A stretch of DNA of 64,000 nt. Source: Burkholderia sp. Bp8992. Its GTDB lineage: Bacteria > Pseudomonadota > Gammaproteobacteria > Burkholderiales > Burkholderiaceae. Of the stretch, positions 1 through 64,000 are shown piece by piece (position 1 is the first letter of the stretch; every line of letters begins with the position of its first letter). The notes below the pieces were generated by a model. The model searched no databases and was not told where the DNA came from. It worked only from the letters and a program-made list of their open reading frames with translations. Made by a program: the position numbers and the translations under genes. Location of the stretch: positions 62,001 through 126,000 of the forward strand of contig NZ_QTQI01000021.1 in NCBI RefSeq assembly GCF_003853705.1. Reading direction: 5' to 3'.

Positions 1-808
1 CTTCGTCCGCCTGGCGCGCGAGCACGCCCGACAGCGCGATGCGCCCGCCCGGTTTGACCTTCGATGCGAGCATCGACGCCATCAGCTTCAGCGGGTTCGA
101 CAGGATGTTCGCGACGACGATGTCGAACTCGCCGTCCGGGCATGCGTCGGGCAGCCCGTACGTGACTTCCGCACGGTTGCGCTCGCTGTTCTGGCGCGCC
201 GACTCGACGGCCTGCGGATCGATGTCGATGCCGATCACGGGGTTCGCCCCGCATTTCTTCGCGAGGATCGCGAGGATGCCCGAGCCGCAGCCGTAGTCGA
301 GCACCGACTGGCCGGGCTTCACCGACTGCTCGAGCCACTCCATGCACAGGCGCGTAGTGGGGTGGCTGCCGGTGCCGAATGCGAGGCCCGGATCGAGTTC
401 GAGGACGAGCGCGTCGGGATCGGGTGCATCGTGCCACGACGGTACGACCCAGATCCGCTCGCCGATCGGGATCGGCTCGAATTGCGATTGCGTGAGCCGC
501 ACCCAGTCCTGCTCCTCGACTTCGCGGACGACGAACGTCGGCGTGTCGGCGATGCCGATCTCGTTTGCAGCCGCGGCGAGCAGCACGGCCGGCTCATGGT
601 CGGCCGACAGCAGCGCAACCACGCGCGAGTGCTGCCACGCGGTGCGGTCGGGCACGAGGCCCGGCTCGCCGAAGAGCGGCTGTTCGTCGGGCGTGTCGGC
701 GTCGGCGTCCTCGACGGACACCGACAGCGCGCCGAGGTCGAGCAGCGCGTCGGACAGCGCCTCCGCATGCTCACGGGCCAGTTCGACGACGAGTTCGCGA
801 TAGCTCAT
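1..808 (-). CDS. prmA: Ribosomal protein L11 methyltransferase, C-terminus cut by window edge
   Basis: PrmA trimethylates ribosomal protein L11 in the cytoplasm using S-adenosylmethionine. The protein starts [18 protein letters not shown] and 269 residues are visible of a usual length near 300; the remainder lies beyond base 1. The central motif [12 protein letters not shown] is the SAM-binding motif I of class I methyltransferases, and [10 protein letters not shown] is the substrate-site N-I-L motif typical of PrmA. The start lies 2 bases after the accC stop, so it is probably translated from the same acc message, an arrangement known from other betaproteobacteria. Nothing looks broken; the truncation is only the window edge. 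Confidence 0.95.
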
Positions 809-810
809 GC

Positions 811-2178
811 TTACGCTTCTTCCGGTGCGACCTGCTGCTTTTGCGCGAGCCGGTTTTCGAGGTAGTGGATGCTGGTGCCGCCTTCGACGAACTTCGAGTC
901 GATCATCAGCTCGCGGTGCAGCGGGATGTTGGTCTGGATGCCTTCGACGACCATTTCCGACAGCGCGATGCGCATCCGGCGGATCGCCTGCTCGCGCGTC
1001 GCGCCGTAGGTGATCAGCTTGCCGATCATCGAATCATAGTTCGGCGGCACGAAATAGCCATTGTAGGCATGCGAGTCGACGCGCACGCCGGGGCCGCCCG
1101 GCGTATGCCACGACGTGATCCGGCCCGGCGACGGCGTGAACTTGAACGGATCTTCGGCGTTGATCCGGCATTCGATCGCATGTCCGCGGAACTGGATGTC
1201 GCGCTGGCGCAGCGTGAGCTTCTCGCCGGCCGCGATGCGGATCTGTTCCTGCACGATGTCGACGCCCGTGATCAGCTCCGATACCGGGTGCTCGACCTGC
1301 ACGCGCGTGTTCATCTCGATGAAGTAGAACTCGCCGTTTTCGTACAGGAATTCGAACGTGCCCGCACCGAGGTAGCCCATCTTCTTGCATGCGTCCGCGC
1401 AGCGGTCGCCGATGCGGTCGATCAGGCGGCGCGGAATGCCGGGCGCCGGCGCTTCCTCGATCACCTTCTGGTGGCGGCGCTGCATCGAGCAATCGCGTTC
1501 GCCGAGCCAGATCGCGTTCTTGTACGCGTCCGACAGCACCTGGATCTCGATGTGGCGCGGGTTCTCGAGGAACTTCTCCATGTACACCTGCGGGTTGCCG
1601 AACGCACGGCCGGCTTCCTCGCGGGTCATGTTGACCGCGTTGACGAGCGCAGCCTCGGTGTGCACGACGCGCATCCCGCGCCCGCCACCGCCGCCTGCCG
1701 CCTTGATGATGACCGGATAGCCGATCGCGCGCGCAATCTTGACGATCTCCTTCGGATCGTCCGGCAACGCGCCTTCCGAGCCCGGCACGCACGGCACGCC
1801 GGTCTTGATCATCGTCTGCTTCGCGGTGACCTTGTCGCCCATCATCCGGATCGTTTCCGGGCGCGGGCCGATGAACGTGAAGCCGGACTGCTCGACGCGC
1901 TCCGCGAAATCGGCGTTTTCCGACAGGAAGCCGTAGCCGGGGTGGATCGCTTCGGCGTCGGTGACTTCCGCGGCGCTGATCAGCGCCGGCATGTTCAGGT
2001 AGCTCAGGTTCGACGGGGCCGGGCCGATACAGACGGCTTCGTCCGCGAGGCGCACGTACTTGGCTTCCTTGTCGGCTTCCGAGTAGACGACCACCGTCTT
2101 GACGCCGAGCTCGCGGCACGCGCGCTGGATGCGCAGCGCGATTTCACCGCGGTTGGCAATGAGGATTTTTTCAAACAT
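811..2178 (-). CDS. accC: Biotin carboxylase subunit of acetyl-CoA carboxylase
   Basis: AccC carboxylates the biotin on AccB with ATP and bicarbonate, the first half of the acetyl-CoA carboxylase reaction that starts fatty acid synthesis. The 455-residue length fits the family. The N-terminal domain opens with [14 protein letters not shown], the ATP-grasp glycine loop GGGGGRGMR is at residues 162-170, and the ATP-grasp motif [14 protein letters not shown] follows in the second half. It lies 85 bases downstream of accB and 2 bases upstream of prmA, all on the minus strand, so accB-accC-prmA is probably one transcript. AccA and AccD are not in this window, as expected. Confidence 0.98.
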
Positions 2179-2263
2179 AGCGAGTATTCGTCTCTTCGAG
2201 GGGCGCGCGAACGGCGCCTGGCGAGCATCGGCGGCGCGCGGCCGGCAGGGCCGCGCGGCGGGC

Positions 2264-2737
2264 TTAGCCGATCACGAAAAGCGGCTGGCCGTATTCGACG
2301 GCCTGGCCGTTCTCGACGAGGATTTCCTTGATCACGCCGGCTTTGTCCGACTCGATCTCGTTGAGCAGCTTCATCGCTTCGATGATGCAGATCGTCTGGC
2401 CTTCCTTGACCGTGTCGCCGACCTGGACGAACGGGTCCGCGCCCGGCGACGGCGCGCGATAGAACGTGCCGACCATCGGCGACGTCACGACGTGGCCCTG
2501 CGGGACGGCCGGTGCGGCAGCGCCGCCTGCGGCCGGCGCGGCAGCGCCTTCGGCCGGCAGCGCGGCCGACGGAGCGGGCGCGCTGACTTGCGGGGCATAC
2601 CCAGCCGTCGGCTGCACATAGACCGGCGGTGCGTTCTTGACGATGCGCACCTTGCCTTCGCCTTCCGTCACTTCCAGCTCGGAGATGCCGGATTCGGAAA
2701 CGAGGTCGATCAGAGTTTTCAGCTTACGAAGATCCAT
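2264..2737 (-). CDS. accB: Biotin carboxyl carrier protein of acetyl-CoA carboxylase
   Basis: AccB carries the biotin that shuttles carboxyl groups between AccC and the AccAD transcarboxylase. The protein is 157 residues: an N-terminal segment [17 protein letters not shown], a flexible Ala/Pro-rich linker (about residues 36-82), and a biotinyl domain whose EAMKL motif places the biotinylated lysine at position 123. I chose the ATG at 2737 rather than one six codons upstream because the family begins MDLRKLK and an A/G-rich ribosome site (GGGGAA) precedes it. It is followed by accC and preceded by aroQ on the same strand. Confidence 0.97.
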
Positions 2738-2803
2738 CGGGAATTCCCCTTTCAATACGTGAAAGCGCCGGTTAGGGGCCGGCGCTGAATCTAGATCGCG
2801 AAA

Positions 2804-3256
2804 TCAGCCGCGCGACGTGCCTTGCAGCTTGTCCAGCGCGTACTCGAGCGCGTACAGATAACCTTTCCAGCCGAGCCCGCAGATCACGCCTTCGGCCTGG
2901 TCGGAAAAGTAGGAGTGGTGCCTGAACGCTTCGCGGCGATGCACGTTCGACAGGTGAACCTCGACGAACGGGATGCCAACGCCGGCGATCGCGTCCCGGA
3001 TCGCGACGCTCGTGTGCGTATACGCGGCCGGATTGATCAGGATGAAATCGGTCTGTTCCTCCCGCGCGGCCTGGATGCGGTCGACCAGCGCACCTTCATG
3101 GTTGCTCTGGAACGACGACAGCTCGGCGCCGGCTTCCCGGGCACGTGCGGCAAGCGCCTGATCGATCTGCGCGAGCGTGACGCGGCCGTACACCTCCGGT
3201 TCCCGGGTGCCGAGAAGGTTCAGGTTGGGGCCGTGCAGCACCAGCAATCGTGTCAT
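2804..3256 (-). CDS. aroQ: Type II 3-dehydroquinate dehydratase
   Basis: This enzyme dehydrates 3-dehydroquinate to 3-dehydroshikimate, step three of the shikimate pathway. The 150-residue size and start [20 protein letters not shown] are diagnostic of the small dodecameric type II enzymes. The flexible-loop Arg/Tyr region ([12 protein letters not shown]), the FQSNHEG motif, and [15 protein letters not shown] with [15 protein letters not shown] supply the expected active-site Asn, His and Arg residues. It sits upstream of accB with a 66-base gap, and aroE, a later step of the same pathway, lies at 9018 in this window. An independent promoter could lie in the 194-base gap upstream. Confidence 0.97.
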
Positions 3257-3450
3257 GGTCGCTTCTATTTCTGCGGAATTGCGCGAACTTTAGCGCTATT
3301 TAGAGAAATTTGTCTAGTTTTGCCGAACGGCCGGGCGCGCCGGACCTGCAAGAATTACCGGCATGGGCGCAAAGTATCAGCGAATTCACGCGAAATTGCG
3401 GCGATCGACAGGCAAATCGCCGCCAACGTGCGGGCCGCCGTTCGGGCCGG

Positions 3451-4002
3451 TTACAGCGCGTCGAGCGTCTTTTTCAGCTCGGCCGGTTGGATTTGTCCCA
3501 ATTTTGTCTCGCGAATCTTGCCGGTTTCGTCGATCACGACTGTAAACGGCAACGCGCCGGCGGTATTTCCAAAATTGCGGGCCAGATCGGCGCCCGCATA
3601 ACCGCTGACGAAGACCGGATAGTCGACCTTCACTTTCTGCAGAAAGTTCTTCACGTTCTGCTCGGAATCGACGCCGATCCCGATGAAACGGATGCCTTTC
3701 TGCTTGTACTGGTGTGACAGCGCGACGAGCTCGGGCATCTCCTCGACGCACGGGCCGCACCACGACGCCCAGAAATTGACGACGACCTTCTGGCCCTTGA
3801 AGGCCGCGAGCGTGGCCGGCTTGCCGTCGGTGCCCGTCAGCGACGACGCCCACAACTGGTCGACCGGGTTGCCGTGCACGGCGGGCGCGGCGACAGCGAC
3901 GCCGTCGTCGGTGCTGCCGCGGAACCAGTGGCCGGCCGTGAGCCCGCCGGCAACGGCAGCGGCCGCGACGACCGCGAGCGCCAACATGCGTTTCATCATC
4001 AT
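3451..4002 (-). CDS. TlpA/ResA-family membrane-anchored thioredoxin
   Basis: Periplasmic thiol-disulfide oxidoreductase of the TlpA/ResA/redoxin type, 183 residues. Three consecutive Met codons open the reading frame (4002, 3999, 3996), so the exact start is uncertain by two residues. A hydrophobic signal anchor covers roughly residues 5-24. The thioredoxin domain follows, with NFWASWCGPC giving the CxxC motif at residues 82-85 and a cis-proline in GALPF near residue 152. Members reduce cytochrome c apoproteins or other periplasmic disulfides; the actual partner cannot be read from the sequence. The gene lies 7 bases downstream of the unknown protein at 4010, so the two are probably cotranscribed. 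Confidence 0.9.
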   Translation of the reverse strand: MMMKRMLALAVVAAAAVAGGLTAGHWFRGSTDDGVAVAAPAVHGNPVDQLWASSLTGTDGKPATLAAFKGQKVVVNFWASWCGPCVEEMPELVALSHQYKQKGIRFIGIGVDSEQNVKNFLQKVKVDYPVFVSGYAGADLARNFGNTAGALPFTVVIDETGKIRETKLGQIQPAELKKTLDAL

Positions 4003-4009
4003 CGTTGAA

Positions 4010-4654
4010 TCATTCCGGTTCGGAAGGGGCCTTGCCTGCTTCGATCAGCGCGCGCAGCGCGGCGGCATCCGCACGGGCGACGCGGCCGCGCGCGTCGGCC
4101 TTGACCGCGCCGCGCAGGTCGTCGCTCGCATAGAGCGCGAGGTGGATGCCGATCGCATCCACGTCGCGCCGCGGGCGCCACAGGAAACTGAGCGTCTCGA
4201 CGTCGGCGCGGCCCGCGAAGTGCCGCGTCTCCGACACGTCATACTGGACATTCTGGTTCAGCAGGTAGATGGCGACGTCCTTCGGGTTGTCGGTGAATGC
4301 CTGCAAATGGATATCCGAATGGGCGTTCGCGGTGCCGTTCAGCACGGCACCCGTCACATAAGGATGGAACTCGGCGAGCCGGCGCATCCAGTCGAGCGCG
4401 ATCTCGCGCAGGCGGCGCAGTTCGTCCGGCTGCGTGTCGCTCTGGAACAGTGCGAGGTACTCGCGCAGTTCTTCCTCGATCTGGTCGTTATCCGGCAGCC
4501 ATTCGCCGGCAACGCGCGTATCGCCCAGCAACTGGCGCGCGGCCTTGCGTTTCGCGCCGGCGTAGTCGAGGCCGTCCTCCGCGATCAGGCGGGCGGCGGA
4601 CTGGGCGATTTCCTCGCGGACGCGCCGCGGGTCGAGAAGGGATTTGCGAGACAT
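4010..4654 (-). CDS. Conserved protein of unknown function, possible nucleotidyltransferase-like fold
   Basis: I do not recognise a characterised family. The protein is 214 residues from the ATG at 4654 (start MSRKSLLDPRRVREE); a longer open frame upstream overlaps the mpl promoter region and has no family-like sequence. The N-terminal half is helical and charged. Residues 107-117, GTANAHSDIHL, resemble the G-S-x-x-x-G...S-D-x-D motif of Pol-beta-type nucleotidyltransferases, but with D-I-H rather than D-I-D, so catalytic activity is doubtful. It is divergent from mpl (247 bases between starts) and lies upstream of the TlpA-like gene. Function is left open. Confidence 0.8.
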   Translation of the reverse strand: MSRKSLLDPRRVREEIAQSAARLIAEDGLDYAGAKRKAARQLLGDTRVAGEWLPDNDQIEEELREYLALFQSDTQPDELRRLREIALDWMRRLAEFHPYVTGAVLNGTANAHSDIHLQAFTDNPKDVAIYLLNQNVQYDVSETRHFAGRADVETLSFLWRPRRDVDAIGIHLALYASDDLRGAVKADARGRVARADAAALRALIEAGKAPSEPE

Positions 4655-4901
4655 GATCCGGCAATCATACTCGATCGCCGAAGCGCCAGAGCGCGGGTGC
4701 GGCGGGCTGCCGCCTGGCGTACGGGCGGCGTTCGCTCGCATCGTTCGGGCCGCCGGGCAGTGCAGGCCGTCAGTTACAATAGCCATCTTTGTGTCGCGGC
4801 AAAAGTCGTTGGCCAGGCGCCGGTCGCGCGGCCCGTCCGGCGCGCCGCACACGCATCCTTTCCGAATCGACGGCGCCCGGCGGCGCGAAAGCATTCACTC
4901 T

Positions 4902-6287
4902 ATGCACATCCACATTCTTGGCATCTGCGGCACCTTCATGGGCGGTCTCGCCGTACTCGCGCGCGAGGCGGGCCACACGGTGACGGGTTGCGACGCGGGC
5001 GTCTATCCGCCGATGAGCACGCAGCTCGAGGCGCAGGGCATCACGCTGATCGAGGGCTACGGCGCCGAGCAGATCGACCTGAAACCGGACCTGTTCGTGA
5101 TCGGCAACGTCGTCACACGCGGCAATCCGCTGATGGAGGCGATCCTCGATCGCGGCCTGCCGTACGTGTCGGGCCCGCAGTGGCTCGGCGAGCACGTACT
5201 GGCCGGCAAATGGGTGCTCGCGGTCGCGGGTACGCACGGCAAGACGACCACGTCGTCGATGCTTGCGTGGCTGCTCGAGGACGCGGGCCTGAACCCGGGT
5301 TTCCTGATCGGTGGCGTGCCGCTGAACTTCGGCATATCGGCGCGGCTCACCGATTCGAGCTTCTTCGTGATCGAGGCCGACGAGTACGACACCGCGTTCT
5401 TCGACAAGCGCTCGAAGTTCGTCCACTACCGGCCGCGCACCGCGGTGCTGAACAACCTTGAATTCGATCACGCGGACATCTTCCCGGATCTCGCCGCGAT
5501 CGAGACGCAATTCCACCACCTCGTGCGCACCGTGCCGGGCGTTGGCCGGATCGTGACGAACGGCCGCTCGGACGCACTCGAGCGCGTGCTGGCGCGCGGC
5601 TGCTGGAGCGAGGTCGAGCGCTTCGGCGTCGACGGCGGCTGGCAGGCGCTGCCGGCCGAGGACGGCGTGCCGGTCGACGAGCGCTTCGCGGTGTATTCGC
5701 AGGCCGAGCGCGTCGGCGAAGTCGCGTGGCAGGTGCAGGGCGATCACAACCGGATGAACGCGCTGGCAGCGATTGCCGCTGCACGCCATGTCGGCGTACC
5801 GCCCGCGCAGGCGGCCGTTTCGCTCGCGTCGTTCCGCAACGTGAAGCGCCGGATGGAAGTGCGCGGCAGCGTCGACGGCGTGACCGTCTACGACGATTTC
5901 GCGCACCATCCGACCGCGATCGAAACCACGATCGCCGGCCTTCGTGCACGCATCGGCCGCCAGAATGCCCGCATCCTCGCCGTGCTCGAGCCGCGCTCGA
6001 ACACGATGAAGCTCGGCGTGATGAAGTCGCAATTGCCGGCGAGCCTCGCCGATGCCGATCTCGTGTTCGGCTACGGCGCACCGACCGGGCGCGACGCGCT
6101 CGGCTGGAATCTCGCCGAAGCGCTGGCGCCGCTCGGCGATCACGCGCGCGCGTTCGACGACCTGCACCTGCTGGTGAAGGCGGTGGTCGAGGCCGCGCGC
6201 CCGGGCGACCACGTGCTCGTGATGAGCAACGGCGGTTTCGGCGGCGTGCACCAGAAGCTGCTCGACGCGCTCGGGAGCCGCACGTGA
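4902..6287 (+). CDS. mpl: UDP-N-acetylmuramate:L-alanyl-gamma-D-glutamyl-meso-diaminopimelate ligase
   Basis: Mpl recycles murein tripeptide by ligating it to UDP-MurNAc in the cytoplasm. The 461-residue protein starts MHIHILGICGTFMGGLA; the Mur-ligase ATP loop GTHGKTTT is at residues 110-117, followed by FFVIEADEYDTAFFDKRSK and LNNLEFDHADIF, which are characteristic of Mpl rather than MurC. The C-terminal domain carries DDFAHHPTAI and EPRSNTMKLG. The start at 4902 was chosen over earlier in-frame Met codons because the family begins MHIHILG. The stop overlaps the GTG of the next gene (GTGA). A TACAAT -10-like element lies near 4775, but I see no convincing -35. Confidence 0.97.
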   Translation: MHIHILGICGTFMGGLAVLAREAGHTVTGCDAGVYPPMSTQLEAQGITLIEGYGAEQIDLKPDLFVIGNVVTRGNPLMEAILDRGLPYVSGPQWLGEHVLAGKWVLAVAGTHGKTTTSSMLAWLLEDAGLNPGFLIGGVPLNFGISARLTDSSFFVIEADEYDTAFFDKRSKFVHYRPRTAVLNNLEFDHADIFPDLAAIETQFHHLVRTVPGVGRIVTNGRSDALERVLARGCWSEVERFGVDGGWQALPAEDGVPVDERFAVYSQAERVGEVAWQVQGDHNRMNALAAIAAARHVGVPPAQAAVSLASFRNVKRRMEVRGSVDGVTVYDDFAHHPTAIETTIAGLRARIGRQNARILAVLEPRSNTMKLGVMKSQLPASLADADLVFGYGAPTGRDALGWNLAEALAPLGDHARAFDDLHLLVKAVVEAARPGDHVLVMSNGGFGGVHQKLLDALGSRT

Positions 6288-6853
6288 TCCTGTATCTGCA
6301 CGGCTTCCGGTCGTCGCCGGAATCGCAGAAGTCACGGCAGCTCGCCGCGCGCATGGCCGAACTCGGCCGCACCGACGAGTGGCGGTGCCCGTCGCTGTCG
6401 GTGTCGCCGCTGGAGGCGATCGCGGTCGCGGAAGCCGAGGTGGCCGGTGCGCGCGACGTCACCGTCGTCGGCAGCTCGCTCGGTGGCTATTACGCGACGT
6501 GGCTGGCCGAAAAGCACGGCTGGAAGGCCGTGCTGCTGAATCCGGCCATCGTGCCGCAGCGCGATCTCGAGCAGCACCTGGGCGAACAGCCGCTGTACCA
6601 CGGCGGTGGCACGATCGTCGTCGAGCGTCGCCACCTGCATGAACTCGACGCGCTGCGCGTGCCGGCGATCACGCGTGCCGAACGCTACTATCTGTTCGCG
6701 GCGACCGGCGACGAAGTGCTCGACTACCGCGAGATGCTGGCCCATTACCCAGGTGCGAAAACGCGCGTGATCGAAGGCAGCGATCACGGAATCAGCGAAT
6801 TTGCCGACTATGTCGACGACGTTCTCGCCTTTTGCGACGGAAAGACGTCATAA
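6284..6853 (+). CDS. YqiA/YcfP-family alpha/beta-hydrolase esterase
   Basis: Small serine esterase, 189 residues from a GTG start overlapping the mpl stop by 4 bases. It opens ILYLHGFRSSPESQKS, which gives the oxyanion-side HGF motif; the nucleophile elbow is GSSLGG with serine at residue 65; an Asp is expected in AATGDEVLDY and the His is in EGSDHGISEF. The length and pattern match the YqiA family (UPF0227), which hydrolyses short acyl esters in vitro; the physiological substrate is unknown. The overlap with mpl implies translational coupling. The ORF reads in a different frame from mpl and shows no break. Confidence 0.88.
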   Translation: MILYLHGFRSSPESQKSRQLAARMAELGRTDEWRCPSLSVSPLEAIAVAEAEVAGARDVTVVGSSLGGYYATWLAEKHGWKAVLLNPAIVPQRDLEQHLGEQPLYHGGGTIVVERRHLHELDALRVPAITRAERYYLFAATGDEVLDYREMLAHYPGAKTRVIEGSDHGISEFADYVDDVLAFCDGKTS

Positions 6854-6933
6854 ACCGGCCGTGTGCCGATCGAATCCCCATCATCATGCGGTGCCGCCGA
6901 TGCGGCGCCGGGCAGTCTGAACGAGAGTACTGA

Positions 6934-9021
6934 GTGAACGTTTTCTTCGAGGAATCGGGCAGTTTCAAGGCGGGCAGCGTGCTGTCGCGCCAGGGCGATG
7001 CATTTCAGGTCGAGTTGCCGGGCGGGCGGCGGGCGAAGGTGCGCGCGAAAGACGTGCTGATCGAGTTCGAGAAGCCGGCCGCGGGCGAGCTGATGCAGGA
7101 GGCCGACACGGCCGCGCAGCAGATCGACCTGGATTTCCTGTGGGAATGCGCGCCGGCCGACGAGTTTGCGTATACGGCGCTGGCCGCCGAGTACTTCGGC
7201 GCGACGTACGGCCCGGTCGAGCGCGCGGCGCTGGTGCTGCGGCTGCATGGTTCGCCCGTCTACTTCCGCCGCAAGGGGCGCGGCCAGTACCAGCGCGCGC
7301 CGGAAGAGCAGCTCAAGATGGCGCTCGCGTCGCTCGAGCGCAAGCGCCAGCAGGCGCTGGTCCAGGCGCAGTATGAAGAGGAGCTGAAGGCCGGCAAGCT
7401 GCCGGAAGCATTCGCGGGCAAGGTGCTCGGGCTGCTGACGCGGCCGGACAAGAACGCGATCGAATACAAGGCGATGGAAGCGGCGGCCGGCGCGCGTGGC
7501 GTGTCGCCGGCGCGACTGATGCTCGACTGCGGCGGCATCGCGTCGCCGCGCGCGCTGCACGAGGCGCGCTTCCTCGCCGAATTCTTCCCGCACGGCACGG
7601 GCTTTCCGCCCGTCACGGTCGGCGCACTGCCGGACGACCTGCCGCGCGCGAACGTCGAGGCGTTCTCGATCGACGACATCACGACGACCGAAATCGACGA
7701 CGCGTTCTCGGTCGAGCACCTGTCGGACGGCCGTGTGCGGATCGGCGTGCACATCGCGGCGCCGGCGCTCGGCATCGTGCGCGGCGACGCGGTCGACGCG
7801 ATCGCGCGCACGCGCCTGTCGACCGTCTACATGCCGGGCGACAAGATCACGATGCTGCCGGACAACGTCGTTGACGTGTTCACGCTGAAGGAAGGCGATT
7901 ACCGTCCGGCGCTGTCGCTGTACATCATCGTCAACCGCGAAACGCAGGAGATCGTCGCGAACGAGACGCGCGCCGAGCTCGTGTTCGTGAAGAACAACCT
8001 GCGCCACAACACGCTCGACGAGCTCGTCAACGAAGAGACGCTCGCGGCCGGCACCGGCGACTATCCGCACAAGGACGACATCGCCGTGCTGTGGCCGCTC
8101 GCGCAGGCGCTGTTCGAGAAGCGCCAGGTCGCGCGCGCGGGCTACGGCCTGAAGCGCGAGGTGCAGCGCAACACCGACTACAACTTCTACGTCGAAGGCG
8201 AGCACGTGTCGATCACGCCGCGCCGCCGCGGGTCGCCGCTCGACCTGATCGTGTCGGAGCTCGCGATCCTCGCGAACTCGACCTGGGGCGCGTTCCTGCA
8301 CGACCACACGGTGCCGGGCATCTACCGCTCGCAGCGCGGCTTCGGCGCGCCGGGCCCGAAGCGCACGCGGATGCAGACGACGGCCGCGCCGCACGAGGGC
8401 CTCGGCGTCGCGCAGTACGCGTGGAGCACGTCGCCGCTGCGCCGCTACGTCGACCTCGTAAACCAGTGGCAGCTGCTCGCGTGCGTGCAGCACGGCGTCA
8501 CCGCGAAGCTTGCCGCGCCGTTCAAGCCGAAGGACGCCGACCTGTACGCAGTCGTGCAGGGCTTCGACGATACGTACACGGCCTACGCCGACTACCAGCG
8601 CCGGATGGAGTACTTCTGGTGCTTGCGCTGGCTCGCGCAGGAGCAGAAGAAGCAGGTCGTCGCGAGCGTCGTGAAGGGCGATCTCGTGCGCCTCGAGGAA
8701 ATTCCGCTGCTGCTGCACGTGCCGGGGCTCGGCGTGCATGCGCGCGGCACGCGTGTGCTGCTCGATGTGATGTCGCTCGACGAACTGACGATCGAGGCGT
8801 CGGTACGCCTCCTGAACGTGCTGGACGCGCCGACCGTGACGAGCGGCGACGCGGCCGAGGAAGAGGATGACGCCGAAGGCGGCGACGACACGCTGGTCGA
8901 CGCGGAAGACGCATCGGCGGAAGCCGAGGCGGAAGCGCTGGCCGAAGCCGACGGCGCGGCGGCAGAAGCCGGCGGCGAAGCCGCTGGCGGCAACGACGGC
9001 GAAGAGGGGCGCGCATCATGA
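6934..9021 (+). CDS. RNase II/RNB-family 3'-5' exoribonuclease with acidic C-terminal tail
   Basis: The protein (695 residues from a GTG start, preceded by GAGAG) degrades single-stranded RNA 3' to 5'. The RNB catalytic domain is recognised from EAFSIDDITTTEIDDAFSVE, where the clustered Asp residues bind metal, and from TRLSTVYMPGDKITMLP and SPLRRYVDLVNQWQL. The last 60 or so residues are an acidic Ala/Glu/Asp-rich tail that E. coli RNase II lacks. It is called rnb or vacB in various annotations; the exact orthology is not decided here. Its stop overlaps the aroE start (ATGA), so the two are translationally coupled. Confidence 0.93.
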   Translation: MNVFFEESGSFKAGSVLSRQGDAFQVELPGGRRAKVRAKDVLIEFEKPAAGELMQEADTAAQQIDLDFLWECAPADEFAYTALAAEYFGATYGPVERAALVLRLHGSPVYFRRKGRGQYQRAPEEQLKMALASLERKRQQALVQAQYEEELKAGKLPEAFAGKVLGLLTRPDKNAIEYKAMEAAAGARGVSPARLMLDCGGIASPRALHEARFLAEFFPHGTGFPPVTVGALPDDLPRANVEAFSIDDITTTEIDDAFSVEHLSDGRVRIGVHIAAPALGIVRGDAVDAIARTRLSTVYMPGDKITMLPDNVVDVFTLKEGDYRPALSLYIIVNRETQEIVANETRAELVFVKNNLRHNTLDELVNEETLAAGTGDYPHKDDIAVLWPLAQALFEKRQVARAGYGLKREVQRNTDYNFYVEGEHVSITPRRRGSPLDLIVSELAILANSTWGAFLHDHTVPGIYRSQRGFGAPGPKRTRMQTTAAPHEGLGVAQYAWSTSPLRRYVDLVNQWQLLACVQHGVTAKLAAPFKPKDADLYAVVQGFDDTYTAYADYQRRMEYFWCLRWLAQEQKKQVVASVVKGDLVRLEEIPLLLHVPGLGVHARGTRVLLDVMSLDELTIEASVRLLNVLDAPTVTSGDAAEEEDDAEGGDDTLVDAEDASAEAEAEALAEADGAAAEAGGEAAGGNDGEEGRAS

Positions 9022-9884
9022 ACGCGATGGCGTCGACGAGCGGCGCCGACCGCTATGTCGTGTTCGGCAACCCGGTGGCGCACAGCAAGTCGCCGTTCAT
9101 CCACGCGCAGTTCGCCGCGCAGACGGGTGAGCCGATCGAGTACGCGCACCGGCTCGCGCCGGTCGACGGCTTCGAGGCGGCCGTGCGCGCGTTCGTCGCC
9201 GAAGGCGGCCGCGGTGCGAACGTGACGGTGCCGTTCAAGCTCGACGCACATGCGCTGGCCGACTCGCTGTCGCCGCGCGCGGCGGCGGCCGGCGCGGTGA
9301 ACACGTTGCGCATCGATGCCGACGGCCATATCCACGGCGACAACACCGACGGCGTCGGCCTTGTGCGCGACATCGAACAAAATCTCGGCGTGTCGCTCGC
9401 GGGCGCACGCATCCTGCTGCTCGGCGCGGGCGGTGCGGCGCGCGGCGTCGTGCTGCCGCTGCTCGACCGTGCGCCGCTCGCGATCGCGATCGTGAACCGT
9501 ACCGCGAGCAAGGCCGAAGCGCTCGTCGGCCAGTTCATGCAGGCCGCGCACGACGCGGGCTGCACGCTCGCGGGCGGTGGTCCCGACGTGGTGCGCGCGG
9601 AGCCGTACGACGTGGTGATCAACGCGACGGCCGGCAGCCTCGATGCCGCACTGCCGGAATGCGACGCGGCCGCGTTCGGCGCGGGCACGCTCGCGTACGA
9701 CATGATGTACGGCGCGCAGCCGACCGTGTTCATGCAGCACGCGGCGTCGCTCGGCGCGCGCACGGCCGATGGGCTCGGGATGCTGGTCGAGCAGGCGGCC
9801 GAATCGTTCTACATCTGGCGCGGCGTGCGGCCGGACGGTGCACCGGTGCTGGCCGCGCTGCGCCAGGCGCTCGCGGCGAGCTGA
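9018..9884 (+). CDS. aroE: Shikimate dehydrogenase
   Basis: AroE reduces 3-dehydroshikimate to shikimate with NADPH, step four of the shikimate pathway. The 288-residue protein has the substrate-binding [12 protein letters not shown] near residue 17, the catalytic lysine in [16 protein letters not shown] and [14 protein letters not shown] for shikimate contact, and the NADP-binding [14 protein letters not shown]. It starts in a 4-base overlap with the exoribonuclease gene and is followed after 14 bases by mtgA. AroQ of the same pathway lies 6 kb upstream on the other strand. Confidence 0.97.
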
Positions 9885-9898
9885 CCGGAGCGCGGCCC

Positions 9899-10636
9899 GT
9901 GGTGGCGGTGAGCAGCACGCAGCGCACGCAATCGGTGAGCCTCGCTCGCTGGATTGCCTATGCGGGATCGGTGTTCGCGGGCGCGTGGCTCGCGACGCAG
10001 CTGTTCTATCTCGCGCAGATCGCGCTGTGGTCGTTCGTGAACCCGGGCTCGACCGCGTTCATGCGCACCGATGCGTGGTGGCTGTCGCGCGCGACGCCGC
10101 CCGCGCAGATCCAGCACCAGTGGGTGCCGTATGACCAGATCTCGCGCAACCTGAAGCGCGCGCTGATCGCCTCCGAAGACTCGACCTTCGCGACCAACAA
10201 CGGCTACGACGTCGACGCGATCCTGCAGGCGTGGGAGAAGAACAAGGCGCGCGGCAAGATCGTCGCGGGCGGCTCGACGATCACGCAGCAGCTCGCGCGC
10301 AACCTGTTCCTGTCGCGCGAGAAGAGCTACATCCGCAAGGGGCAGGAGCTCATCATCACGTGGATGCTCGAAGCGGTGCTCGACAAGGAGCGCATCTTCG
10401 AGATCTACCTGAATTCGGTCGAATGGGGCCGCGGCGTGTACGGCGCCGAGGCGGCCGCACGCTATTACTACAAGGTCCCCGCGAGCCGGCTCGGCGCGTG
10501 GCAGTCGGCGCGCCTCGCGGTGATGCTGCCGAAGCCGCGCTGGTTCGACGCGCATCGCGGCTCGGCCTACCAGGCGCAGCGCGCGGCGGTCATCGCGCGC
10601 CGGATGGGCACGGCCGAACTGCCGCAATCGGAGTGA
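9899..10636 (+). CDS. mtgA: Monofunctional biosynthetic peptidoglycan transglycosylase
   Basis: MtgA polymerises lipid II glycan strands at the inner membrane. The protein is 245 residues, with an N-terminal membrane anchor (about residues 17-45) and a GT51 domain containing [17 protein letters not shown] (catalytic Glu), [15 protein letters not shown], and [20 protein letters not shown]. No penicillin-binding transpeptidase domain follows, which makes it monofunctional. The start is GTG; three in-frame GTG codons lie at 9899, 9902 and 9908, and I chose the first because GGAG (9887-9890) is placed 8 bases upstream. It is the last gene of the mpl-to-mtgA block. Confidence 0.95.
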
Positions 10637-11062
10637 GCGGCGCGAGCGCGCCGCCGCGTTGTCCGTTCCGATGCCCATGCGCCATTGGTGCACTGCAGCG
10701 CATTCGTGTCACGCGCATTTCGGGCCACATCCATTAGACGAATCCGTCTATTTCGTCTTGCTGATCAATTCTCGCGACCGTGCGAGTTTGTTCGCCGATA
10801 TGGCACGAAATCCGCCCTTTTTTAGTCGTCGCGGGTAAACGCGAAAGTCACTGAAAGCGACGTGAAATGCAACGTTTCACGATTCGAAGCATTCCTGAAA
10901 GGTGTGCGCCGCACCCTCCGCCAGCCAAATATTTCAAAATTTTTCAAAGCTGACGGGCTCGCGTATATTGGCCAGCGCCTCGGCTTATCGGCCGCAATCG
11001 AGGCGGGGGGCGGCTTATCCGGCTGCTCGACACAAAAAACATCCGAGAGAAGGAAAGCAACG
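10637..11062. other. Gene-free region between mtgA and the S10 peptidase
   Basis: No credible gene is seen here. A small hairpin TAGACG-AATC-CGTCTA (10735-10750) is followed by TTTCGTCTT and may end mtgA transcription. An A/T-rich stretch near 10929-10978, containing CAAATATTTCAAAATTTTTC and a TATATT hexamer, is the likely promoter region for the downstream lipoprotein. An A/G-rich ribosome site (GAGAGAAGGAAAG) lies just before the start at 11063. Confidence 0.5.
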
Positions 11063-12673
11063 ATGCCAGCGAGCAAAGCGAAGCTGTTGTTGGGGGTGGT
11101 GTTTTCTTCGCTGATTCTGACGGCCTGCAACGACGACGTGACATCGTCCGCTGCTGCGAGCGCCGACAATTCAGCCGATCCCGCCGCTCAGGTGGACAAG
11201 GCGTACAACGATCCCAATAGTTATTCGTCGAGCGCGACTGCGTCGCTCGATGCCTCCGCCGCGGTCGAAAAAGCGGCCGTCACGCATCATCAGATCACGC
11301 TGAACGGCAAGACGATCCGGTACACGGCCACGGCCGGCCACCTCGTCGCGCGCAACCCGCAGACGGGCGCGCCCGAAGCGTCGTTCTTCTACGTCGCCTA
11401 CACGGCCGACAACCAGCCGGCGGCGAAGCGGCCCGTGACGTTCCTGTACAACGGCGGCCCGGGCTCGGCCTCGGTGTGGCTGCACCTCGGCTCGTTCGGC
11501 CCGCGCCGGATCCAGACCGGCGACCCGAACGCGAACACGTCGACGTTCCCGTTCGTCGACAACCAGGAAAGCCTGCTCGACACGACCGACCTCGTGTTCG
11601 TCGATGCGATCGGCACGGGCTTCTCCGAAGCGATCGCGCCGAACACGAACCAGACGTTCTGGGGCGTCGACCAGGACGGCGGCGCGTTCCGTGATTTCGT
11701 CACGCGCTACCTGGCCGTGAACCAGCGCAGCGCTTCGCCGAAATACCTGTTCGGCGAATCGTACGGCACGCCGCGCACCGACGTGCTCGCGAACCTGCTC
11801 GAGACGGCCGGCGTGAAGCTCGACGGCGTCGTGCTGCAGTCGTCGATCCTGAACTACAACACGAACTGCGACATGGCGAGCGACTACATCGGCAACTCGA
11901 ACAACGGATCGAGCCCGGTGAGCTGCGCGGGCTTCGTGCCGTCGTACGGAACCGTCGGTGCGTACTACCAGCTCGACAATCCGAACCCGTCGAACCTGCC
12001 GCAGTATGCGGACCAGATGCGCCTGCTGACGGCCGGCAGCTACGCGCCCGCCGTGAACGCGTATCTCGCGAGCCATACGCCGCCGCCGCCGAACCTCGTC
12101 ACGACGATGGTGAATGCGACGGGCGTGAAGCAGTCGCTGTGGAATGCGGACTTCAACGTGGTCCCGACCTTCTTCGACAACAGCTTCCAGCTGTCGCTGG
12201 TCCCGGGCACGCTGATCGGCCGCTACGACGCGCGCGTGAACGTGCCGGTGTCGAGCCCGCTCGCGGCCGACGGCGATCCGTCGAGCTCGTTCATCACGAA
12301 GCCGTTCACCGACACGATCGGCAAGTACCTGCCGAACGAGCTGAAGTACACCGCGCAGTCGGCCTACTCGGTGAGCAGCAATGCGATCAACACGTGGGAC
12401 TGGACGCACGACGGGCTCGCGATGCCCGACACGATCCCCGACCTCGCCGCGGCGCTGACGCTGAATCCGCAACTGAAGGTGCTGTCGCTGAACGGGTATC
12501 ACGACATCGCGACGCCGTTCTACCAGACCGAGCTCGACCTCGCGCGGCTCGGGACGCAGCCGAACCTGACGATCAAGGACTATCAGGGCGGACACATGGT
12601 CTATCTCGACGATACGTCGCGTCCGCAGGAGAAAGCCGACCTCGTGACCTTCTACAACGCGGCCGCGCACTGA
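11063..12673 (+). CDS. S10 serine carboxypeptidase-family lipoprotein
   Basis: A 536-residue exported lipoprotein. The signal peptide ends in the lipobox LTAC (Cys about residue 22), so the protein is probably anchored to an outer or inner membrane. The S10 fold is shown by NGGPGSASVWLHLGSFGPR, by GESYGTPR with the nucleophile serine at residue 233, and by C-terminal SLNGYHDIATPF and YQGGHMVYLD, which supply the expected Asp and His of the triad. S10 enzymes trim C-terminal residues, often at acidic pH; bacterial substrates are mostly unknown. A strong ribosome site precedes the ATG. The downstream small EF-hand protein may share its transcript (84 bases apart). Confidence 0.92.
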   Translation: MPASKAKLLLGVVFSSLILTACNDDVTSSAAASADNSADPAAQVDKAYNDPNSYSSSATASLDASAAVEKAAVTHHQITLNGKTIRYTATAGHLVARNPQTGAPEASFFYVAYTADNQPAAKRPVTFLYNGGPGSASVWLHLGSFGPRRIQTGDPNANTSTFPFVDNQESLLDTTDLVFVDAIGTGFSEAIAPNTNQTFWGVDQDGGAFRDFVTRYLAVNQRSASPKYLFGESYGTPRTDVLANLLETAGVKLDGVVLQSSILNYNTNCDMASDYIGNSNNGSSPVSCAGFVPSYGTVGAYYQLDNPNPSNLPQYADQMRLLTAGSYAPAVNAYLASHTPPPPNLVTTMVNATGVKQSLWNADFNVVPTFFDNSFQLSLVPGTLIGRYDARVNVPVSSPLAADGDPSSSFITKPFTDTIGKYLPNELKYTAQSAYSVSSNAINTWDWTHDGLAMPDTIPDLAAALTLNPQLKVLSLNGYHDIATPFYQTELDLARLGTQPNLTIKDYQGGHMVYLDDTSRPQEKADLVTFYNAAAH

Positions 12674-12757
12674 TGCGATGTGCGAGGCCGGCGACGCGCG
12701 CCCGTGACGGCGCCGCTCGCCGGCCGTCGACGACCTCATTCCAGACTGGAGCCTGAT

Positions 12758-13159
12758 ATGAAGAAACGTTTCATCGTCGCTGCCGCGGCGCTTGCATGCG
12801 CCGGCGCCACAGCATCCGTATCCGCGTTCGCGCAGGCGAGCGACGCCGCCGCACCGGCGCGTGCGCGCCAGGCGCAGCTCGGCGATCCGTACGTGCCGCC
12901 GGCCGCGCGCAAGGCGACCGCCGGCACGCAGACGACGGGCGCCGCGCTGCACGCGCAGGTCGTGCGCAAGCTCGCGAGCCAGTTCAGCGCGGCCGACACG
13001 CAGAACACGGGTGCGATCACCGAGTCGCAGGCGCGGGCGGCCGGCCTCGGCTATGTCGCGAACCACTTCCGGCAGATCGATGCGGGCGGCAGCGGCCGCG
13101 TGTCGTTCGCGGACGTGCAGCGCTACATGCAGGCACGCAGCACGAGCACCCAGCAGTAA
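12758..13159 (+). CDS. Small exported EF-hand-domain protein
   Basis: A 133-residue protein with a clear Sec signal peptide (MKKRFIVAAAALACAGATAS, probable cleavage after SAFAQA near residue 27). Two EF-hand-like loops are visible: DTQNTGAITESQ and DAGGSGRVSFAD. Both keep the loop-starting Asp and central Gly but lack canonical acidic residues at several liganding positions (position 12 is Gln in the first), so calcium affinity may be weak. Such short periplasmic EF-hand proteins are common in Burkholderia but have no assigned role. It follows the S10 lipoprotein on the same strand. A 14-bp hairpin follows the stop. Confidence 0.85.
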   Translation: MKKRFIVAAAALACAGATASVSAFAQASDAAAPARARQAQLGDPYVPPAARKATAGTQTTGAALHAQVVRKLASQFSAADTQNTGAITESQARAAGLGYVANHFRQIDAGGSGRVSFADVQRYMQARSTSTQQ

Positions 13160-13508
13160 GCGCGGCGCGTCGTGAACAAACGGGGGCGGAACCTGCGGCA
13201 CGGCGGGTTCCGCCCCCGTGCTCATGGCGCGGCCGTTGCGTCGCGCTCCTGGCCGGTTTTCGCCGAATTCTCATTATCTGGACAACGCACTCAAATATTG
13301 GAGACGAGTGCGTGCGCTCCTACAATCCGAAGCACATCGACAGCTTCGGACCCACGCATCGCGCGGCGCCCGTCGCACACGGAGACACCTTCCATGAAGT
13401 TCGCCGGGCGCTTTACTCGGTGCATCGACCGCCGCCACGCCGCAGCACGGGACCTCGTTCCGGCGCCGCGCGGATGGCTTCACCGATTCCGTTGAAGAAG
13501 CCCGTTCC
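13160..13508. other. Gene-poor region upstream of the IclR regulator
   Basis: The first 60 bases hold the hairpin described at 13180. Beyond this, an A/T-richer segment around 13266-13310 (TTCTCATTATCTGGACAACG) may carry the regulator's promoter. A 33-codon open frame at 13394-13495 with GGAG nine bases before its ATG ends 13 bases before the regulator; it could be a leader peptide but has no recognisable family. Confidence 0.45.
13180..13219. terminator. Strong hairpin after the EF-hand gene, no U-tract
   Basis: ACGGGGGCGGAACC (13180-13193) pairs perfectly with GGTTCCGCCCCCGT (13206-13219) around a 12-base loop. A 14-bp G/C-rich stem 20 bases after the stop is probably a transcription stop or RNA 3'-end stabiliser, but the plus strand has no T-run after it (the minus strand has only TTTGTT), so the terminator label is tentative. 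Confidence 0.55.
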
Positions 13509-14408
13509 ATGACCAAGATGCCCGATTCCCTTGCCCTCGACGCCCGGCGCGCGACGCCGGACGATGTATCGCTGACCGACAGCATCGGCGCGACCAGCAC
13601 GCCGCTCGATCTCGCCGCGCAGCAGGCCGGCACGCAGACGCTGCTGCGCGGCCTCGCGATCCTCGAGGCGATCGCGAACGGCGCGCGCGACATGCGGGCG
13701 ATCGGCGCGGCGCTCGGCACGACGCGCAGCACGACGCACCGTCTCGTCAGCAGCCTCGTGCAGGCGCGCTACCTGCGCCAGGTGCAGGGCGGCTACCTGC
13801 TCGGCCCGAAGCTGATCGAGCTCGGCACGATCGCGCTGGAGCAGATGCCGCTCACCGCGGTGGCGCGGCCGCATCTCGAAGCGCTCGCGGAAGCGACGCT
13901 CGACACGATCCACCTCGGCGTGCGCGACGGCGACGACGTGCTGTACATCGACAAGATTCCCGGCACGCGCGGCCTCGAGATGCGCTCGCGCGTCGGCCAC
14001 CGGATGCCGCTCGCGTCGACCGGCATCGGCAAGGCGATGATGCTCGACCTCGATCCCGACCTGTGGCGCTCGCTGTTCGAAGCCGCGCGGCGCGCGCTGG
14101 CCGGCGTCAATTTCAAGCCCGACAACCGGCCCGAGACGAACGCGTTCCTGCAGCGCATGGCCCATTACGCGGCCGGCGGCTATACGTTCGACCTCGAGGA
14201 GAACGAGGCGTCGATCCGCTGCGTTGCCGCACCGATCCGCGATGCGTCGGGTGCGGTCGTCGCGGCCGTGTCGGTCGCCAGCACCATTCCGTACATGCCG
14301 CACGACCGGATGGACGAACTGATTCCGCTCGTGCAGCGCGAAGCGCGAGCCATTTCCGCGGAACTGGGCTGGAGCCCGCCGCAGGGTACCCGCAGGATCA
14401 AACGATGA
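13509..14408 (+). CDS. IclR-family transcriptional regulator of the galactose/arabinose genes
   Basis: A 299-residue regulator. After a roughly 45-residue N-terminal extension, the winged helix (TLLRGLAILEAIANGARDMRAIGAALG) binds DNA, and the C-terminal IclR effector domain includes LASTGIGKAMM and SIRCVAAPIRDASG. Members of this family sense sugar-acid intermediates such as 2-keto-3-deoxygluconate; here the linkage to dgoK-dgoA suggests a KDGal or KDPGal-type signal, which is inference. The stop overlaps the dgoK start (ATGA), so it is cotranscribed with the pathway genes. A second in-frame ATG lies three codons in; the start is therefore uncertain by a few residues. Confidence 0.9.
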   Translation: MTKMPDSLALDARRATPDDVSLTDSIGATSTPLDLAAQQAGTQTLLRGLAILEAIANGARDMRAIGAALGTTRSTTHRLVSSLVQARYLRQVQGGYLLGPKLIELGTIALEQMPLTAVARPHLEALAEATLDTIHLGVRDGDDVLYIDKIPGTRGLEMRSRVGHRMPLASTGIGKAMMLDLDPDLWRSLFEAARRALAGVNFKPDNRPETNAFLQRMAHYAAGGYTFDLEENEASIRCVAAPIRDASGAVVAAVSVASTIPYMPHDRMDELIPLVQREARAISAELGWSPPQGTRRIKR

Positions 14409-15430
14409 CCACTTCGACCCGGCCCGTTCCGGTTGCCAGCACCGCCGCCCCGTCGCTGATCGCGCTCGACTGGGGTACGACGTCGCTGCGCGCTTACCTG
14501 TACGACGCGCACGGCGCGCTGCTCGACACGCGCAGCCGCGCGGCGGGCGTCATGCATGTGCCGGGCGGCGGCGCGCGCGCGTTCGACGCCGTGTTCGAGG
14601 AAGCATGCGGCGACTGGCTCGACCGCACGCCCGGCCTGCCGGTGCTCGCCGCCGGGATGGTCGGCAGCGCGCAGGGCTGGCGCGAGGCGCCGTACGTCGC
14701 CGTGCCGGCCGGTGCCAACGCACTCGTCGCGGGCCTCATCACGGTGACGACGTCGCGCGGCGCGACGGTCTCGATCGTGCCGGGCGTGATCGCGACGGGC
14801 GAACTGCCCGACGTGATGCGCGGCGAAGAAACGCAGATATTCGGTGCACTCGCGAGCGATCCCACGCTTGGCGCCGATCGTTCAGGGGTACTGATCGGCT
14901 TGCCGGGCACGCATGCGAAATGGGCGTGGGTGAAGGACGGGTTGATCGAGCGTTTCCAGACCTTCATGACGGGCGAGCTGTTCGCGGTGCTGCGCGACCA
15001 CACGATCCTCGGCCGCACGATGCGCGCGGGCGCTTCGCCGGATCGCGACGCGTTCGTGCGCGGCGTGTCGGTCGCGCGCGGCGCGCAGCGCACGGGGCTG
15101 CTCGCGACGATCTTCAGCACGCGCACGCTGGGGCTGACCGACCGGCTTGCGCCCGACGCGCAGGGCGACTACCTGTCCGGCCTGCTGATCGGCCATGAGC
15201 TCAACGCGCTCGACGCGATGCTCGCGGAGCGCGGCATCGCGCTCGCGGACCAGCCGCTGCTGCTGATCGGCGACGACGGCTTGTGTTCGCGCTACGTCGA
15301 TGCGCTCCAGGTATTCGGCCATGCGCATGCGCGTGTCGCCGCGCATGCGACCGAGCTCGGCCTGTGGCGGATCGCGTCGCGCGCCGGGCTCGTGCGCGCG
15401 GACGGCGAGCCCGTCTGCGCCGACCAATGA
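14405..15430 (+). CDS. dgoK: 2-dehydro-3-deoxygalactonokinase
   Basis: DgoK phosphorylates 2-keto-3-deoxygalactonate at the 6 position in the De Ley-Doudoroff pathway. The 341-residue protein starts with a phosphate-binding motif IALDWGTTSLRAYLYD and contains PVLAAGMVGSAQGWREAPYV and GVLIGLPGTHAKWAWV, typical for this sugar-kinase family. Its ATG overlaps the stop of the IclR regulator and dgoA begins 22 bases after its stop, so the three are one operon. Galactonate dehydratase (DgoD), which would make the substrate, is not in this window. Confidence 0.94.
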   Translation: MTTSTRPVPVASTAAPSLIALDWGTTSLRAYLYDAHGALLDTRSRAAGVMHVPGGGARAFDAVFEEACGDWLDRTPGLPVLAAGMVGSAQGWREAPYVAVPAGANALVAGLITVTTSRGATVSIVPGVIATGELPDVMRGEETQIFGALASDPTLGADRSGVLIGLPGTHAKWAWVKDGLIERFQTFMTGELFAVLRDHTILGRTMRAGASPDRDAFVRGVSVARGAQRTGLLATIFSTRTLGLTDRLAPDAQGDYLSGLLIGHELNALDAMLAERGIALADQPLLLIGDDGLCSRYVDALQVFGHAHARVAAHATELGLWRIASRAGLVRADGEPVCADQ

Positions 15431-15452
15431 ACTGCTTGCAGAGGAAACTTCG

Positions 15453-16130
15453 ATGCCGTCCGACCTGACATTGCCCGCGCCGTACACGCCCCACGCCGCA
15501 TTGATGCGTGCGTTCGATGCGTGTCCGCTGATCGCGATCATGCGCGGCATCACGCCCGCCGAAGCGGCCGACCATGGCCGTGCGCTGTATGAAGCCGGGT
15601 TCCGGATCGTCGAGGTGCCGCTCAACTCGCCGGATCCGTTCGACAGCATCGCGGCGCTGCGGCGCGCATTGCCCGACGACATGATCGTCGGCGCGGGCAC
15701 CGTGCTGCGTGCCGAGTATGTCGACCGCGTGCAGGATGCGGGCGGCGCGCTGATCGTGATGCCGCACAGCGACGCGGCCGTGATCCGCCGCGCGCGCGAG
15801 CGCGGCCTCGCGAGCGCACCGGGCGTCGCGACGCCGACCGAAGCGTTCGCGGCACTCGCGAACGGTGCCGACGTGTTGAAGATGTTCCCTGCCGAACAGC
15901 TCGGCGTGGTGGTCGTGAAGGCGTGGCGCGCGGTGATCGACCGTGCCGTGCCGCTGATCCCGGTCGGCGGGATTTCGCCCGACAACATGGAGCCGTTCCT
16001 CAGCGCCGGCGCGAACGGCTTCGGGCTCGGCTCGGCGCTGTACCGGCCCGGCCAGTCGGCCGACACGACGGCGGCGAACGCACGCGCGTTCCAGGCCGGC
16101 CTGCGCGTCGCGCGCGGCGGAGCGGCATGA
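15453..16130 (+). CDS. dgoA: 2-dehydro-3-deoxy-6-phosphogalactonate aldolase
   Basis: This class I aldolase splits KDPGal into pyruvate and glyceraldehyde 3-phosphate. The 225-residue protein shows PLIAIMRGITPAEA (conserved Glu/Arg region), the sequence VGAGTVLRAEYVDRVQDAG, and DVLKMFPAEQLG, in which the lysine forms the Schiff base. It differs from the Eda protein at 61425, which lies with edd. The stop overlaps the next gene's ATG (ATGA). The start was chosen at 15453 because GAGGAAAC lies just upstream and the family begins at this point. Confidence 0.94.
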   Translation: MPSDLTLPAPYTPHAALMRAFDACPLIAIMRGITPAEAADHGRALYEAGFRIVEVPLNSPDPFDSIAALRRALPDDMIVGAGTVLRAEYVDRVQDAGGALIVMPHSDAAVIRRARERGLASAPGVATPTEAFAALANGADVLKMFPAEQLGVVVVKAWRAVIDRAVPLIPVGGISPDNMEPFLSAGANGFGLGSALYRPGQSADTTAANARAFQAGLRVARGGAA

Positions 16131-16909
16131 TGGGCCGCCTCGCGGGCAAGGTCGCGATGGTGACGGGCGCGGGCCGCGGCATCGGCGCCGCGATCGCCCG
16201 CGCGTTCGTTCGCGAGGGCGCGGCCGTCGCGCTCGTCGATCTCGACTTCCCGCAGGCGCAGCACACGGCCGCCGCGATTGCACGCGAATTCGACGGCGCG
16301 CGCGTGCTGCCGCTGCAGGCCGACGTCGCGCGGCAGGATGCGGTGCGCGATGCGCTCGCCCAGGCCGAAGCGGCGTTCGGCCCGCTCGACGTGCTCGTGA
16401 ACAACGCGGGCATCAACGTGTTCGCCGATCCGCTGACGATGACCGACGACGACTGGCGCCGCTGCTTCGCGGTCGATCTCGACGGCGTGTGGCACGGCTG
16501 CCGCGCGGCGCTGGAAGGGATGGTCGAGCGCGGTCGCGGCAGCATCGTGAACATCGCGTCGACGCATGCATTCAGGATCATCCCGGGCTGCTTTCCGTAC
16601 CCGGTCGCGAAGCACGGCGTGCTTGGTCTCACGCGTGCGCTCGGCATCGAATACGCGGCGCGCAACGTGCGCGTGAACGCGATCGCGCCGGGCTACATCG
16701 AGACGCAGCTCACGCGCGACTGGTGGGACGCGCAGCCCGACCCGGCTGCCGCGCGCGCCGAGACGCTCGCGCTGCAGCCGATGAAGCGGATCGGCAGGCC
16801 GGAGGAGGTCGCGATGACGGCCGTGTTTCTGGCGTCCGACGAGGCGCCGTTCATCAATGCCGCATGCATCACCGTCGACGGCGGGCGTGCGGCGCTGTAC
16901 CACGACTGA
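16127..16909 (+). CDS. Short-chain dehydrogenase/reductase in the galactose operon
   Basis: An NAD(P)-dependent SDR of 260 residues. The cofactor motif TGAGRGIGAAIA is at about residue 13, NNAGIN follows, and the catalytic Ser-Tyr-Lys are in NIASTHAF and the YPVAKHG segment, with APGYIET after. It starts in an ATGA overlap with dgoA (two adjacent ATG codons at 16127 and 16130). Its position between dgoA and the sugar transporter genes suggests an aldose or aldonate dehydrogenase step, but the SDR at 20722 is the better candidate for the sugar 1-dehydrogenase, so the substrate here is unassigned. Confidence 0.88.
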   Translation: MMGRLAGKVAMVTGAGRGIGAAIARAFVREGAAVALVDLDFPQAQHTAAAIAREFDGARVLPLQADVARQDAVRDALAQAEAAFGPLDVLVNNAGINVFADPLTMTDDDWRRCFAVDLDGVWHGCRAALEGMVERGRGSIVNIASTHAFRIIPGCFPYPVAKHGVLGLTRALGIEYAARNVRVNAIAPGYIETQLTRDWWDAQPDPAAARAETLALQPMKRIGRPEEVAMTAVFLASDEAPFINAACITVDGGRAALYHD

Positions 16910-17012
16910 CGCAACGATTCGAAAGACCGCAACGTGCGACGGCCGCGCGCACGCTGCGTCGAAACCAACAAGCGGCTGCATCCTGTTCGATGAAAACAAG
17001 GAGACACTGGAG

Positions 17013-18008
17013 ATGAAACGCAGAACGTTCGTAACGCTGGCCGCTGCGGCGGCGGTGGTGATGGGCAGCCCGGTCGCGCATGCGGCCGACCCGGTCAAGA
17101 TCGGCTTCCTGGTGAAGCAGCCGGAAGAGCCGTGGTTCCAGGACGAGTGGAAATTCGCCGAGATCGCCGCGAAGCAGAAGGGCTTCACGCTCGTGAAGAT
17201 CGGCGCGCCGTCCGGCGAGAAGGTGATGAGCGCGATCGACAACCTGTCCGCGCAGAAGGCGCAGGGCTTCATCATCTGCACGCCCGACGTGAAGCTCGGG
17301 CCGGGCATCGTCGCGAAGGCGAAGTCGCACAACCTGAAGATGATGACGGTCGACGACCGCCTCGTCGACGGCGCGGGCAAGCCGATCGAGTCGGTGCCGC
17401 ACATGGGGATCTCCGCATACAACATCGGCAAGCAGGTCGGCGACGGCATCGCGGCCGAGATCAAGAAGCGCGGCTGGGACATGAAGGACGTCGGCGCGAT
17501 CGACATCACCTACGAGCAGCTGCCGACCGCACACGACCGCACGAGCGGCGCGACCGACGCGCTGGTGGCCGCCGGCTTCCCGAAGGCGAACGTGATCGCG
17601 GCGCCGCAGGCGAAGACCGACACGGAAAACGCGTTCAACGCGGCGAACATCGCGCTCACGAAGAACCCGCAGTTCAAGCACTGGGTGGCGTACGGCCTGA
17701 ACGACGAGGCCGTGCTCGGCGCGGTGCGCGCGGCCGAAGGGCGCGGCTTCAAGGCCGACAACATGATCGGCATCGGCATCGGCGGTTCCGATTCGGCGCT
17801 GAACGAGTTCAAGAAGCCGCAGCCGACGGGCTTCTACGGCACCGTGATCATCAGCCCGAAGCGCCACGGCGAGGAAACCTCGGACCTGATGTACGCGTGG
17901 ATCACGCAGGGCAAGGCACCGCCGGCGCTGACGCTGACGACCGGCATGCTCGCGACGCGCGACAACGTGTCGAAGGTGCGCGACGAGATGGGGCTCGCGT
18001 CGAAGTAA
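17013..18008 (+). CDS. araF: Periplasmic L-arabinose/galactose-binding protein of an ABC transporter
   Basis: This 331-residue protein binds the sugar in the periplasm and hands it to AraGH. A Sec signal peptide ([18 protein letters not shown], cleavage near AHA-AD) precedes a type I periplasmic binding fold. The sequence [21 protein letters not shown] and the end [16 protein letters not shown] resemble AraF of E. coli closely. Given the surrounding dgoK/dgoA genes, D-galactose, which shares L-arabinose stereochemistry at C2-C4, is a likely second ligand; that is inference. A ribosome site (AAGGAGACACTGGAG) precedes the ATG. Confidence 0.93.
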
Positions 18009-18081
18009 GCGGCCCGCCGGCTGCCGCGGCGATGCGGCGGCCGGCGGTCGATCGATTCGGAAGCAGGGAGAGGGAGACGAC

Positions 18082-19593
18082 GTGTCAGCGGCACTGCGTT
18101 TTGACAATATCGGCAAGGTATTCCCCGGCGTGCGCGCACTCGACGGCATTTCGTTCGACGTGCATGCGGGCGAGGTGCATGGCCTGATGGGCGAGAACGG
18201 CGCGGGCAAATCGACGCTGCTGAAGATTCTCGGCGGCGAATACCAGCCCGATGCGGGCAGCGTGCTGGTCGACGGCCAGCCCGTGCAGTTCGCGAATGCG
18301 GCCGCGTCGATCGCGGCCGGCATCGCGGTGATTCACCAGGAGCTGCAGTACGTGCCCGACCTGACGGTCGCGGAAAACCTGCTGCTCGGCCGCCTGCCGA
18401 ACGCGTTCGGCTGGGTGAGGAAGCGCGAGGCGAAGCGCTACGTGCGCGAGCGGCTCGCGGCGATGGGCGTCGATCTCGATCCCGACGCGAAGCTCGGGCG
18501 GCTGTCGATCGCGCAGCGGCAGATGGTCGAGATCTGCAAGGCGCTGATGCGCAATGCGCGCGTGATCGCGCTCGACGAACCGACGAGCTCGCTGTCGCAT
18601 CGCGAGACCGAGGTGCTGTTCAAGCTCGTCGACGACCTGCGTGCGCAGGGGCGCGCGCTGATCTACATCTCGCACCGGATGGACGAGATCTACCGGCTCT
18701 GCAACGCGTGCACGATCTTCCGCGACGGGCGCAAGATCGCGTCGCACGAGTCGCTCGCCGACGTGCCGCGCGAACGGCTCGTCGCCGAGATGGTCGGGCG
18801 CGAGATTTCGGATATCTATCATTACGCGCCGCGCACGCTCGGCGACGTGCGATTCTCCGCCGAAGGCATCGACGGCCATGCGCTGCGCGAACCCGCGAGC
18901 TTCTCGGTGCGCGCGGGCGAGATCGTCGGCTTCTTCGGGCTGGTGGGCGCGGGCCGCAGCGAGCTGATGCGGCTCGTATACGGCGCGGACCACCGGCGCG
19001 CGGGCGTGCTGACGCTCGACGGCGCGCGCATCGACGTGAAGCGCACCGGCGACGCGATCCGCCACGGCATCGTGCTGTGCCCCGAGGACCGCAAGGAAGA
19101 GGGGATCATCGCGATCGCGTCGGTCGCGGAGAACATCAACATCAGCTGCCGCCGCCATTCGCTGCGCGCGGGGCTGTTCATCAACCGCAAGGCCGAAAGC
19201 GAAACGGCCGACCGCTTCATCCAGCGGCTGAAGATCAAGACGCCGAACCGGCGCCAGAAGATCCGCTTCCTGTCGGGCGGCAACCAGCAGAAGGCGATCC
19301 TGTCGCGCTGGCTCGCCGAGCCCGACCTGAAGGTCGTGATCCTCGACGAGCCGACGCGCGGGATCGACGTCGGTGCGAAGCACGAGATCTACGACGTGAT
19401 CTACCGGCTCGCGGAGCGCGGCTGCGCGATCGTGATGGTGTCGTCGGAACTCCCGGAAGTGCTCGGCGTGTCCGACCGCATCGTCGTGATGCGCGAAGGC
19501 CGGATCGCCGGCGAGCTGCCGCGCGAACAGGCGAACGAACACGCGGTGCTGAACCTCGCGCTGCCGCAGACGAGCGCGGTCGAGGCGGCCTGA
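18082..19593 (+). CDS. araG: Arabinose/galactose ABC transporter ATP-binding protein
   Basis: Double ABC ATPase of 503 residues from a GTG start preceded by GGGAGAGGGAGACGAC. The N-terminal domain has [16 protein letters not shown] (Walker A), [11 protein letters not shown] in place of the canonical signature, and [12 protein letters not shown] (Walker B); the C-terminal domain has a divergent Walker A region ([18 protein letters not shown]), [11 protein letters not shown] and [14 protein letters not shown]. This two-domain pattern is that of monosaccharide CUT2-family ATPases. It lies between araF and araH with 73 and 88 base gaps, consistent with a single transcript. Confidence 0.96.
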
Positions 19594-19681
19594 CGCGACC
19601 GCCTACGTCCGGATAAGCCCGGGACATTCGAATCGAACACGCGCGGCGCGGGCCGCGCGATGCAGGAGCAGGAGACACACC

Positions 19682-20698
19682 ATGCAAGCCAACGAAAACC
19701 TTGCCAGCGCCGCCGTGAAGCCATCGGCCGACGCGCTGGTTCCACAGCAGAGCGACCGCCAGAAGTGGTGGCAGCACCTGACCGAATACAGCCTGATCGC
19801 GATCTTCGCGGTGATGTTCATCACGATGTCGCTGACCGTCGATCACTTCTTCTCGATCGACAACATGCTCGGCCTCGCGCTGTCGATCTCGCAGATCGGC
19901 ATGGTCGCGTGCACGATGATGTTCTGCCTCGCGTCGCGCGACTTCGACCTGTCGATCGGCTCGACCGTCGCGTTCTCCGGCGTGCTGTGCGCGATGGTGC
20001 TGAACGCGACCGACAACACGTTCGTCGCGATCGTCGCGGCAGTGGCGGCCGGTGCCGCGATCGGCTTCGTGAACGGCGCGGTGATCGCGTACCTGCGCAT
20101 CAACGCGCTGATCACGACGCTTGCGACGATGGAGATCGTGCGCGGGCTCGGCTTCATCGTGTCGAAAGGTCAGGCGGTCGGCGTGTCGTCGGATACCTTC
20201 ATCGCGCTCGGCGGGCTGTCGATGTTCGGCGTGTCGCTGCCGATCTGGGTCACGCTGCTGTGCTTCATCGGATTCGGCGTGCTGCTGAACCAGACCGTGT
20301 ACGGCCGCAACACGCTCGCGATCGGCGGCAACCCCGAGGCGTCGCGGCTCGCGGGGATCAACGTCGAACGCACGCGCGTCTACATCTTCCTGATCCAGGG
20401 CGCGGTCACGGCGCTGGCCGGCGTGATCCTCGCTTCGCGCATCACGTCGGGCCAGCCGAACGCCGCGCAAGGCTTCGAGCTGAACGTGATCTCCGCGTGC
20501 GTGCTCGGCGGCGTGTCGCTGATGGGCGGCCGTGCGACGATCTCGGGCGTCGTGATCGGCGTGCTGATCATGGGCACCGTCGAGAACGTGATGAACCTGC
20601 TGAACATCGACGCGTTCTACCAGTACCTCGTGCGCGGCGCGATCCTGCTCGCGGCCGTGCTGCTCGACCAGTTGAAGAACCGCGGCGTACGCGACTGA
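19682..20698 (+). CDS. araH: Arabinose/galactose ABC transporter permease
   Basis: A 338-residue inner-membrane permease of the CUT2 family. After a soluble N-terminus of about 35 residues, eight to ten hydrophobic segments follow; the stretch MMFCLASRDFDLSIGSTVAFSG corresponds to the conserved permease motif, and NPEASRLAGIN plus GVSLMGGRATISGVVIG match the EAA-like and C-terminal family motifs. It completes the AraFGH importer, and the next SDR gene begins 23 bases later. The start at 19682 is supported by a GGAGACA site 6 bases upstream. Confidence 0.95.
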   Translation: MQANENLASAAVKPSADALVPQQSDRQKWWQHLTEYSLIAIFAVMFITMSLTVDHFFSIDNMLGLALSISQIGMVACTMMFCLASRDFDLSIGSTVAFSGVLCAMVLNATDNTFVAIVAAVAAGAAIGFVNGAVIAYLRINALITTLATMEIVRGLGFIVSKGQAVGVSSDTFIALGGLSMFGVSLPIWVTLLCFIGFGVLLNQTVYGRNTLAIGGNPEASRLAGINVERTRVYIFLIQGAVTALAGVILASRITSGQPNAAQGFELNVISACVLGGVSLMGGRATISGVVIGVLIMGTVENVMNLLNIDAFYQYLVRGAILLAAVLLDQLKNRGVRD

Positions 20699-20721
20699 CC
20701 GAATCCACGGAGACGAACCGC

Positions 20722-21531
20722 ATGACCATCGACACATCAGTGAACGGCGCGCACGCGGCGGCGAGCGACGCGTGCTACGCCCGCTATCCGAGTCTCGAGG
20801 ATCGCGCGGTGCTGATCACGGGCGGCGCGACCGGTATCGGCGCGGCGTTCGTCGAGCACTTCGCCGAACAGGGCGCGCGCGTCGCGTTCGTGGACCTCGA
20901 CGCGGGCGCCGGCGCCGCGCTGGCCGAACGCCTCGCGCACGTGCGCCATGCGCCGCTGTTCCTGTCCTGCGACCTGACCGACGTCGACGCGCTGCGCCGC
21001 GCGATCGACGCGATCCGCGCACGCATCGGCGCGATCGCGGTACTCGTGAACAACGCGGCGAACGACACGCGCCACGCGATCGGCGACGTGACGCCCGATT
21101 CGTTCGACGCGGGCATCGCGGTGAACCTGCGCCACCAGTTCTTCGCCGCGCAGGCGGTGATCGACGACATGAAGCGGCAGGGCGGCGGCGCGATCATCAA
21201 TCTCGGTTCGATCAGCTGGATGCTGAAGAACGGCGGCTATCCCGTCTACGTGATGGCGAAGGCGGCCGTGCAGGGCCTGACGCGCGGCCTCGCGCGCGAC
21301 CTTGGCCCGTTCGGCATCCGCGTGAATTCGCTGGTGCCCGGCTGGGTGATGACCGACAAGCAGCGCCGGCTGTGGCTCGACGACGCCGGCCGTGCGGCGA
21401 TCAAGGCCGGCCAGTGCATCGACGCGGAGCTGCTGCCGGCCGACCTCGCGCGGATGGCGCTGTTCCTCGCGGCCGACGACAGCCGGATGATCACCGCGCA
21501 GGACGTGATCGTCGACGGCGGCTGGGCCTGA
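20722..21531 (+). CDS. Sugar 1-dehydrogenase of the SDR family (XylB-like)
   Basis: A 269-residue NAD(P)-dependent dehydrogenase. Motifs are TGGATGIGAAF (cofactor), NNAANDTRHAIGDV, and GSISWMLKNGGYPVYVMAKAAV with the Ser-Tyr-Lys triad. NLRHQFFAAQAV and the AGQCI region strongly recall Caulobacter D-xylose 1-dehydrogenase (XylB), which oxidises the pyranose to an aldonolactone; here L-arabinose or D-galactose is the likely substrate, given araFGH upstream. It is followed 50 bases later by an aldose epimerase. No lactonase or aldonate dehydratase is present in the window. Confidence 0.87.
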   Translation: MTIDTSVNGAHAAASDACYARYPSLEDRAVLITGGATGIGAAFVEHFAEQGARVAFVDLDAGAGAALAERLAHVRHAPLFLSCDLTDVDALRRAIDAIRARIGAIAVLVNNAANDTRHAIGDVTPDSFDAGIAVNLRHQFFAAQAVIDDMKRQGGGAIINLGSISWMLKNGGYPVYVMAKAAVQGLTRGLARDLGPFGIRVNSLVPGWVMTDKQRRLWLDDAGRAAIKAGQCIDAELLPADLARMALFLAADDSRMITAQDVIVDGGWA

Positions 21532-21581
21532 CCGTTCGCATCGACCTGCATCGTTTCTTCGACGAAGGAAAGGAGTTCACC

Positions 21582-22643
21582 ATGACCGCCACGTCCTCGC
21601 GCGCATCGTCGTCCACCAGCCAGTCGCGCCGCGCGCGCCTGGCCGCCGCCGCGCAGCCGGTCAGCCCCGGCCCGCAGACGGCCGCGTTCGCGCAGGGCGT
21701 CGGCGCCGCGCATGCGGCGGCCGTCTCGCTGTCGAACGCGTCGCTGCGGCTCGACGTGCTGCCGCACCTCGGCGGCGGCATCGCGCGCTTCGACTGGCGC
21801 GGCGACAACGGCGCGCTGGTGCCGGTGTTCCGCCGCTGCGAGCATCCGGAGGCGGCGACGGACCCGAACGAGCTCGCGTGCTATCCGCTGCTGCCTTACT
21901 CGAACCGGATCGGCGACGGGCGCTTCGAATGCGACGGGCGCAAGGTCGCGGTGCCGCGCAACCGCCGCGACGAGGCGCTGCCGATCCACGGCGACGGCTG
22001 GCTCGCGCCGTGGCAGGTGGACGATGCGACCGACACGACGCTGCAGTTGTCGCTCGACCGTACGGCCGGCGCGCCGTATGCGTTTCGCGCGATCCAGTCG
22101 TTCGAACTCGACGATGCGACGCTGTCGATCGCGCTGACGATCGAGAACGCGGGGCGCGCGCGGCTGCCGTTCGGGCTCGGCGTGCATCCGTTCCTCGTGC
22201 GCGACACGGTGACCGAGCTGGCCGCGGCGGCCGGCGGGCTGTGGCTGTCGGGCGCCGATTTCCTGCCGGTGCGGCACGTGAGCGTGCCGCCGGCCTGGCA
22301 GTTCGGCGTCGCGTATCCGTTGCCGGCCGCACTCGTCAATCACGCGTTCACCGGCTGGGGCGGCCACGCGACGGTGAGCTGGCCGCGCCGCGGGCTGTCG
22401 TTGACCGTCGCGGCCGATGCCGACGCGTACGTGCTCTACACGCCGCCGGGCGAGGATTTCTTCTGCTTCGAGCCGGTCGATCATCCGATCAATGCGGTGA
22501 ACCTGCCGGGCGGCGCGACCGCGCACGGGATGACGCTGCTCGCGCCCGGCGAGCGGCTGACGCGGCGGTTCGCGTTCACCGTCGAGCGCGTCGATGCACG
22601 CAGTAATGCCGCGACCCGCGAGGGACGCCGGCGACGCGGGTAA
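21582..22643 (+). CDS. Aldose 1-epimerase family protein
   Basis: Mutarotase-type enzyme interconverting alpha and beta anomers so that the sugar dehydrogenase can act, 353 residues. After an Ala/Ser-rich N-terminal stretch of about 45 residues, the galactose mutarotase-like beta domain begins at NASLRLDVLPHLGGGIARF. CYPLLPYSNRI, PIHGDGWLAPW (catalytic His) and FGLGVHPFL (second His) are the family motifs; EPVDHPINAVNLPGG follows. It is the last gene of the IclR-dgoK-dgoA-SDR-araFGH-SDR-epimerase block. The disordered N-terminus is unusual; the true start could be a few codons later. Confidence 0.88.
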   Translation: MTATSSRASSSTSQSRRARLAAAAQPVSPGPQTAAFAQGVGAAHAAAVSLSNASLRLDVLPHLGGGIARFDWRGDNGALVPVFRRCEHPEAATDPNELACYPLLPYSNRIGDGRFECDGRKVAVPRNRRDEALPIHGDGWLAPWQVDDATDTTLQLSLDRTAGAPYAFRAIQSFELDDATLSIALTIENAGRARLPFGLGVHPFLVRDTVTELAAAAGGLWLSGADFLPVRHVSVPPAWQFGVAYPLPAALVNHAFTGWGGHATVSWPRRGLSLTVAADADAYVLYTPPGEDFFCFEPVDHPINAVNLPGGATAHGMTLLAPGERLTRRFAFTVERVDARSNAATREGRRRRG

Positions 22644-22682
22644 AATACGCGGTCTACCAACGGTTTGCCGCGAGTACCCGCC

Positions 22683-23510
22683 ATGTCTTCCCCGCTTACT
22701 TTCATTGAATCGCTGCGCGCCGCGTGGCAGCGCACGAATTCGCTGCTGTGCGTCGGCCTCGATCCCGAGCCGTCGCGCTTTCCCGTGCAGTTCGACGGCC
22801 AGCCCGACGCGATCTTCGAATTCTGCCGGCAGATCGTCGACGCGACCGCGCCGTACGCGAGCGCGTTCAAGCCGCAGATCGCCTACTTCGCCGCGCATCG
22901 CGCGGAAGACCAGCTCGAGCGCCTGATCGCGCACATCCACCTCCAGCATCCGGGCCTGCCCGTGATCCTCGACGCGAAGCGCGGCGACATCGGCAGCACG
23001 GCCGAGCAGTACGCGCGCGAAGCGTTCGAGCGCTATCGCGCGGACGCCGTCACGGTGAATCCGTACATGGGCTACGACTCGGTCGAGCCGTACTTCGAGC
23101 ACGAAGGCAAGGGCGTGATCGTGCTGTGCCGCACGTCGAACCCGGGCGGTTCGGATCTGCAGTTCCTCGACACGAACGGCCGGCCGCTGTACCAGGTCGT
23201 CGCCGACCTCGCGGCGAACAAGTGGAACGCGAAGAACGGCCAGCTCGGCCTCGTGGTCGGTGCGACGTTCCCGAAGGAAATCGAGATCGTGCGCGGGATC
23301 GTCGGCGACATGCCGCTGCTGATCCCCGGCATCGGCGCGCAGGGCGGCGACGTGCAGGCGACCGTCAACGCGGGCCGCACGGCCGACGGCACCGGCATGA
23401 TGATCAACTCGTCGCGCGCAATTCTGTACGCGAGCAAGGGTGAGGATTTCGCCGAAGCCGCGGCGCTCGCCGCGCAGAAGACGCGCGACACGATCAACGC
23501 GCATCGCTGA
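22683..23510 (+). CDS. pyrF: Orotidine 5'-phosphate decarboxylase, type 2
   Basis: PyrF makes UMP from OMP, the last step of pyrimidine synthesis. The 275-residue length and the sequence [23 protein letters not shown] identify the longer type 2 (beta/gamma-proteobacterial and actinobacterial) form; the Lys-Asp pair in DAKRGDIG is catalytic. [19 protein letters not shown] and [11 protein letters not shown] follow as expected. I chose ATG at 22683, which starts [11 protein letters not shown]; an in-frame ATG six codons upstream has no better ribosome site. TAAAAT near 22640 may be its -10 element. Confidence 0.96.
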
Positions 23511-23547
23511 CATACCGGCCGCCCGGCCGGGTGGCCTTGCTTCGCCG

Positions 23548-23565
23548 GGCCCGCATTCGCGGGCC
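23548..23565. terminator. Hairpin between convergent pyrF and cinA-type genes
   Basis: GGCCCGC-ATTC-GCGGGCC forms a 7-bp perfect stem in the 161-base gap between convergent genes. There is no T-run on either strand, so its role as a terminator is a guess from position. Confidence 0.35.
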
Positions 23566-23671
23566 GCGCACCTGCCTTCCCCGACGTCCGCCGCATTGAC
23601 GCGCGCGGACAACCTCCCGTCGCTTCCGTATCGCAGGCCCGCGAGCGGGCGGGGCGCGCCACGCGCCCCGG

Positions 23672-24172
23672 TCAGCCTTCGCGCTCGTCGAGCAGCTTCA
23701 GCAGCCCGCGCAGCGCATGCGCGGCCGCCTGCGTGCGGATCTGCTCGCGGTCGCCCTTGAACACGAGCGTCTCGACGTCGGTATGCAGCCGGTTGCTCCA
23801 GCCGAACGACACGGTGCCGACCGGCTTCTTCTCGCTGCCGCCGGCCGGGCCCGCGATGCCCGTGACGGACAGCGCGACCTGCGCGCGGCTGTTGCGCAGC
23901 GCGCCTTCGGCCATCGCACGCGCGACGGGCTCGCTGACGGCGCCGTGCTTGTCGATCAGGTCGGGCGGCACGCCGATCATCTCGATCTTGGCCTGGTTCG
24001 AATACGTGACGAAGCCGCGCTCGAACCACTGGCTGCTGCCGGAAATGTCGGTGATCGCCGTGGCGATCATCCCGCCGGTGCAGGATTCGGCGGTGGCGAG
24101 CGTGAGGTGCTCGTCACGCAGCTTGTTGCCTGCGCGGATCGCAAGCTGATGGACGACGGAATCGGTTGGCAT
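23672..24172 (-). CDS. CinA C-terminal-type nicotinamide-nucleotide amidohydrolase
   Basis: A 166-residue stand-alone C-terminal CinA domain (PncC/YgaD type), which deamidates nicotinamide mononucleotide in NAD recycling. Signature sequences are TLATAESCTGGMIATAITDISGSS (active-site Ser/Lys region), GFVTYSNQAKIEMIGV and GIAGPAGGSEKKPVGTVSFGW. It lies 31 bases downstream of pgpA on the minus strand, probably in an operon thiL-pgpA-pncC. The N-terminal competence domain of full-length CinA is absent, as usual in proteobacteria. Confidence 0.93.
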   Translation of the reverse strand: MPTDSVVHQLAIRAGNKLRDEHLTLATAESCTGGMIATAITDISGSSQWFERGFVTYSNQAKIEMIGVPPDLIDKHGAVSEPVARAMAEGALRNSRAQVALSVTGIAGPAGGSEKKPVGTVSFGWSNRLHTDVETLVFKGDREQIRTQAAAHALRGLLKLLDEREG

Positions 24173-24203
24173 GCGCGTCGGGAAACGGGAGTCGGGAAAT
24201 CGG

Positions 24204-24749
24204 TCAGCCGACGACGGAGCGCCACAGGGCGATCACGAGCAGCGTCATGAACGCGGCGACCAGGTCGTCGACCATGATGCCGGGCCCGCCTGTCAGGCGG
24301 CGGTCGAAATAGCGGATCGGCGGCGGCTTGATCATGTCGAAGCAGCGGAACGCGACGAACGCCCACAGCTGGCCGATGAACGTCGCGGGCGTGACGAACA
24401 GCATCACGAGCCAGATCGCGACGATTTCGTCCCAGACGACGGCGCCTGGATCGGACGTGCCCATCTGCTTCGCGGTGAAACCGGTGATCCACGTGCCCGC
24501 CACGAAGCCGACGGCGATCAGCGCCCACCATTCGGGCACCGTCAGGTAGCGGTTGAGCGCGACGAAACTGAGCCAGCCGAACAGCGAGCCGAACGTGCCG
24601 GGCATGATCGGCGCGAGCCCGCTGCCGAAGCCGAGCGACACGATGTGCGCCGGGTGCGACAGCATGAAGCGCACGGTCGCGCGCTTCGGCGCGTGGTGCG
24701 CGGCACCGGTCTCGGCCGCGGCGTGCGCGGGCGTCGGGTCAGTCTGCAT
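24204..24749 (-). CDS. pgpA: Phosphatidylglycerophosphatase A
   Basis: PgpA dephosphorylates phosphatidylglycerol phosphate at the inner membrane. From the ATG at 24749 it is 181 residues; the family core begins at HIVSLGFGSGLAPIMPGTFGSL, with ERF-type motifs DPGAVVWDEIVAIW, the hydrophobic segments around residues 60-80 and 105-125, and DMIKPPPIRYFD near the C-terminus. The start was chosen because the longer frame upstream reads into thiL without family sequence; the ATG overlaps the end of thiL by 11 bases, a typical coupling. Confidence 0.94.
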   Translation of the reverse strand: MQTDPTPAHAAAETGAAHHAPKRATVRFMLSHPAHIVSLGFGSGLAPIMPGTFGSLFGWLSFVALNRYLTVPEWWALIAVGFVAGTWITGFTAKQMGTSDPGAVVWDEIVAIWLVMLFVTPATFIGQLWAFVAFRCFDMIKPPPIRYFDRRLTGGPGIMVDDLVAAFMTLLVIALWRSVVG

Positions 24750-25737
24750 GGAAGTGGTCGAAGCCGTGCAACGTGAGAGCGAGGGGCGCGCCGGCGGCGT
24801 CGTGCCACGCGATCGCGGGTTGCGCCGACGGCGCGGACAACGCGCGTATTGTACCGATTCGCGTGACCGGCACACCGGCCGTTGCGCCGGCCGCCTCGAC
24901 CGCCGCGCGGGCCGCGGCCGGCGCGGTGAAGCACAGCTCGTAGTCGTCGCCGCCCGCCAGCGTGCAGCGGCGCTGCACGTCGGGCGGCAGCGTCGCGAGC
25001 GCGGCCGAACGCGGTACCGCGTCGGCGTCGATCTCGGCGCGCACGTTCGAGCGCGTCAGGATGTGCTGCAGGTCGCCGGCGAGGCCATCGGACAAGTCGA
25101 GCGCCGCGTGCGCGACGCTGGCCAGCGCCAGGCCGAGCGCGACGCGCGGCTCGGGCCGCTCGAGCGCGCGCCGGAACGCGGCCGCTTCGTCCGTGCCGGC
25201 CGCCCATTCGCCGCGCGCGACGCCGAGGCCTGCGCGTGCATCGCCGAGCGTGCCGGACACCCACACGTCGTCGCCGTCGCGCGCGGCGTCGCGCCGCAGC
25301 GCCGCGTCGGGCGCGACTTCGCCGAACACGGTCACGCACAGGTTCAGCGGCCCGCTCGTCGTGTCGCCGCCGATCAGCTCGCAGCCGTAGCGCTCGGCGA
25401 GCGCGAACAGCCCGTTGCTGAAGGCCTCGAGCCACGCCGCGTCGGCGCGCGGCAGCGCGCACGCGAGCGTGAACGCGCGCGGCTCGGCGCCCATCGCCGC
25501 GAGGTCGGACAGGTTGACCGCGAGCGTCTTGTGGCCGAGTGCGTCGGGTGCGACATCGGGGAAGAAATGGCGGCCTTCCACCAGCATGTCCGTCGAAATG
25601 GCCAGCAATTTCCCGGATCGCGGCGTGATCAGCGCGCAATCGTCACCAATGCCGAGCGTCGACGCGCGGGCGCCCTGCGCGGCACGGCGCGTGAAGAAGC
25701 GTTCGATCAGCGAAAACTCGGAAAGGGCGGCTGGCAC
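24739..25737 (-). CDS. thiL: Thiamine-monophosphate kinase
   Basis: ThiL phosphorylates thiamine monophosphate to thiamine diphosphate. The 332-residue protein begins with SEFSLIERFFTRRA and has GIGDDCALI, the metal/ATP-binding Asp pair, followed by DMLVEGRHFFPD and KTLAVNLSDLAAMGAEPRAF, motifs of the PurM-like ATP-binding superfamily, and the C-terminal GGDDYELCFTA. It is divergent from maeB (176 bases between starts) and overlaps pgpA. The thiL-pgpA-pncC order is common in proteobacteria. Confidence 0.95.
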   Translation of the reverse strand: MPAALSEFSLIERFFTRRAAQGARASTLGIGDDCALITPRSGKLLAISTDMLVEGRHFFPDVAPDALGHKTLAVNLSDLAAMGAEPRAFTLACALPRADAAWLEAFSNGLFALAERYGCELIGGDTTSGPLNLCVTVFGEVAPDAALRRDAARDGDDVWVSGTLGDARAGLGVARGEWAAGTDEAAAFRRALERPEPRVALGLALASVAHAALDLSDGLAGDLQHILTRSNVRAEIDADAVPRSAALATLPPDVQRRCTLAGGDDYELCFTAPAAARAAVEAAGATAGVPVTRIGTIRALSAPSAQPAIAWHDAAGAPLALTLHGFDHFHAD

Positions 25738-25913
25738 GGCGGGTAATCCGAAACGATTGGAGGAACGGCATTGTACGAGGCGAGCGGCAGCGTTCCTTCA
25801 CCGTTCGGTTCATTTTTGTCGCGGCTGTTGCACCCGAATCGCCGGTCTGGCGGCCGATGATTGGCGCTACAATGCCGTCGAACAGTTATTCTAATCCGCC
25901 CGCCACGAGACAC

Positions 25914-28214
<2,301 letters not shown>

Positions 28215-28269
28215 GCCAAAACGAACGCGCCAGGCCGGTCGAACCGGCGTGGCGCGTCGGGAAAATTGT

Positions 28270-28309
28270 AAACAAAAGCAAAAAGAGGCGTGCCCGCAAT
28301 GGGCACGCC
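28270..28309 (-). terminator. Minus-strand intrinsic terminator with no annotated gene upstream
   Basis: Reading the minus strand, GGCGTGCCC-ATTGC-GGGCACGCC forms a perfect 9-bp stem (28287-28309), followed immediately by TCTTTTTGCTTTTGTTT (28286-28270). This is a textbook Rho-independent terminator. The nearest gene to the right on the minus strand ends at 31437 and is separated by four plus-strand genes, so it should end some transcript not covered by annotated genes. Confidence 0.8.
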
Positions 28310-28437
28310 GCCGGGCAGGGCGCACACGCGCTTCCCGCAAGCAACAAGCAGCATCTCTCCCTCCAGACAGCGAGCGAGGCAGGGAGGCAGTTCCTGCCAT
28401 TGGCGAGATGCCGTCTGGATTTTATCCTATGTAAGAT
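28272..28437 (-). ncRNA. Candidate small RNA on the minus strand
   Basis: This is an inferred transcript ending at the minus-strand terminator above. On the minus strand, ATGACG (28471-28466) and TACACT (28449-28444) are separated by 16 bases and resemble a sigma-70 promoter (4 of 6 matches each), which would start transcription near 28437 and give an RNA of about 160 bases. The RNA could fold through the GTCTGGA/TCCAGAC pairing and has no coding potential that I can support. It is a candidate only; transcription data would decide. Confidence 0.35.
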
Positions 28438-28589
28438 AAATGTAGTGTAATTTCGGTAAGAAATGCGTCATTCCGGATATCACGACGCTTTCGATTCCCA
28501 AACGGACATTGATTCGCGCGGCCAATAACGCTACGCTAACGCCTTTGTTGGTCGTCAACTACTTGATTTAACAGCGGGAACCCTGGTTC

Positions 28590-29021
28590 ATGGCACGCAA
28601 GTGGCTCCGCAACGGCGCGCTCGCGTCCGTCTTCGCGATGTTCGCGATGGGTATCGTCGGCACGCCGGCGGGTAGTCTGGTTTCCGCCGCTTACGCACGG
28701 GAGGCCGTTCCGGCCGACGTGGCCGCCAGCGGGCTCGACACGATTCCGGCTGCCAGTCTTCCGCGCGAGGCCGTGACCACGCTGGGCCTGATCGGCGCGG
28801 GCGGCCCCTATCCGTACGAGAAAGACGGCGTCGTGTTCGGCAACCGCGAGCGGATCCTGCCGAAGGCGAAGCGCGGCTACTACCATGAATACACGGTGCC
28901 GACGCCGCGTGCCCGCAATCGCGGCGCGCGCCGGATCGTCTGTGGCGGGCCCTTGCGCCGGATCGACAACTGTTATTACACGGGCGACCACTACAACAGT
29001 TTTAAACGTATTGTTGAATGA
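28590..29021 (+). CDS. Secreted guanyl-specific ribonuclease of the RNase Sa/barnase family
   Basis: A 143-residue exported RNase. An N-terminal signal (about residues 1-36, ending near VSAAYA) is followed by a spacer and the microbial RNase domain: NRERILPKAKRGYYHEYTVP holds the catalytic Glu at residue 100, RGARRIV the active-site Arg at 114-115, and YTGDHYNSFKRI the catalytic His at 134. YHEYTV and YYTGDHY are nearly identical to Streptomyces RNase Sa. Cys 118 and 128 could form a disulfide. The barstar-type gene starts 16 bases after the stop, as expected for an enzyme that must be neutralised in the producing cell. Confidence 0.93.
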   Translation: MARKWLRNGALASVFAMFAMGIVGTPAGSLVSAAYAREAVPADVAASGLDTIPAASLPREAVTTLGLIGAGGPYPYEKDGVVFGNRERILPKAKRGYYHEYTVPTPRARNRGARRIVCGGPLRRIDNCYYTGDHYNSFKRIVE

Positions 29022-29037
29022 CTTCGGGACGAATGGC

Positions 29038-29601
29038 ATGAGCGACTCCATCTACGCGCACGATACGGCGGCGGCGGAACTGTTCGCGGCCGGCGACGGC
29101 AATCTGTTTCAGCGCGTGATTCAACTGCACGCGGCGGCGCAGGCTGGCGGCACGCCGGAGCAACAGGAAGCCGAGCCCGGGCTTTCATCGAACGAGGAGC
29201 CTATGAGCCTTTTCACGACCGTGCGACCCAATCTCGTGCAGTCGATCCGCGCGTTCCGCGTGCAGGATCTCGCCGACGAAGCCAGCCGGCTCGGCCAGCA
29301 CTTCCTGTTCGCGTATTGCGGCGCCGCGCAGTCGAAGCAGGAAGTGATGGAAACGATCGCGACGTCGTTCCTGTTCCCGAAGCATTTCGGGAAGAACTAC
29401 GACGCGCTGTACGACTGCCTGACCGACCTCGTCGCGAAGGCCGGCGCGCAGCCCGGTTTCGTGATCGTCCTCGAGGGGCTGCCGATCGCGCAGAAATTCG
29501 ACAAGGAAGGGCGCGAGACGCTGCTCGACGTGTTCCGCGAGGCGGCGGAGTTCTGGGCCGAGCGCAAGGTTGCGTTCCGCGTGTTCTACTCGTTCGCGTA
29601 A
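29038..29601 (+). CDS. Barstar-family RNase inhibitor
   Basis: Cytoplasmic inhibitor of the RNase encoded just upstream. The barstar fold runs from about FRVQDLADEASRLGQHF to the end; FPKHFGKNYDALYDCLTDL is the diagnostic segment whose Asp and Tyr residues block the RNase active site. From ATG 29038 the protein is 187 residues with a 55-residue N-terminal extension; an internal ATG at 29203, preceded by a much better ribosome site (GAGGAG), gives a 132-residue protein of ordinary family length. The extension has high third-position G+C and looks coding, so both starts may be used. A terminator follows the stop. Confidence 0.9.
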   Translation: MSDSIYAHDTAAAELFAAGDGNLFQRVIQLHAAAQAGGTPEQQEAEPGLSSNEEPMSLFTTVRPNLVQSIRAFRVQDLADEASRLGQHFLFAYCGAAQSKQEVMETIATSFLFPKHFGKNYDALYDCLTDLVAKAGAQPGFVIVLEGLPIAQKFDKEGRETLLDVFREAAEFWAERKVAFRVFYSFA

Positions 29602-29632
29602 GCACGCATCGGCCCGCGGCCGATCCGGCAAG

Positions 29633-29657
29633 AAGCCCGCCTCGAGCGGGCTTTTTT
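29633..29657 (+). terminator. Intrinsic terminator after the barstar gene
   Basis: AAGCCCGC-CTCGA-GCGGGCTT followed by TTTTTG, 31 bases past the barstar stop. It closes the RNase-barstar transcript. Confidence 0.9.
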
Positions 29658-29799
29658 GCGCCTGCGCGATGCGTGCATGCCTGACCTGGCCCGACAAACG
29701 CCTTTCATCGCGCACTTTTTTCCGCGACAATCGCTCGGCCCGATCGCAGTCACTGCGACGGGCGCACAACACAATCATTCGACAGAGGGCCGCTTTCCC

Positions 29800-30543
29800 A
29801 TGACCGCTACCCGATTCGCGGCGCGCGCCGGTGCGCGCCGTCCGCTCGCGCACGCGCTGGCCGCGTGCGTACTGTCGCTCGGCATCCCGCTGGCCGCGCA
29901 GGCCGCGGTGCTGACGCCCGAGCAAACCACCGACCTGTATCTCGGCGCATTCGTCAATGGCGACGTATCGAAGGCCGAGCAGTTCAACGAGGCAACCCGC
30001 ACGCACTTCGACGGCAAGGGTGTGCTCGACGTGGCGGCCGTGGCGAAGCTCGCCGACAAGGTGAGCGAGGCTATCGTCGCCTCGATCCTGAACAAGGTGC
30101 CGGCGACGGTGCGCGCAACGGTGAGTGGGCCGGCCACCGCGGCGATCGAGTCATTTCAGCATGCACTCGCGCGCTCCGAGTGCAAGGCCACCGGCTCGAC
30201 CCGGAAACCGAACGAATCCGTGGAAGGCGAATCGATCGCGACGGTCGAATTCGCGTGCCGCGTCGCCGAGGTGGAGCCTGGCTTGAGGGCGCTGCAGGAG
30301 AAGATCGACGAGCCGCGCTCGGAGGACGACAACGCGCGCGCGGCATACCTCGCGACGTTCTTGAAGGGCTTGGTACCCGTGTTCGACCACGCGTCGACGA
30401 GCCGGCCGATGACAGGCCGGATCGACCTGCATGGCACGGACGGCAAGGGCTGGATCATGGATGCCCCCGCCCAGGTGCTGCGACCCGTCGCCAACGCGCT
30501 GATGAGCCAGATACGGGACGCGAACGGCGACGCCGACAAGTAA
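29800..30543 (+). CDS. Exported protein of unknown function
   Basis: A 247-residue protein that I do not recognise. The N-terminus (MTATRFAARAGARRPLAHAL) carries a signal peptide with a hydrophobic core ending near AAQAA (residue about 39). The mature part is alpha-helical and Ala-rich with two Cys residues (in RSECKATG and VEFACRVAE), which could form one disulfide in the periplasm. It has an even, high-G+C codon pattern like its neighbours. It starts 142 bases past the barstar terminator and is followed after 65 bases by another exported protein with a similar helical design, suggesting a two-gene unit. Confidence 0.8.
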   Translation: MTATRFAARAGARRPLAHALAACVLSLGIPLAAQAAVLTPEQTTDLYLGAFVNGDVSKAEQFNEATRTHFDGKGVLDVAAVAKLADKVSEAIVASILNKVPATVRATVSGPATAAIESFQHALARSECKATGSTRKPNESVEGESIATVEFACRVAEVEPGLRALQEKIDEPRSEDDNARAAYLATFLKGLVPVFDHASTSRPMTGRIDLHGTDGKGWIMDAPAQVLRPVANALMSQIRDANGDADK

Positions 30544-30608
30544 TCGGCAGCACGCTGGCCGTCGTGCACGTTGCCGGCGCGCCGGACATTCGAAACAGGG
30601 AGTCAACG

Positions 30609-31430
30609 ATGAACGTTTTCGCACGAGGGCTGCTGGTTGCCGTAGCCGTGGCGTCGATGGCCGGCGTGGCGACTGCGGATGCCGTCGCTGCCGACCCGGC
30701 GCCGATGCCGGCGTCGCAGGCCGCGTATCCGGCCGTCGAGCGCTTGCTTGCCGACCTGCGCACACGCTCGACACCGGACCAGTATGCGGCGGTGGCCGGC
30801 GCGATTCACACATCGTCGGCGCTGGCCGGCCAGATGAACGAACTGGTCGATGCGCGGCTGTTGACACGCATCGTGGTGGATAGCGGCGAGCCCGCGCTCG
30901 GCAGGACGACCGGCGCGTTGCGCAACGGGAGCGTCTGGATCCTGACGCCGGAGTTCGTCGCGAACCAGGCGCCGCGGCGGCTGTTCGACGTCGTGCAGGA
31001 AGACGACATCCTGCCGGACAACATGGTGTTCGCGCTCGGTTACATGGCATGGCGCACGCAGCACGATGCCGAAGTGAACCGCGCGGCCGACGCGATGCAG
31101 GCGTCGGCCGACGGCGTCGACGCGAAGAAGCAGCGATGGATCGACCTGAACACGCGGATCGATGCCGGCGGCTTCATCCAGGGCTGGAACGATACGGTGG
31201 ATGCCGCGACGTTCCGGCACGACGGTCGGCCGATCAGCGTCGTGCAGGCCGTCCAGATGATGATGAACCTGCGCTACCGCGGGCCGCTGATCCAGGCGAT
31301 CCGGGCGACGCCGCCGTTGCGGGTTGCCGCGCCGACATTCGAACCCGATGCGGCCAGCATCGACGCGCTGGCGTCGGTGCTCAAGGGTTCCGGCGTCATC
31401 GACATCGAGCCGTTGAACGCGGCCCGCTGA
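30609..31430 (+). CDS. Exported protein of unknown function
   Basis: A 273-residue protein with a signal peptide (MNVFARGLLVAVAVASMAGV, cleavage near DAVAA). The mature part is helical, with a repeated MAWRTQHDAEVNRAADAMQ and a C-terminal segment around VVQAVQMMMNLRYRG. No family is recognised and no cysteines are seen. A ribosome site (AACAGGGAGTCAACG) precedes the ATG. It lies downstream of the other exported protein and converges on rsmE, 6 bases away, so terminators must overlap the coding ends. Confidence 0.78.
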   Translation: MNVFARGLLVAVAVASMAGVATADAVAADPAPMPASQAAYPAVERLLADLRTRSTPDQYAAVAGAIHTSSALAGQMNELVDARLLTRIVVDSGEPALGRTTGALRNGSVWILTPEFVANQAPRRLFDVVQEDDILPDNMVFALGYMAWRTQHDAEVNRAADAMQASADGVDAKKQRWIDLNTRIDAGGFIQGWNDTVDAATFRHDGRPISVVQAVQMMMNLRYRGPLIQAIRATPPLRVAAPTFEPDAASIDALASVLKGSGVIDIEPLNAAR

Positions 31431-31436
31431 CGCGCT

Positions 31437-32225
31437 TTACCACCCGCCCCAGCGCGCTGCCAACGCCGCGAGCACGGCCGCGCCGGCCGTCTCGGTGCGC
31501 AGTACGCGCGGCCCGAGCGACAACGCGGTGAACCCGCGGGCGCGCGCCGCGCTTTCCTCGTCGGGCGACAGCCCGCCTTCGGGGCCGATCAGCAGCGTGA
31601 TGGTAGCCGCAGGCGGCGCGTCGGGCAGCGACGCGAACGGGATGCTCGCACGCGGCGACAGCAGCAGTCGCAACTCGCCGTCGGCCGGCGCAGCCGGCAA
31701 CGTATCGAGCCACGCGTGGAAGCCGGCGACCGGCGCGACGTCGGGTACACGGTTGCGCCCGCACTGTTCGCACGACGCACGCACGACGCCGCGCCAGTGC
31801 GCGACGCGCTTGTCCGCGCGTTCACCGGACAGCTTCACGACGCCGCGCGCGGTCGACAGCGGCACGACCGCCGCGACGCCGAGCTCGACGGCCTTCTCGA
31901 TCACCCAGTCCATCTTGTCGCCGCCGGCGATCCCTTGCGCAAGCGTCACGCGGTAGGGCGGCTCGGCTTCGGCCGCCTCGAATGCCTCGATCTGCACGAT
32001 CGCGCTGCGCTTGTCGATCTCGACGAGCCGCGCGCGGTACTGGCCGCCGCTGCCGTCGAACAGCGCGAGCATGTCGCCGGGTTGCAGGCGCAGCACCTGG
32101 GCGTGGCGCGCGACATCGGCCGGCAACGCGAGCGTGGCGTCGGCGCGCAATGCGGCGTCGACGAAAAAGCGCGGCACGGCCGCGGTAGTGGTGGCTTCGT
32201 TCATGCGTGTTGCGGTGTCGGTCAT
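31437..32225 (-). CDS. rsmE: 16S rRNA (uracil-1498-N3)-methyltransferase
   Basis: RsmE methylates U1498 of 16S rRNA. The family core begins at PRFFVDAALRADATLAL; the SPOUT fold with the C-terminal SAM knot is recognised from LLIGPEGGLSPDEESAARARGF and LGPRVLRTETAGAA. From the ATG at 32225, which overlaps the VOC gene stop (ATGA), it is 262 residues; a second Met at 32204 also precedes the core. The longer open frame upstream reads through the VOC gene and is not coding for this protein. It is convergent with the exported-protein gene at 30609. Confidence 0.94.
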   Translation of the reverse strand: MTDTATRMNEATTTAAVPRFFVDAALRADATLALPADVARHAQVLRLQPGDMLALFDGSGGQYRARLVEIDKRSAIVQIEAFEAAEAEPPYRVTLAQGIAGGDKMDWVIEKAVELGVAAVVPLSTARGVVKLSGERADKRVAHWRGVVRASCEQCGRNRVPDVAPVAGFHAWLDTLPAAPADGELRLLLSPRASIPFASLPDAPPAATITLLIGPEGGLSPDEESAARARGFTALSLGPRVLRTETAGAAVLAALAARWGGW

Positions 32226-32638
32226 GCGTCGAGACGGCGTCCAAGCGCCCATCGGTAGCCGTCGAGATCCTCGATCTGCGCGAAGCGGTCGCCCCAGAAC
32301 TGGTCCTGCGGCGCGCTCAGCGACTTCGCGCCTGCGTCGAGCGCGCGCTGCCAGGTGGCGTCGACGTCGTCGACATACAGATAGAACGATTGCGGTGCGG
32401 TCGAGTTCGAGCTCTTCGGCGTGAGCGCGGTCGAGCCGAACGCGCCTTCGGGCGCGAACATCACGATCAGCTGGCCGCGGTAGCTCATCTCGACGTGCAT
32501 GATCGCGCCGTCCTCGTCGTGCACGTCGCGCAGCGCGAAGCCGAAGGCGGCCTTGAAGAAATCGATGGCCGCGCGCGCGTTGCGTACGGCCAGGTAGGGC
32601 GTCAACCAAGGCACGTTGGCCGGACGTGGATCGGTCAT
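32222..32638 (-). CDS. VOC-superfamily (glyoxalase/PhnB-like) protein
   Basis: A 138-residue protein of the vicinal-oxygen-chelate fold (start MTDPRPANVPWLTPYL). Two beta-alpha-beta-beta-beta modules are visible: AVRNARAAIDFFKAAFGFAL...MSYRGQLIVMFAPEG and SFYLYVDDVDATWQRALDAGAK...WGDRFAQIEDLDGYRWAL. PhnB-like proteins of this kind bind a metal or a small ligand, but the substrate is unknown. It overlaps rsmE by 4 bases and begins 118 bases downstream of the speE end. Confidence 0.85.
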   Translation of the reverse strand: MTDPRPANVPWLTPYLAVRNARAAIDFFKAAFGFALRDVHDEDGAIMHVEMSYRGQLIVMFAPEGAFGSTALTPKSSNSTAPQSFYLYVDDVDATWQRALDAGAKSLSAPQDQFWGDRFAQIEDLDGYRWALGRRLDA

Positions 32639-32756
32639 GAAAATCTCCTGTGGGACCAGGGTGGCGCGGCGTCCGGGTCGCTCCGGTTCCGTGTTTCGCA
32701 CGGCGAACCATGCAGGACCTCGACGGAATGGCGGAACGATACGGCCGACCGGACGC

Positions 32757-33614
32757 TCAGCGGCGAACGCCCAGTGTATCGCGCAGCGCGCGCGGCAGGG
32801 CAAAGAGGGACGCATGCAGCCGCGCATCGTAGTAGCGCAGGCCGTGGACGCGACGGGCCGCGAGCCGTTCGTCGATGTCGTGCGCGAACAGCGCGGCCGC
32901 GTCGAGCGTGTCGCTCGCGATCGCCATCAGCCACTGCGAACCGTACAGCGGCACGTGCGCGGACAGCGGATCGACGACCGCGAAGCTCGCGCGCAGGTCG
33001 TCGAGCAGCGCGGCGATGCGCGTGGCGTGGAACACCGGCGAGCCGAGATGCAACGAGATCGCGCCGCACGGCGTGAGAATGCGCTTGAGCCGCGCGTAGA
33101 ACGCGCGCGTATAGAGGCCGGCCGCCGGAGAATCGGGCGGCGTGAGGTCGAACACGACGAGATCGAAATGCTCGACGGTCGAGTCGACGAAATGCGCGGC
33201 GTCGCCGATCACGACCTCGACGCGCGGGTCGTCGAGCGCGCCCTGGTGCACGTCGTCGAGATAGCGGCGCGCCATCCCGATCACTTCGTCGTCGAGCTCC
33301 GCGATCACGATCCGCTCGAGGCACGCGTGCTTGAGCAGCTGGCGTGCCGCGCCGCCGTCGCCGCCGCCGAGCACGAGCGCCTTCTTCGGCGACGGGTGCG
33401 CGAGCGCGGCCGGGTGCGTCATGCACTCGTGATAGACGTACTCGTCGCCGACCGACGTCATCGGCCGGCCGTCCAGCGTGAACAGGCGGCCGAGCTGCGG
33501 CGTTTCCCAGACTTCGATCTGCTGGTGCGGGGACGCGACGTGCGCGAGCCGCCGGGCATTCGGGAAGCCGTAGGTGGCGTGGGGCGTAGGGTGAAAGAGA
33601 AGGGTGGTGCTCAC
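32757..33614 (-). CDS. speE: Spermidine synthase (polyamine aminopropyltransferase)
   Basis: SpeE transfers an aminopropyl group from decarboxylated SAM to putrescine. The 285-residue protein has the family elements FTLDGRPMTSVGDEYVYHECMTH (substrate loop), VLGGGDGGAARQLLKH (cofactor loop), AELDDEVIGMAR, and DLVVFDLTPPDSPAAGLYT (catalytic Asp). The start MSTTLLFHPTPHA at 33614 lies close to the usual family start, although SpeE proteins vary here. It is divergent from tkt (262 bases between starts); no decarboxylase (SpeD) lies in the window, so the SAM decarboxylation step is encoded elsewhere. Confidence 0.93.
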   Translation of the reverse strand: MSTTLLFHPTPHATYGFPNARRLAHVASPHQQIEVWETPQLGRLFTLDGRPMTSVGDEYVYHECMTHPAALAHPSPKKALVLGGGDGGAARQLLKHACLERIVIAELDDEVIGMARRYLDDVHQGALDDPRVEVVIGDAAHFVDSTVEHFDLVVFDLTPPDSPAAGLYTRAFYARLKRILTPCGAISLHLGSPVFHATRIAALLDDLRASFAVVDPLSAHVPLYGSQWLMAIASDTLDAAALFAHDIDERLAARRVHGLRYYDARLHASLFALPRALRDTLGVRR

Positions 33615-33876
33615 GGGCGGGCCACTCGGGGGCAGGCAGTTCCGACGTCTGAATTATAGGAGGCCGGCGCTTTGACGGAAAACCGTGCCGGAACACTACG
33701 CGCCGACAAGGGAAATGTCAGCCCATCTGTTAAAATGACGAGCTTTGCAGCCCCGTCCGTAGGCTCCGTCCGCTTCGCGTCCGTCAGGCGCCGCACCGCG
33801 CGCCGGGAACGATTGACGCTCGAGCTTCCGGATGCCGCCGTGCCCCCGTTTCCTCGACTCGTTCTCCGGACTCGAC

Positions 33877-35904
33877 ATGACGACTTCGTCTCCCGCCTCC
33901 ACCACCCTGATGGCCAACGCGATCCGTGCGCTCGCGATGGACGCCGTCCAGCAAGCGAACTCCGGCCACCCCGGCATGCCGATGGGCATGGCCGAAATCG
34001 GCGTCGCGCTCTGGTCGCGCCACCTGAAGCACAACCCGACGAACCCGCACTGGGCCGACCGCGACCGCTTCGTGCTGTCGAACGGCCATGGCTCGATGCT
34101 GCTGTACTCGCTGCTGCACCTGACCGGCTACGACCTGCCGATCGAAGAGCTGAAGAACTTCCGCCAGCTGCACTCGAAGACGCCGGGTCACCCGGAATAC
34201 GGGATCACGCCGGGCGTCGAGACGACCACCGGCCCGCTCGGCCAGGGCCTCGCGAACGCGGTCGGCATGGCGCTCGGCGAAGCGCTGATGGCCGACGAGT
34301 TCAACCGCGACGGCGCGAAGATCGTCGATCACCACACGTACGTGTTCCTCGGCGACGGCTGCCTGATGGAAGGCATCTCGCACGAAGCCTGCTCGCTCGC
34401 GGGCACGCTGAAGCTGAACAAGCTGATCGCGCTGTACGACGATAACGGCATCTCGATCGACGGCGACGTCGTGAACTGGTTCCACGACGACACGCCGAAG
34501 CGCTTCGAGGCATACGGCTGGAACGTGATCCCGAACGTGAACGGCCATGACGTCGACGCGGTCGACGCGGCCATCGCGAAGGCGAAGCTGTCGGACAAGC
34601 CGACGCTGATCTGCTGCAAGACGGTGATCGGCCAGGGCGCGGCAACCAAGGCCGGCGGCCACGACGTGCACGGCGCGGCGCTCGGCGCGGAAGAAATCGC
34701 GAAGACGCGCGAAGCGCTCGGCTGGAAGTGGGAGCCGTTCGTGATTCCGCAGGAAGTCTACGCGGCATGGGATGCGAAGGAAGCCGGCAAGCGCGCCGAA
34801 ACCGAATGGGACGCGACGTTCGCTGCTTATCGCGCCAAGTTCCCGGCAGAAGCCGCCGAATTCGAGCGCCGGATGGCCAACCAGCTGCCGGCCGACTGGG
34901 CCGAGAAGGCGGCAGCGATCATCGCCGGCGCGAACGAGCGCGGCGAGACGGTGGCGACCCGCAAGGCGTCGCAGCAGGCGATCGAAGGCCTGGCTGCCGC
35001 GCTGCCCGAACTGCTCGGCGGCTCGGCCGACCTGACCGGCTCGAACCTGACCAACTGGAAGGCGTCGAAGGCGGTCCGCGCGAATCCGGAAGGCCCGGGC
35101 GTCGCGCTGGGCAACCACATCAACTACGGCGTGCGCGAATTCGGCATGAGCGCCGCGATCAACGGCCTCGCGCTGCACGGCGGCCACAAGCCGTTCGGCG
35201 GCACGTTCCTGACGTTCTCCGACTACAGCCGCAACGCGCTGCGCGTCGCCGCGCTGATGAAGGTGCCGTCGATCTTCGTGTTCACGCACGATTCGATCGG
35301 CCTCGGCGAAGACGGCCCGACGCACCAGTCGATCGAGCACGTGTCGAGCCTGCGCCTGATCCCGAACCACGACGTGTGGCGTCCGGCCGACACGGTCGAG
35401 ACGGCCGTCGCGTGGACGCACGCGGTCGCCGCGGATCGTCCGTCGAGCCTGATCTTCAGCCGCCAGAACCTCGCGTTCAACCCGCGTACCGACGCGCAGA
35501 TCGCGAACATCGCGAAGGGCGGCTACGTGCTGAAGGACTGGGACGAGGAGATCGTCGCGCGCAAGATCATCCTGATCGCGACGGGCTCGGAAGTCGAACT
35601 CGCGATGAAGGCCGTCGAGCCGCTCGCGCAGCAGGGCATCGCGGCCCGCGTCGTGTCGATGCCGTCGACCAACGTGTTCGACCGCCAGGACGCCGAATAC
35701 CGCGAACGCGTGCTGCCGCACGGCGTGCGCCGCGTCGCGATCGAAGCGGGCGTGACGAGCTTCTGGCACAAGTACGTCGGCCTCGAAGGCGGCGTCGTCG
35801 GGATCGACACGTTCGGCGAATCGGCACCGGCCGGCGTGCTGTTCAAGTACTTCGGCTTCACCGTCGAACACGTCGTCGAGACCGCGAAGGCCGTACTGGC
35901 CTAA
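33877..35904 (+). CDS. tkt: Transketolase
   Basis: Thiamine diphosphate enzyme moving two-carbon ketol units in the pentose phosphate pathway, 675 residues. TPP-binding elements are [32 protein letters not shown] and the [15 protein letters not shown] segment; catalytic [11 protein letters not shown]-like region [16 protein letters not shown] and [16 protein letters not shown]-type [18 protein letters not shown] follow. The ATG at 33877 was chosen because the family starts here; the upstream Met at 33832 has no ribosome site. Gap follows 87 bases later on the same strand. TAAAAT near 33731 may be its -10. Confidence 0.97.
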
Positions 35905-35991
35905 GACCATAAGCGACGCGCGCCACCCCGCGCGCGCGTCGCACCGTGAAGCTGCACGAAACGAATTTTTTCAGCCATCAGGAGATAGACC

Positions 35992-37002
35992 ATGACGATT
36001 CGCGTCGCAATCAACGGCTACGGCCGTATCGGCCGCAACACGCTGCGCGCGTTCTATGAAAACGGCAAGAAGCACGATCTCGAGATCGTCGCGATCAACG
36101 ACCTGGGTGATGCGAAGACCAACGCGCACCTGACCCAGTACGACACCGCGCACGGCAAGTTCCCGGGCGAAGTGTCGGTCGACGGCGATTACCTCGTCGT
36201 GAACGGCGACAAGATCCGCGTGCTGGCGAACCGCAACCCGGCCGAACTGCCGTGGGGCGAGCTGGGCGTCGACGTCGTGATGGAATGCACGGGCTTCTTC
36301 ACGACGAAGGAAAAGGCGAGCGCGCACCTGAAGGGCGGCGCGAAGAAGGTGATCATCTCGGCGCCGGGCGGCAAGGACGTCGACGCGACGATCGTCTACG
36401 GCGTGAACCACAACGTGCTGAAGGCCGAGCACACGGTCATCTCGAACGCATCGTGCACGACGAACTGCCTCGCGCCGCTCGTCAAGCCGCTGAACGACAA
36501 GATCGGCCTCGAAACCGGCCTGATGACGACGATCCACGCGTACACGAACGACCAGGTGCTGACGGACGTCTATCACGAAGACCTGCGCCGCGCGCGTTCG
36601 GCCACGCACAGCCAGATCCCGACGAAGACGGGCGCGGCTTCGGCCGTCGGCCTCGTGCTGCCGGAACTGAACGGCAAGCTCGACGGTTACGCGATCCGCG
36701 TCCCGACGATCAACGTGTCGGTCGTTGACCTGTCGTTCATCGCGAAGCGCGACACGACGGTCGAGGAAGTCAACGCGATCATGAAGGAAGCATCGGAAGG
36801 CGCGCTGAAGGGCATCCTCGGCTACAACGACGCACCGCTGGTGTCGATCGACTTCAACCACAACCCGGCTTCGTCGACGTTCGACGCGACGCTGACCAAG
36901 GTGTCGGGCCGCCTCGTCAAGGTGTCGAGCTGGTACGACAACGAGTGGGGTTTCTCGAACCGCATGCTGGATACGGCAGTCGCATTCGCGAACGCGAAGT
37001 AA
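35992..37002 (+). CDS. gap: Glyceraldehyde-3-phosphate dehydrogenase
   Basis: NAD-dependent GAPDH of 336 residues, acting in glycolysis and gluconeogenesis in the cytoplasm. The N-terminal [16 protein letters not shown] binds [17 protein letters not shown] supplies the NAD-specific Asp, [11 protein letters not shown] contains the catalytic Cys 155, and [20 protein letters not shown] and [12 protein letters not shown] complete the active site. TATCAGGAGATAGACC precedes the ATG. It is downstream of tkt, an arrangement seen in other betaproteobacteria (often followed by pgk, which is not here). Confidence 0.98.
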
Positions 37003-37050
37003 TCCCGCACGTTGCGCGGCCGCCGCAACGCGGCTTGCGCAGCGAACGAG

Positions 37051-37082
37051 CCCGGCCCGGGGTTTCCCGGCCGGGTTTTTTA
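37051..37082 (+). terminator. Intrinsic terminator after gap
   Basis: CCCGGCC (37051-37057) pairs with GGCCGGG (37069-37075), enclosing GGG-TTT-CCC, followed by TTTTTTA. It overlaps the stop codon of the convergent lysR gene. Confidence 0.88.
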
Positions 37083-37970
37083 TTGCCCGGCGTTCGCCGT
37101 CACCTGCTCGATCGCATCGACGAACGCACGTTTCAACGGGCTGTCGAGATCGGTCCACGCGAGGCCGATGCCGGTGCGATGCCCGGCCAGGTCGAGCGGC
37201 CGCGCGAGCACGTTCGGCGGCAGCGCGCTCGCGGCTTCCGCCGGGATCAGCCCGATCCCCATTCCGGCCGCGACGAGCGCGAGCATCGTCGTGAATTCCC
37301 CGAACTCCTGCGCAATCTCGAGCGTCGTGCCCGCGCGGCTCAGCGCGAGCAGCATGTCGTCGTGAAAGCCGGGCGCGTAGCGGCGCGCGAGCACGAACGC
37401 CGGCTGGCCCCGCAACGCGGCCGGCGCGATCGCATCATGCACGGCCAGCGGATGGCCGAGCGGCAGCGCGACGACGAATCCCTCCTCGAGCACCACGCGC
37501 GTGTCGATGCCCGCATACGCGGCCGGCAGCCGGATCATCCCGAAATCGATGCGCCGGTCGCGCAGCGCGGCGATCTGGTCGGGCGTCGGCATGTCCTTCA
37601 ATTCGAGCGCGATCAGCGGATAGCGCTCGCGCATCGTGCGCAGCACGGCCGGCAGCAGCGCGGGCAGCACCGACGACACGAACGCGATCCGCAGCGTGCC
37701 GATTTCGCCGCGGCTCGACAGCCGCGCCAGCTGCTCCGCGCGCGCGGCCTGCTGCAGCGTGGCGCGCGCCTCGGGCAGGAACACGCGCCCCGTGTCGCTC
37801 AGTTCGACCTTGTGCCGGTCGCGCTCGAACAGGCGCGCGCCCAGCTCTTCCTCGAGTGCCTTGATCTGCATGCTCAGCGCGGGCTGCACGATGAACAGGC
37901 GCTGCGCGGCACGCCCGAAATGCAGCTCTTCCGCGAGCGTGACGAAGGCGCGCAATTGCTTGAGTTCCAT
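37080..37970 (-). CDS. LysR-family transcriptional regulator divergent from idnO-idnD
   Basis: A 296-residue LysR-type regulator. The N-terminal helix-turn-helix ELKQLRAFVTLAEELHFGRAAQRLFIVQPALSMQIK is clear, followed by the effector-binding domain from about residue 90. It is transcribed away from idnO, 151 bases between starts, and a LysR box lies in this gap. The probable target is idnO-idnD; the inducer is unknown (5-ketogluconate or idonate are candidates). It ends inside the gap terminator. Confidence 0.92.
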   Translation of the reverse strand: MELKQLRAFVTLAEELHFGRAAQRLFIVQPALSMQIKALEEELGARLFERDRHKVELSDTGRVFLPEARATLQQAARAEQLARLSSRGEIGTLRIAFVSSVLPALLPAVLRTMRERYPLIALELKDMPTPDQIAALRDRRIDFGMIRLPAAYAGIDTRVVLEEGFVVALPLGHPLAVHDAIAPAALRGQPAFVLARRYAPGFHDDMLLALSRAGTTLEIAQEFGEFTTMLALVAAGMGIGLIPAEAASALPPNVLARPLDLAGHRTGIGLAWTDLDSPLKRAFVDAIEQVTANAGQ

Positions 37971-37995
37971 GGGCGGCAGGCTCGGGAAGGCGGTA

Positions 37996-38010
37996 ATCAG
38001 ATTTCATGAT
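37996..38010. promoter_or_regulatory. LysR box ATC-N9-GAT between lysR and idnO
   Basis: ATCAGATTTCATGAT has the form ATC-N9-GAT and T-N11-A, the canonical LysR-type binding motif. It lies 26 bases upstream of the lysR start (37970) and 112 bases upstream of idnO, so the regulator may control both its own gene and the operon. Confidence 0.6.
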
Positions 38011-38121
38011 AACCGGATCAAAAAAGACCATTGGCGCGGGTTCCGTCCGGCGGCGGAAGATAGCGTCGACGCGAGACCGGCCGCGATGGGCCGCCGGCTC
38101 GACTGGCACGAGGAGACATCC

Positions 38122-38895
38122 ATGACCCATGCGCTTGACCGGTTCCGCCTTGACGGCCGCCGCGCACTGATTACCGGCTCCGGACGCGGAATCGGGCTCA
38201 CGCTCGCCCGCGGGCTCGCGGAAGCCGGCGCCGCGATCGTCATCAACGATCGCAATGAGGAGAAGGCCGCGACGCTCGCGCGCCGTTTCCGCGACGAAGG
38301 TTTTGCTGCCGACCATGCGGCGTTCGACGTCGCCGAGCACGCGCAGGTGCGCGCGGCGATCGACGCTTTCGAGGCGCGCGTCGGCGCGATCGACATCCTC
38401 GTGAACAACGCCGGCATCCAGCGCCGCGCGCCGCTCGACACCTTCGAACCGGACGACTGGCAGGCGCTGATGCGCGTGAACCTCGACGGCGTGTTCAACG
38501 TCGCGCAGGCCGTCGCGCGGCACATGATCGCGCGCGGCCACGGGAAGATCATCAACATCTGCTCGGTGCAGAGCGAACTCGCGCGGCCGACGATCGCGCC
38601 GTATGCCGCGACCAAGGGCGCAGTGCGGATGCTGACGAAAGGGATGTGCGCCGACTGGGCACGCCACGGCATCCAGGCGAACGGCCTCGCGCCCGGCTAC
38701 TTCGAAACCGAACTGAATCGCGCGCTGGTCGACGATGCGGCGTTCTCGGACTGGCTGTGCAAGCGCACGCCGGCCGGCCGCTGGGGGCGCGCCGACGAGC
38801 TGTGCGGCGCGGCGATCTTCCTCGCATCGGCCGCATCCGATTTCGTGAACGGCCAGACGCTGTTCGTGGATGGCGGGCTGACCAGTGCCGTCTGA
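38122..38895 (+). CDS. idnO: Gluconate 5-dehydrogenase (5-ketogluconate reductase), SDR family
   Basis: A 257-residue SDR that interconverts 5-ketogluconate and gluconate. Motifs: ITGSGRGIGLTLARGL (cofactor), NNAGIQRRAPLDTF, NICSVQSELARPTIAPYAATKGAV with the Ser-Tyr-Lys triad, and NGLAPGYFETELN. NNAGIQRRxP and SVQSELARxTI are typical for IdnO/Gno. It lies 13 bases before idnD, the dehydrogenase producing its substrate, and a ribosome site (GAGGAGACATCC) precedes the ATG. Confidence 0.92.
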   Translation: MTHALDRFRLDGRRALITGSGRGIGLTLARGLAEAGAAIVINDRNEEKAATLARRFRDEGFAADHAAFDVAEHAQVRAAIDAFEARVGAIDILVNNAGIQRRAPLDTFEPDDWQALMRVNLDGVFNVAQAVARHMIARGHGKIINICSVQSELARPTIAPYAATKGAVRMLTKGMCADWARHGIQANGLAPGYFETELNRALVDDAAFSDWLCKRTPAGRWGRADELCGAAIFLASAASDFVNGQTLFVDGGLTSAV

Positions 38896-38908
38896 CAAGG
38901 AGCGTGTC

Positions 38909-39967
38909 ATGCGTATGCGTTGCATGTGTGTGGTGATCCACGGGCCGAACGACCTGCGGGTCGAGGAGCAGGACGCGGGCGAGATCGGCCCGGGCCAGGT
39001 GCGCGTCGATGTCGCGATGGGCGGCATCTGCGGCTCCGACCTGCATTACTTCCGGCATGGCGGCTTCGGCGCGATCCGGCTGCAGCAGCCGATGGTGCTC
39101 GGCCACGAGGTGGCCGGCACGGTCGCGGAAGTCGCGCCGGACGTCACGTCGGTGAAAGTCGGCGACCGTGTCGCTGTCAACCCGAGCCGGCCGTGCGGCG
39201 CGTGCCGCTACTGCCTCGAAGGGCTGCCGAACCAGTGTCTCGACATGCGCTTCTACGGCAGCGCGATGCGCATGCCGCACGTGCAGGGCGCGTTCCGCAA
39301 CGCGCTCGTGTGCGACGCGGTGCAGTGCGTGAAGGTTGCCGACCACGTGCCGCTGTCGCTCGCGGCGCTCGCCGAGCCGTTCGCGGTCGGGCTGCATGCG
39401 GTGTCGCGCGCGGGCCCGCTGATCGGCAAGCGCGTGCTCGTGTCGGGCTGCGGGCCGATCGGCGTGCTCGCGGTCGCGGCGGCGCGCGTGCACGGTGCGA
39501 CGGAGATCGTCGCGACCGACGTCGTCGAGGCGCCGCTGGCAGTGGCGAGCGCGCTCGGCGCCGACCGCACGATCAATGCGGCGGCCGATGCCGGCTGGGT
39601 CGAGCGTTACGCCGCCGACAAGGGCACGTTCGACGTGATGATCGAGTGTTCGGGCAATGCGCGCGCGTTGCGCGACGGGCTGGACGTGATGCGGCCGCGC
39701 GGCGTCGTCGTGCAGCTGGGGCTCGGCGGCGACGTCAGCCTGCCGCAGAACGTCGTGGTCGCGAAGGAGCTGTCGATCTGCGGATCGTTCCGCTTCCACG
39801 CGGAATTCGCGCTCGCGGTGCAGCTGATCAATGCGGGGCGCGTCGACCTGCGGCCGGCCGTCACGCGCGTGTTCCCGATGCGCGACGCGAACCTCGCGTT
39901 CGAATTGGCAGGCGATCGGCAGCGCGCGATGAAGGTGCTGATCGATTTCGCGGACGCGGCCGCGTGA
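38909..39967 (+). CDS. idnD: L-idonate 5-dehydrogenase
   Basis: Zinc-dependent medium-chain dehydrogenase of 352 residues that oxidises L-idonate to 5-ketogluconate. GGICGSDLHYFRHGGFG and LGHEVAGTV provide the catalytic-zinc Cys, His and Glu; PCGACRYCLEGLPNQC supplies the structural-zinc Cys; SGCGPIGVLAVAAA is the cofactor fold. GICGSDLHY and DMRFYGSAM match E. coli IdnD closely. The start at 38909 has AAGGAG eight bases upstream; an in-frame ATG eight codons earlier overlaps idnO. Together with IdnO it converts idonate to gluconate, which GntK and Edd/Eda in this window could then use. Confidence 0.93.
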   Translation: MRMRCMCVVIHGPNDLRVEEQDAGEIGPGQVRVDVAMGGICGSDLHYFRHGGFGAIRLQQPMVLGHEVAGTVAEVAPDVTSVKVGDRVAVNPSRPCGACRYCLEGLPNQCLDMRFYGSAMRMPHVQGAFRNALVCDAVQCVKVADHVPLSLAALAEPFAVGLHAVSRAGPLIGKRVLVSGCGPIGVLAVAAARVHGATEIVATDVVEAPLAVASALGADRTINAAADAGWVERYAADKGTFDVMIECSGNARALRDGLDVMRPRGVVVQLGLGGDVSLPQNVVVAKELSICGSFRFHAEFALAVQLINAGRVDLRPAVTRVFPMRDANLAFELAGDRQRAMKVLIDFADAAA

Positions 39968-40012
39968 GCGGCCGGCGCCAGCGCGTCACGCACGGTATCG
40001 ACGTCGTCAAAC

Positions 40013-40047
40013 AGGCACGCCCGCGATTCGCGCGGCGTGCCTTTGTT
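40013..40047. terminator. Bidirectional terminator between idnD and the MFS gene
   Basis: AGGCACGC (40013-40020) pairs with GCGTGCCT (40035-40042) with further pairing inside, flanked by TTTGTT on the plus strand and TGTTTG on the minus strand. It sits between the converging idnD and MFS genes. Confidence 0.75.
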
Positions 40048-40075
40048 CGTCAGGCGGCGGAAGCGGACGACCGCA

Positions 40076-41275
40076 TTACTGCGTGACCTGCCGCGTGCCG
40101 GCGCGCTGCGAGGCGAGCCACAGCGCGAGCAGCACGCCCGACAGCGCCGCGCCGGCAATGCATACGCCGCGCCAGCCGTCGATGCGGTACGCGACGCTCG
40201 CCGCGAACGACCCGAACGCGCCGCCGATGAAGTAGCTCGTCAGGTAGATCGTCGTCACGCGGCTGCGCGCGTTGCCGGCCAGCGCGTAGATCACGCTCTG
40301 GTTCGAGATGTGCGTGCCCTGCACGCCGATGTCGAGCAGCAGGATGCCGGCGATCAGCGCCGCGAGCGAGTGCGAGCCGGTCGCGATCAGCGCGAACGAC
40401 GCGAGCACGGCCGCCGCGAACAATCCCGTCGCGGCATTGCCGTGGCCGCGATCGACGAGCCGGCCGGCCGACGTCGCCGCGAGCGCGCCCACCGCGCCGA
40501 CGACGCCGAACAGCCCGATCCGGCCTTCGGAATAGCCGTACGGCGGCTGGCTCAGCAGGAACGTGAGGCCCGTCCACAGCAGGCTGAAGCACGCGAACAC
40601 GAGCGCGCCGTAGGACGAGCGCAGCGCGATCAGCGGTTGTGCGCGCACCAGCGCGACGAGCGACTTCATCAGGGCCGCATAGTCGACGCGCGTGTCGCGG
40701 CGATCCTTCGGCAGCTTCGCGGCGAGCACGCCGGTCAGCGCGAGCACCATCACCGCGGCGACGCCGTACACCGCGCGCCAGCCGAACCAGTCGGCGATCG
40801 CGCCGGCCGCGACGCGCGCGAGCAGGATGCCGAGCAACAGGCCGCTCATCACGGTGCCGACCGCGCGGCCGCGCGAGCGCGCGTCGGCAAGCGATGCCGC
40901 GAACGGCACGAGCAGCTGCGTCGAGCAGGTGACGAAGCCGACCGCGACGTTCGCGACGACGAACATCGTGAAGTTCGTGCTGAACGTGACCGCGGCCAGC
41001 GCGACGACGTTGAGCATCAGCAGCCGCACGATCAGCGTATGGCGGTTGACCGCGTCGCCGAGCGGGACGATCAGCAGCAGGCTCGCCGCATAGCCGAGCT
41101 GCGTCAGCGTGACGAGATAGCCGAGTTCGGTCGGCGCGCGGCCGAAGCTGTGCGCGATCGCGGCGAGCAGCGGCTGCGCGTAGTAGATGTTGCCGATGAC
41201 GATGCCGCACGCGCAGGCGAACAGCAGCGTCATGCCGCGGGTGAGGGGAGGATGGTTGTCTTGATGCGGTTCCAT
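40076..41275 (-). CDS. Major facilitator superfamily transporter (drug/metabolite efflux type)
   Basis: A 399-residue inner-membrane protein with about 12 hydrophobic segments. From MEPHQDNHPP it runs into LLFACACGIVIGNIYYAQPLL, and motif A-like QLGYAASLLLIVPLGDAVNRHTLIV follows; the same N-terminal pattern is seen in small efflux proteins related to YdhP/NepI. The substrate is unknown. The start at 41275 was chosen because the longer upstream frame is proline/arginine-rich antisense-like sequence. It is divergent from a CynR-like LysR gene, a common regulator-transporter pairing. Confidence 0.88.
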   Translation of the reverse strand: MEPHQDNHPPLTRGMTLLFACACGIVIGNIYYAQPLLAAIAHSFGRAPTELGYLVTLTQLGYAASLLLIVPLGDAVNRHTLIVRLLMLNVVALAAVTFSTNFTMFVVANVAVGFVTCSTQLLVPFAASLADARSRGRAVGTVMSGLLLGILLARVAAGAIADWFGWRAVYGVAAVMVLALTGVLAAKLPKDRRDTRVDYAALMKSLVALVRAQPLIALRSSYGALVFACFSLLWTGLTFLLSQPPYGYSEGRIGLFGVVGAVGALAATSAGRLVDRGHGNAATGLFAAAVLASFALIATGSHSLAALIAGILLLDIGVQGTHISNQSVIYALAGNARSRVTTIYLTSYFIGGAFGSFAASVAYRIDGWRGVCIAGAALSGVLLALWLASQRAGTRQVTQ

Positions 41276-41543
41276 GGTCGCGAAAAACAGCGGCGCCGGC
41301 CGGCGGCACGGGACCGTCGGCTGCGCGGGGTGATGGAAATCGGGGCTGGCGTCAACGGATCGGCGGTGAACCGATGCGCGCCGGGCGAAACGCGGCCGGG
41401 CCCCGATCGGGCGGGCGGCGGATCGTCGTGCGGCGGGCCCGGGCGGGCCGCTTCGGTGCGGTGACAGGCGAGGCACGGGAGCGGATGTGCGTATGATGCG
41501 GGAGTCGTCCCATAGCGTCCAAGACTGGATCGTTATGGTATCC

Positions 41544-41558
41544 ATTGGTGAAACCAAT
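41544..41558. promoter_or_regulatory. Perfect palindrome ATTGGT-GAA-ACCAAT upstream of the CynR-like gene
   Basis: A 15-bp perfect inverted repeat 12 bases before the LysR start at 41571. It fits T-N11-A of LysR boxes, suggesting autoregulation, but its GGT-N3-ACC core also matches the two palindromes at the GntR gene (43204 and 43378). Which regulator binds is not decided. Confidence 0.6.
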
Positions 41559-41570
41559 ACATTGGCCGCG

Positions 41571-42461
41571 ATGCTTCTCCGCCACATACGCTATTTCCTG
41601 GCCGTCGCCGAGGAGCGCAGTTTCACGCGCGCGGCCGACGCGCTGCACGTGTCGCAGCCGACTTTGTCGCAGCAGGTGCGCCAGCTCGAGGACACGCTCG
41701 GCGTGCAGCTGTTCGACCGCTCGGGCCGCGCGGTGCGGCTCACCGAATTCGGCGAGGTCTATGCGCGCCATGCGCGCGCCGCGCTGCACGAGCTCGAAAC
41801 GGGCGAGCGCGCGCTGCACGACGTCGCCGATCTCGGCAGCGGGTCGCTGCGGCTCGCGATGATGCCGACCTTCGCGGCCTACCTGAGCGGCTCGCTGATC
41901 GACGGCTTCCACGCCGATTATCCGAACGTCGCGCTGACGATCGACGCGATGCCGCAGGAGCGCATCGAGGCCATGCTCGCCGACGACCGGCTCGACGCGG
42001 GTTTTGCGTTCATGCCGCCGCGCGCGCCGGACATCGATGCGCTGCCGCTGTGGGACGAGCCGCTCGCGCTCGTGACGGGCCGCATGCACCGTCTCGCGCG
42101 GCGCCGCCGCGCGCTGACGCCGGGCGAGCTCGGCGGCGAGCCGCTGGTGTTGCTGAGCCGCGCGTTCGCGACGCGCGAGCGCATCGACCGGTATTTCATC
42201 GAGCATGGCGCACGGCCGAAGATCGCGATCGAGACGAACACGATCAGCGCGGTGCTGGAGCTCGTGCGATGCGGGCGGCTCGCGACGGTGCTGCCCGACG
42301 CGATCGCCCGCGCGAGCGGCGACCTGTGCGCGCTGGAGATCGATCCGCCGCTGCCGACGCGTACGGCCGCGCTGCTCACGCGCAAGGGTGCGTACCGCAG
42401 TGTCGCGGCACGCGCGTTCATCGAGCGCGCGCTCGCGTATCGCGATCCGTCGGAAGGGTGA
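41571..42461 (+). CDS. LysR-family regulator, CynR-like
   Basis: A 296-residue LysR-type regulator. MLLRHIRYFLAVAEERSFTRAADALHVSQPTLSQQVRQLE is the DNA-binding domain; HDVADLGSGSLRLAMMPTFAAY and EFATRE-like segment RAFATRERIDRYF closely follow E. coli CynR, but no cyanase (cynS) gene is near, so the function differs or the targets are distant. It is divergent from the MFS transporter, 295 bases apart. Start 41571 was chosen over upstream in-frame Met codons because the family starts here and a palindromic operator lies immediately before it. Confidence 0.9.
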   Translation: MLLRHIRYFLAVAEERSFTRAADALHVSQPTLSQQVRQLEDTLGVQLFDRSGRAVRLTEFGEVYARHARAALHELETGERALHDVADLGSGSLRLAMMPTFAAYLSGSLIDGFHADYPNVALTIDAMPQERIEAMLADDRLDAGFAFMPPRAPDIDALPLWDEPLALVTGRMHRLARRRRALTPGELGGEPLVLLSRAFATRERIDRYFIEHGARPKIAIETNTISAVLELVRCGRLATVLPDAIARASGDLCALEIDPPLPTRTAALLTRKGAYRSVAARAFIERALAYRDPSEG

Positions 42462-42498
42462 CTGGGGACGACCGCGCGGCTGGGGCGCCGGCGGCGCG

Positions 42499-43191
42499 TT
42501 ACGCGCCCGGCGTCGGGAAGAAGATGCCTGCGCGCTGCGCGGCGTTCGCGATGTGCGTTTCGATCGCGGTGCCCGCGGCGGCCGCGTCGCGCGCGATCAG
42601 CGCGTCGACGATCGCGCGGTGCTCGTGCCACGTCGACAGCAGCAGCTCGCGCCGGTAGAACGGCATGCGCTGGCTTTCCTTCATGATGTCCGCGCTGCTG
42701 CGCAGGATCGACTCGATCGCCGCGTTGCCAGCGAGATGGATGATCCGCATGTGGAAGTCGAAGTCGAGCTGCGACGCTTCGTCGATCGCGTTGTCGGTCA
42801 GCGCGACGTGCAGGTCGGCGAGGTTGTCCTCGAACCATGCGATGTCGTCGTCGCTGACGACGTGCGCAGCCATCCGCGCGGCGAATCCTTCGAGCGCATA
42901 GCGCATCTGGTACGTGTCGGGCGGCGACGACTGTTCGGCGAACTGCCACGGATGCGCGGCCGATGCCTGCGCGCTTTCGACGTAGACGCCCTTGCCCGCG
43001 CGGATGCGCAGCATCCCGAGCGCCTCGAGCGTCGACAGCGCCTCGCGCAGCGACGCGCGGCTGATCTCCAGCTCCTCGGAGAGCTGGCGCTGGGCCGGCA
43101 GCAGGCTGCCGACCGGATAAACGCCTGCCTCGATCCGTTCGCGGATCGTCGCGATGGCGGCGTCGGTCACGGTATGCGGAACGTTTTTCAT
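42499..43191 (-). CDS. GntR-family (FadR subfamily) regulator of the ureide locus
   Basis: A 230-residue regulator. The winged helix (IRERIEAGVYPVGSLLPAQRQLSEELEISRASLREALSTLEALG) is N-terminal, followed by a FadR-type helical effector domain (DIAWFEDNLADL, DFDFHMRIIHLAGN with its metal-binding Asp/His). I placed the start at 43191 (MKNVPHTV): a perfect palindromic operator 13 bases upstream would otherwise lie inside the coding region. No strong ribosome site is seen. It is divergent from dctA, and the matching palindromes upstream of both genes suggest it controls itself and the dctA-alc-allA operon; ligand may be a ureide. Confidence 0.9.
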   Translation of the reverse strand: MKNVPHTVTDAAIATIRERIEAGVYPVGSLLPAQRQLSEELEISRASLREALSTLEALGMLRIRAGKGVYVESAQASAAHPWQFAEQSSPPDTYQMRYALEGFAARMAAHVVSDDDIAWFEDNLADLHVALTDNAIDEASQLDFDFHMRIIHLAGNAAIESILRSSADIMKESQRMPFYRRELLLSTWHEHRAIVDALIARDAAAAGTAIETHIANAAQRAGIFFPTPGA

Positions 43192-43203
43192 GATGTGAAC
43201 GAT

Positions 43204-43218
43204 GGCCGGTCTGACCGG
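43204..43218. promoter_or_regulatory. GntR operator-like palindrome GCCGGT-CTG-ACCGGC
   Basis: Perfect 15-bp palindrome 13-27 bases upstream of the gntR start, with the GGT-N3-ACC core of FadR-type operators. It is probably the site of autorepression. Confidence 0.65.
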
Positions 43219-43377
43219 CATTGTAATCCGCACGCAGGCGGTGCACGACCGTCCTACGGGAAAGCCACGATCCGCCCCTTTCCATTACGCCGGAACCGGG
43301 CGGGGAGGGGCGGGAAATCCCTATTTTGTCCGTCCTTGACGTCACTATATCGGCTTCCTACTATCCACCATAACATC

Positions 43378-43392
43378 ACTGGTCTTACCAGT
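43378..43392. promoter_or_regulatory. GntR operator-like palindrome ACTGGT-CTT-ACCAGT
   Basis: Perfect 15-bp palindrome 42-56 bases upstream of the dctA start, with the same spacing and core as the site before gntR and a TGGT-N3-ACCA match. It likely controls dctA-alc-allA. Confidence 0.7.
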
Positions 43393-43433
43393 ATGAACAG
43401 ACGAAACTGCAACCGTTGGATCGGGAGAGCGCC

Positions 43434-44753
43434 GTGTCGAAATTCCTCAATTCGCTGTTTGGCCGGGTAGTCGTCGCATTGATCCTGGGGGTCGCGCTAG
43501 GCGCGTTCTTCCCGCACTTCGCCGAGTCGCTGCGCCCGCTCGGCGACGGCTTCCTGAAGCTTATCAAGATGGTCATCGGCCCGATCGTGTTCTGCGTCGT
43601 GGTGAGCGGGATGGCCAATGCGGGCGACCTGAAGAAGGTCGGCCGGGTCGGCCTGAAGGCCGTCGTCTACTTCGAGGTGATGACGACGCTCGCGCTCGGC
43701 ATCGGGCTCGTCCTCGCATGGCTCACGCGCCCGGGCGTCGGGATGAACATCGACCTGCGCTCGCTCGACGCGGCGTCGCTCGCGACGTACGCGAAGAACG
43801 CCGAAGGCCTGAAGGACACGGCCGGCTACCTGATGAAGATCATCCCCGAGACCGCGATCGACGCGTTCGCGAAGGGCGACATCCTGCAGATCCTCGTGTT
43901 CGCGGTGCTGTTCGGCTCCGCGCTGTCGCTGCTCGGCGACAAGGCGCAGCGCGTCAATTCGCTGATCGAGGAACTGTCGCACGTGTTCTTCCGGATCATC
44001 GGCTTCATCATCAAGCTCGCGCCGCTCGGCGTGCTCGGCGCGATCGCGTTCACGACCGGCAAGTACGGTGTCGCGTCGCTCAAGCAGCTCGGCTACCTCG
44101 TCGCGGTGTTCTACCTGAGCTGCTTCGTGTTCGTCACGGTCGTGCTCGGCGCGGTGATGCGGCTCGCGGGCTTCTCGGTGTTCAAGCTGATCCGCTACCT
44201 GCGCGAGGAACTGTCGATCGTGCTCGGCACGGCGTCGTCGGACGCGGTGCTGCCGCAGGTGATGAGCAAGCTCGAATACATGGGCATCAAGGATTCGACG
44301 GTCGGCCTCGTGATCCCGACCGGCTATTCGTTCAACCTCGACGGCTTCTCGATCTACCTGACGCTCGCGGTGCTGTTCATCGCGCAGGCCACCAACACGC
44401 CGCTGTCGACGCATGACCTGATCGTCGTGCTGCTCGTGTCGCTCGTCACGTCGAAGGGCGCGCACGGCATCCCCGGTTCGGCGATCGTGATCCTCGCGGC
44501 GACGCTGTCGGCGATTCCCGCGATTCCCGTGCTCGGCCTCGTGCTGATCCTGCCGGTCGACTGGTTCGTCGGCATCGCCCGCGCGCTGACCAACCTGATC
44601 GGCAACTGCGTCGCGACGGTCGTCGTCGCGGTGTGGGAGAACGACATCGACCGCGCCCGTGCGAAACGCGTGCTGGACCGCGAGCTGCGTTACGTGGCCG
44701 ACGCGCCGGGCAGCGCCGCACCGGTCGCCGGCGACCAGGCCCACGCGCTCTGA
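43434..44753 (+). CDS. dctA: C4-dicarboxylate-type transporter, DctA family
   Basis: A 439-residue inner-membrane symporter of the dicarboxylate/amino acid:cation family, with 8 transmembrane helices plus two re-entrant loops. LIKMVIGPIVFCVVVSGM, ELSIVLGTASSDAVLPQVM (Ser-rich reentrant loop), and IPTGYSFNLDGFSIYLTLAVLF match DctA. The GTG start at 43434 was chosen because GGGAGA sits 5-6 bases upstream and the family begins SKFLNSLFG; the TTG six codons earlier has no ribosome site. Its place before alc and allA suggests it imports a ureide-linked acid, perhaps allantoate, though the family usually carries succinate, fumarate and malate. Confidence 0.92.
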   Translation: MSKFLNSLFGRVVVALILGVALGAFFPHFAESLRPLGDGFLKLIKMVIGPIVFCVVVSGMANAGDLKKVGRVGLKAVVYFEVMTTLALGIGLVLAWLTRPGVGMNIDLRSLDAASLATYAKNAEGLKDTAGYLMKIIPETAIDAFAKGDILQILVFAVLFGSALSLLGDKAQRVNSLIEELSHVFFRIIGFIIKLAPLGVLGAIAFTTGKYGVASLKQLGYLVAVFYLSCFVFVTVVLGAVMRLAGFSVFKLIRYLREELSIVLGTASSDAVLPQVMSKLEYMGIKDSTVGLVIPTGYSFNLDGFSIYLTLAVLFIAQATNTPLSTHDLIVVLLVSLVTSKGAHGIPGSAIVILAATLSAIPAIPVLGLVLILPVDWFVGIARALTNLIGNCVATVVVAVWENDIDRARAKRVLDRELRYVADAPGSAAPVAGDQAHAL

Positions 44754-44857
44754 GCGCGACGCTCGCGCGGCGCGGCGCCCCTGGCCGCACCGCCGCGAAC
44801 GAAATCCCGTGACCGGCGCACCGACGCGCCGGCGCTTCTCAAAATAATGGAGACGAC

Positions 44858-45865
44858 ATGGCAGCCCCCATCCTCGATCCGAACGCGCCGGCTTTCACGC
44901 GGCGCTACATGAACCTCGCCGACCCGCGCCTCGGTGCGCAGGCGCTGCTCGCCAGCGACGAATTCTTCGCGCCGAAGGAGCGCATGCTGAATCCGGAGCC
45001 GGCCGTGTTCATTCCCGGCAAGTACGACGACCACGGCAAATGGATGGACGGCTGGGAAACGCGCCGCAAGCGCACGACCGGCCACGATTTCTGCGTGGTG
45101 CGCCTCGCGCGGCCGGGCGTGATTTACGGCGTCGATCTCGATACGAGCCACTTCACCGGCAACTTCCCGCCGGCCGCGTCGATCGACGCGTGCGCGGTCG
45201 ACGGCGACACGCCGCCCGACGGCACCGAATGGCGCACGATCGTCCCTGCGACGACGCTGCAGGGCAATTCACATCATTACGTGAGCGTCGACGACGCGCG
45301 GCCGGTCACGCACCTGCGCGTGAACCTGTATCCGGACGGCGGGCTCGCGCGCTTGCGCGTGTACGGCCAGCCGCAGCGCGACTGGCGTCACGTGCCGGCC
45401 GGCGAGCTCGTCGATCTCGCGGCGATCGAGAACGGCGGCTATCTGGTGGCCGCGAACAACCAGCACTTCGGGCCGGCGTCGCAGATGCTGATGCCGGGGC
45501 GCGGCGCGAACATGGGCGACGGCTGGGAAACGCGACGGCGCCGCGAGCCCGGCAACGACTGGGCGATCGTCGCGCTCGCGCGGCCGGGCATCATCCGGCG
45601 CGTCGAGGTCGACACGGCATTCTTCAAGGGCAACTTCCCCGACCGCTGCTCGCTGCAGGCCGCGCACGTGACGGGCGGCACCGACGATTCGCTCGTCACG
45701 CAGGCGATGTTCTGGGCCGAATTGCTCGGCGAACAGAAGCTGCAGATGGATCACGTGCACACGTTCGATCAGCTCGCCGCGCTCGGCCCGGTCACGCACG
45801 TGCGCTTCAACATCTTCCCGGACGGCGGCGTGTCGCGCCTGCGTCTGTGGGGCGAGCCGGCCTGA
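44858..45865 (+). CDS. alc: Allantoicase (allantoate amidinohydrolase)
   Basis: Allantoicase splits allantoate into ureidoglycolate and urea. The 335-residue protein has the two tandem galactose-binding-like domains of the family: [24 protein letters not shown] in the first and [26 protein letters not shown] in the second, each followed by [13 protein letters not shown] or [11 protein letters not shown]. The start [13 protein letters not shown] has the site AATGGAGACGAC. Ureidoglycolate lyase follows 14 bases after its stop, and dctA precedes it; no allantoinase is in the window. Confidence 0.95.
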
Positions 45866-45879
45866 AGGAGGGCGACGTC

Positions 45880-46413
45880 ATGACCGGATCCCGCATCCTG
45901 CGCGTCGAGCGCCTGACCCGCGAGGCGTTCGCGCCGTTCGGCGACGTGATCGCGCTCGAAGGCGCGCGGCACTTCCCGATCAACGGCGGCACGACCGAGC
46001 GCTTTCACGATCTCGCGACGATCGACGTGTGCGCGGACGGCGGCCGGCCGCTCGTCAGCGTGTTTCGCGCGCAGCCGCGCGCGCTGCCGGTCGCGGTCAC
46101 GCTGATGGAGCGCCATCCGCACGGCAGCCAGGCGTTCATCCCGCTCGCGGCCGTGTCGCGCTATGCGATCGTCGTCGCGCCGGCCGGCGACTTCCGGCCC
46201 GACGCGATGCGCGCTTTCCTCGCCGAGGGCTGGCAGGGCGTGAACTATGCGAAGGGCGTCTGGCACCATCCGTTGCTCGCGCTCGACGCGGTCAGCGATT
46301 TCGTGATCGTCGATCGCGGCGGCCCGCAACCGAACTGCGACGAGATCCCGCTCGAGGTCGCTTGGGCGCTCGAGTTCGAGCCGGCCTGCGCGAGCGTCGA
46401 AGGGCATTCGTAA
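45880..46413 (+). CDS. allA: Ureidoglycolate lyase
   Basis: AllA breaks ureidoglycolate into glyoxylate and urea, so with allantoicase it completes allantoate breakdown. The 177-residue cupin-fold protein shows [18 protein letters not shown] at its N-terminus, [14 protein letters not shown] (metal-binding His region), and [18 protein letters not shown]. The start follows GAAGGAGGGCGACGTC, a strong ribosome site. It is the last gene of the dctA-alc-allA operon and converges on fur; glyoxylate produced would need glyoxylate metabolism genes encoded elsewhere. Confidence 0.93.
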
Positions 46414-46457
46414 GCGTTGCGGCCGGCCCGCGCGACGCGACCCGACCCGAAAAGAAT

Positions 46458-46492
46458 CACGGCCCGGGCGGCGAGATGCCGGCCGGGCCGTG
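46458..46492 (-). terminator. Intrinsic terminator of fur
   Basis: CACGGCCCGG and CCGGGCCGTG pair across a 15-base loop. Read on the minus strand, the hairpin is followed by ATTCTTTTC, so it ends fur, 29 bases past its stop. The plus strand has no T-run. Confidence 0.75.
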
Positions 46493-46521
46493 CTGCGTGC
46501 GTGACGCGCGCGAATCAGCGA

Positions 46522-46950
46522 TCAGTGCTTGCGGTGCGGGCAGTTCTCGGTCGTGCACGAACCGTACATCGCGAGCGAGTGCTCCTGGAGCCGGAAGCCG
46601 CGCTCCTTCGCGATCGCCTGCTGGCGGCTTTCGATCTCGGCATCGAAGAATTCCTCGACGCGGCCGCAATCGAGGCACACGAGGTGGTCGTGGTGCGAGC
46701 CTTCGTTCAGCTCGAACACGGCCTTGCCGGATTCGAAGTTGCTGCGCGACAGCAGGCCGGCCTGCTCGAACTGCGTGAGCACGCGGTAGACGGTGGCGAG
46801 CCCGATGTCGAGCTGCTCGTTGAGCAGGTTGCGGTAGACGTCTTCTGCGGTCAGGTGGCGTACCGGGCTCTGCTGGAAGATCTCGAGAATCTTGAGGCGC
46901 GGTAGGGTGGCCTTTAGCCCGATATTCTTGAGATCCGTCGGATTGGTCAT
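46522..46950 (-). CDS. fur: Ferric uptake regulator
   Basis: Fur represses iron-uptake genes when bound to Fe(II). The 142-residue protein carries the winged helix with [21 protein letters not shown] and [23 protein letters not shown], the metal-binding [23 protein letters not shown] (HHDH and CxxC), and a C-terminal [11 protein letters not shown] as second zinc site. It is divergent from bamE, 141 bases between starts, as in many betaproteobacteria. I see no convincing Fur box in this gap, but this was checked by eye only. Confidence 0.97.
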
Positions 46951-47091
46951 GGCTAGGCGTCCCTAGAGTACAATGCAGGGCTTCAATGTTACCGGCTTTT
47001 CGCCGTTCCAGAAACACGCGCGGCCTGTTCGCGGGCCAGCACGGTGAAGGAAATGATCCCAGAATCGCTTTCGCACTTTCAGAGGAGTCGC

Positions 47092-47892
47092 ATGCGGAGT
47101 GCCATCATCGCTGCCGCCGCCGTCGTCGCGCTGGCGGGTTGTTCGTCGTACGACAGCGTGACGCAGCGCATTGCGCAGAGCATCACGCCCTATCGGATCA
47201 CCGTCGTGCAGGGCAACTTCGTGTCGCAGGAGAAAGCCGCGCAGTTGCAGGCCGGCATGACGCGCGAGCAAGTCCGCGCGCTGCTCGGCACTCCGCTGCT
47301 CGCGGACATGTTCCACGCGGATCGCTGGGATTACCTCTTCTACTTCAAGCGCGGCTCGACGTCGATCGTCCAGCAGCGCGACCTCGTGGTGACTTTCTCG
47401 GGTGACCGTCTCGCGAGCTGGAGCGGCGCCGACAACCTGCCGTCCGAGCTCGACCTGCTGGCCGACATCGACGGCGACCGCGGCGGCAAGAAGGCGAAGG
47501 CTGCCGCAGCGGCGAAGAAGGCGTCCGAAGCCGCCGCCGCGAGCGCTGCGCAAGCGGCGAACGCGCCGGCGCCCGAGGCTGTCGCCAGCCCGGCGGCCAG
47601 CGCAGTGGTCGACCAGGATGCGAACGCACAGGCTGCCCGCGCGGCGAACCGCGCGACCAACCAGGTGTCGGGGCAGGGTTCGGGGTCGCGCCGGTTCACG
47701 CCGGCCGCGCAGGCTTCGGGCGGCGCGCCGGTGCCGGGCGGCCAGCCGCCGGGCGCCGCGCCGGCGATCCAGCCGCAGTTCCAGTTCCATCGTCCGCCGC
47801 AGCCGAACGTGTCGAACGAGGCGTCGCCGCCGGTCGGCCCGCAAGGCTCCGACAACCTGCAGAACCAGCCGCTCACCGCGCCGGCGCAGTAA
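47092..47892 (+). CDS. bamE: Outer-membrane assembly lipoprotein BamE (OmlA) with long C-terminal extension
   Basis: BamE is a lipoprotein of the BAM complex that inserts outer-membrane proteins. The signal peptide ends in the lipobox LAGC (Cys about residue 16), and the SmpA/OmlA domain includes GNFVSQEKAAQLQAGMTREQVRALLGTPLLADMFHADRWDY and RDLVVTFSGDRLASW. Residues from about 125 on form a 140-residue Ala/Pro/Gln-rich tail, much longer than the 113-residue E. coli protein. Start 47092 was chosen for the ribosome site AGAGGAGTCGC. It lies 63 bases before dapB; TACAAT at 46969 may be its -10. Confidence 0.93.
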   Translation: MRSAIIAAAAVVALAGCSSYDSVTQRIAQSITPYRITVVQGNFVSQEKAAQLQAGMTREQVRALLGTPLLADMFHADRWDYLFYFKRGSTSIVQQRDLVVTFSGDRLASWSGADNLPSELDLLADIDGDRGGKKAKAAAAAKKASEAAAASAAQAANAPAPEAVASPAASAVVDQDANAQAARAANRATNQVSGQGSGSRRFTPAAQASGGAPVPGGQPPGAAPAIQPQFQFHRPPQPNVSNEASPPVGPQGSDNLQNQPLTAPAQ

Positions 47893-47955
47893 GCCCGGCT
47901 TGCGGAACCGGGGCGGCTCGCGCCGCCCGCCTTTAGACCTGTCGTGTAGAAAGCC

Positions 47956-48753
47956 ATGAAGATTGCGATTGCCGGCGCATCGGGCCGAATGGGCCGGATG
48001 CTGATCGAAGCCGTTCTCAACGAACCCGACGCGCAGCTCGTCGGCGCGCTCGACCGCGCCGATTCGCCGTTCCTCGGCCAGGACGCCGGTGCGTTCCTCG
48101 GCAAGGAAACCGGGATCAAGCTGACCGACGACCTCGACGCCGTGTTCGCGCAGGCCGACTATCTGATCGACTTCACGCGCCCGGAAGGCACGATGGCCCA
48201 CATCGCGGCCGCGCTGCGCCACGACGTGAAGCTCGTGATCGGCACGACCGGCTTCACCGCCGAGCAGAAGGCCGAGCTGCAGGCTGCTGCGGGCAAGATC
48301 GGCATCGTGTTCGCGGCGAACATGAGCGTCGGCGTGAACGTCACGCTGAAGCTGCTCGAATTCGCGGCGCAGCATTTCTCGCACGGCTACGACATCGAAA
48401 TCATCGAGGCGCACCACCGCCACAAGGTCGATGCGCCGTCGGGCACCGCGCTGATGATGGGCGAAGCCGTCGCCGGCGCGCTCGGCCGCTCGCTCGACGA
48501 GTGCGCGGTCTACGGCCGTCACGGCGTGACGGGCGAGCGCGATCCGTCGTCGATCGGCTTCGCGGCCGTGCGCGGCGGCGACATCGTCGGCGACCACACC
48601 GTGCTGTTCGCCGGCGTCGGCGAGCGCATCGAGATCACGCACAAGTCGTCCAGCCGCGTGTCGTACGCGCAGGGCGCGCTGCGCGCGGTCCGCTTCCTGT
48701 CGGCGCGCGGCGCCGGCCTGTTCGACATGCAGGACGTGCTCGGCCTGCGCTGA
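47956..48753 (+). CDS. dapB: 4-hydroxy-tetrahydrodipicolinate reductase
   Basis: DapB reduces HTPA to tetrahydrodipicolinate in lysine and meso-diaminopimelate synthesis. The 265-residue protein has the NAD(P)-binding start [19 protein letters not shown], the GTTGFTAEQ motif, and the catalytic [25 protein letters not shown]. It follows bamE and is followed by exbB after 17 bases, so bamE, dapB, exbB, exbD and leuS probably form one transcription unit. Confidence 0.97.
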
Positions 48754-48770
48754 CCCACGGGGAAACTCCG

Positions 48771-49439
48771 ATGGCGATACCCACCGGCGTTGTCCACTAC
48801 CTCGAAAGCGGCGATGCGATCACGCATGCGGTCGCCTATGTCCTGCTGGCGATGTCCGTCGCCAGCTGGTGCTTCCTTTTCATGAAAGCCTGGCTCCTGG
48901 TCCGCGCGAAGCGGCAGGGGCCGCGTGCGCTCGCCGCGTTCTGGCGCGCGCCGTCGCTCGACGCGGGCATCGCCGCGCTCGCCGGCGCCGATCGCGAGCG
49001 CGTGTTCGTGCCGCTCGCCGAAGCCGCGCGCGACGCCGCCGGCGACCACGACCCGGCCGCGCTGGCCGCGCGCGTCGAGCGCGGCGAACGCGTGCTGCGT
49101 GCGCTGCGCCACGCGATGCTGCGCTCGCAGCGGCGTCTCGAATTCGGCCAGGTGCTGCTCGCGTCGATCGGTAGCACCGCGCCGTTCGTCGGGCTGCTCG
49201 GCACCGTGTGGGGCATCTATCACGCGCTCGGCAGCATCGCCGCGAGCGGGCAGGCGCAGATCGAGAACGTCGCGGGGCCGGTCGGCGAGGCGCTGATCAT
49301 GACCGCGTTCGGGCTCGTCGTCGCGATTCCGGCGGTGCTGGCCTACAACATCCTCGGGCGGCTCGTCCGGCAGCTCGCCGAGGAACTCGACGGTTTCGCG
49401 CGCGACCTGCACGTGTTCGTGTGCGCGGAAGGCGCCTGA
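48771..49439 (+). CDS. exbB: MotA/TolQ/ExbB proton-channel family protein
   Basis: A 222-residue inner-membrane protein of the ExbB/TolQ family. Hydrophobic segments are around residues 19-38, 127-150 and 172-193; the family motif is GSTAPFVGLLGTVWGIYHALGSIAASGQAQIENVAGPVGEALIMTAFGLVVAIPAVLAYN. It works with the ExbD-like protein encoded next to form a proton-driven energiser. No TonB gene is adjacent, so its client is not shown by the context. The start has GGGGAAACTCCG upstream. Confidence 0.9.
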   Translation: MAIPTGVVHYLESGDAITHAVAYVLLAMSVASWCFLFMKAWLLVRAKRQGPRALAAFWRAPSLDAGIAALAGADRERVFVPLAEAARDAAGDHDPAALAARVERGERVLRALRHAMLRSQRRLEFGQVLLASIGSTAPFVGLLGTVWGIYHALGSIAASGQAQIENVAGPVGEALIMTAFGLVVAIPAVLAYNILGRLVRQLAEELDGFARDLHVFVCAEGA

Positions 49440-49463
49440 CTCAAGGCCCCGGGAGGAGCGACC

Positions 49464-52698
<3,235 letters not shown>

Positions 52699-52736
52699 CG
52701 GCCGCCGGCCATCGGACGTACCCAGAAGGAGCGAAG

Positions 52737-53288
52737 GTGATCCGCAGATCGTTTTTGATGCTCGTCGGCAGCGCGGTCGCACTGTCGGCATGCGGCTTCC
52801 AGTTGCGCGGCCAGCAGGACTACGCGTTCAAGCACCTGCTGGTGGCCGGCGCGCCGGCGCCCGTCGAGGCGCGCCTCGTGCGCCTCATCGAGGCCGGCAG
52901 CGACACGAAGATCGTCAAGTCGGCGGACGACGCCGACGCCGTGCTGCGCATGTGGGAGTCGCGTGGCCAGAACACGCTGACGCTCAACAAGTACGGCTCG
53001 GCGCAGGAATACGCACTGTTCTATACGCTGAACTACACGCTGACGAGCAAGGACGGCACCGTGCTGATCCCGCCGAGCGCGATCGCGCTGAACCGCGCGA
53101 TGACGTACAGCGACCAGTACACGAACGCGAAGGCGCAGGAAGCCGACATCCTGTACGGCGACATGCAGAACGATGCGGTCGACCAGCTGATGCGGCGTCT
53201 CGCGATCGTCCACTCGCTGACGCCGGCGCCGGAGGACGTGGTGCCGGGCGTGGCGCCGCGCGCGCCGCTGCCGCCGCCGCCGCTCTGA
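52737..53288 (+). CDS. lptE: LPS-assembly lipoprotein LptE
   Basis: LptE partners LptD in placing lipopolysaccharide on the cell surface. From a GTG start (with AGAAGGAGCGAAG upstream) the protein is 183 residues; the signal peptide ends in LSAC, followed directly by the family motif GFQLRGQQDYAFKHLLVAG. The body includes NALTLNKYGSAQEYALFYTLNYTLTSKDG-like sequence NTLTLNKYGSAQEYALFYTL. A Pro-rich C-terminus (PRAPLPPPPL) is unusual but harmless. The gene lies between leuS and holA, as in most proteobacteria. Confidence 0.95.
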   Translation: MIRRSFLMLVGSAVALSACGFQLRGQQDYAFKHLLVAGAPAPVEARLVRLIEAGSDTKIVKSADDADAVLRMWESRGQNTLTLNKYGSAQEYALFYTLNYTLTSKDGTVLIPPSAIALNRAMTYSDQYTNAKAQEADILYGDMQNDAVDQLMRRLAIVHSLTPAPEDVVPGVAPRAPLPPPPL

Positions 53289-53306
53289 TCGACGGCGCAC
53301 GTAGCG

Positions 53307-54401
53307 ATGCAATTGCGACTTGATGCGCTGGAGCCGCACCTCGCGAAGGGGTTGGCCGGGCTCTATACCGTCTTCGGCGACGAGCCGCTGCTCGCGCAGG
53401 AAGCGTGCGACCGCATTCGTGCGGCCGCGCGCGCGGCCGGCTTCACCGAGCGTTCGGTGCATACGGTCGAGCGCGGCTTCGACTGGAGCGTGCTGCTCGG
53501 CGCGACCCAGGCGATGTCGCTGTTCGGCGAGCGTCAGCTGATCGAGCTGCGCATTCCGTCGGGCAAGCCCGGCAAGGAGGGCGCCGATGCGCTGAAGACG
53601 CTCGCGGCCACGCCCAATCCCGACGCGCTGATGCTCGTCACGTTGCCGCGTCTCGATGCGGCCACGCAGAAATCCGCGTGGTTTACCGCGCTGCAGAACG
53701 GCGGCGTCGCGCTGAAGATCGATCCGGTCGACCGCGCGCAACTGCCGAACTGGATCGGCCAGCGTCTCGCGATGCAGGGCCAGCGTGCCGCACCCGGCGA
53801 CGACGGGCGGCGTGCGCTGCAGTTCATCGCCGAGCGCGTCGAGGGCAACCTGCTCGCCGCGCACCAGGAAATCCAGAAGCTCGGGCTGCTGTATCCGCAA
53901 GGCGCGCTGTCGTTCGAGCAGGTGCACGACGCGGTGCTGAACGTCGCGCGCTACGACGTCTTCAAGCTGAACGAAGCGATGCTCGCCGGCGACGCCGCGC
54001 GGCTCGCGCGGATGATCGACGGGCTGAAGGGCGAGGGCGAGGCGATCGTGCTCGTGATGTGGGCCGTCGTCGAGGAATTGCGCACGTTGCTGCGGATCAA
54101 GCGCGGCGCGACGGCCGGCAAGCCGCTGGCGACGCTGCTGCGCGAGAACCGCGTGTGGGGGCCGCGCGAGCGGCTGATCGGCCCCGCGCTGAACCGCGTG
54201 TCGGAAGGCGTGCTCGAGAAGGCGCTCGCGTTCGCCGCGAAGCTCGACCGGCAGGTCAAGGGGCTCACGGCCGTCGCGCCGGGCCGCCGCACGCAGGACG
54301 AACCACCGCCCGATCCGTGGGACGGGCTGTTCCAGCTCGCGATGACGGTCGCGGGCGCGCGCGGCGAGCGACCGCCGACCGCGGGTCGTGTGCGACGCTA
54401 A
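53307..54401 (+). CDS. holA: DNA polymerase III delta subunit
   Basis: The delta subunit of the clamp loader opens the sliding clamp. The 364-residue protein opens [29 protein letters not shown] and shows [48 protein letters not shown] and the [23 protein letters not shown] segment of the delta family. It starts 18 bases after lptE and a promoter-like TACAAT lies in the 167-base gap before proA. The leuS-lptE-holA order supports the call. Confidence 0.95.
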
Positions 54402-54568
54402 GTCCCGTCAGGGCCTCCAGCGCGCGCTGCGCAACCCGCTTACAATGTTTTGATTGCTGGCGCGGCCTCCCGGCCGCTGCTTCGCCGGATGGCCGTCCCG
54501 CCGATGGCCATGCCACGCTTCCCCACGAATTCATGCCGCCCCGCGCGGCTCGCTTCTCGAGTCACACG

Positions 54569-55840
54569 ATGGATATCGATCAGTACATGACCGACCTGGG
54601 CCGTCGCGCCCGGCACGCTTCCCGCGCGATGGCGCGCGCCAGCACGGCCGCGAAGAACGCGGCGCTCGACGCGGTGGCCCGCGCGATCGAACGCGACGCG
54701 CAGGTGCTGAAGGACGCAAACGCGCGTGACGTCGCCCGCGCCCGTGAAAAGGGGCTCGATGCAGCGTTCGTCGACCGCCTGACGCTGTCGGACAAGGCGC
54801 TGAAGACGATGGTCGAAGGGCTGCGCCAGGTCGCGTCGCTGGCCGATCCGATCGGCGAGATCGGCAACCTCAAGTACCGCCCGAGCGGGATCCAGGTCGG
54901 CCAGATGCGCGTGCCGCTCGGCGTGATCGGCATCATCTACGAATCGCGCCCGAACGTGACGATCGACGCGGCCGCGCTGTGCCTGAAGTCGGGCAACGCG
55001 ACGATCCTGCGCGGCGGCTCCGAAGCGCTCGAATCGAATGCGGCGCTCGCGAAGCTGATCGGCGAAGGGCTCGAGGCGGCCGGGCTGCCGCAGGACGCGG
55101 TGCAGGTCGTCGCGACGGCCGATCGCGCGGCGGTCGGCAAGCTGATCACGATGACCGAATACGTCGACGTGATCGTGCCGCGCGGCGGCAAGAGCCTGAT
55201 CGAGCGCCTGATCAACGAGGCACGCGTGCCGATGATCAAGCACCTCGACGGCATCTGCCACGTGTACGTCGACGATCGCGCCGATCTCGCCAAGGCGCTG
55301 ACCGTCTGCGACAACGCGAAGACGCATCGCTACGGCACCTGCAACACGATGGAGACGCTGCTCGTGTCGAGCGGCATCGCGGCCGCGCTGCTGCCGCCGC
55401 TCGGCAAGCTGTATCGCGACAAGCAGGTCGAGCTGCGCGTCGACGCGGCTGCGCGCGCGGTGCTCGCCGATGCGGGCGTCGGCCCGCTCGTCGACGCGAC
55501 CGAGGAAGACTGGCACACCGAATATCTCGCGCCGGTGCTCGCGATCAAGGTCGTCGACGGCCTCGACGTCGCGATCGAGCACATCAACCATTACGGCTCG
55601 CATCACACCGATGCGATCGTCACCGAGGATCACGACCGCGCGATGCGTTTCCTGCGCGAAGTCGATTCGGCGAGCGTGATGGTCAACGCGTCGACGCGCT
55701 TCGCGGACGGCTTCGAATTCGGCCTCGGCGCGGAAATCGGCATCTCGAACGACAAGCTGCACGCACGCGGCCCCGTCGGCCTGGAAGGGCTGACGTCGCT
55801 GAAGTATGTCGTGCTCGGGCACGGCGAAGGCCGTCAATAA
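54569..55840 (+). CDS. proA: Gamma-glutamyl phosphate reductase
   Basis: ProA reduces gamma-glutamyl phosphate to glutamate semialdehyde in proline synthesis, 423 residues. Motifs are [37 protein letters not shown] (substrate/NADP site), [15 protein letters not shown] with the catalytic Cys, and [25 protein letters not shown]. The ATG at 54569 was chosen because the family begins MDIDQYM. It is the last gene of the high-G+C block before the low-G+C insertion. TACAAT near 54442 is a possible -10. Confidence 0.97.
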
Positions 55841-55861
55841 AGCACTTTCTAAGGATCTGGG

Positions 55862-57259
55862 ATGCTTACTAAGTTGCGAGTCAAAGGATTTAAGAGCCTC
55901 AACGATATAACCGTTAACTTTGGTCCGTTCACTTGCGTTGCAGGGGTCAACGGGGCTGGGAAATCCAATCTTTTTGATGCGATAGTTTTTCTGCGTGATT
56001 TGGCTGATATGCCAATAATAGCCGCGGCGAATCGTGTTAGAGATAGGGATGGAAAGCGCTTTGGGTCGGTAGGCTCAATTTTTACGCGCTACAAGGATGG
56101 TAGTGCGAGCCAAATGGAGTTGGAGGCGGAATTTTTAGTTCCAAATGCTGTGGTTGACGATTTCGGACGCCATGGGGCACCTCGCGTAACGCACCTGCGA
56201 TATCGGATCGTTCTCGGGTACGTGCTGGATGAGACATCGGGAAGCGAGCGTATTTTTTTGCTCGATGAATCGCTTAAATATATTCCGAAGCGTGATTTCA
56301 GACGCGGTCTTTTCCCTCACTCGGATGCGTTCTGGGATACGGTTAAGGGGGGAACTAAGACGTCGGATTTCATATCGACGGACAGAGATGGTGAAGATGA
56401 ACGTGTAATTGTAAACATTCACCAGGATTCCGGTAGTGGACGCCCGGAGCGGATTCCAGCTTTTGGTATGGAAAGAACGGCGTTGAGTGGAATTAATACG
56501 ATTGATCGGCCAACCGCGTTGGCGGCTCGACGCGAAATGCGTTCGTGGGCACTTTTGCAACTTGAGCCGTCAGCTTTGCGTCGACCCGACGATTTCTCAA
56601 CGCCGTCAGATATTCACGTCGCCCCGTCCGGCGCCCACATGCCGGCTACGCTTAAATCGCTGGATAAGGACGCAGAGGTCGCTAATCGACTTTCCGAACT
56701 GCTTCCAGACGTGGCAGAACTTTCCGTTGAGGTGGATGATAAGCGGGAATTGAAAACTCTCTATCTCACCAATAGAGACGGAATTCAGTACCCCGCGAAA
56801 GCGTTGTCGGATGGTACGCTCAGATTTTTGGCGCTAGCAATTATTCATGCGGATCCACGGGCGGGTGGTTTGATATGTCTGGAAGAACCGGAAAACGGAA
56901 TTCATCCGTCGAGAGTGAGGGCGATGACGAGTTTGCTTAGAGATATGGCGGTTGATCCAAATAGTGCGATAGGTGAATATAATCCGCTTCGGCAGGTGAT
57001 TATTAATACTCACTCTCCTTTGGTTGTTCAGGAGTTGTTGGCGGATGATCTTGTTGTTTGCCAACAGTATAGGTATAAGGGGGCTACTTTTAGCACGTTT
57101 GGATTTTTGGCAAAAACTTGGCGTGCTGATATGTCGAGTGAGAAACCAACATCATTAAGCACTTTGTTGGCGTATCTCAATGCGGATGAGGCCGGAGTAG
57201 AGCGAGGATCGGCAACGGTTGGGACGCTGTTGCGGGAGCAGTTGGAACTCTTTCATTGA
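55862..57259 (+). CDS. AAA/ABC-type ATPase of a two-gene low-G+C module
   Basis: A 465-residue SMC/RecF-like ATPase (AAA_21-type). Residues 1-27 form the ABC beta-sheet start (LTKLRVKGFKSLNDITV), Walker A is GVNGAGKS at 28-35, the ABC signature-like LSDGTLRF is at 315-322, Walker B is LICLEEPENGIHP at 337-349, and the switch histidine lies in NTHSP (382-386). The central 90-260 region is a specific insertion. Such ATPases with a TOPRIM/DUF4276-like partner often belong to anti-phage systems of the OLD/AbiL-like kind; here that is inference. Its codons and base composition are strikingly A/T-richer than proA and hemJ, so transfer is likely. It starts 21 bases after proA, with AAGGATCTGGG upstream. 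Confidence 0.92.
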   Translation: MLTKLRVKGFKSLNDITVNFGPFTCVAGVNGAGKSNLFDAIVFLRDLADMPIIAAANRVRDRDGKRFGSVGSIFTRYKDGSASQMELEAEFLVPNAVVDDFGRHGAPRVTHLRYRIVLGYVLDETSGSERIFLLDESLKYIPKRDFRRGLFPHSDAFWDTVKGGTKTSDFISTDRDGEDERVIVNIHQDSGSGRPERIPAFGMERTALSGINTIDRPTALAARREMRSWALLQLEPSALRRPDDFSTPSDIHVAPSGAHMPATLKSLDKDAEVANRLSELLPDVAELSVEVDDKRELKTLYLTNRDGIQYPAKALSDGTLRFLALAIIHADPRAGGLICLEEPENGIHPSRVRAMTSLLRDMAVDPNSAIGEYNPLRQVIINTHSPLVVQELLADDLVVCQQYRYKGATFSTFGFLAKTWRADMSSEKPTSLSTLLAYLNADEAGVERGSATVGTLLREQLELFH

Positions 57260-57270
57260 TCGAGGGGATC

Positions 57271-57885
57271 GTGCAATTTGTTCGTTACACGCTCCTCGCA
57301 GACGGGAGCTCTGATTCGGCACTACTGCCAATTATCCAATGGGTAATTGAGCAAAATTTTCCCAGTCTTGCGACGATGCCAGAATTTGCGCGAAATGGAA
57401 TTCCGGCTCCTTCCGAGGGGCTCCGGAGGCGAGTTGATGCAGCATTAGGGCTCTATGCCTGTGACGTTCTCTTCGTGCATCGAGATGCTGAACGAGATGA
57501 TCCTGATGATCGACGAACGGAACTCACCGACGAGTTGGGCGATCTTGAGACAGCGTGGATACCCGTTATTCCTGTCCGTATGACGGAGGCTTGGTTACTG
57601 GGTGATGAGCCGGCGATTAGGAAGGCGGCAGAGAATCCAAATGGGAGAGTCCAACTCGCGATTCCTCCTCGAGCCAAATGGGAAGCACTTCCAGACCCGA
57701 AGAGAGAGTTATTCCGGCTGCTTCATTTGGCAGCAGACCGGCCAGCGAGGCGCGCGATTAACGAAGGGCAATGTCGCAGCCGAGTTGCGGCCCTTACTGC
57801 CGATTTTTCGCATCTACGTGCGCTTCGGTCATTTCAAGTATTTGAGGCGGATGTTACTCGTGTATTCGGCGCATTTGAGGATTGA
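57271..57885 (+). CDS. TOPRIM/DUF4276-like partner protein of the low-G+C module
   Basis: A 204-residue protein from GTG 57271, with GAGGGG at 57262-57267; a TTG at 57256 overlapping the ATPase stop is a weaker alternative. YTLLADGSSDSALLPII opens the protein, resembling the VEGxTE/GxxD start of DUF4276-type TOPRIM folds; DVLFVHRDAERDD (residues 65-77) supplies an Asp pair, and RMTEAWLLGD (103-112) an expected acidic residue. These match the metal-binding TOPRIM pattern, so a nuclease or effector role is plausible. It lies 11 bases after the ATPase gene and 3 bases before hemJ, with low G+C like the ATPase, so both were probably acquired together. Confidence 0.88.
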   Translation: MQFVRYTLLADGSSDSALLPIIQWVIEQNFPSLATMPEFARNGIPAPSEGLRRRVDAALGLYACDVLFVHRDAERDDPDDRRTELTDELGDLETAWIPVIPVRMTEAWLLGDEPAIRKAAENPNGRVQLAIPPRAKWEALPDPKRELFRLLHLAADRPARRAINEGQCRSRVAALTADFSHLRALRSFQVFEADVTRVFGAFED

Positions 57886-57888
57886 ACA

Positions 57889-58311
57889 ATGGCAATGCTC
57901 TGGGTCAAGACGTTCCATATCGTTCTGATCGCCGCGTGGTTCGCGGGGCTCTTCTACCTGCCGCGCATCTACGTGAACCTGGCCATGGAGACCGATCCGG
58001 CCGCGGTACGGCGCCTGCTGCTGATGGCGCGCAAGCTGTTCCGCTTCATGACGATGATCGCGGTGCCGGCGCTCGCCTGCGGGCTGTGGCTCTGGCTCGT
58101 GATCGGCATCGGGCAGGGGCAGGGCTGGATCCATGCGAAGGTGACGGTCGTGCTGCTGCTCGTCATCTACCACGCGTACTGCGGGCACCTGCTGCGCGTG
58201 TTCGAGCGCGGCGAGAACCGCCGCACCGACAAGTGGTATCGCGTGTTCAACGAGCTGCCGGTGCTCGGCATGCTCGTGGCCGTCGCGCTGGTCGTGATCA
58301 AGCCGTTCTGA
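57889..58311 (+). CDS. hemJ: Protoporphyrinogen oxidase HemJ-like (UPF0093) membrane protein
   Basis: A 140-residue inner-membrane protein with four hydrophobic segments. LWVKTFHIVLIAAWFAGLFYLPRIYVNL contains the conserved His 10, and GWIHAKVTVVLLLVIYHAYCGHLL and NELPVLGMLVAVALVVIKPF follow the HemJ pattern (haem synthesis, protoporphyrinogen IX oxidation). Many genomes annotate it as a CopD-family protein. The ATG at 57889 has GAGG eight bases upstream. G+C returns to high values exactly here. In related genomes proA and hemJ would be adjacent, so the module upstream is an insertion (inference). Confidence 0.88.
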   Translation: MAMLWVKTFHIVLIAAWFAGLFYLPRIYVNLAMETDPAAVRRLLLMARKLFRFMTMIAVPALACGLWLWLVIGIGQGQGWIHAKVTVVLLLVIYHAYCGHLLRVFERGENRRTDKWYRVFNELPVLGMLVAVALVVIKPF

Positions 58312-58349
58312 ACGGCGCGGCCGGCGAATACGTCGCCGTCGAATCATGC

Positions 58350-58377
58350 ACAACGGCGCCCCTCGGGGCGCCGTTGT
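58350..58377. terminator. Bidirectional hairpin between hemJ and hexR
   Basis: ACAACGGCGCCC-CTCG-GGGCGCCGTTGT is a perfect 12-bp stem in the gap between convergent genes. Only short T stretches follow (TACGTTT on plus), so it is a probable but not classic terminator. Confidence 0.65.
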
Positions 58378-58405
58378 TACGTTTACGCGCGGCGTCCCGC
58401 GACGG

Positions 58406-59254
58406 CTATTCCTTCGTCGGATCGTCGATCCGGCGGCGCGTGATCGCTTCCTTCGCACGGCCGACCCGTTCCATCAGCGCGGGGCCGCGCGACAGCGCGA
58501 CGCCGACCGCGAGGATGTCGCCGATCGCGAGATGCGACATCCGCGACGTCATCGGCGAGAACACGTCCGTTTCCTCGGCAACGTTCGACGCAAGGCTCAC
58601 GGTTGCGAGCTTCGCGAGCGGCGAATGGCTCTGCGTGATCGCGACGACTTTCGCGCCGCATGCGAGCGCGGAGCGTGCGGCGTCGACGATGTCGCGCGTG
58701 CGGCCGGTGTTCGAGATCGCGACGACGACGTCGTGCGGCCCGAGCAGCGCCGACGACATCGAGAAGGTGTGCGGATCCGAGTACGCGACGCTCGGCACGC
58801 CGAGCCGGAAGAACTTGTGCTGGATGTCCTGCGCGGCGATGCCCGAGCCGCCGGCGCCGTAGAACTCGATCCGCGACGCGTTCGACAGCAGCGCGATCGC
58901 CTCGGCGACGCTGCCGGCAGACAGGCTGTTGCGCACTTCGATCAGTGCGCCGATCGTGCGGTCGAACACCTTGCCGATGATGCCGGGCGCCGGTTCGTCG
59001 GGCTCGACGTCGCGGTAGACCGACGACACGCCCGGCGCGACGCTCTGCGCGAGCCGGATCTTGAATTCGCGAAAGCCGCTGCAGCCGAGCGCCTGGCAGA
59101 AGCGTGCGATGGTCGGCTGGCTGACGCCCGCGCGCGTCGACAGCTCGGTCATCGCGAGGTCGAGCACCTCGCGCGGCGCGGCGAGGATGTAGTCGGCGAG
59201 CTTGCGCTCGGAGGGGCGCAGGTCGGCGCGGATCGCTTCAATGCGAGGCAGCAT
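58406..59254 (-). CDS. hexR: HexR-like RpiR-family transcriptional regulator
   Basis: A 282-residue regulator controlling Entner-Doudoroff genes. The N-terminal RpiR helix-turn-helix (RPSERKLADYILAAPREVLDLAMTELSTRAGVSQPTIARFCQALG) binds DNA, and the SIS domain (IEFYGAGGSGIAAQDIQHKFFRLG, VVAISNTGRTRDIVDAARSA) senses a phosphosugar, known to be KDPG in HexR of Pseudomonas. It is divergent from edd, with two HexR-like palindromes between, so it probably represses edd-eda and itself. Confidence 0.92.
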   Translation of the reverse strand: MLPRIEAIRADLRPSERKLADYILAAPREVLDLAMTELSTRAGVSQPTIARFCQALGCSGFREFKIRLAQSVAPGVSSVYRDVEPDEPAPGIIGKVFDRTIGALIEVRNSLSAGSVAEAIALLSNASRIEFYGAGGSGIAAQDIQHKFFRLGVPSVAYSDPHTFSMSSALLGPHDVVVAISNTGRTRDIVDAARSALACGAKVVAITQSHSPLAKLATVSLASNVAEETDVFSPMTSRMSHLAIGDILAVGVALSRGPALMERVGRAKEAITRRRIDDPTKE

Positions 59255-59305
59255 GGGACGGCATGTGGAAATCGGGTTCGGATGAGCGAGTGTATCGCAA
59301 TCGAA

Positions 59306-59322
59306 TTGTAGAAAATCTACAA
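59306..59322. promoter_or_regulatory. HexR operator-like palindrome TTGTAGA-AAA-TCTACAA
   Basis: Perfect 17-bp palindrome, 52 bases upstream of hexR. It matches the TTGT-N-ACAA-type HexR consensus known from Pseudomonas. Confidence 0.75.
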
Positions 59323-59448
59323 GAAAATACTAGCGCCATCGTCGCGCTTTCGATGTGGTTGCGACACGCGTAATTAGGGTTTTCACTAGTTAATGCCTTG
59401 CTGGTAGCGGGAATGAGGGTTGCGTGTCGTTCGATCCACATTGCGTGC

Positions 59449-59465
59449 TTGTAGTTTTTCTACTA
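59449..59465. promoter_or_regulatory. Second HexR operator-like site TTGTAG-TTTTT-CTACTA
   Basis: Near-palindrome (5 of 6 arm positions) 83-99 bases upstream of edd, sharing TGTAG/CTAC with the site at 59306. It likely controls edd-eda. Confidence 0.65.
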
Positions 59466-59548
59466 GACTGGCTTCGTTCGATCGACGAAGCTCGACCGTC
59501 CCCACGATTCCAACCGCCGGTGTCGGCCGGCATACAGGAGCGCCCAGC

Positions 59549-61405
59549 ATGACGTCGCTGCACCCCACTCTGGCGAAGGTCACCGAACGCGTGATCGCCC
59601 GCAGCCAATCGACCCGTTCCGCCTATCTGCAGCGCATCGACGGCGCGCAGGGCAAGTTCCCGGCACGCGGCGCGCTGTCGTGTGCGAACCTCGCGCACGG
59701 CTTCGCGGGCCTCGAAGGCAACGACAAGTTCTCGATCAAGGCGATCCGCGAGCCGAACATCGGCATCGTGTCCTCGTATAACGAGATGCTGTCCGCGCAT
59801 GCGCCGTACAAGGATTTCCCCGAGATCATCAAGGCCGCCGCGCGCGAGAACGGCGGCGTCGCCCAGTTCGCGGGCGGCGTGCCGGCGATGTGCGACGGCG
59901 TCACGCAGGGCAACCCGGGGATGGAGCTGTCGCTGTTCTCGCGCGAAGCGATCGCGATGGGCACGGCGATCGCGCTCACGCACAACATGTTCGACGCGGC
60001 GCTCTGCCTCGGCATCTGCGACAAGATCGTGCCGGGCCTCCTGATCGGCGCGCTGCAGTTCGGCCACCTGCCGACGATCTTCGTGCCGGCCGGCCCGATG
60101 ACGAGCGGCCTGTCGAACGACGACAAGGCGAAGATCCGCCAGCAGTTCGCGACCGGCCAGGTCGGCCGCGACGCGCTGCTCGAAGCCGAATCGGCCGCGT
60201 ATCACGGCCACGGCACCTGCACGTTCTACGGCACCGCGAACAGCAACCAGATGCTGATGGAGCTGATGGGGCTGCACCTGCCGGGCTCGGCATTCGTTCA
60301 TCCGCACACGCCGCTGCGCACCGCGCTGACGGCCGAGGCCGCGCGCCGCGTGCTCGACCTGACCGTCGAGCGCGGCCACTACACGCCGATCGGCCATGTG
60401 ATCGACGAGAAGGCGATCGTCAACGGAATCGTCGCGCTGCTCGCGACGGGCGGCTCGACCAACCACACGCTGCACCTCGTCGCGATCGCCCGCGCGGCCG
60501 GCATCCTGATCGACTGGAACGACTTCGACGAGCTGTCGGCCGTCGTGCCGCTGCTCGCGAAGATCTACCCGAACGGCAAGGCCGACGTGAACCATTTCCA
60601 CGCGGCGGGCGGCGTCGCGTTCCTGGTACGCAACCTGCTGGAAGGCGGGCTGCTGCACGAGGACGTGACGACGGTCGCCGGCAAGGGGCTCGCGCACTAC
60701 ACGAAGGAGCCGAAGCTGATCGACGGCAAGCTGACGTGGGTCGACGGCGCGGCCGAGAGCCACGACACGAAGGTGCTGCGCGGCATTCGCGACCCGTTCC
60801 AGCCGGACGGCGGCCTGCGCCTGATGCAGGGCCGGCTCGGCCGCGGCGTGATCAAGATCTCGGCGGTCGCGCCCGAGCACCGCAAGGTGACGGCGCCGGC
60901 GATCGTGTTCGACTCGCAGGAAGCCGTGCAGGAAGCGTTCGATCGTGGCGAGCTGAAGCGCGATTTCGTCGCGGTCGTGCGCTTCCAGGGCGCGCGTGCG
61001 AACGGGATGCCCGAGCTGCACCGTTTGACGCCGCTGCTCGGCGTGCTGCAGGATCAGGGCTTCCATGTCGCGCTGGTTACCGACGGCCGCATGTCGGGCG
61101 CGTCGGGCAAGGTGCCGGCCGTGATCCACGTATCGCCGGAAGCGCTGCTGGCCGGCCCGCTCGGCAAGGTGAAGACGGGCGATACGCTCGTGATCGACGC
61201 GGAAGCCGGCGTGCTCGACATCGAGGTCGACGACGCCGAGTGGCGTGCGCGCCCGGTCGCGCAGCCGCAGCACCAGGCCGAGAACGAGGTCGGGTTCGGG
61301 CGCGAACTGTTCGGCGTGTTCCGCGCGGCCGCAGCGCCGGCCGAGCAGGGCGCATCGGTTTTCGGGACGCTGGTCGGCGAAACGGCCGCCCACGTCGCCG
61401 CATGA
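59549..61405 (+). CDS. edd: Phosphogluconate dehydratase
   Basis: Edd dehydrates 6-phosphogluconate to KDPG, the first Entner-Doudoroff step. The 618-residue protein is of the IlvD/Edd family: [41 protein letters not shown] and [21 protein letters not shown] contain cluster-binding Cys, and [17 protein letters not shown] and [20 protein letters not shown] follow. Start chosen at 59549 with CAGGAGCGCCC upstream. It is followed by eda after 19 bases. Confidence 0.97.
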
Positions 61406-61424
61406 ATTTCAAGGAGCCAATTCA

Positions 61425-62051
61425 ATGAAGACGATTGCTGAAATCGTGAAGCTGGGCCCGGTCATTCCGGTGCTCGCGTTCGACTCGGTCGAGCAGGGTG
61501 AAAACGTGTCGCGCGCGTTGCACGCGGGCGGCGTGAAGGTGCTCGAGATCACGCTGCGCACGCCGGCCGGCCTGGAGGCGATCCAGCGCGCGAGCCAGCT
61601 CGCGGACGACATCGTCGTCGGCGTCGGCACGATCACGAAGCCCGAGCACTGCGCGCAGGCGAAGCGCGCGGGCGCCACGTTCGGCGTGTCGCCGGGCCTG
61701 ACGAAGGAACTGCACCTCGCGGCGCTCGACGCGGGCCTGCCGCTGCTGCCGGGCGTGATGACGCCGAGCGACATCATCCAGGCACTCGAATTCGGCTACG
61801 AAATCGTGAAGTTCTTCCCCGCGCAGCAGGCGGGCGGCGTGCCGATGCTGCAGGCGTTCCACGGCCCGTTCCCGGCGCTGAAGTTCTGCCCGACCGGCGG
61901 CATCACGGTCGACACCGCGCCGAATTTCCTGAAACTGCCGAACGTCGTGTGCGTCGGCGGCTCGTGGCTCACGCCGAAGGCCGCGCTCGCCGCGCAGGAC
62001 TGGGCCGAAGTCACGCGCCTCGCGCAAGCCGCGAGCCAGTTGCCCCGTTAA
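61425..62051 (+). CDS. eda: 2-dehydro-3-deoxyphosphogluconate (KDPG) aldolase
   Basis: Eda splits KDPG into pyruvate and glyceraldehyde 3-phosphate. The 208-residue class I aldolase shows [30 protein letters not shown] (active-site Glu), [12 protein letters not shown], and [15 protein letters not shown] with the Schiff-base lysine. [25 protein letters not shown] is the phosphate-binding end. It forms an operon with edd and ends at a strong terminator. Confidence 0.97.
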
Positions 62052-62074
62052 TACTTGTATGAAATGAAGAATCG

Positions 62075-62118
62075 ACCCTCGGGAACAAGCGTTAGTGCTT
62101 GTTTTTCCGAGGGTTTTT
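62075..62118 (+). terminator. Intrinsic terminator after edd-eda
   Basis: ACCCTCGG (62075-62082) pairs with CCGAGGGT (62107-62114), enclosing AACAAGC-GTTAGT-GCTTGTT, and is followed by TTTTG. A long, nearly perfect stem 23 bases past eda. Confidence 0.9.
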
Positions 62119-62122
62119 GCTG

Positions 62123-62138
62123 ATGGAACCGGTTCTAT
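62123..62138. promoter_or_regulatory. LacI-type operator-like palindrome upstream of gntT
   Basis: ATGGAACCGGTTCTAT contains the perfect palindrome GAACCGGTTC with a central CG, the style of LacI/GntR-family gluconate operators. It lies 132 bases upstream of gntT, close after the eda terminator. No such regulator gene is in the window, so the binder is unknown. Confidence 0.5.
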
Positions 62139-62269
62139 CCGCAGGCCGCAAAGATAAGTAAAATTCAGCGTCCTGACGGGGTGGGTACCCCCCGTGTTTC
62201 GGAGACCTGCATAGCCGGGCATACTCGCTACAACTCGCCCGGTTCGAACAATTCTAGGAGGAGTGCCAC

Positions 62270-63631
62270 ATGGGGGCTGTCCAAGGCAGCATGCTGCTCG
62301 TATTCACGCTGATCGCGATTGCCGCGCTGATCCTGATGATCGCGCGCTTCAAGATCTACCCGTTCCTGGTGCTGATCATCGTGTCGCTCGGCCTCGGTCT
62401 CGTCGTCGGCATGCCGATGGACAAGATCGTCAAGTCGTTCGAGACGGGCACCGGCGGCACGCTCGGCCACATCGCGATCGTCGTCGGCCTCGGCACGATG
62501 CTCGGCAAGATGATGGCCGAATCGGGCGGCGCCGAACGGATCGCGACCACGCTGATCGACTGGTTCGGTGAAAAGAACATCCACTGGGCGATGATGTTCG
62601 TCGCGATCATCGTCGGCCTGCCGGTGTTCTTCGAAGTCGGCTTCGTGCTGCTGATCCCGATCGCATTCAACGTCGCGAAGCGCACCGGCAAGTCGCTGCT
62701 CGTCGTCGGCCTGCCGATGGTGGCCGGCCTGTCCGTCGTGCACGGCCTGATCCCGCCGCACCCGGCCGCGCTGCTGGCCGTCCAGCAATACGGCGCCGAT
62801 ATCGGCAAGACGATCGCGTTCGGCCTGCTCGTCGGCGTGCCGACCGCGATCATCGCGGGCCCGCTGTTCGCGCTGACGATCTCGAAGTTCGTGAAGCTGC
62901 CGGAAAACAACCCGCTCGCCGCGCAGTTCGTCGATTCGCGTGCGGATGGCAGCAAGCGCGAACTGCCGAGCTTCGGCATCACGCTGTTCACGATCCTGCT
63001 GCCCGTCGTGCTGATGCTCGTCGGCAGCTGGGCCGACCTGGTGTTCACGCCGAAGTCGCTGCCGAACAACCTGCTGCGCTTCGCCGGCAACTCGGACGTC
63101 GCGCTGCTGATCGCCGTGCTCGTGAGCTTCTTCACGTTCGGCAAGCTGCAGGGTTTCAACCGCGACCAGATCCAGAAGTTCTGCAGCGAGTGCCTGGCGC
63201 CGATCGCCGGGATCACGCTGATCGTCGGCGCGGGCGGCGGCTTCGGCGGCGTCCTGCGCGACAGCGGGATCTCGCAGCAGATCGTCGAGACCGCGAAGCA
63301 CGCGCACCTGTCGCCGCTGCTGCTCGGCTGGTTCGTCGCGGCGCTGATGCGTCTCGCGACGGGTTCGGCGACGGTCGCGATGACGACGGCCTGCGGCATC
63401 GTCGCGCCGATCGCGGCGGCGTCGGGCGCGGCGGTTCGGCCGGAGCTGCTGGTGCTCGCGACGGGCTCGGGCTCGCTGATCTTCTCGCACGTGAACGACG
63501 GCGGCTTCTGGCTGATCAAGGAATATTTCGGGATGACGGTCGGCCAGACGTTCAAGACCTGGTCGTTGCTCGAAACCATCATTTCAGTGCTTGGTCTGGG
63601 CTTTACGCTGCTGCTGAGCGTGGTTTTGTAA
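62270..63631 (+). CDS. gntT: Gluconate permease, GntP family
   Basis: A 453-residue inner-membrane gluconate:proton symporter with about 12 to 14 hydrophobic segments. GLGTMLGKMMAESGGAERIA, PVFFEVGFVLLIPIAFNVAK and GLIPPHPAALLAVQQYGADIG are diagnostic for GntP/GntT, and ATGSATVAMTTACGIVAP follows. The start has TAGGAGGAGTGCCAC upstream. Gluconokinase begins 13 bases after its stop. Gluconate entering here goes to Edd/Eda. Confidence 0.95.
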   Translation: MGAVQGSMLLVFTLIAIAALILMIARFKIYPFLVLIIVSLGLGLVVGMPMDKIVKSFETGTGGTLGHIAIVVGLGTMLGKMMAESGGAERIATTLIDWFGEKNIHWAMMFVAIIVGLPVFFEVGFVLLIPIAFNVAKRTGKSLLVVGLPMVAGLSVVHGLIPPHPAALLAVQQYGADIGKTIAFGLLVGVPTAIIAGPLFALTISKFVKLPENNPLAAQFVDSRADGSKRELPSFGITLFTILLPVVLMLVGSWADLVFTPKSLPNNLLRFAGNSDVALLIAVLVSFFTFGKLQGFNRDQIQKFCSECLAPIAGITLIVGAGGGFGGVLRDSGISQQIVETAKHAHLSPLLLGWFVAALMRLATGSATVAMTTACGIVAPIAAASGAAVRPELLVLATGSGSLIFSHVNDGGFWLIKEYFGMTVGQTFKTWSLLETIISVLGLGFTLLLSVVL

Positions 63632-63644
63632 CAAGGGGTAGTCA

Positions 63645-64000
63645 ATGATTCTGATCGCAATGGGCGTGTCGGGCGCAGGCAAGTCGCTGATCGGCGAAAT
63701 GCTGGCGGAACGCCTGTCGTGCAGCTATACCGATGGCGACGCGTTTCACAGCGCGGCGAACAAGGAGAAGATGCACAACGGCATTCCGCTGACCGACGAC
63801 GACCGCTGGCCGTGGCTGCGCACGATCCGCGCGGCCATCGAGGAAAAGCAACGTGCCGGCGAAACGGCCGTGTTCACGTGCTCGTCGCTGAAGCGGTCGT
63901 ACCGCGACGTGCTGCGCGGCACCGACACCGACGTGCGGTTCGTGTATCTGAAGGGTTCGTTCGAGGTGTTGCACGAGCGCCTGAAGAGCCGCACCGGCCA
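63645..64000 (+). CDS. gntK: Gluconokinase, cut by window edge
   Basis: GntK phosphorylates gluconate to 6-phosphogluconate, the substrate of Edd. About 118 residues are visible of a usual 160-175. The P-loop GVSGAGKS lies near residue 7-14, followed by YTDGDAFHSAANKEKMHNGIPLTDDDRWPWL, which is typical of the GntK family, and the CSSLKRSYRDVLRG region. A ribosome site (AAGGGGTAGTC) precedes the ATG. It is downstream of gntT and probably cotranscribed. Confidence 0.93.
   Translation, partial: MILIAMGVSGAGKSLIGEMLAERLSCSYTDGDAFHSAANKEKMHNGIPLTDDDRWPWLRTIRAAIEEKQRAGETAVFTCSSLKRSYRDVLRGTDTDVRFVYLKGSFEVLHERLKSRTG

Follow-up and report, generated by a model that had tools for sequence, protein, structure and literature searches.

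Defence modules are common in islands and mobile elements. Among the candidate systems modelled in PADLOC is HEC-01, the letters standing for 'Hma-embedded candidate', a name that reflects how such candidates were found; a literature search on HEC-01 returned no experimental test of it, and one on MADS yielded nothing of relevance. Proteins of the TOPRIM type have an alternating alpha/beta fold, with an acid after strand 1 and a DxD-type motif after strand 3. Separate, adjoining ATPase and TOPRIM-type genes are found in PARIS (AriA/AriB, OLD class 4), as set out in the accessible part of PMC10568477. The exchange of genes without an integrase, by recombination in the flanks, is an established route according to the available portion of PMC5635113.

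A gene pair of comparable design lies between two core genes of Burkholderia sp. Bp8992, within a window of 64,000 nucleotides, the whole stretch of DNA that was analysed. All features described here are on the forward strand. The first gene (55862..57259) encodes a 465 aa SMC/OLD/PtuA-type ABC ATPase resembling HEC-01A, and the second (57271..57885) a 204 aa DUF4276-related, TOPRIM-like protein resembling HEC-01B. The listed ORF of this partner, on the same strand as those of the ATPase, proA and hemJ, spans 57256-57885 from a TTG at 57256, but the GTG at 57271, preceded by gagggg, is the better start, and lies 11 bp beyond the ATPase stop. The left flank is an ORF at 54569..55840 that we take to be proA (holA is likewise a name we have assigned), which has at least 89.6% amino acid identity in 62 empty Burkholderia loci. 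The right flank, hemJ (57889..58311), is present in 65 of 65 Burkholderia genomes and matches Pfam UPF0093 (4.4e-39) and TIGR00701 (1.8e-35, though at 122.1 bits, under the cut-off of 138.05). The left junction, from the proA stop to the ATPase start, is 21 bp (55841..55861), and the right, from the partner stop to the hemJ start, is 3 bp (57886..57888). The pair has only these 21 bp upstream of it, and is probably transcribed together with proA and hemJ.

The pair looks foreign in composition, as the initial annotation had claimed for these two co-directional, A/T-rich genes: the G+C content of 55862-57885 is 0.508, against a mean of 0.681 (sd 0.021, minimum 0.632) in 290 other 2 kb windows, and GC3 is 0.473 in the ATPase gene and 0.446 in the partner gene, against 0.89-0.95 in holA, proA and hemJ. 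There is no mobility gene between proA and hemJ, and the only repeats are short and all within the two genes. No tRNA was found in the 64 kb window, nor any Rfam match at 54000-60000.

The first gene product is a predicted ATPase of the SMC/OLD/PtuA type. It matches PADLOC HEC-01A model PDLC04184 over positions 1-398 of 464 (E 4.5e-96, 320.6 bits), PADLOC matches being judged without PADLOC's own thresholds, and Pfam AAA_21 at 1.9e-29. Foldseek matches of its AlphaFold model (pLDDT 94.2) include PtuA (1.4e-12), an SMC head (3.3e-12) and OLD 6p74 (2.2e-11). The complete set of motifs initially reported is present, with columns invariant or nearly so in an alignment of 80 sequences (79 of 86 candidates plus the window, leaving out L001-L006 and L010). 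These are a Walker A, GVNGAGKSN (residues 28-36, 55943..55969; G28, N30, G33, K34 and S35 invariant); an ABC signature, LSDGTLRFL (residues 315-323, 56804..56830; L315, S316, D317, G318, R321 and F322 invariant); a Walker B with the following loop, LICLEEPENGIHP (residues 337-349, 56870..56908; C339 and E341-P349 invariant); and a switch histidine in NTHSP (residues 382-386, 57005..57019; N382, T383, H384 and P386 invariant).

The partner is a diverged relative of DUF4276 with a TOPRIM-like placement of motifs. Over positions 1-207 of 217 it matches PADLOC HEC-01B model PDLC04210 (E 3e-18), and its profile aligns over 198 columns with that of eight DUF4276 members (probability 96.5, E 8.2e-10), although its Pfam score against DUF4276 (PF14103), 17.2 bits, is under the gathering cut-off of 30.2; the initial description as DUF4276-like is thereby sustained. 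The DUF4276 members had been divided by eye into A4, the eight with a visible E-x-W motif, and A6, with seven, leaving L190 and L191 unused; the comparison with A6 was not significant (probability 2.6). The similarity is one of full-length profile homology with one subgroup, in which three acid positions and a tryptophan correspond, and the partner differs in scoring below the Pfam cut-off and in its invariant H70 and K144.

Conservation in the partner was assessed in 72 rows, comprising 71 of 81 candidate ORFs and the window; L001-L006, from a genome search, and L040, L042, L056 and L064, with mis-sized ORFs, were left out. The invariant residues are H70, D72, R81, M104, E106, W108, K144 and L182. 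In DGSSD (57301..57315), the acid D11 follows strand 1 (model strand 3-9) and is D in 62 rows, E in nine and a gap in one. In HRDAE (57478..57492), D72-x-E74 forms the DxD-type motif past strand 3 (model strand 66-70); H70 and D72 are found in 72/72 sequences, position 74 is E in 63 and D in nine, and D72 aligns with an invariant D of the DUF4276 members. MTEAW (57580..57594) carries E106 and W108, both 72/72, which align with E113 and W115 of DUF4276 members, and the lysine K144 (57700..57702) is likewise 72/72. This placement fits a TOPRIM protein. The three motifs originally named, DGSSD, HRDAE and MTEAWLL, thus exist, but a reading of HRDAERDD as a DxD motif starting at H70 was ruled out by the DUF4276 profile alignment, which places it at D72-x-E74. 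The structure model of the partner (pLDDT 95.8) has no match in the PDB at E <= 0.001, solved TOPRIM proteins included; its best structural matches, at E 0.03 in the PDB and 0.048 in BFVD, are not significant.

By these comparisons both genes match candidate system HEC-01, and not PARIS, MADS or AbiL. The pair is of a known kind, given the HEC-01A and HEC-01B models and at least 571 confirmed ATPase relatives, so that the suggestion that it might be undescribed did not survive, while that of a candidate defence system is supported by the HEC-01 match. The partner is a separate neighbouring ORF in 76 of 80 loci found through the ATPase alone, a count that leaves out L001-L006, which were found through the partner. 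The pair shares with HEC-01 two adjacent genes matching its models, and differs in standing alone between proA and hemJ, without an Hma system. That it instead belongs to PARIS, MADS or AbiL is very improbable indeed: the PADLOC AriA, mad3 and AbiLi models and the NCBIfam MAD3 model all match the ATPase, but the 320.6 bits with HEC-01A exceed those with mad3 (101.3), AriA (96.6) and AbiLi (63.5), and MAD3 scores 139.9 bits against a curated cut-off of 420. Similarly, all nine PADLOC families matching the partner at E <= 1 are HEC-01B models and none is an AbiLii-type partner, and a set of six DUF4435 sequences gave an hhalign probability of 0.2 and no profile match, so that by these tests neither AbiL nor DUF4435, both listed for checking at the outset, is the family. 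PADLOC scores, the MAD3 cut-off and the DUF4435 hhalign result hence removed PARIS/DUF4435, AbiL and MADS as the family.

Resemblances to other systems are partial. As in PARIS, the ATPase and TOPRIM-type genes are separate and side by side, but here the partner is DUF4276-like. OLD nucleases and Gabija GajA likewise combine an SMC-like ATPase with a partner activity of the TOPRIM type (predicted here), and OLD 6p74 is among the structural matches of the ATPase; by contrast, there are two proteins here rather than one, and no helicase gene adjoins them. The PtuA of Septu and retron Ec78 is the top structural match of the ATPase, but the partner matches HEC-01B and DUF4276 rather than an HNH protein, and no reverse transcriptase gene lies between proA and hemJ.

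Comparison of proA-hemJ spacing across Burkholderia, centred on G001, the nearest available genome to the window, revealed a patchy distribution. The gap is 16-73 bp, an empty locus, in 62 of 65 genomes; 15 carriers have the pair between proA and hemJ, and the other Burkholderia loci are all empty (62/62). L107 and L001-L003 gave no proA and were replaced by longer loci from those genomes (L117-L119). In 294 genomes of a second family, Oxalobacteraceae, all 12 matches are flanked by proA, 11 also by hemJ and one lying at a contig end; six of these carriers had already been reached through loci (G403-G408), so 12/294 should not be taken as an unbiased estimate of prevalence. A tree was built from 90 sampled ATPases, namely the 80 best loci and the rows added to them. 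The 18 proA-hemJ members, from Burkholderia, Paraburkholderia and Oxalobacteraceae, together make up a single clade in it, with no other member (support 0.995); a nineteenth carrier, L172, is cut by a contig end and stands outside the trees. The sampled ATPases thus show one clade of such pairs confined to this junction. This monophyly is the non-circular form of the observation that junction members share flanks in 45/45 comparisons, the set having been defined by site; among non-junction relatives with 50-80% ATPase identity, a flank is shared in 19 of 1578 comparisons. No other cargo was seen at proA-hemJ, either in the 62 empty loci of Burkholderia or in 30 of Oxalobacteraceae, the best-scoring of 56 hemJ loci, and the one long empty spacer (L236, 630 bp) holds repeats only, without a remnant of the pair. 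The exact single gap in scattered relatives hints that the pair can move yet reach the same place. A fixed junction is also the recurrent site of a different DUF4276-ATPase pair.

Copies of the pair probably came to the junction in separate events in Burkholderia and its relatives, because fourfold-site differences contrast between ATPase and proA (0.67 and 0.10 for the window and G026) and the pair data reject the core grouping. Window and G026 have 98.0% identity in core proteins and 77.8% in the pair; they group together in the core tree (99/96), whereas an approximately unbiased (AU) test on the pair tree rejects this grouping (p 0.001) and also a Burkholderia-only clade (p 0.024). In the core data, P. 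saeva inside the Burkholderia carriers is not rejected (p 0.22), making that part of the incongruence weaker. Inheritance from an ancestor with the pair at proA-hemJ, followed by massive loss, would accord with the correlation of pair and core distances over 18 carriers (Spearman 0.85) and with the separation of Burkholderia-type and Oxalobacteraceae-type copies in the ATPase tree. Against it stand the identities and AU rejection for window and G026, and the near-saturation of fourfold sites in the pair and not in the flanks, a point softened in that low-GC3 genes may saturate faster; such inheritance is distinctly unlikely, and within Burkholderia it is disfavoured. Partner dN/dS is 0.05-0.14 in the four of ten comparisons with computable dS.

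The initial annotation had envisaged a clean replacement through the core flanks, and such recombination in the core genes on either side is upheld as the likeliest route. Double homologous recombination within the conserved proA and hemJ flanks would move the pair and keep it at one address. The exchange would resemble that at the integrase-free hotspots described in the available part of PMC5635113, which proceeds through flanking core genes without mobility genes, with the difference that varied genes turn over there, while only this pair was seen here, in the loci examined. A recombination hotspot should hold varied cargo, and the single cargo of this junction counts against flank recombination. 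The window flanks match empty neighbours right up to the junction, and no donor-like tract is visible in them at 60-100 bp resolution, so flank recombination would need near-identical donors or short tracts.

A pair that looks foreign, patchy and moved between lineages, yet has every sampled clade member at one junction, could also be explained by homing: its nuclease would recognise and break the empty proA-hemJ junction, and repair would copy the pair in, again without an integrase. This would suit the finding that, in the sample, a single clade occupies a single junction in two families, the replacement of the whole interval between the proA stop and the hemJ start, the recipient-like flanks, the single cargo, the separate arrivals and the second DUF4276-ATPase pair fixed at one junction; the OLD-class GajA:GajB is also listed with site-specific nicking activity in the part of PMC10568477 available. 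However, the native spacer was not found split at both ends, as simple cut-and-insert would leave, most of the distant relatives have no address in common, and passive core-flank recombination gives a single address too. Homing is accordingly quite improbable, and little credence can be given to the broader idea of a self-propagating, homing-like defence module with other DUF4276-ATPase clades acting likewise at other housekeeping junctions; were it true, one clade would remain rare and patchy yet stay tied to a single junction in two families. Mobility genes are absent between the flanks, and no donor tract can be seen around the window copy; the full and empty alleles of the junction offer a clean natural system for studying integrase-free gene spread, and for asking whether a nuclease module aids its own spread.

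It is proposed, with moderate confidence, that this compact candidate pair, with its defined conserved residues, is a HEC-01-type ATP-gated nuclease, probably antiviral and exchanged by recombination in flanking core genes. The ATPase would sense an infection- or DNA-linked signal, its ATP-driven dimerisation would license the partner as a metal-dependent nuclease, and the licensed nuclease would give abortive or anti-invader defence. That the pair is instead a module for stress or for DNA or RNA repair, patchy by chance, is unlikely. Among the neighbours of relatives elsewhere the commonest families are housekeeping ones, few copies are on plasmids or phages, and an OLD-family protein of archaea has its role in the cell cycle and does not seem to be defensive, according to the accessible text of PMC12796447. 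Nevertheless, the pair is patchy, low in G+C and apparently moved between lineages, its top match is a defence-candidate model set, and some neighbours match defence models. The neighbour scan covered 121 of the 247 flanking ORFs listed, for the most part those closest by, with some long or repeated recJ-like ones left out, and matched 81 such families; it counts families rather than ORFs and, having no random-loci control, gives no rate of defence neighbours. Plasmid rarity is not diagnostic, as two queries run as controls matched 8 and 0 of 72,556 records, and an argument from plasmid absence was dropped for this reason. The notion that such pairs are generally operon-embedded was also discarded, close co-directional genes on both sides being found in only 7 of 53 non-proA loci by a crude ORF caller that recovers 5 of 10 proA-hemJ loci and therefore undercounts.

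The junction between proA (which ends at 55840) and hemJ (which starts at 57889) is filled in the window by a HEC-01-type module, with all four genes on the forward strand. This module consists of two complete, co-directional ORFs, an ATPase gene (55862-57259) and a partner gene (57271-57885, the GTG at 57271 being the better start). As the successive intergenic gaps are only 21, 11 and 3 bp, the pair is probably transcribed together with proA and hemJ. The A/T-rich character remarked upon in the initial annotation is borne out by a G+C content of 0.508, below that of all 290 other 2-kb segments of the 64 kb (mean 0.681, standard deviation 0.021, minimum 0.632); third-position G+C is 0.473 and 0.446 in the two genes, against 0.89-0.95 in hemJ and the flanking genes we take to be holA and proA. 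No tRNA was found, an Rfam search of 54000-60000 gave no match, and the repeats are short and all lie within the two genes of the pair. A second, smaller dip in G+C, to 0.568 at 59200-59599, overlaps the start side of a minus-strand ORF (58406-59254).

The ATPase matches both PADLOC HEC-01A (E 4.5e-96) and, in a check that had been proposed from the sequence, Pfam AAA_21 (E 1.9e-29); with NCBIfam MAD3 it scored 139.9 bits, below the cut-off of 420. Its ABC motifs, initially described as complete, are conserved throughout an alignment of 80 sequences, and its AlphaFold model (pLDDT 94.2) resembles PtuA of Septu and retron Ec78, SMC heads and OLD. The partner matches PADLOC HEC-01B (E 3e-18). 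Of the families initially put forward for a search, DUF4276 is favoured by a profile comparison with eight such proteins of the same bacterial family as the window (probability 96.5, E 8.2e-10, 198 columns), although the Pfam DUF4276 match is weak (17.2 bits, cut-off 30.2). Comparison with six DUF4435 (AriB-type) proteins gave a probability of 0.2, and with seven proteins of a second DUF4276 subgroup 2.6, these negatives being weaker than the positive because the subgroups were divided by eye and the sets were small. In the DUF4276 alignment, the DxD place is taken by D72 and E74 of the HRDAE motif, with D11 as the first acid and E106 as the third; beyond the acids, H70, R81, M104, W108, K144 and L182 are invariant in 72 partner rows. 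In TOPRIM domains the acids follow strands 1 and 3. The partner's model (pLDDT 95.8) has them in those places, and the proposed TOPRIM pattern holds for acid placement; the model had no significant match among solved structures.

The HEC-01 match, an architecture shared with OLD, PARIS and Septu, and a patchy, low-G+C, apparently horizontal character suggest that the pair probably has an antiviral role. Several Hma-embedded candidates are reported to be active (PMC12988326), and the string HEC-01 occurs in the text of a phage-defence paper (PMC12724379); the openly licensed PubMed Central literature yielded no experimental test of HEC-01, no mention of 'DUF4276' and no paper combining proA, hemJ and Burkholderia. 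Around relatives elsewhere, the commonest Pfam families are housekeeping, and some neighbours match defence models in a scan that gives no ORF number and had no control. A set with one genome per species, scanned with the ATPase pattern, yielded at least 592 matches and at least 571 confirmed relatives, the best 80 of which were kept for study. The partner is a separate neighbouring ORF in 76 of these 80 loci; L047, L068 and L073 have no partner similarity, and in L057 it falls inside the ATPase ORF (1171-2817) at E 1.8e-6, which may reflect a fusion like that of single-chain OLD proteins. The partner was present in one of 72,556 plasmid records and none of 50,697 phage records, the ATPase (E <= 1e-40) in three plasmid records and one phage record, and viral contigs contained no partner and one distant ATPase match; this rarity says little, because two control queries found 8 and 0 plasmid records.

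The proposed comparison of proA-hemJ spacing found the junction filled in three of 65 Burkholderia genomes (G016, G026 and G028) and 16-73 bp long in the remaining 62; these three hold close partner relatives, and are among six of the 65 with any partner relative. Paraburkholderia saeva has the same junction filled, as do ten loci of Oxalobacteraceae type, of which two come from metagenome bins; the interval is 2003-2055 bp across the 15 carriers, including the window. Eight ATPase relatives (E <= 1e-60) were found in 398 genomes of the Burkholderia family: four close and at the junction, P. saeva included, and four distant (42-48% identity), whose 1.5-kb flanks lack both proA and hemJ. In Oxalobacteraceae, 294 genomes contained 12 relatives, no unbiased prevalence because six of the 12 genomes were already known carriers; proA adjoins all 12 and hemJ 11, the twelfth hit stopping at a contig end. 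Empty loci in this family have spacers of 0-147 bp in 29 of the best-scoring 30 of 56 with hemJ. The 630 bp spacer of the thirtieth, L236, is filled by a repeated G+C-rich unit, and a search of it for remnants of the pair found none. At the junction of L021 (Duganella sp. 1411), the pair is 52.6% and the core proteins 89.1% identical to those of another locus, L168, and ATPase G+C is 0.63, near the locus average; the reason may be rapid evolution or the arrival of an already divergent pair.

When the 80 aligned ATPases and 10 further sequences are placed in one tree (90 in all), the 18 found at the junction make up a single clade that contains no others (support 0.995). Its sister group, L016-L020, sits elsewhere, the pairs of L016-L018 following a glutamyl/glutaminyl-tRNA synthetase gene. 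Close kin commonly keep their address, since non-junction loci share a flank in 28 of 31 comparisons at ATPase identities of at least 80%; at 50-80% they do so in 19 of 1578. Seven Caldilineaceae loci, with ATPase identities of at least 82%, have a common recJ-like neighbour, and the three such ORFs scanned contain a DHH domain. What distinguishes the proA-hemJ clade is that its address is kept below 60% identity (26 of 26 comparisons, as follows from how the set was defined). In some clades the address changes easily, as L035 has no flanking stretch in common with L044 and L047 at 93% ATPase identity.

Between the window and G026, fourfold sites differ by 10% in proA and 14% in hemJ, against 67% in the ATPase and 64% in the partner, both near saturation. 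Saturation may come sooner in low-GC3 genes than in core genes with biased GC3, but dN differs too (0.122 versus 0.009). By NG86, dS was computable for the partner in four of ten comparisons (dN/dS 0.05-0.14), with no computable value for the ATPase. The core tree groups the window with G026 (support 99/96). The pair tree rejects this grouping (AU p 0.001) and also a clade of Burkholderia alone (p 0.024); it places P. saeva among the Burkholderia copies. With the core data, a group of G016 and G026 is rejected (p 0.033), whereas a position of P. saeva among the Burkholderia carriers is not (p 0.22); the groups for these tests were chosen after a first quick tree. Through the fourfold and dN contrasts and the conflict between trees, separate receipt of the pair by the window and G026 at one junction is well supported, and separate arrival is likely for the remaining carriers. 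Pair and core distances correlate across 18 carriers (Spearman 0.85), suggesting exchange mostly among relatives.

The window resembles its empty neighbours G001 and G054 in the terminal 100 bp of proA (96%) and the first 100 bp of hemJ (99-100%), being equally close to them at the junction and elsewhere; relative to 62 empty genomes, it has one private variant in 900 bp of proA and none in 420 bp of hemJ. The flanks of G028 closely match those of empty G015; for G016 and P. saeva the comparison is uninformative, as the set lacks an empty genome close to either. As a counter-hint, the last 60 bp of the window's proA have four differences to the nearest empty genome, a number found in one other of 15 bins, the remainder having 0-2. 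We propose that the pair moves by flank recombination from near kin, an established route (PMC5635113), which would explain the single address, the patchiness and the absence of mobility genes. The initial annotation had likewise envisaged a clean replacement by recombination. Two observations fit this route less well: the flanks show no donor tract, and the pair is the only cargo seen at the junction. Homing-like self-insertion of the pair would account for both, and PMC10568477 lists site-specific nicking for GajA:GajB; however, the pair's ends do not carry the two halves of a split native spacer, and we consider this reading quite improbable.

Other DUF4276-ATPase pairs occupy different addresses. 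One lies between two parts of what we take to be a metH-like gene in two genera (L204-L207, from Burkholderia-family genomes, and L250, L251, L252 and L254); in one genus the ATPase is present there in four of 30 viewed loci, with gaps of 30-88 bp in the other 26. A further pair lies at approximately 4080-5944 in L209 and 4341-6199 in L210, upstream of a presumably HisA-like gene, with identical gene order in both in an apparent histidine operon.
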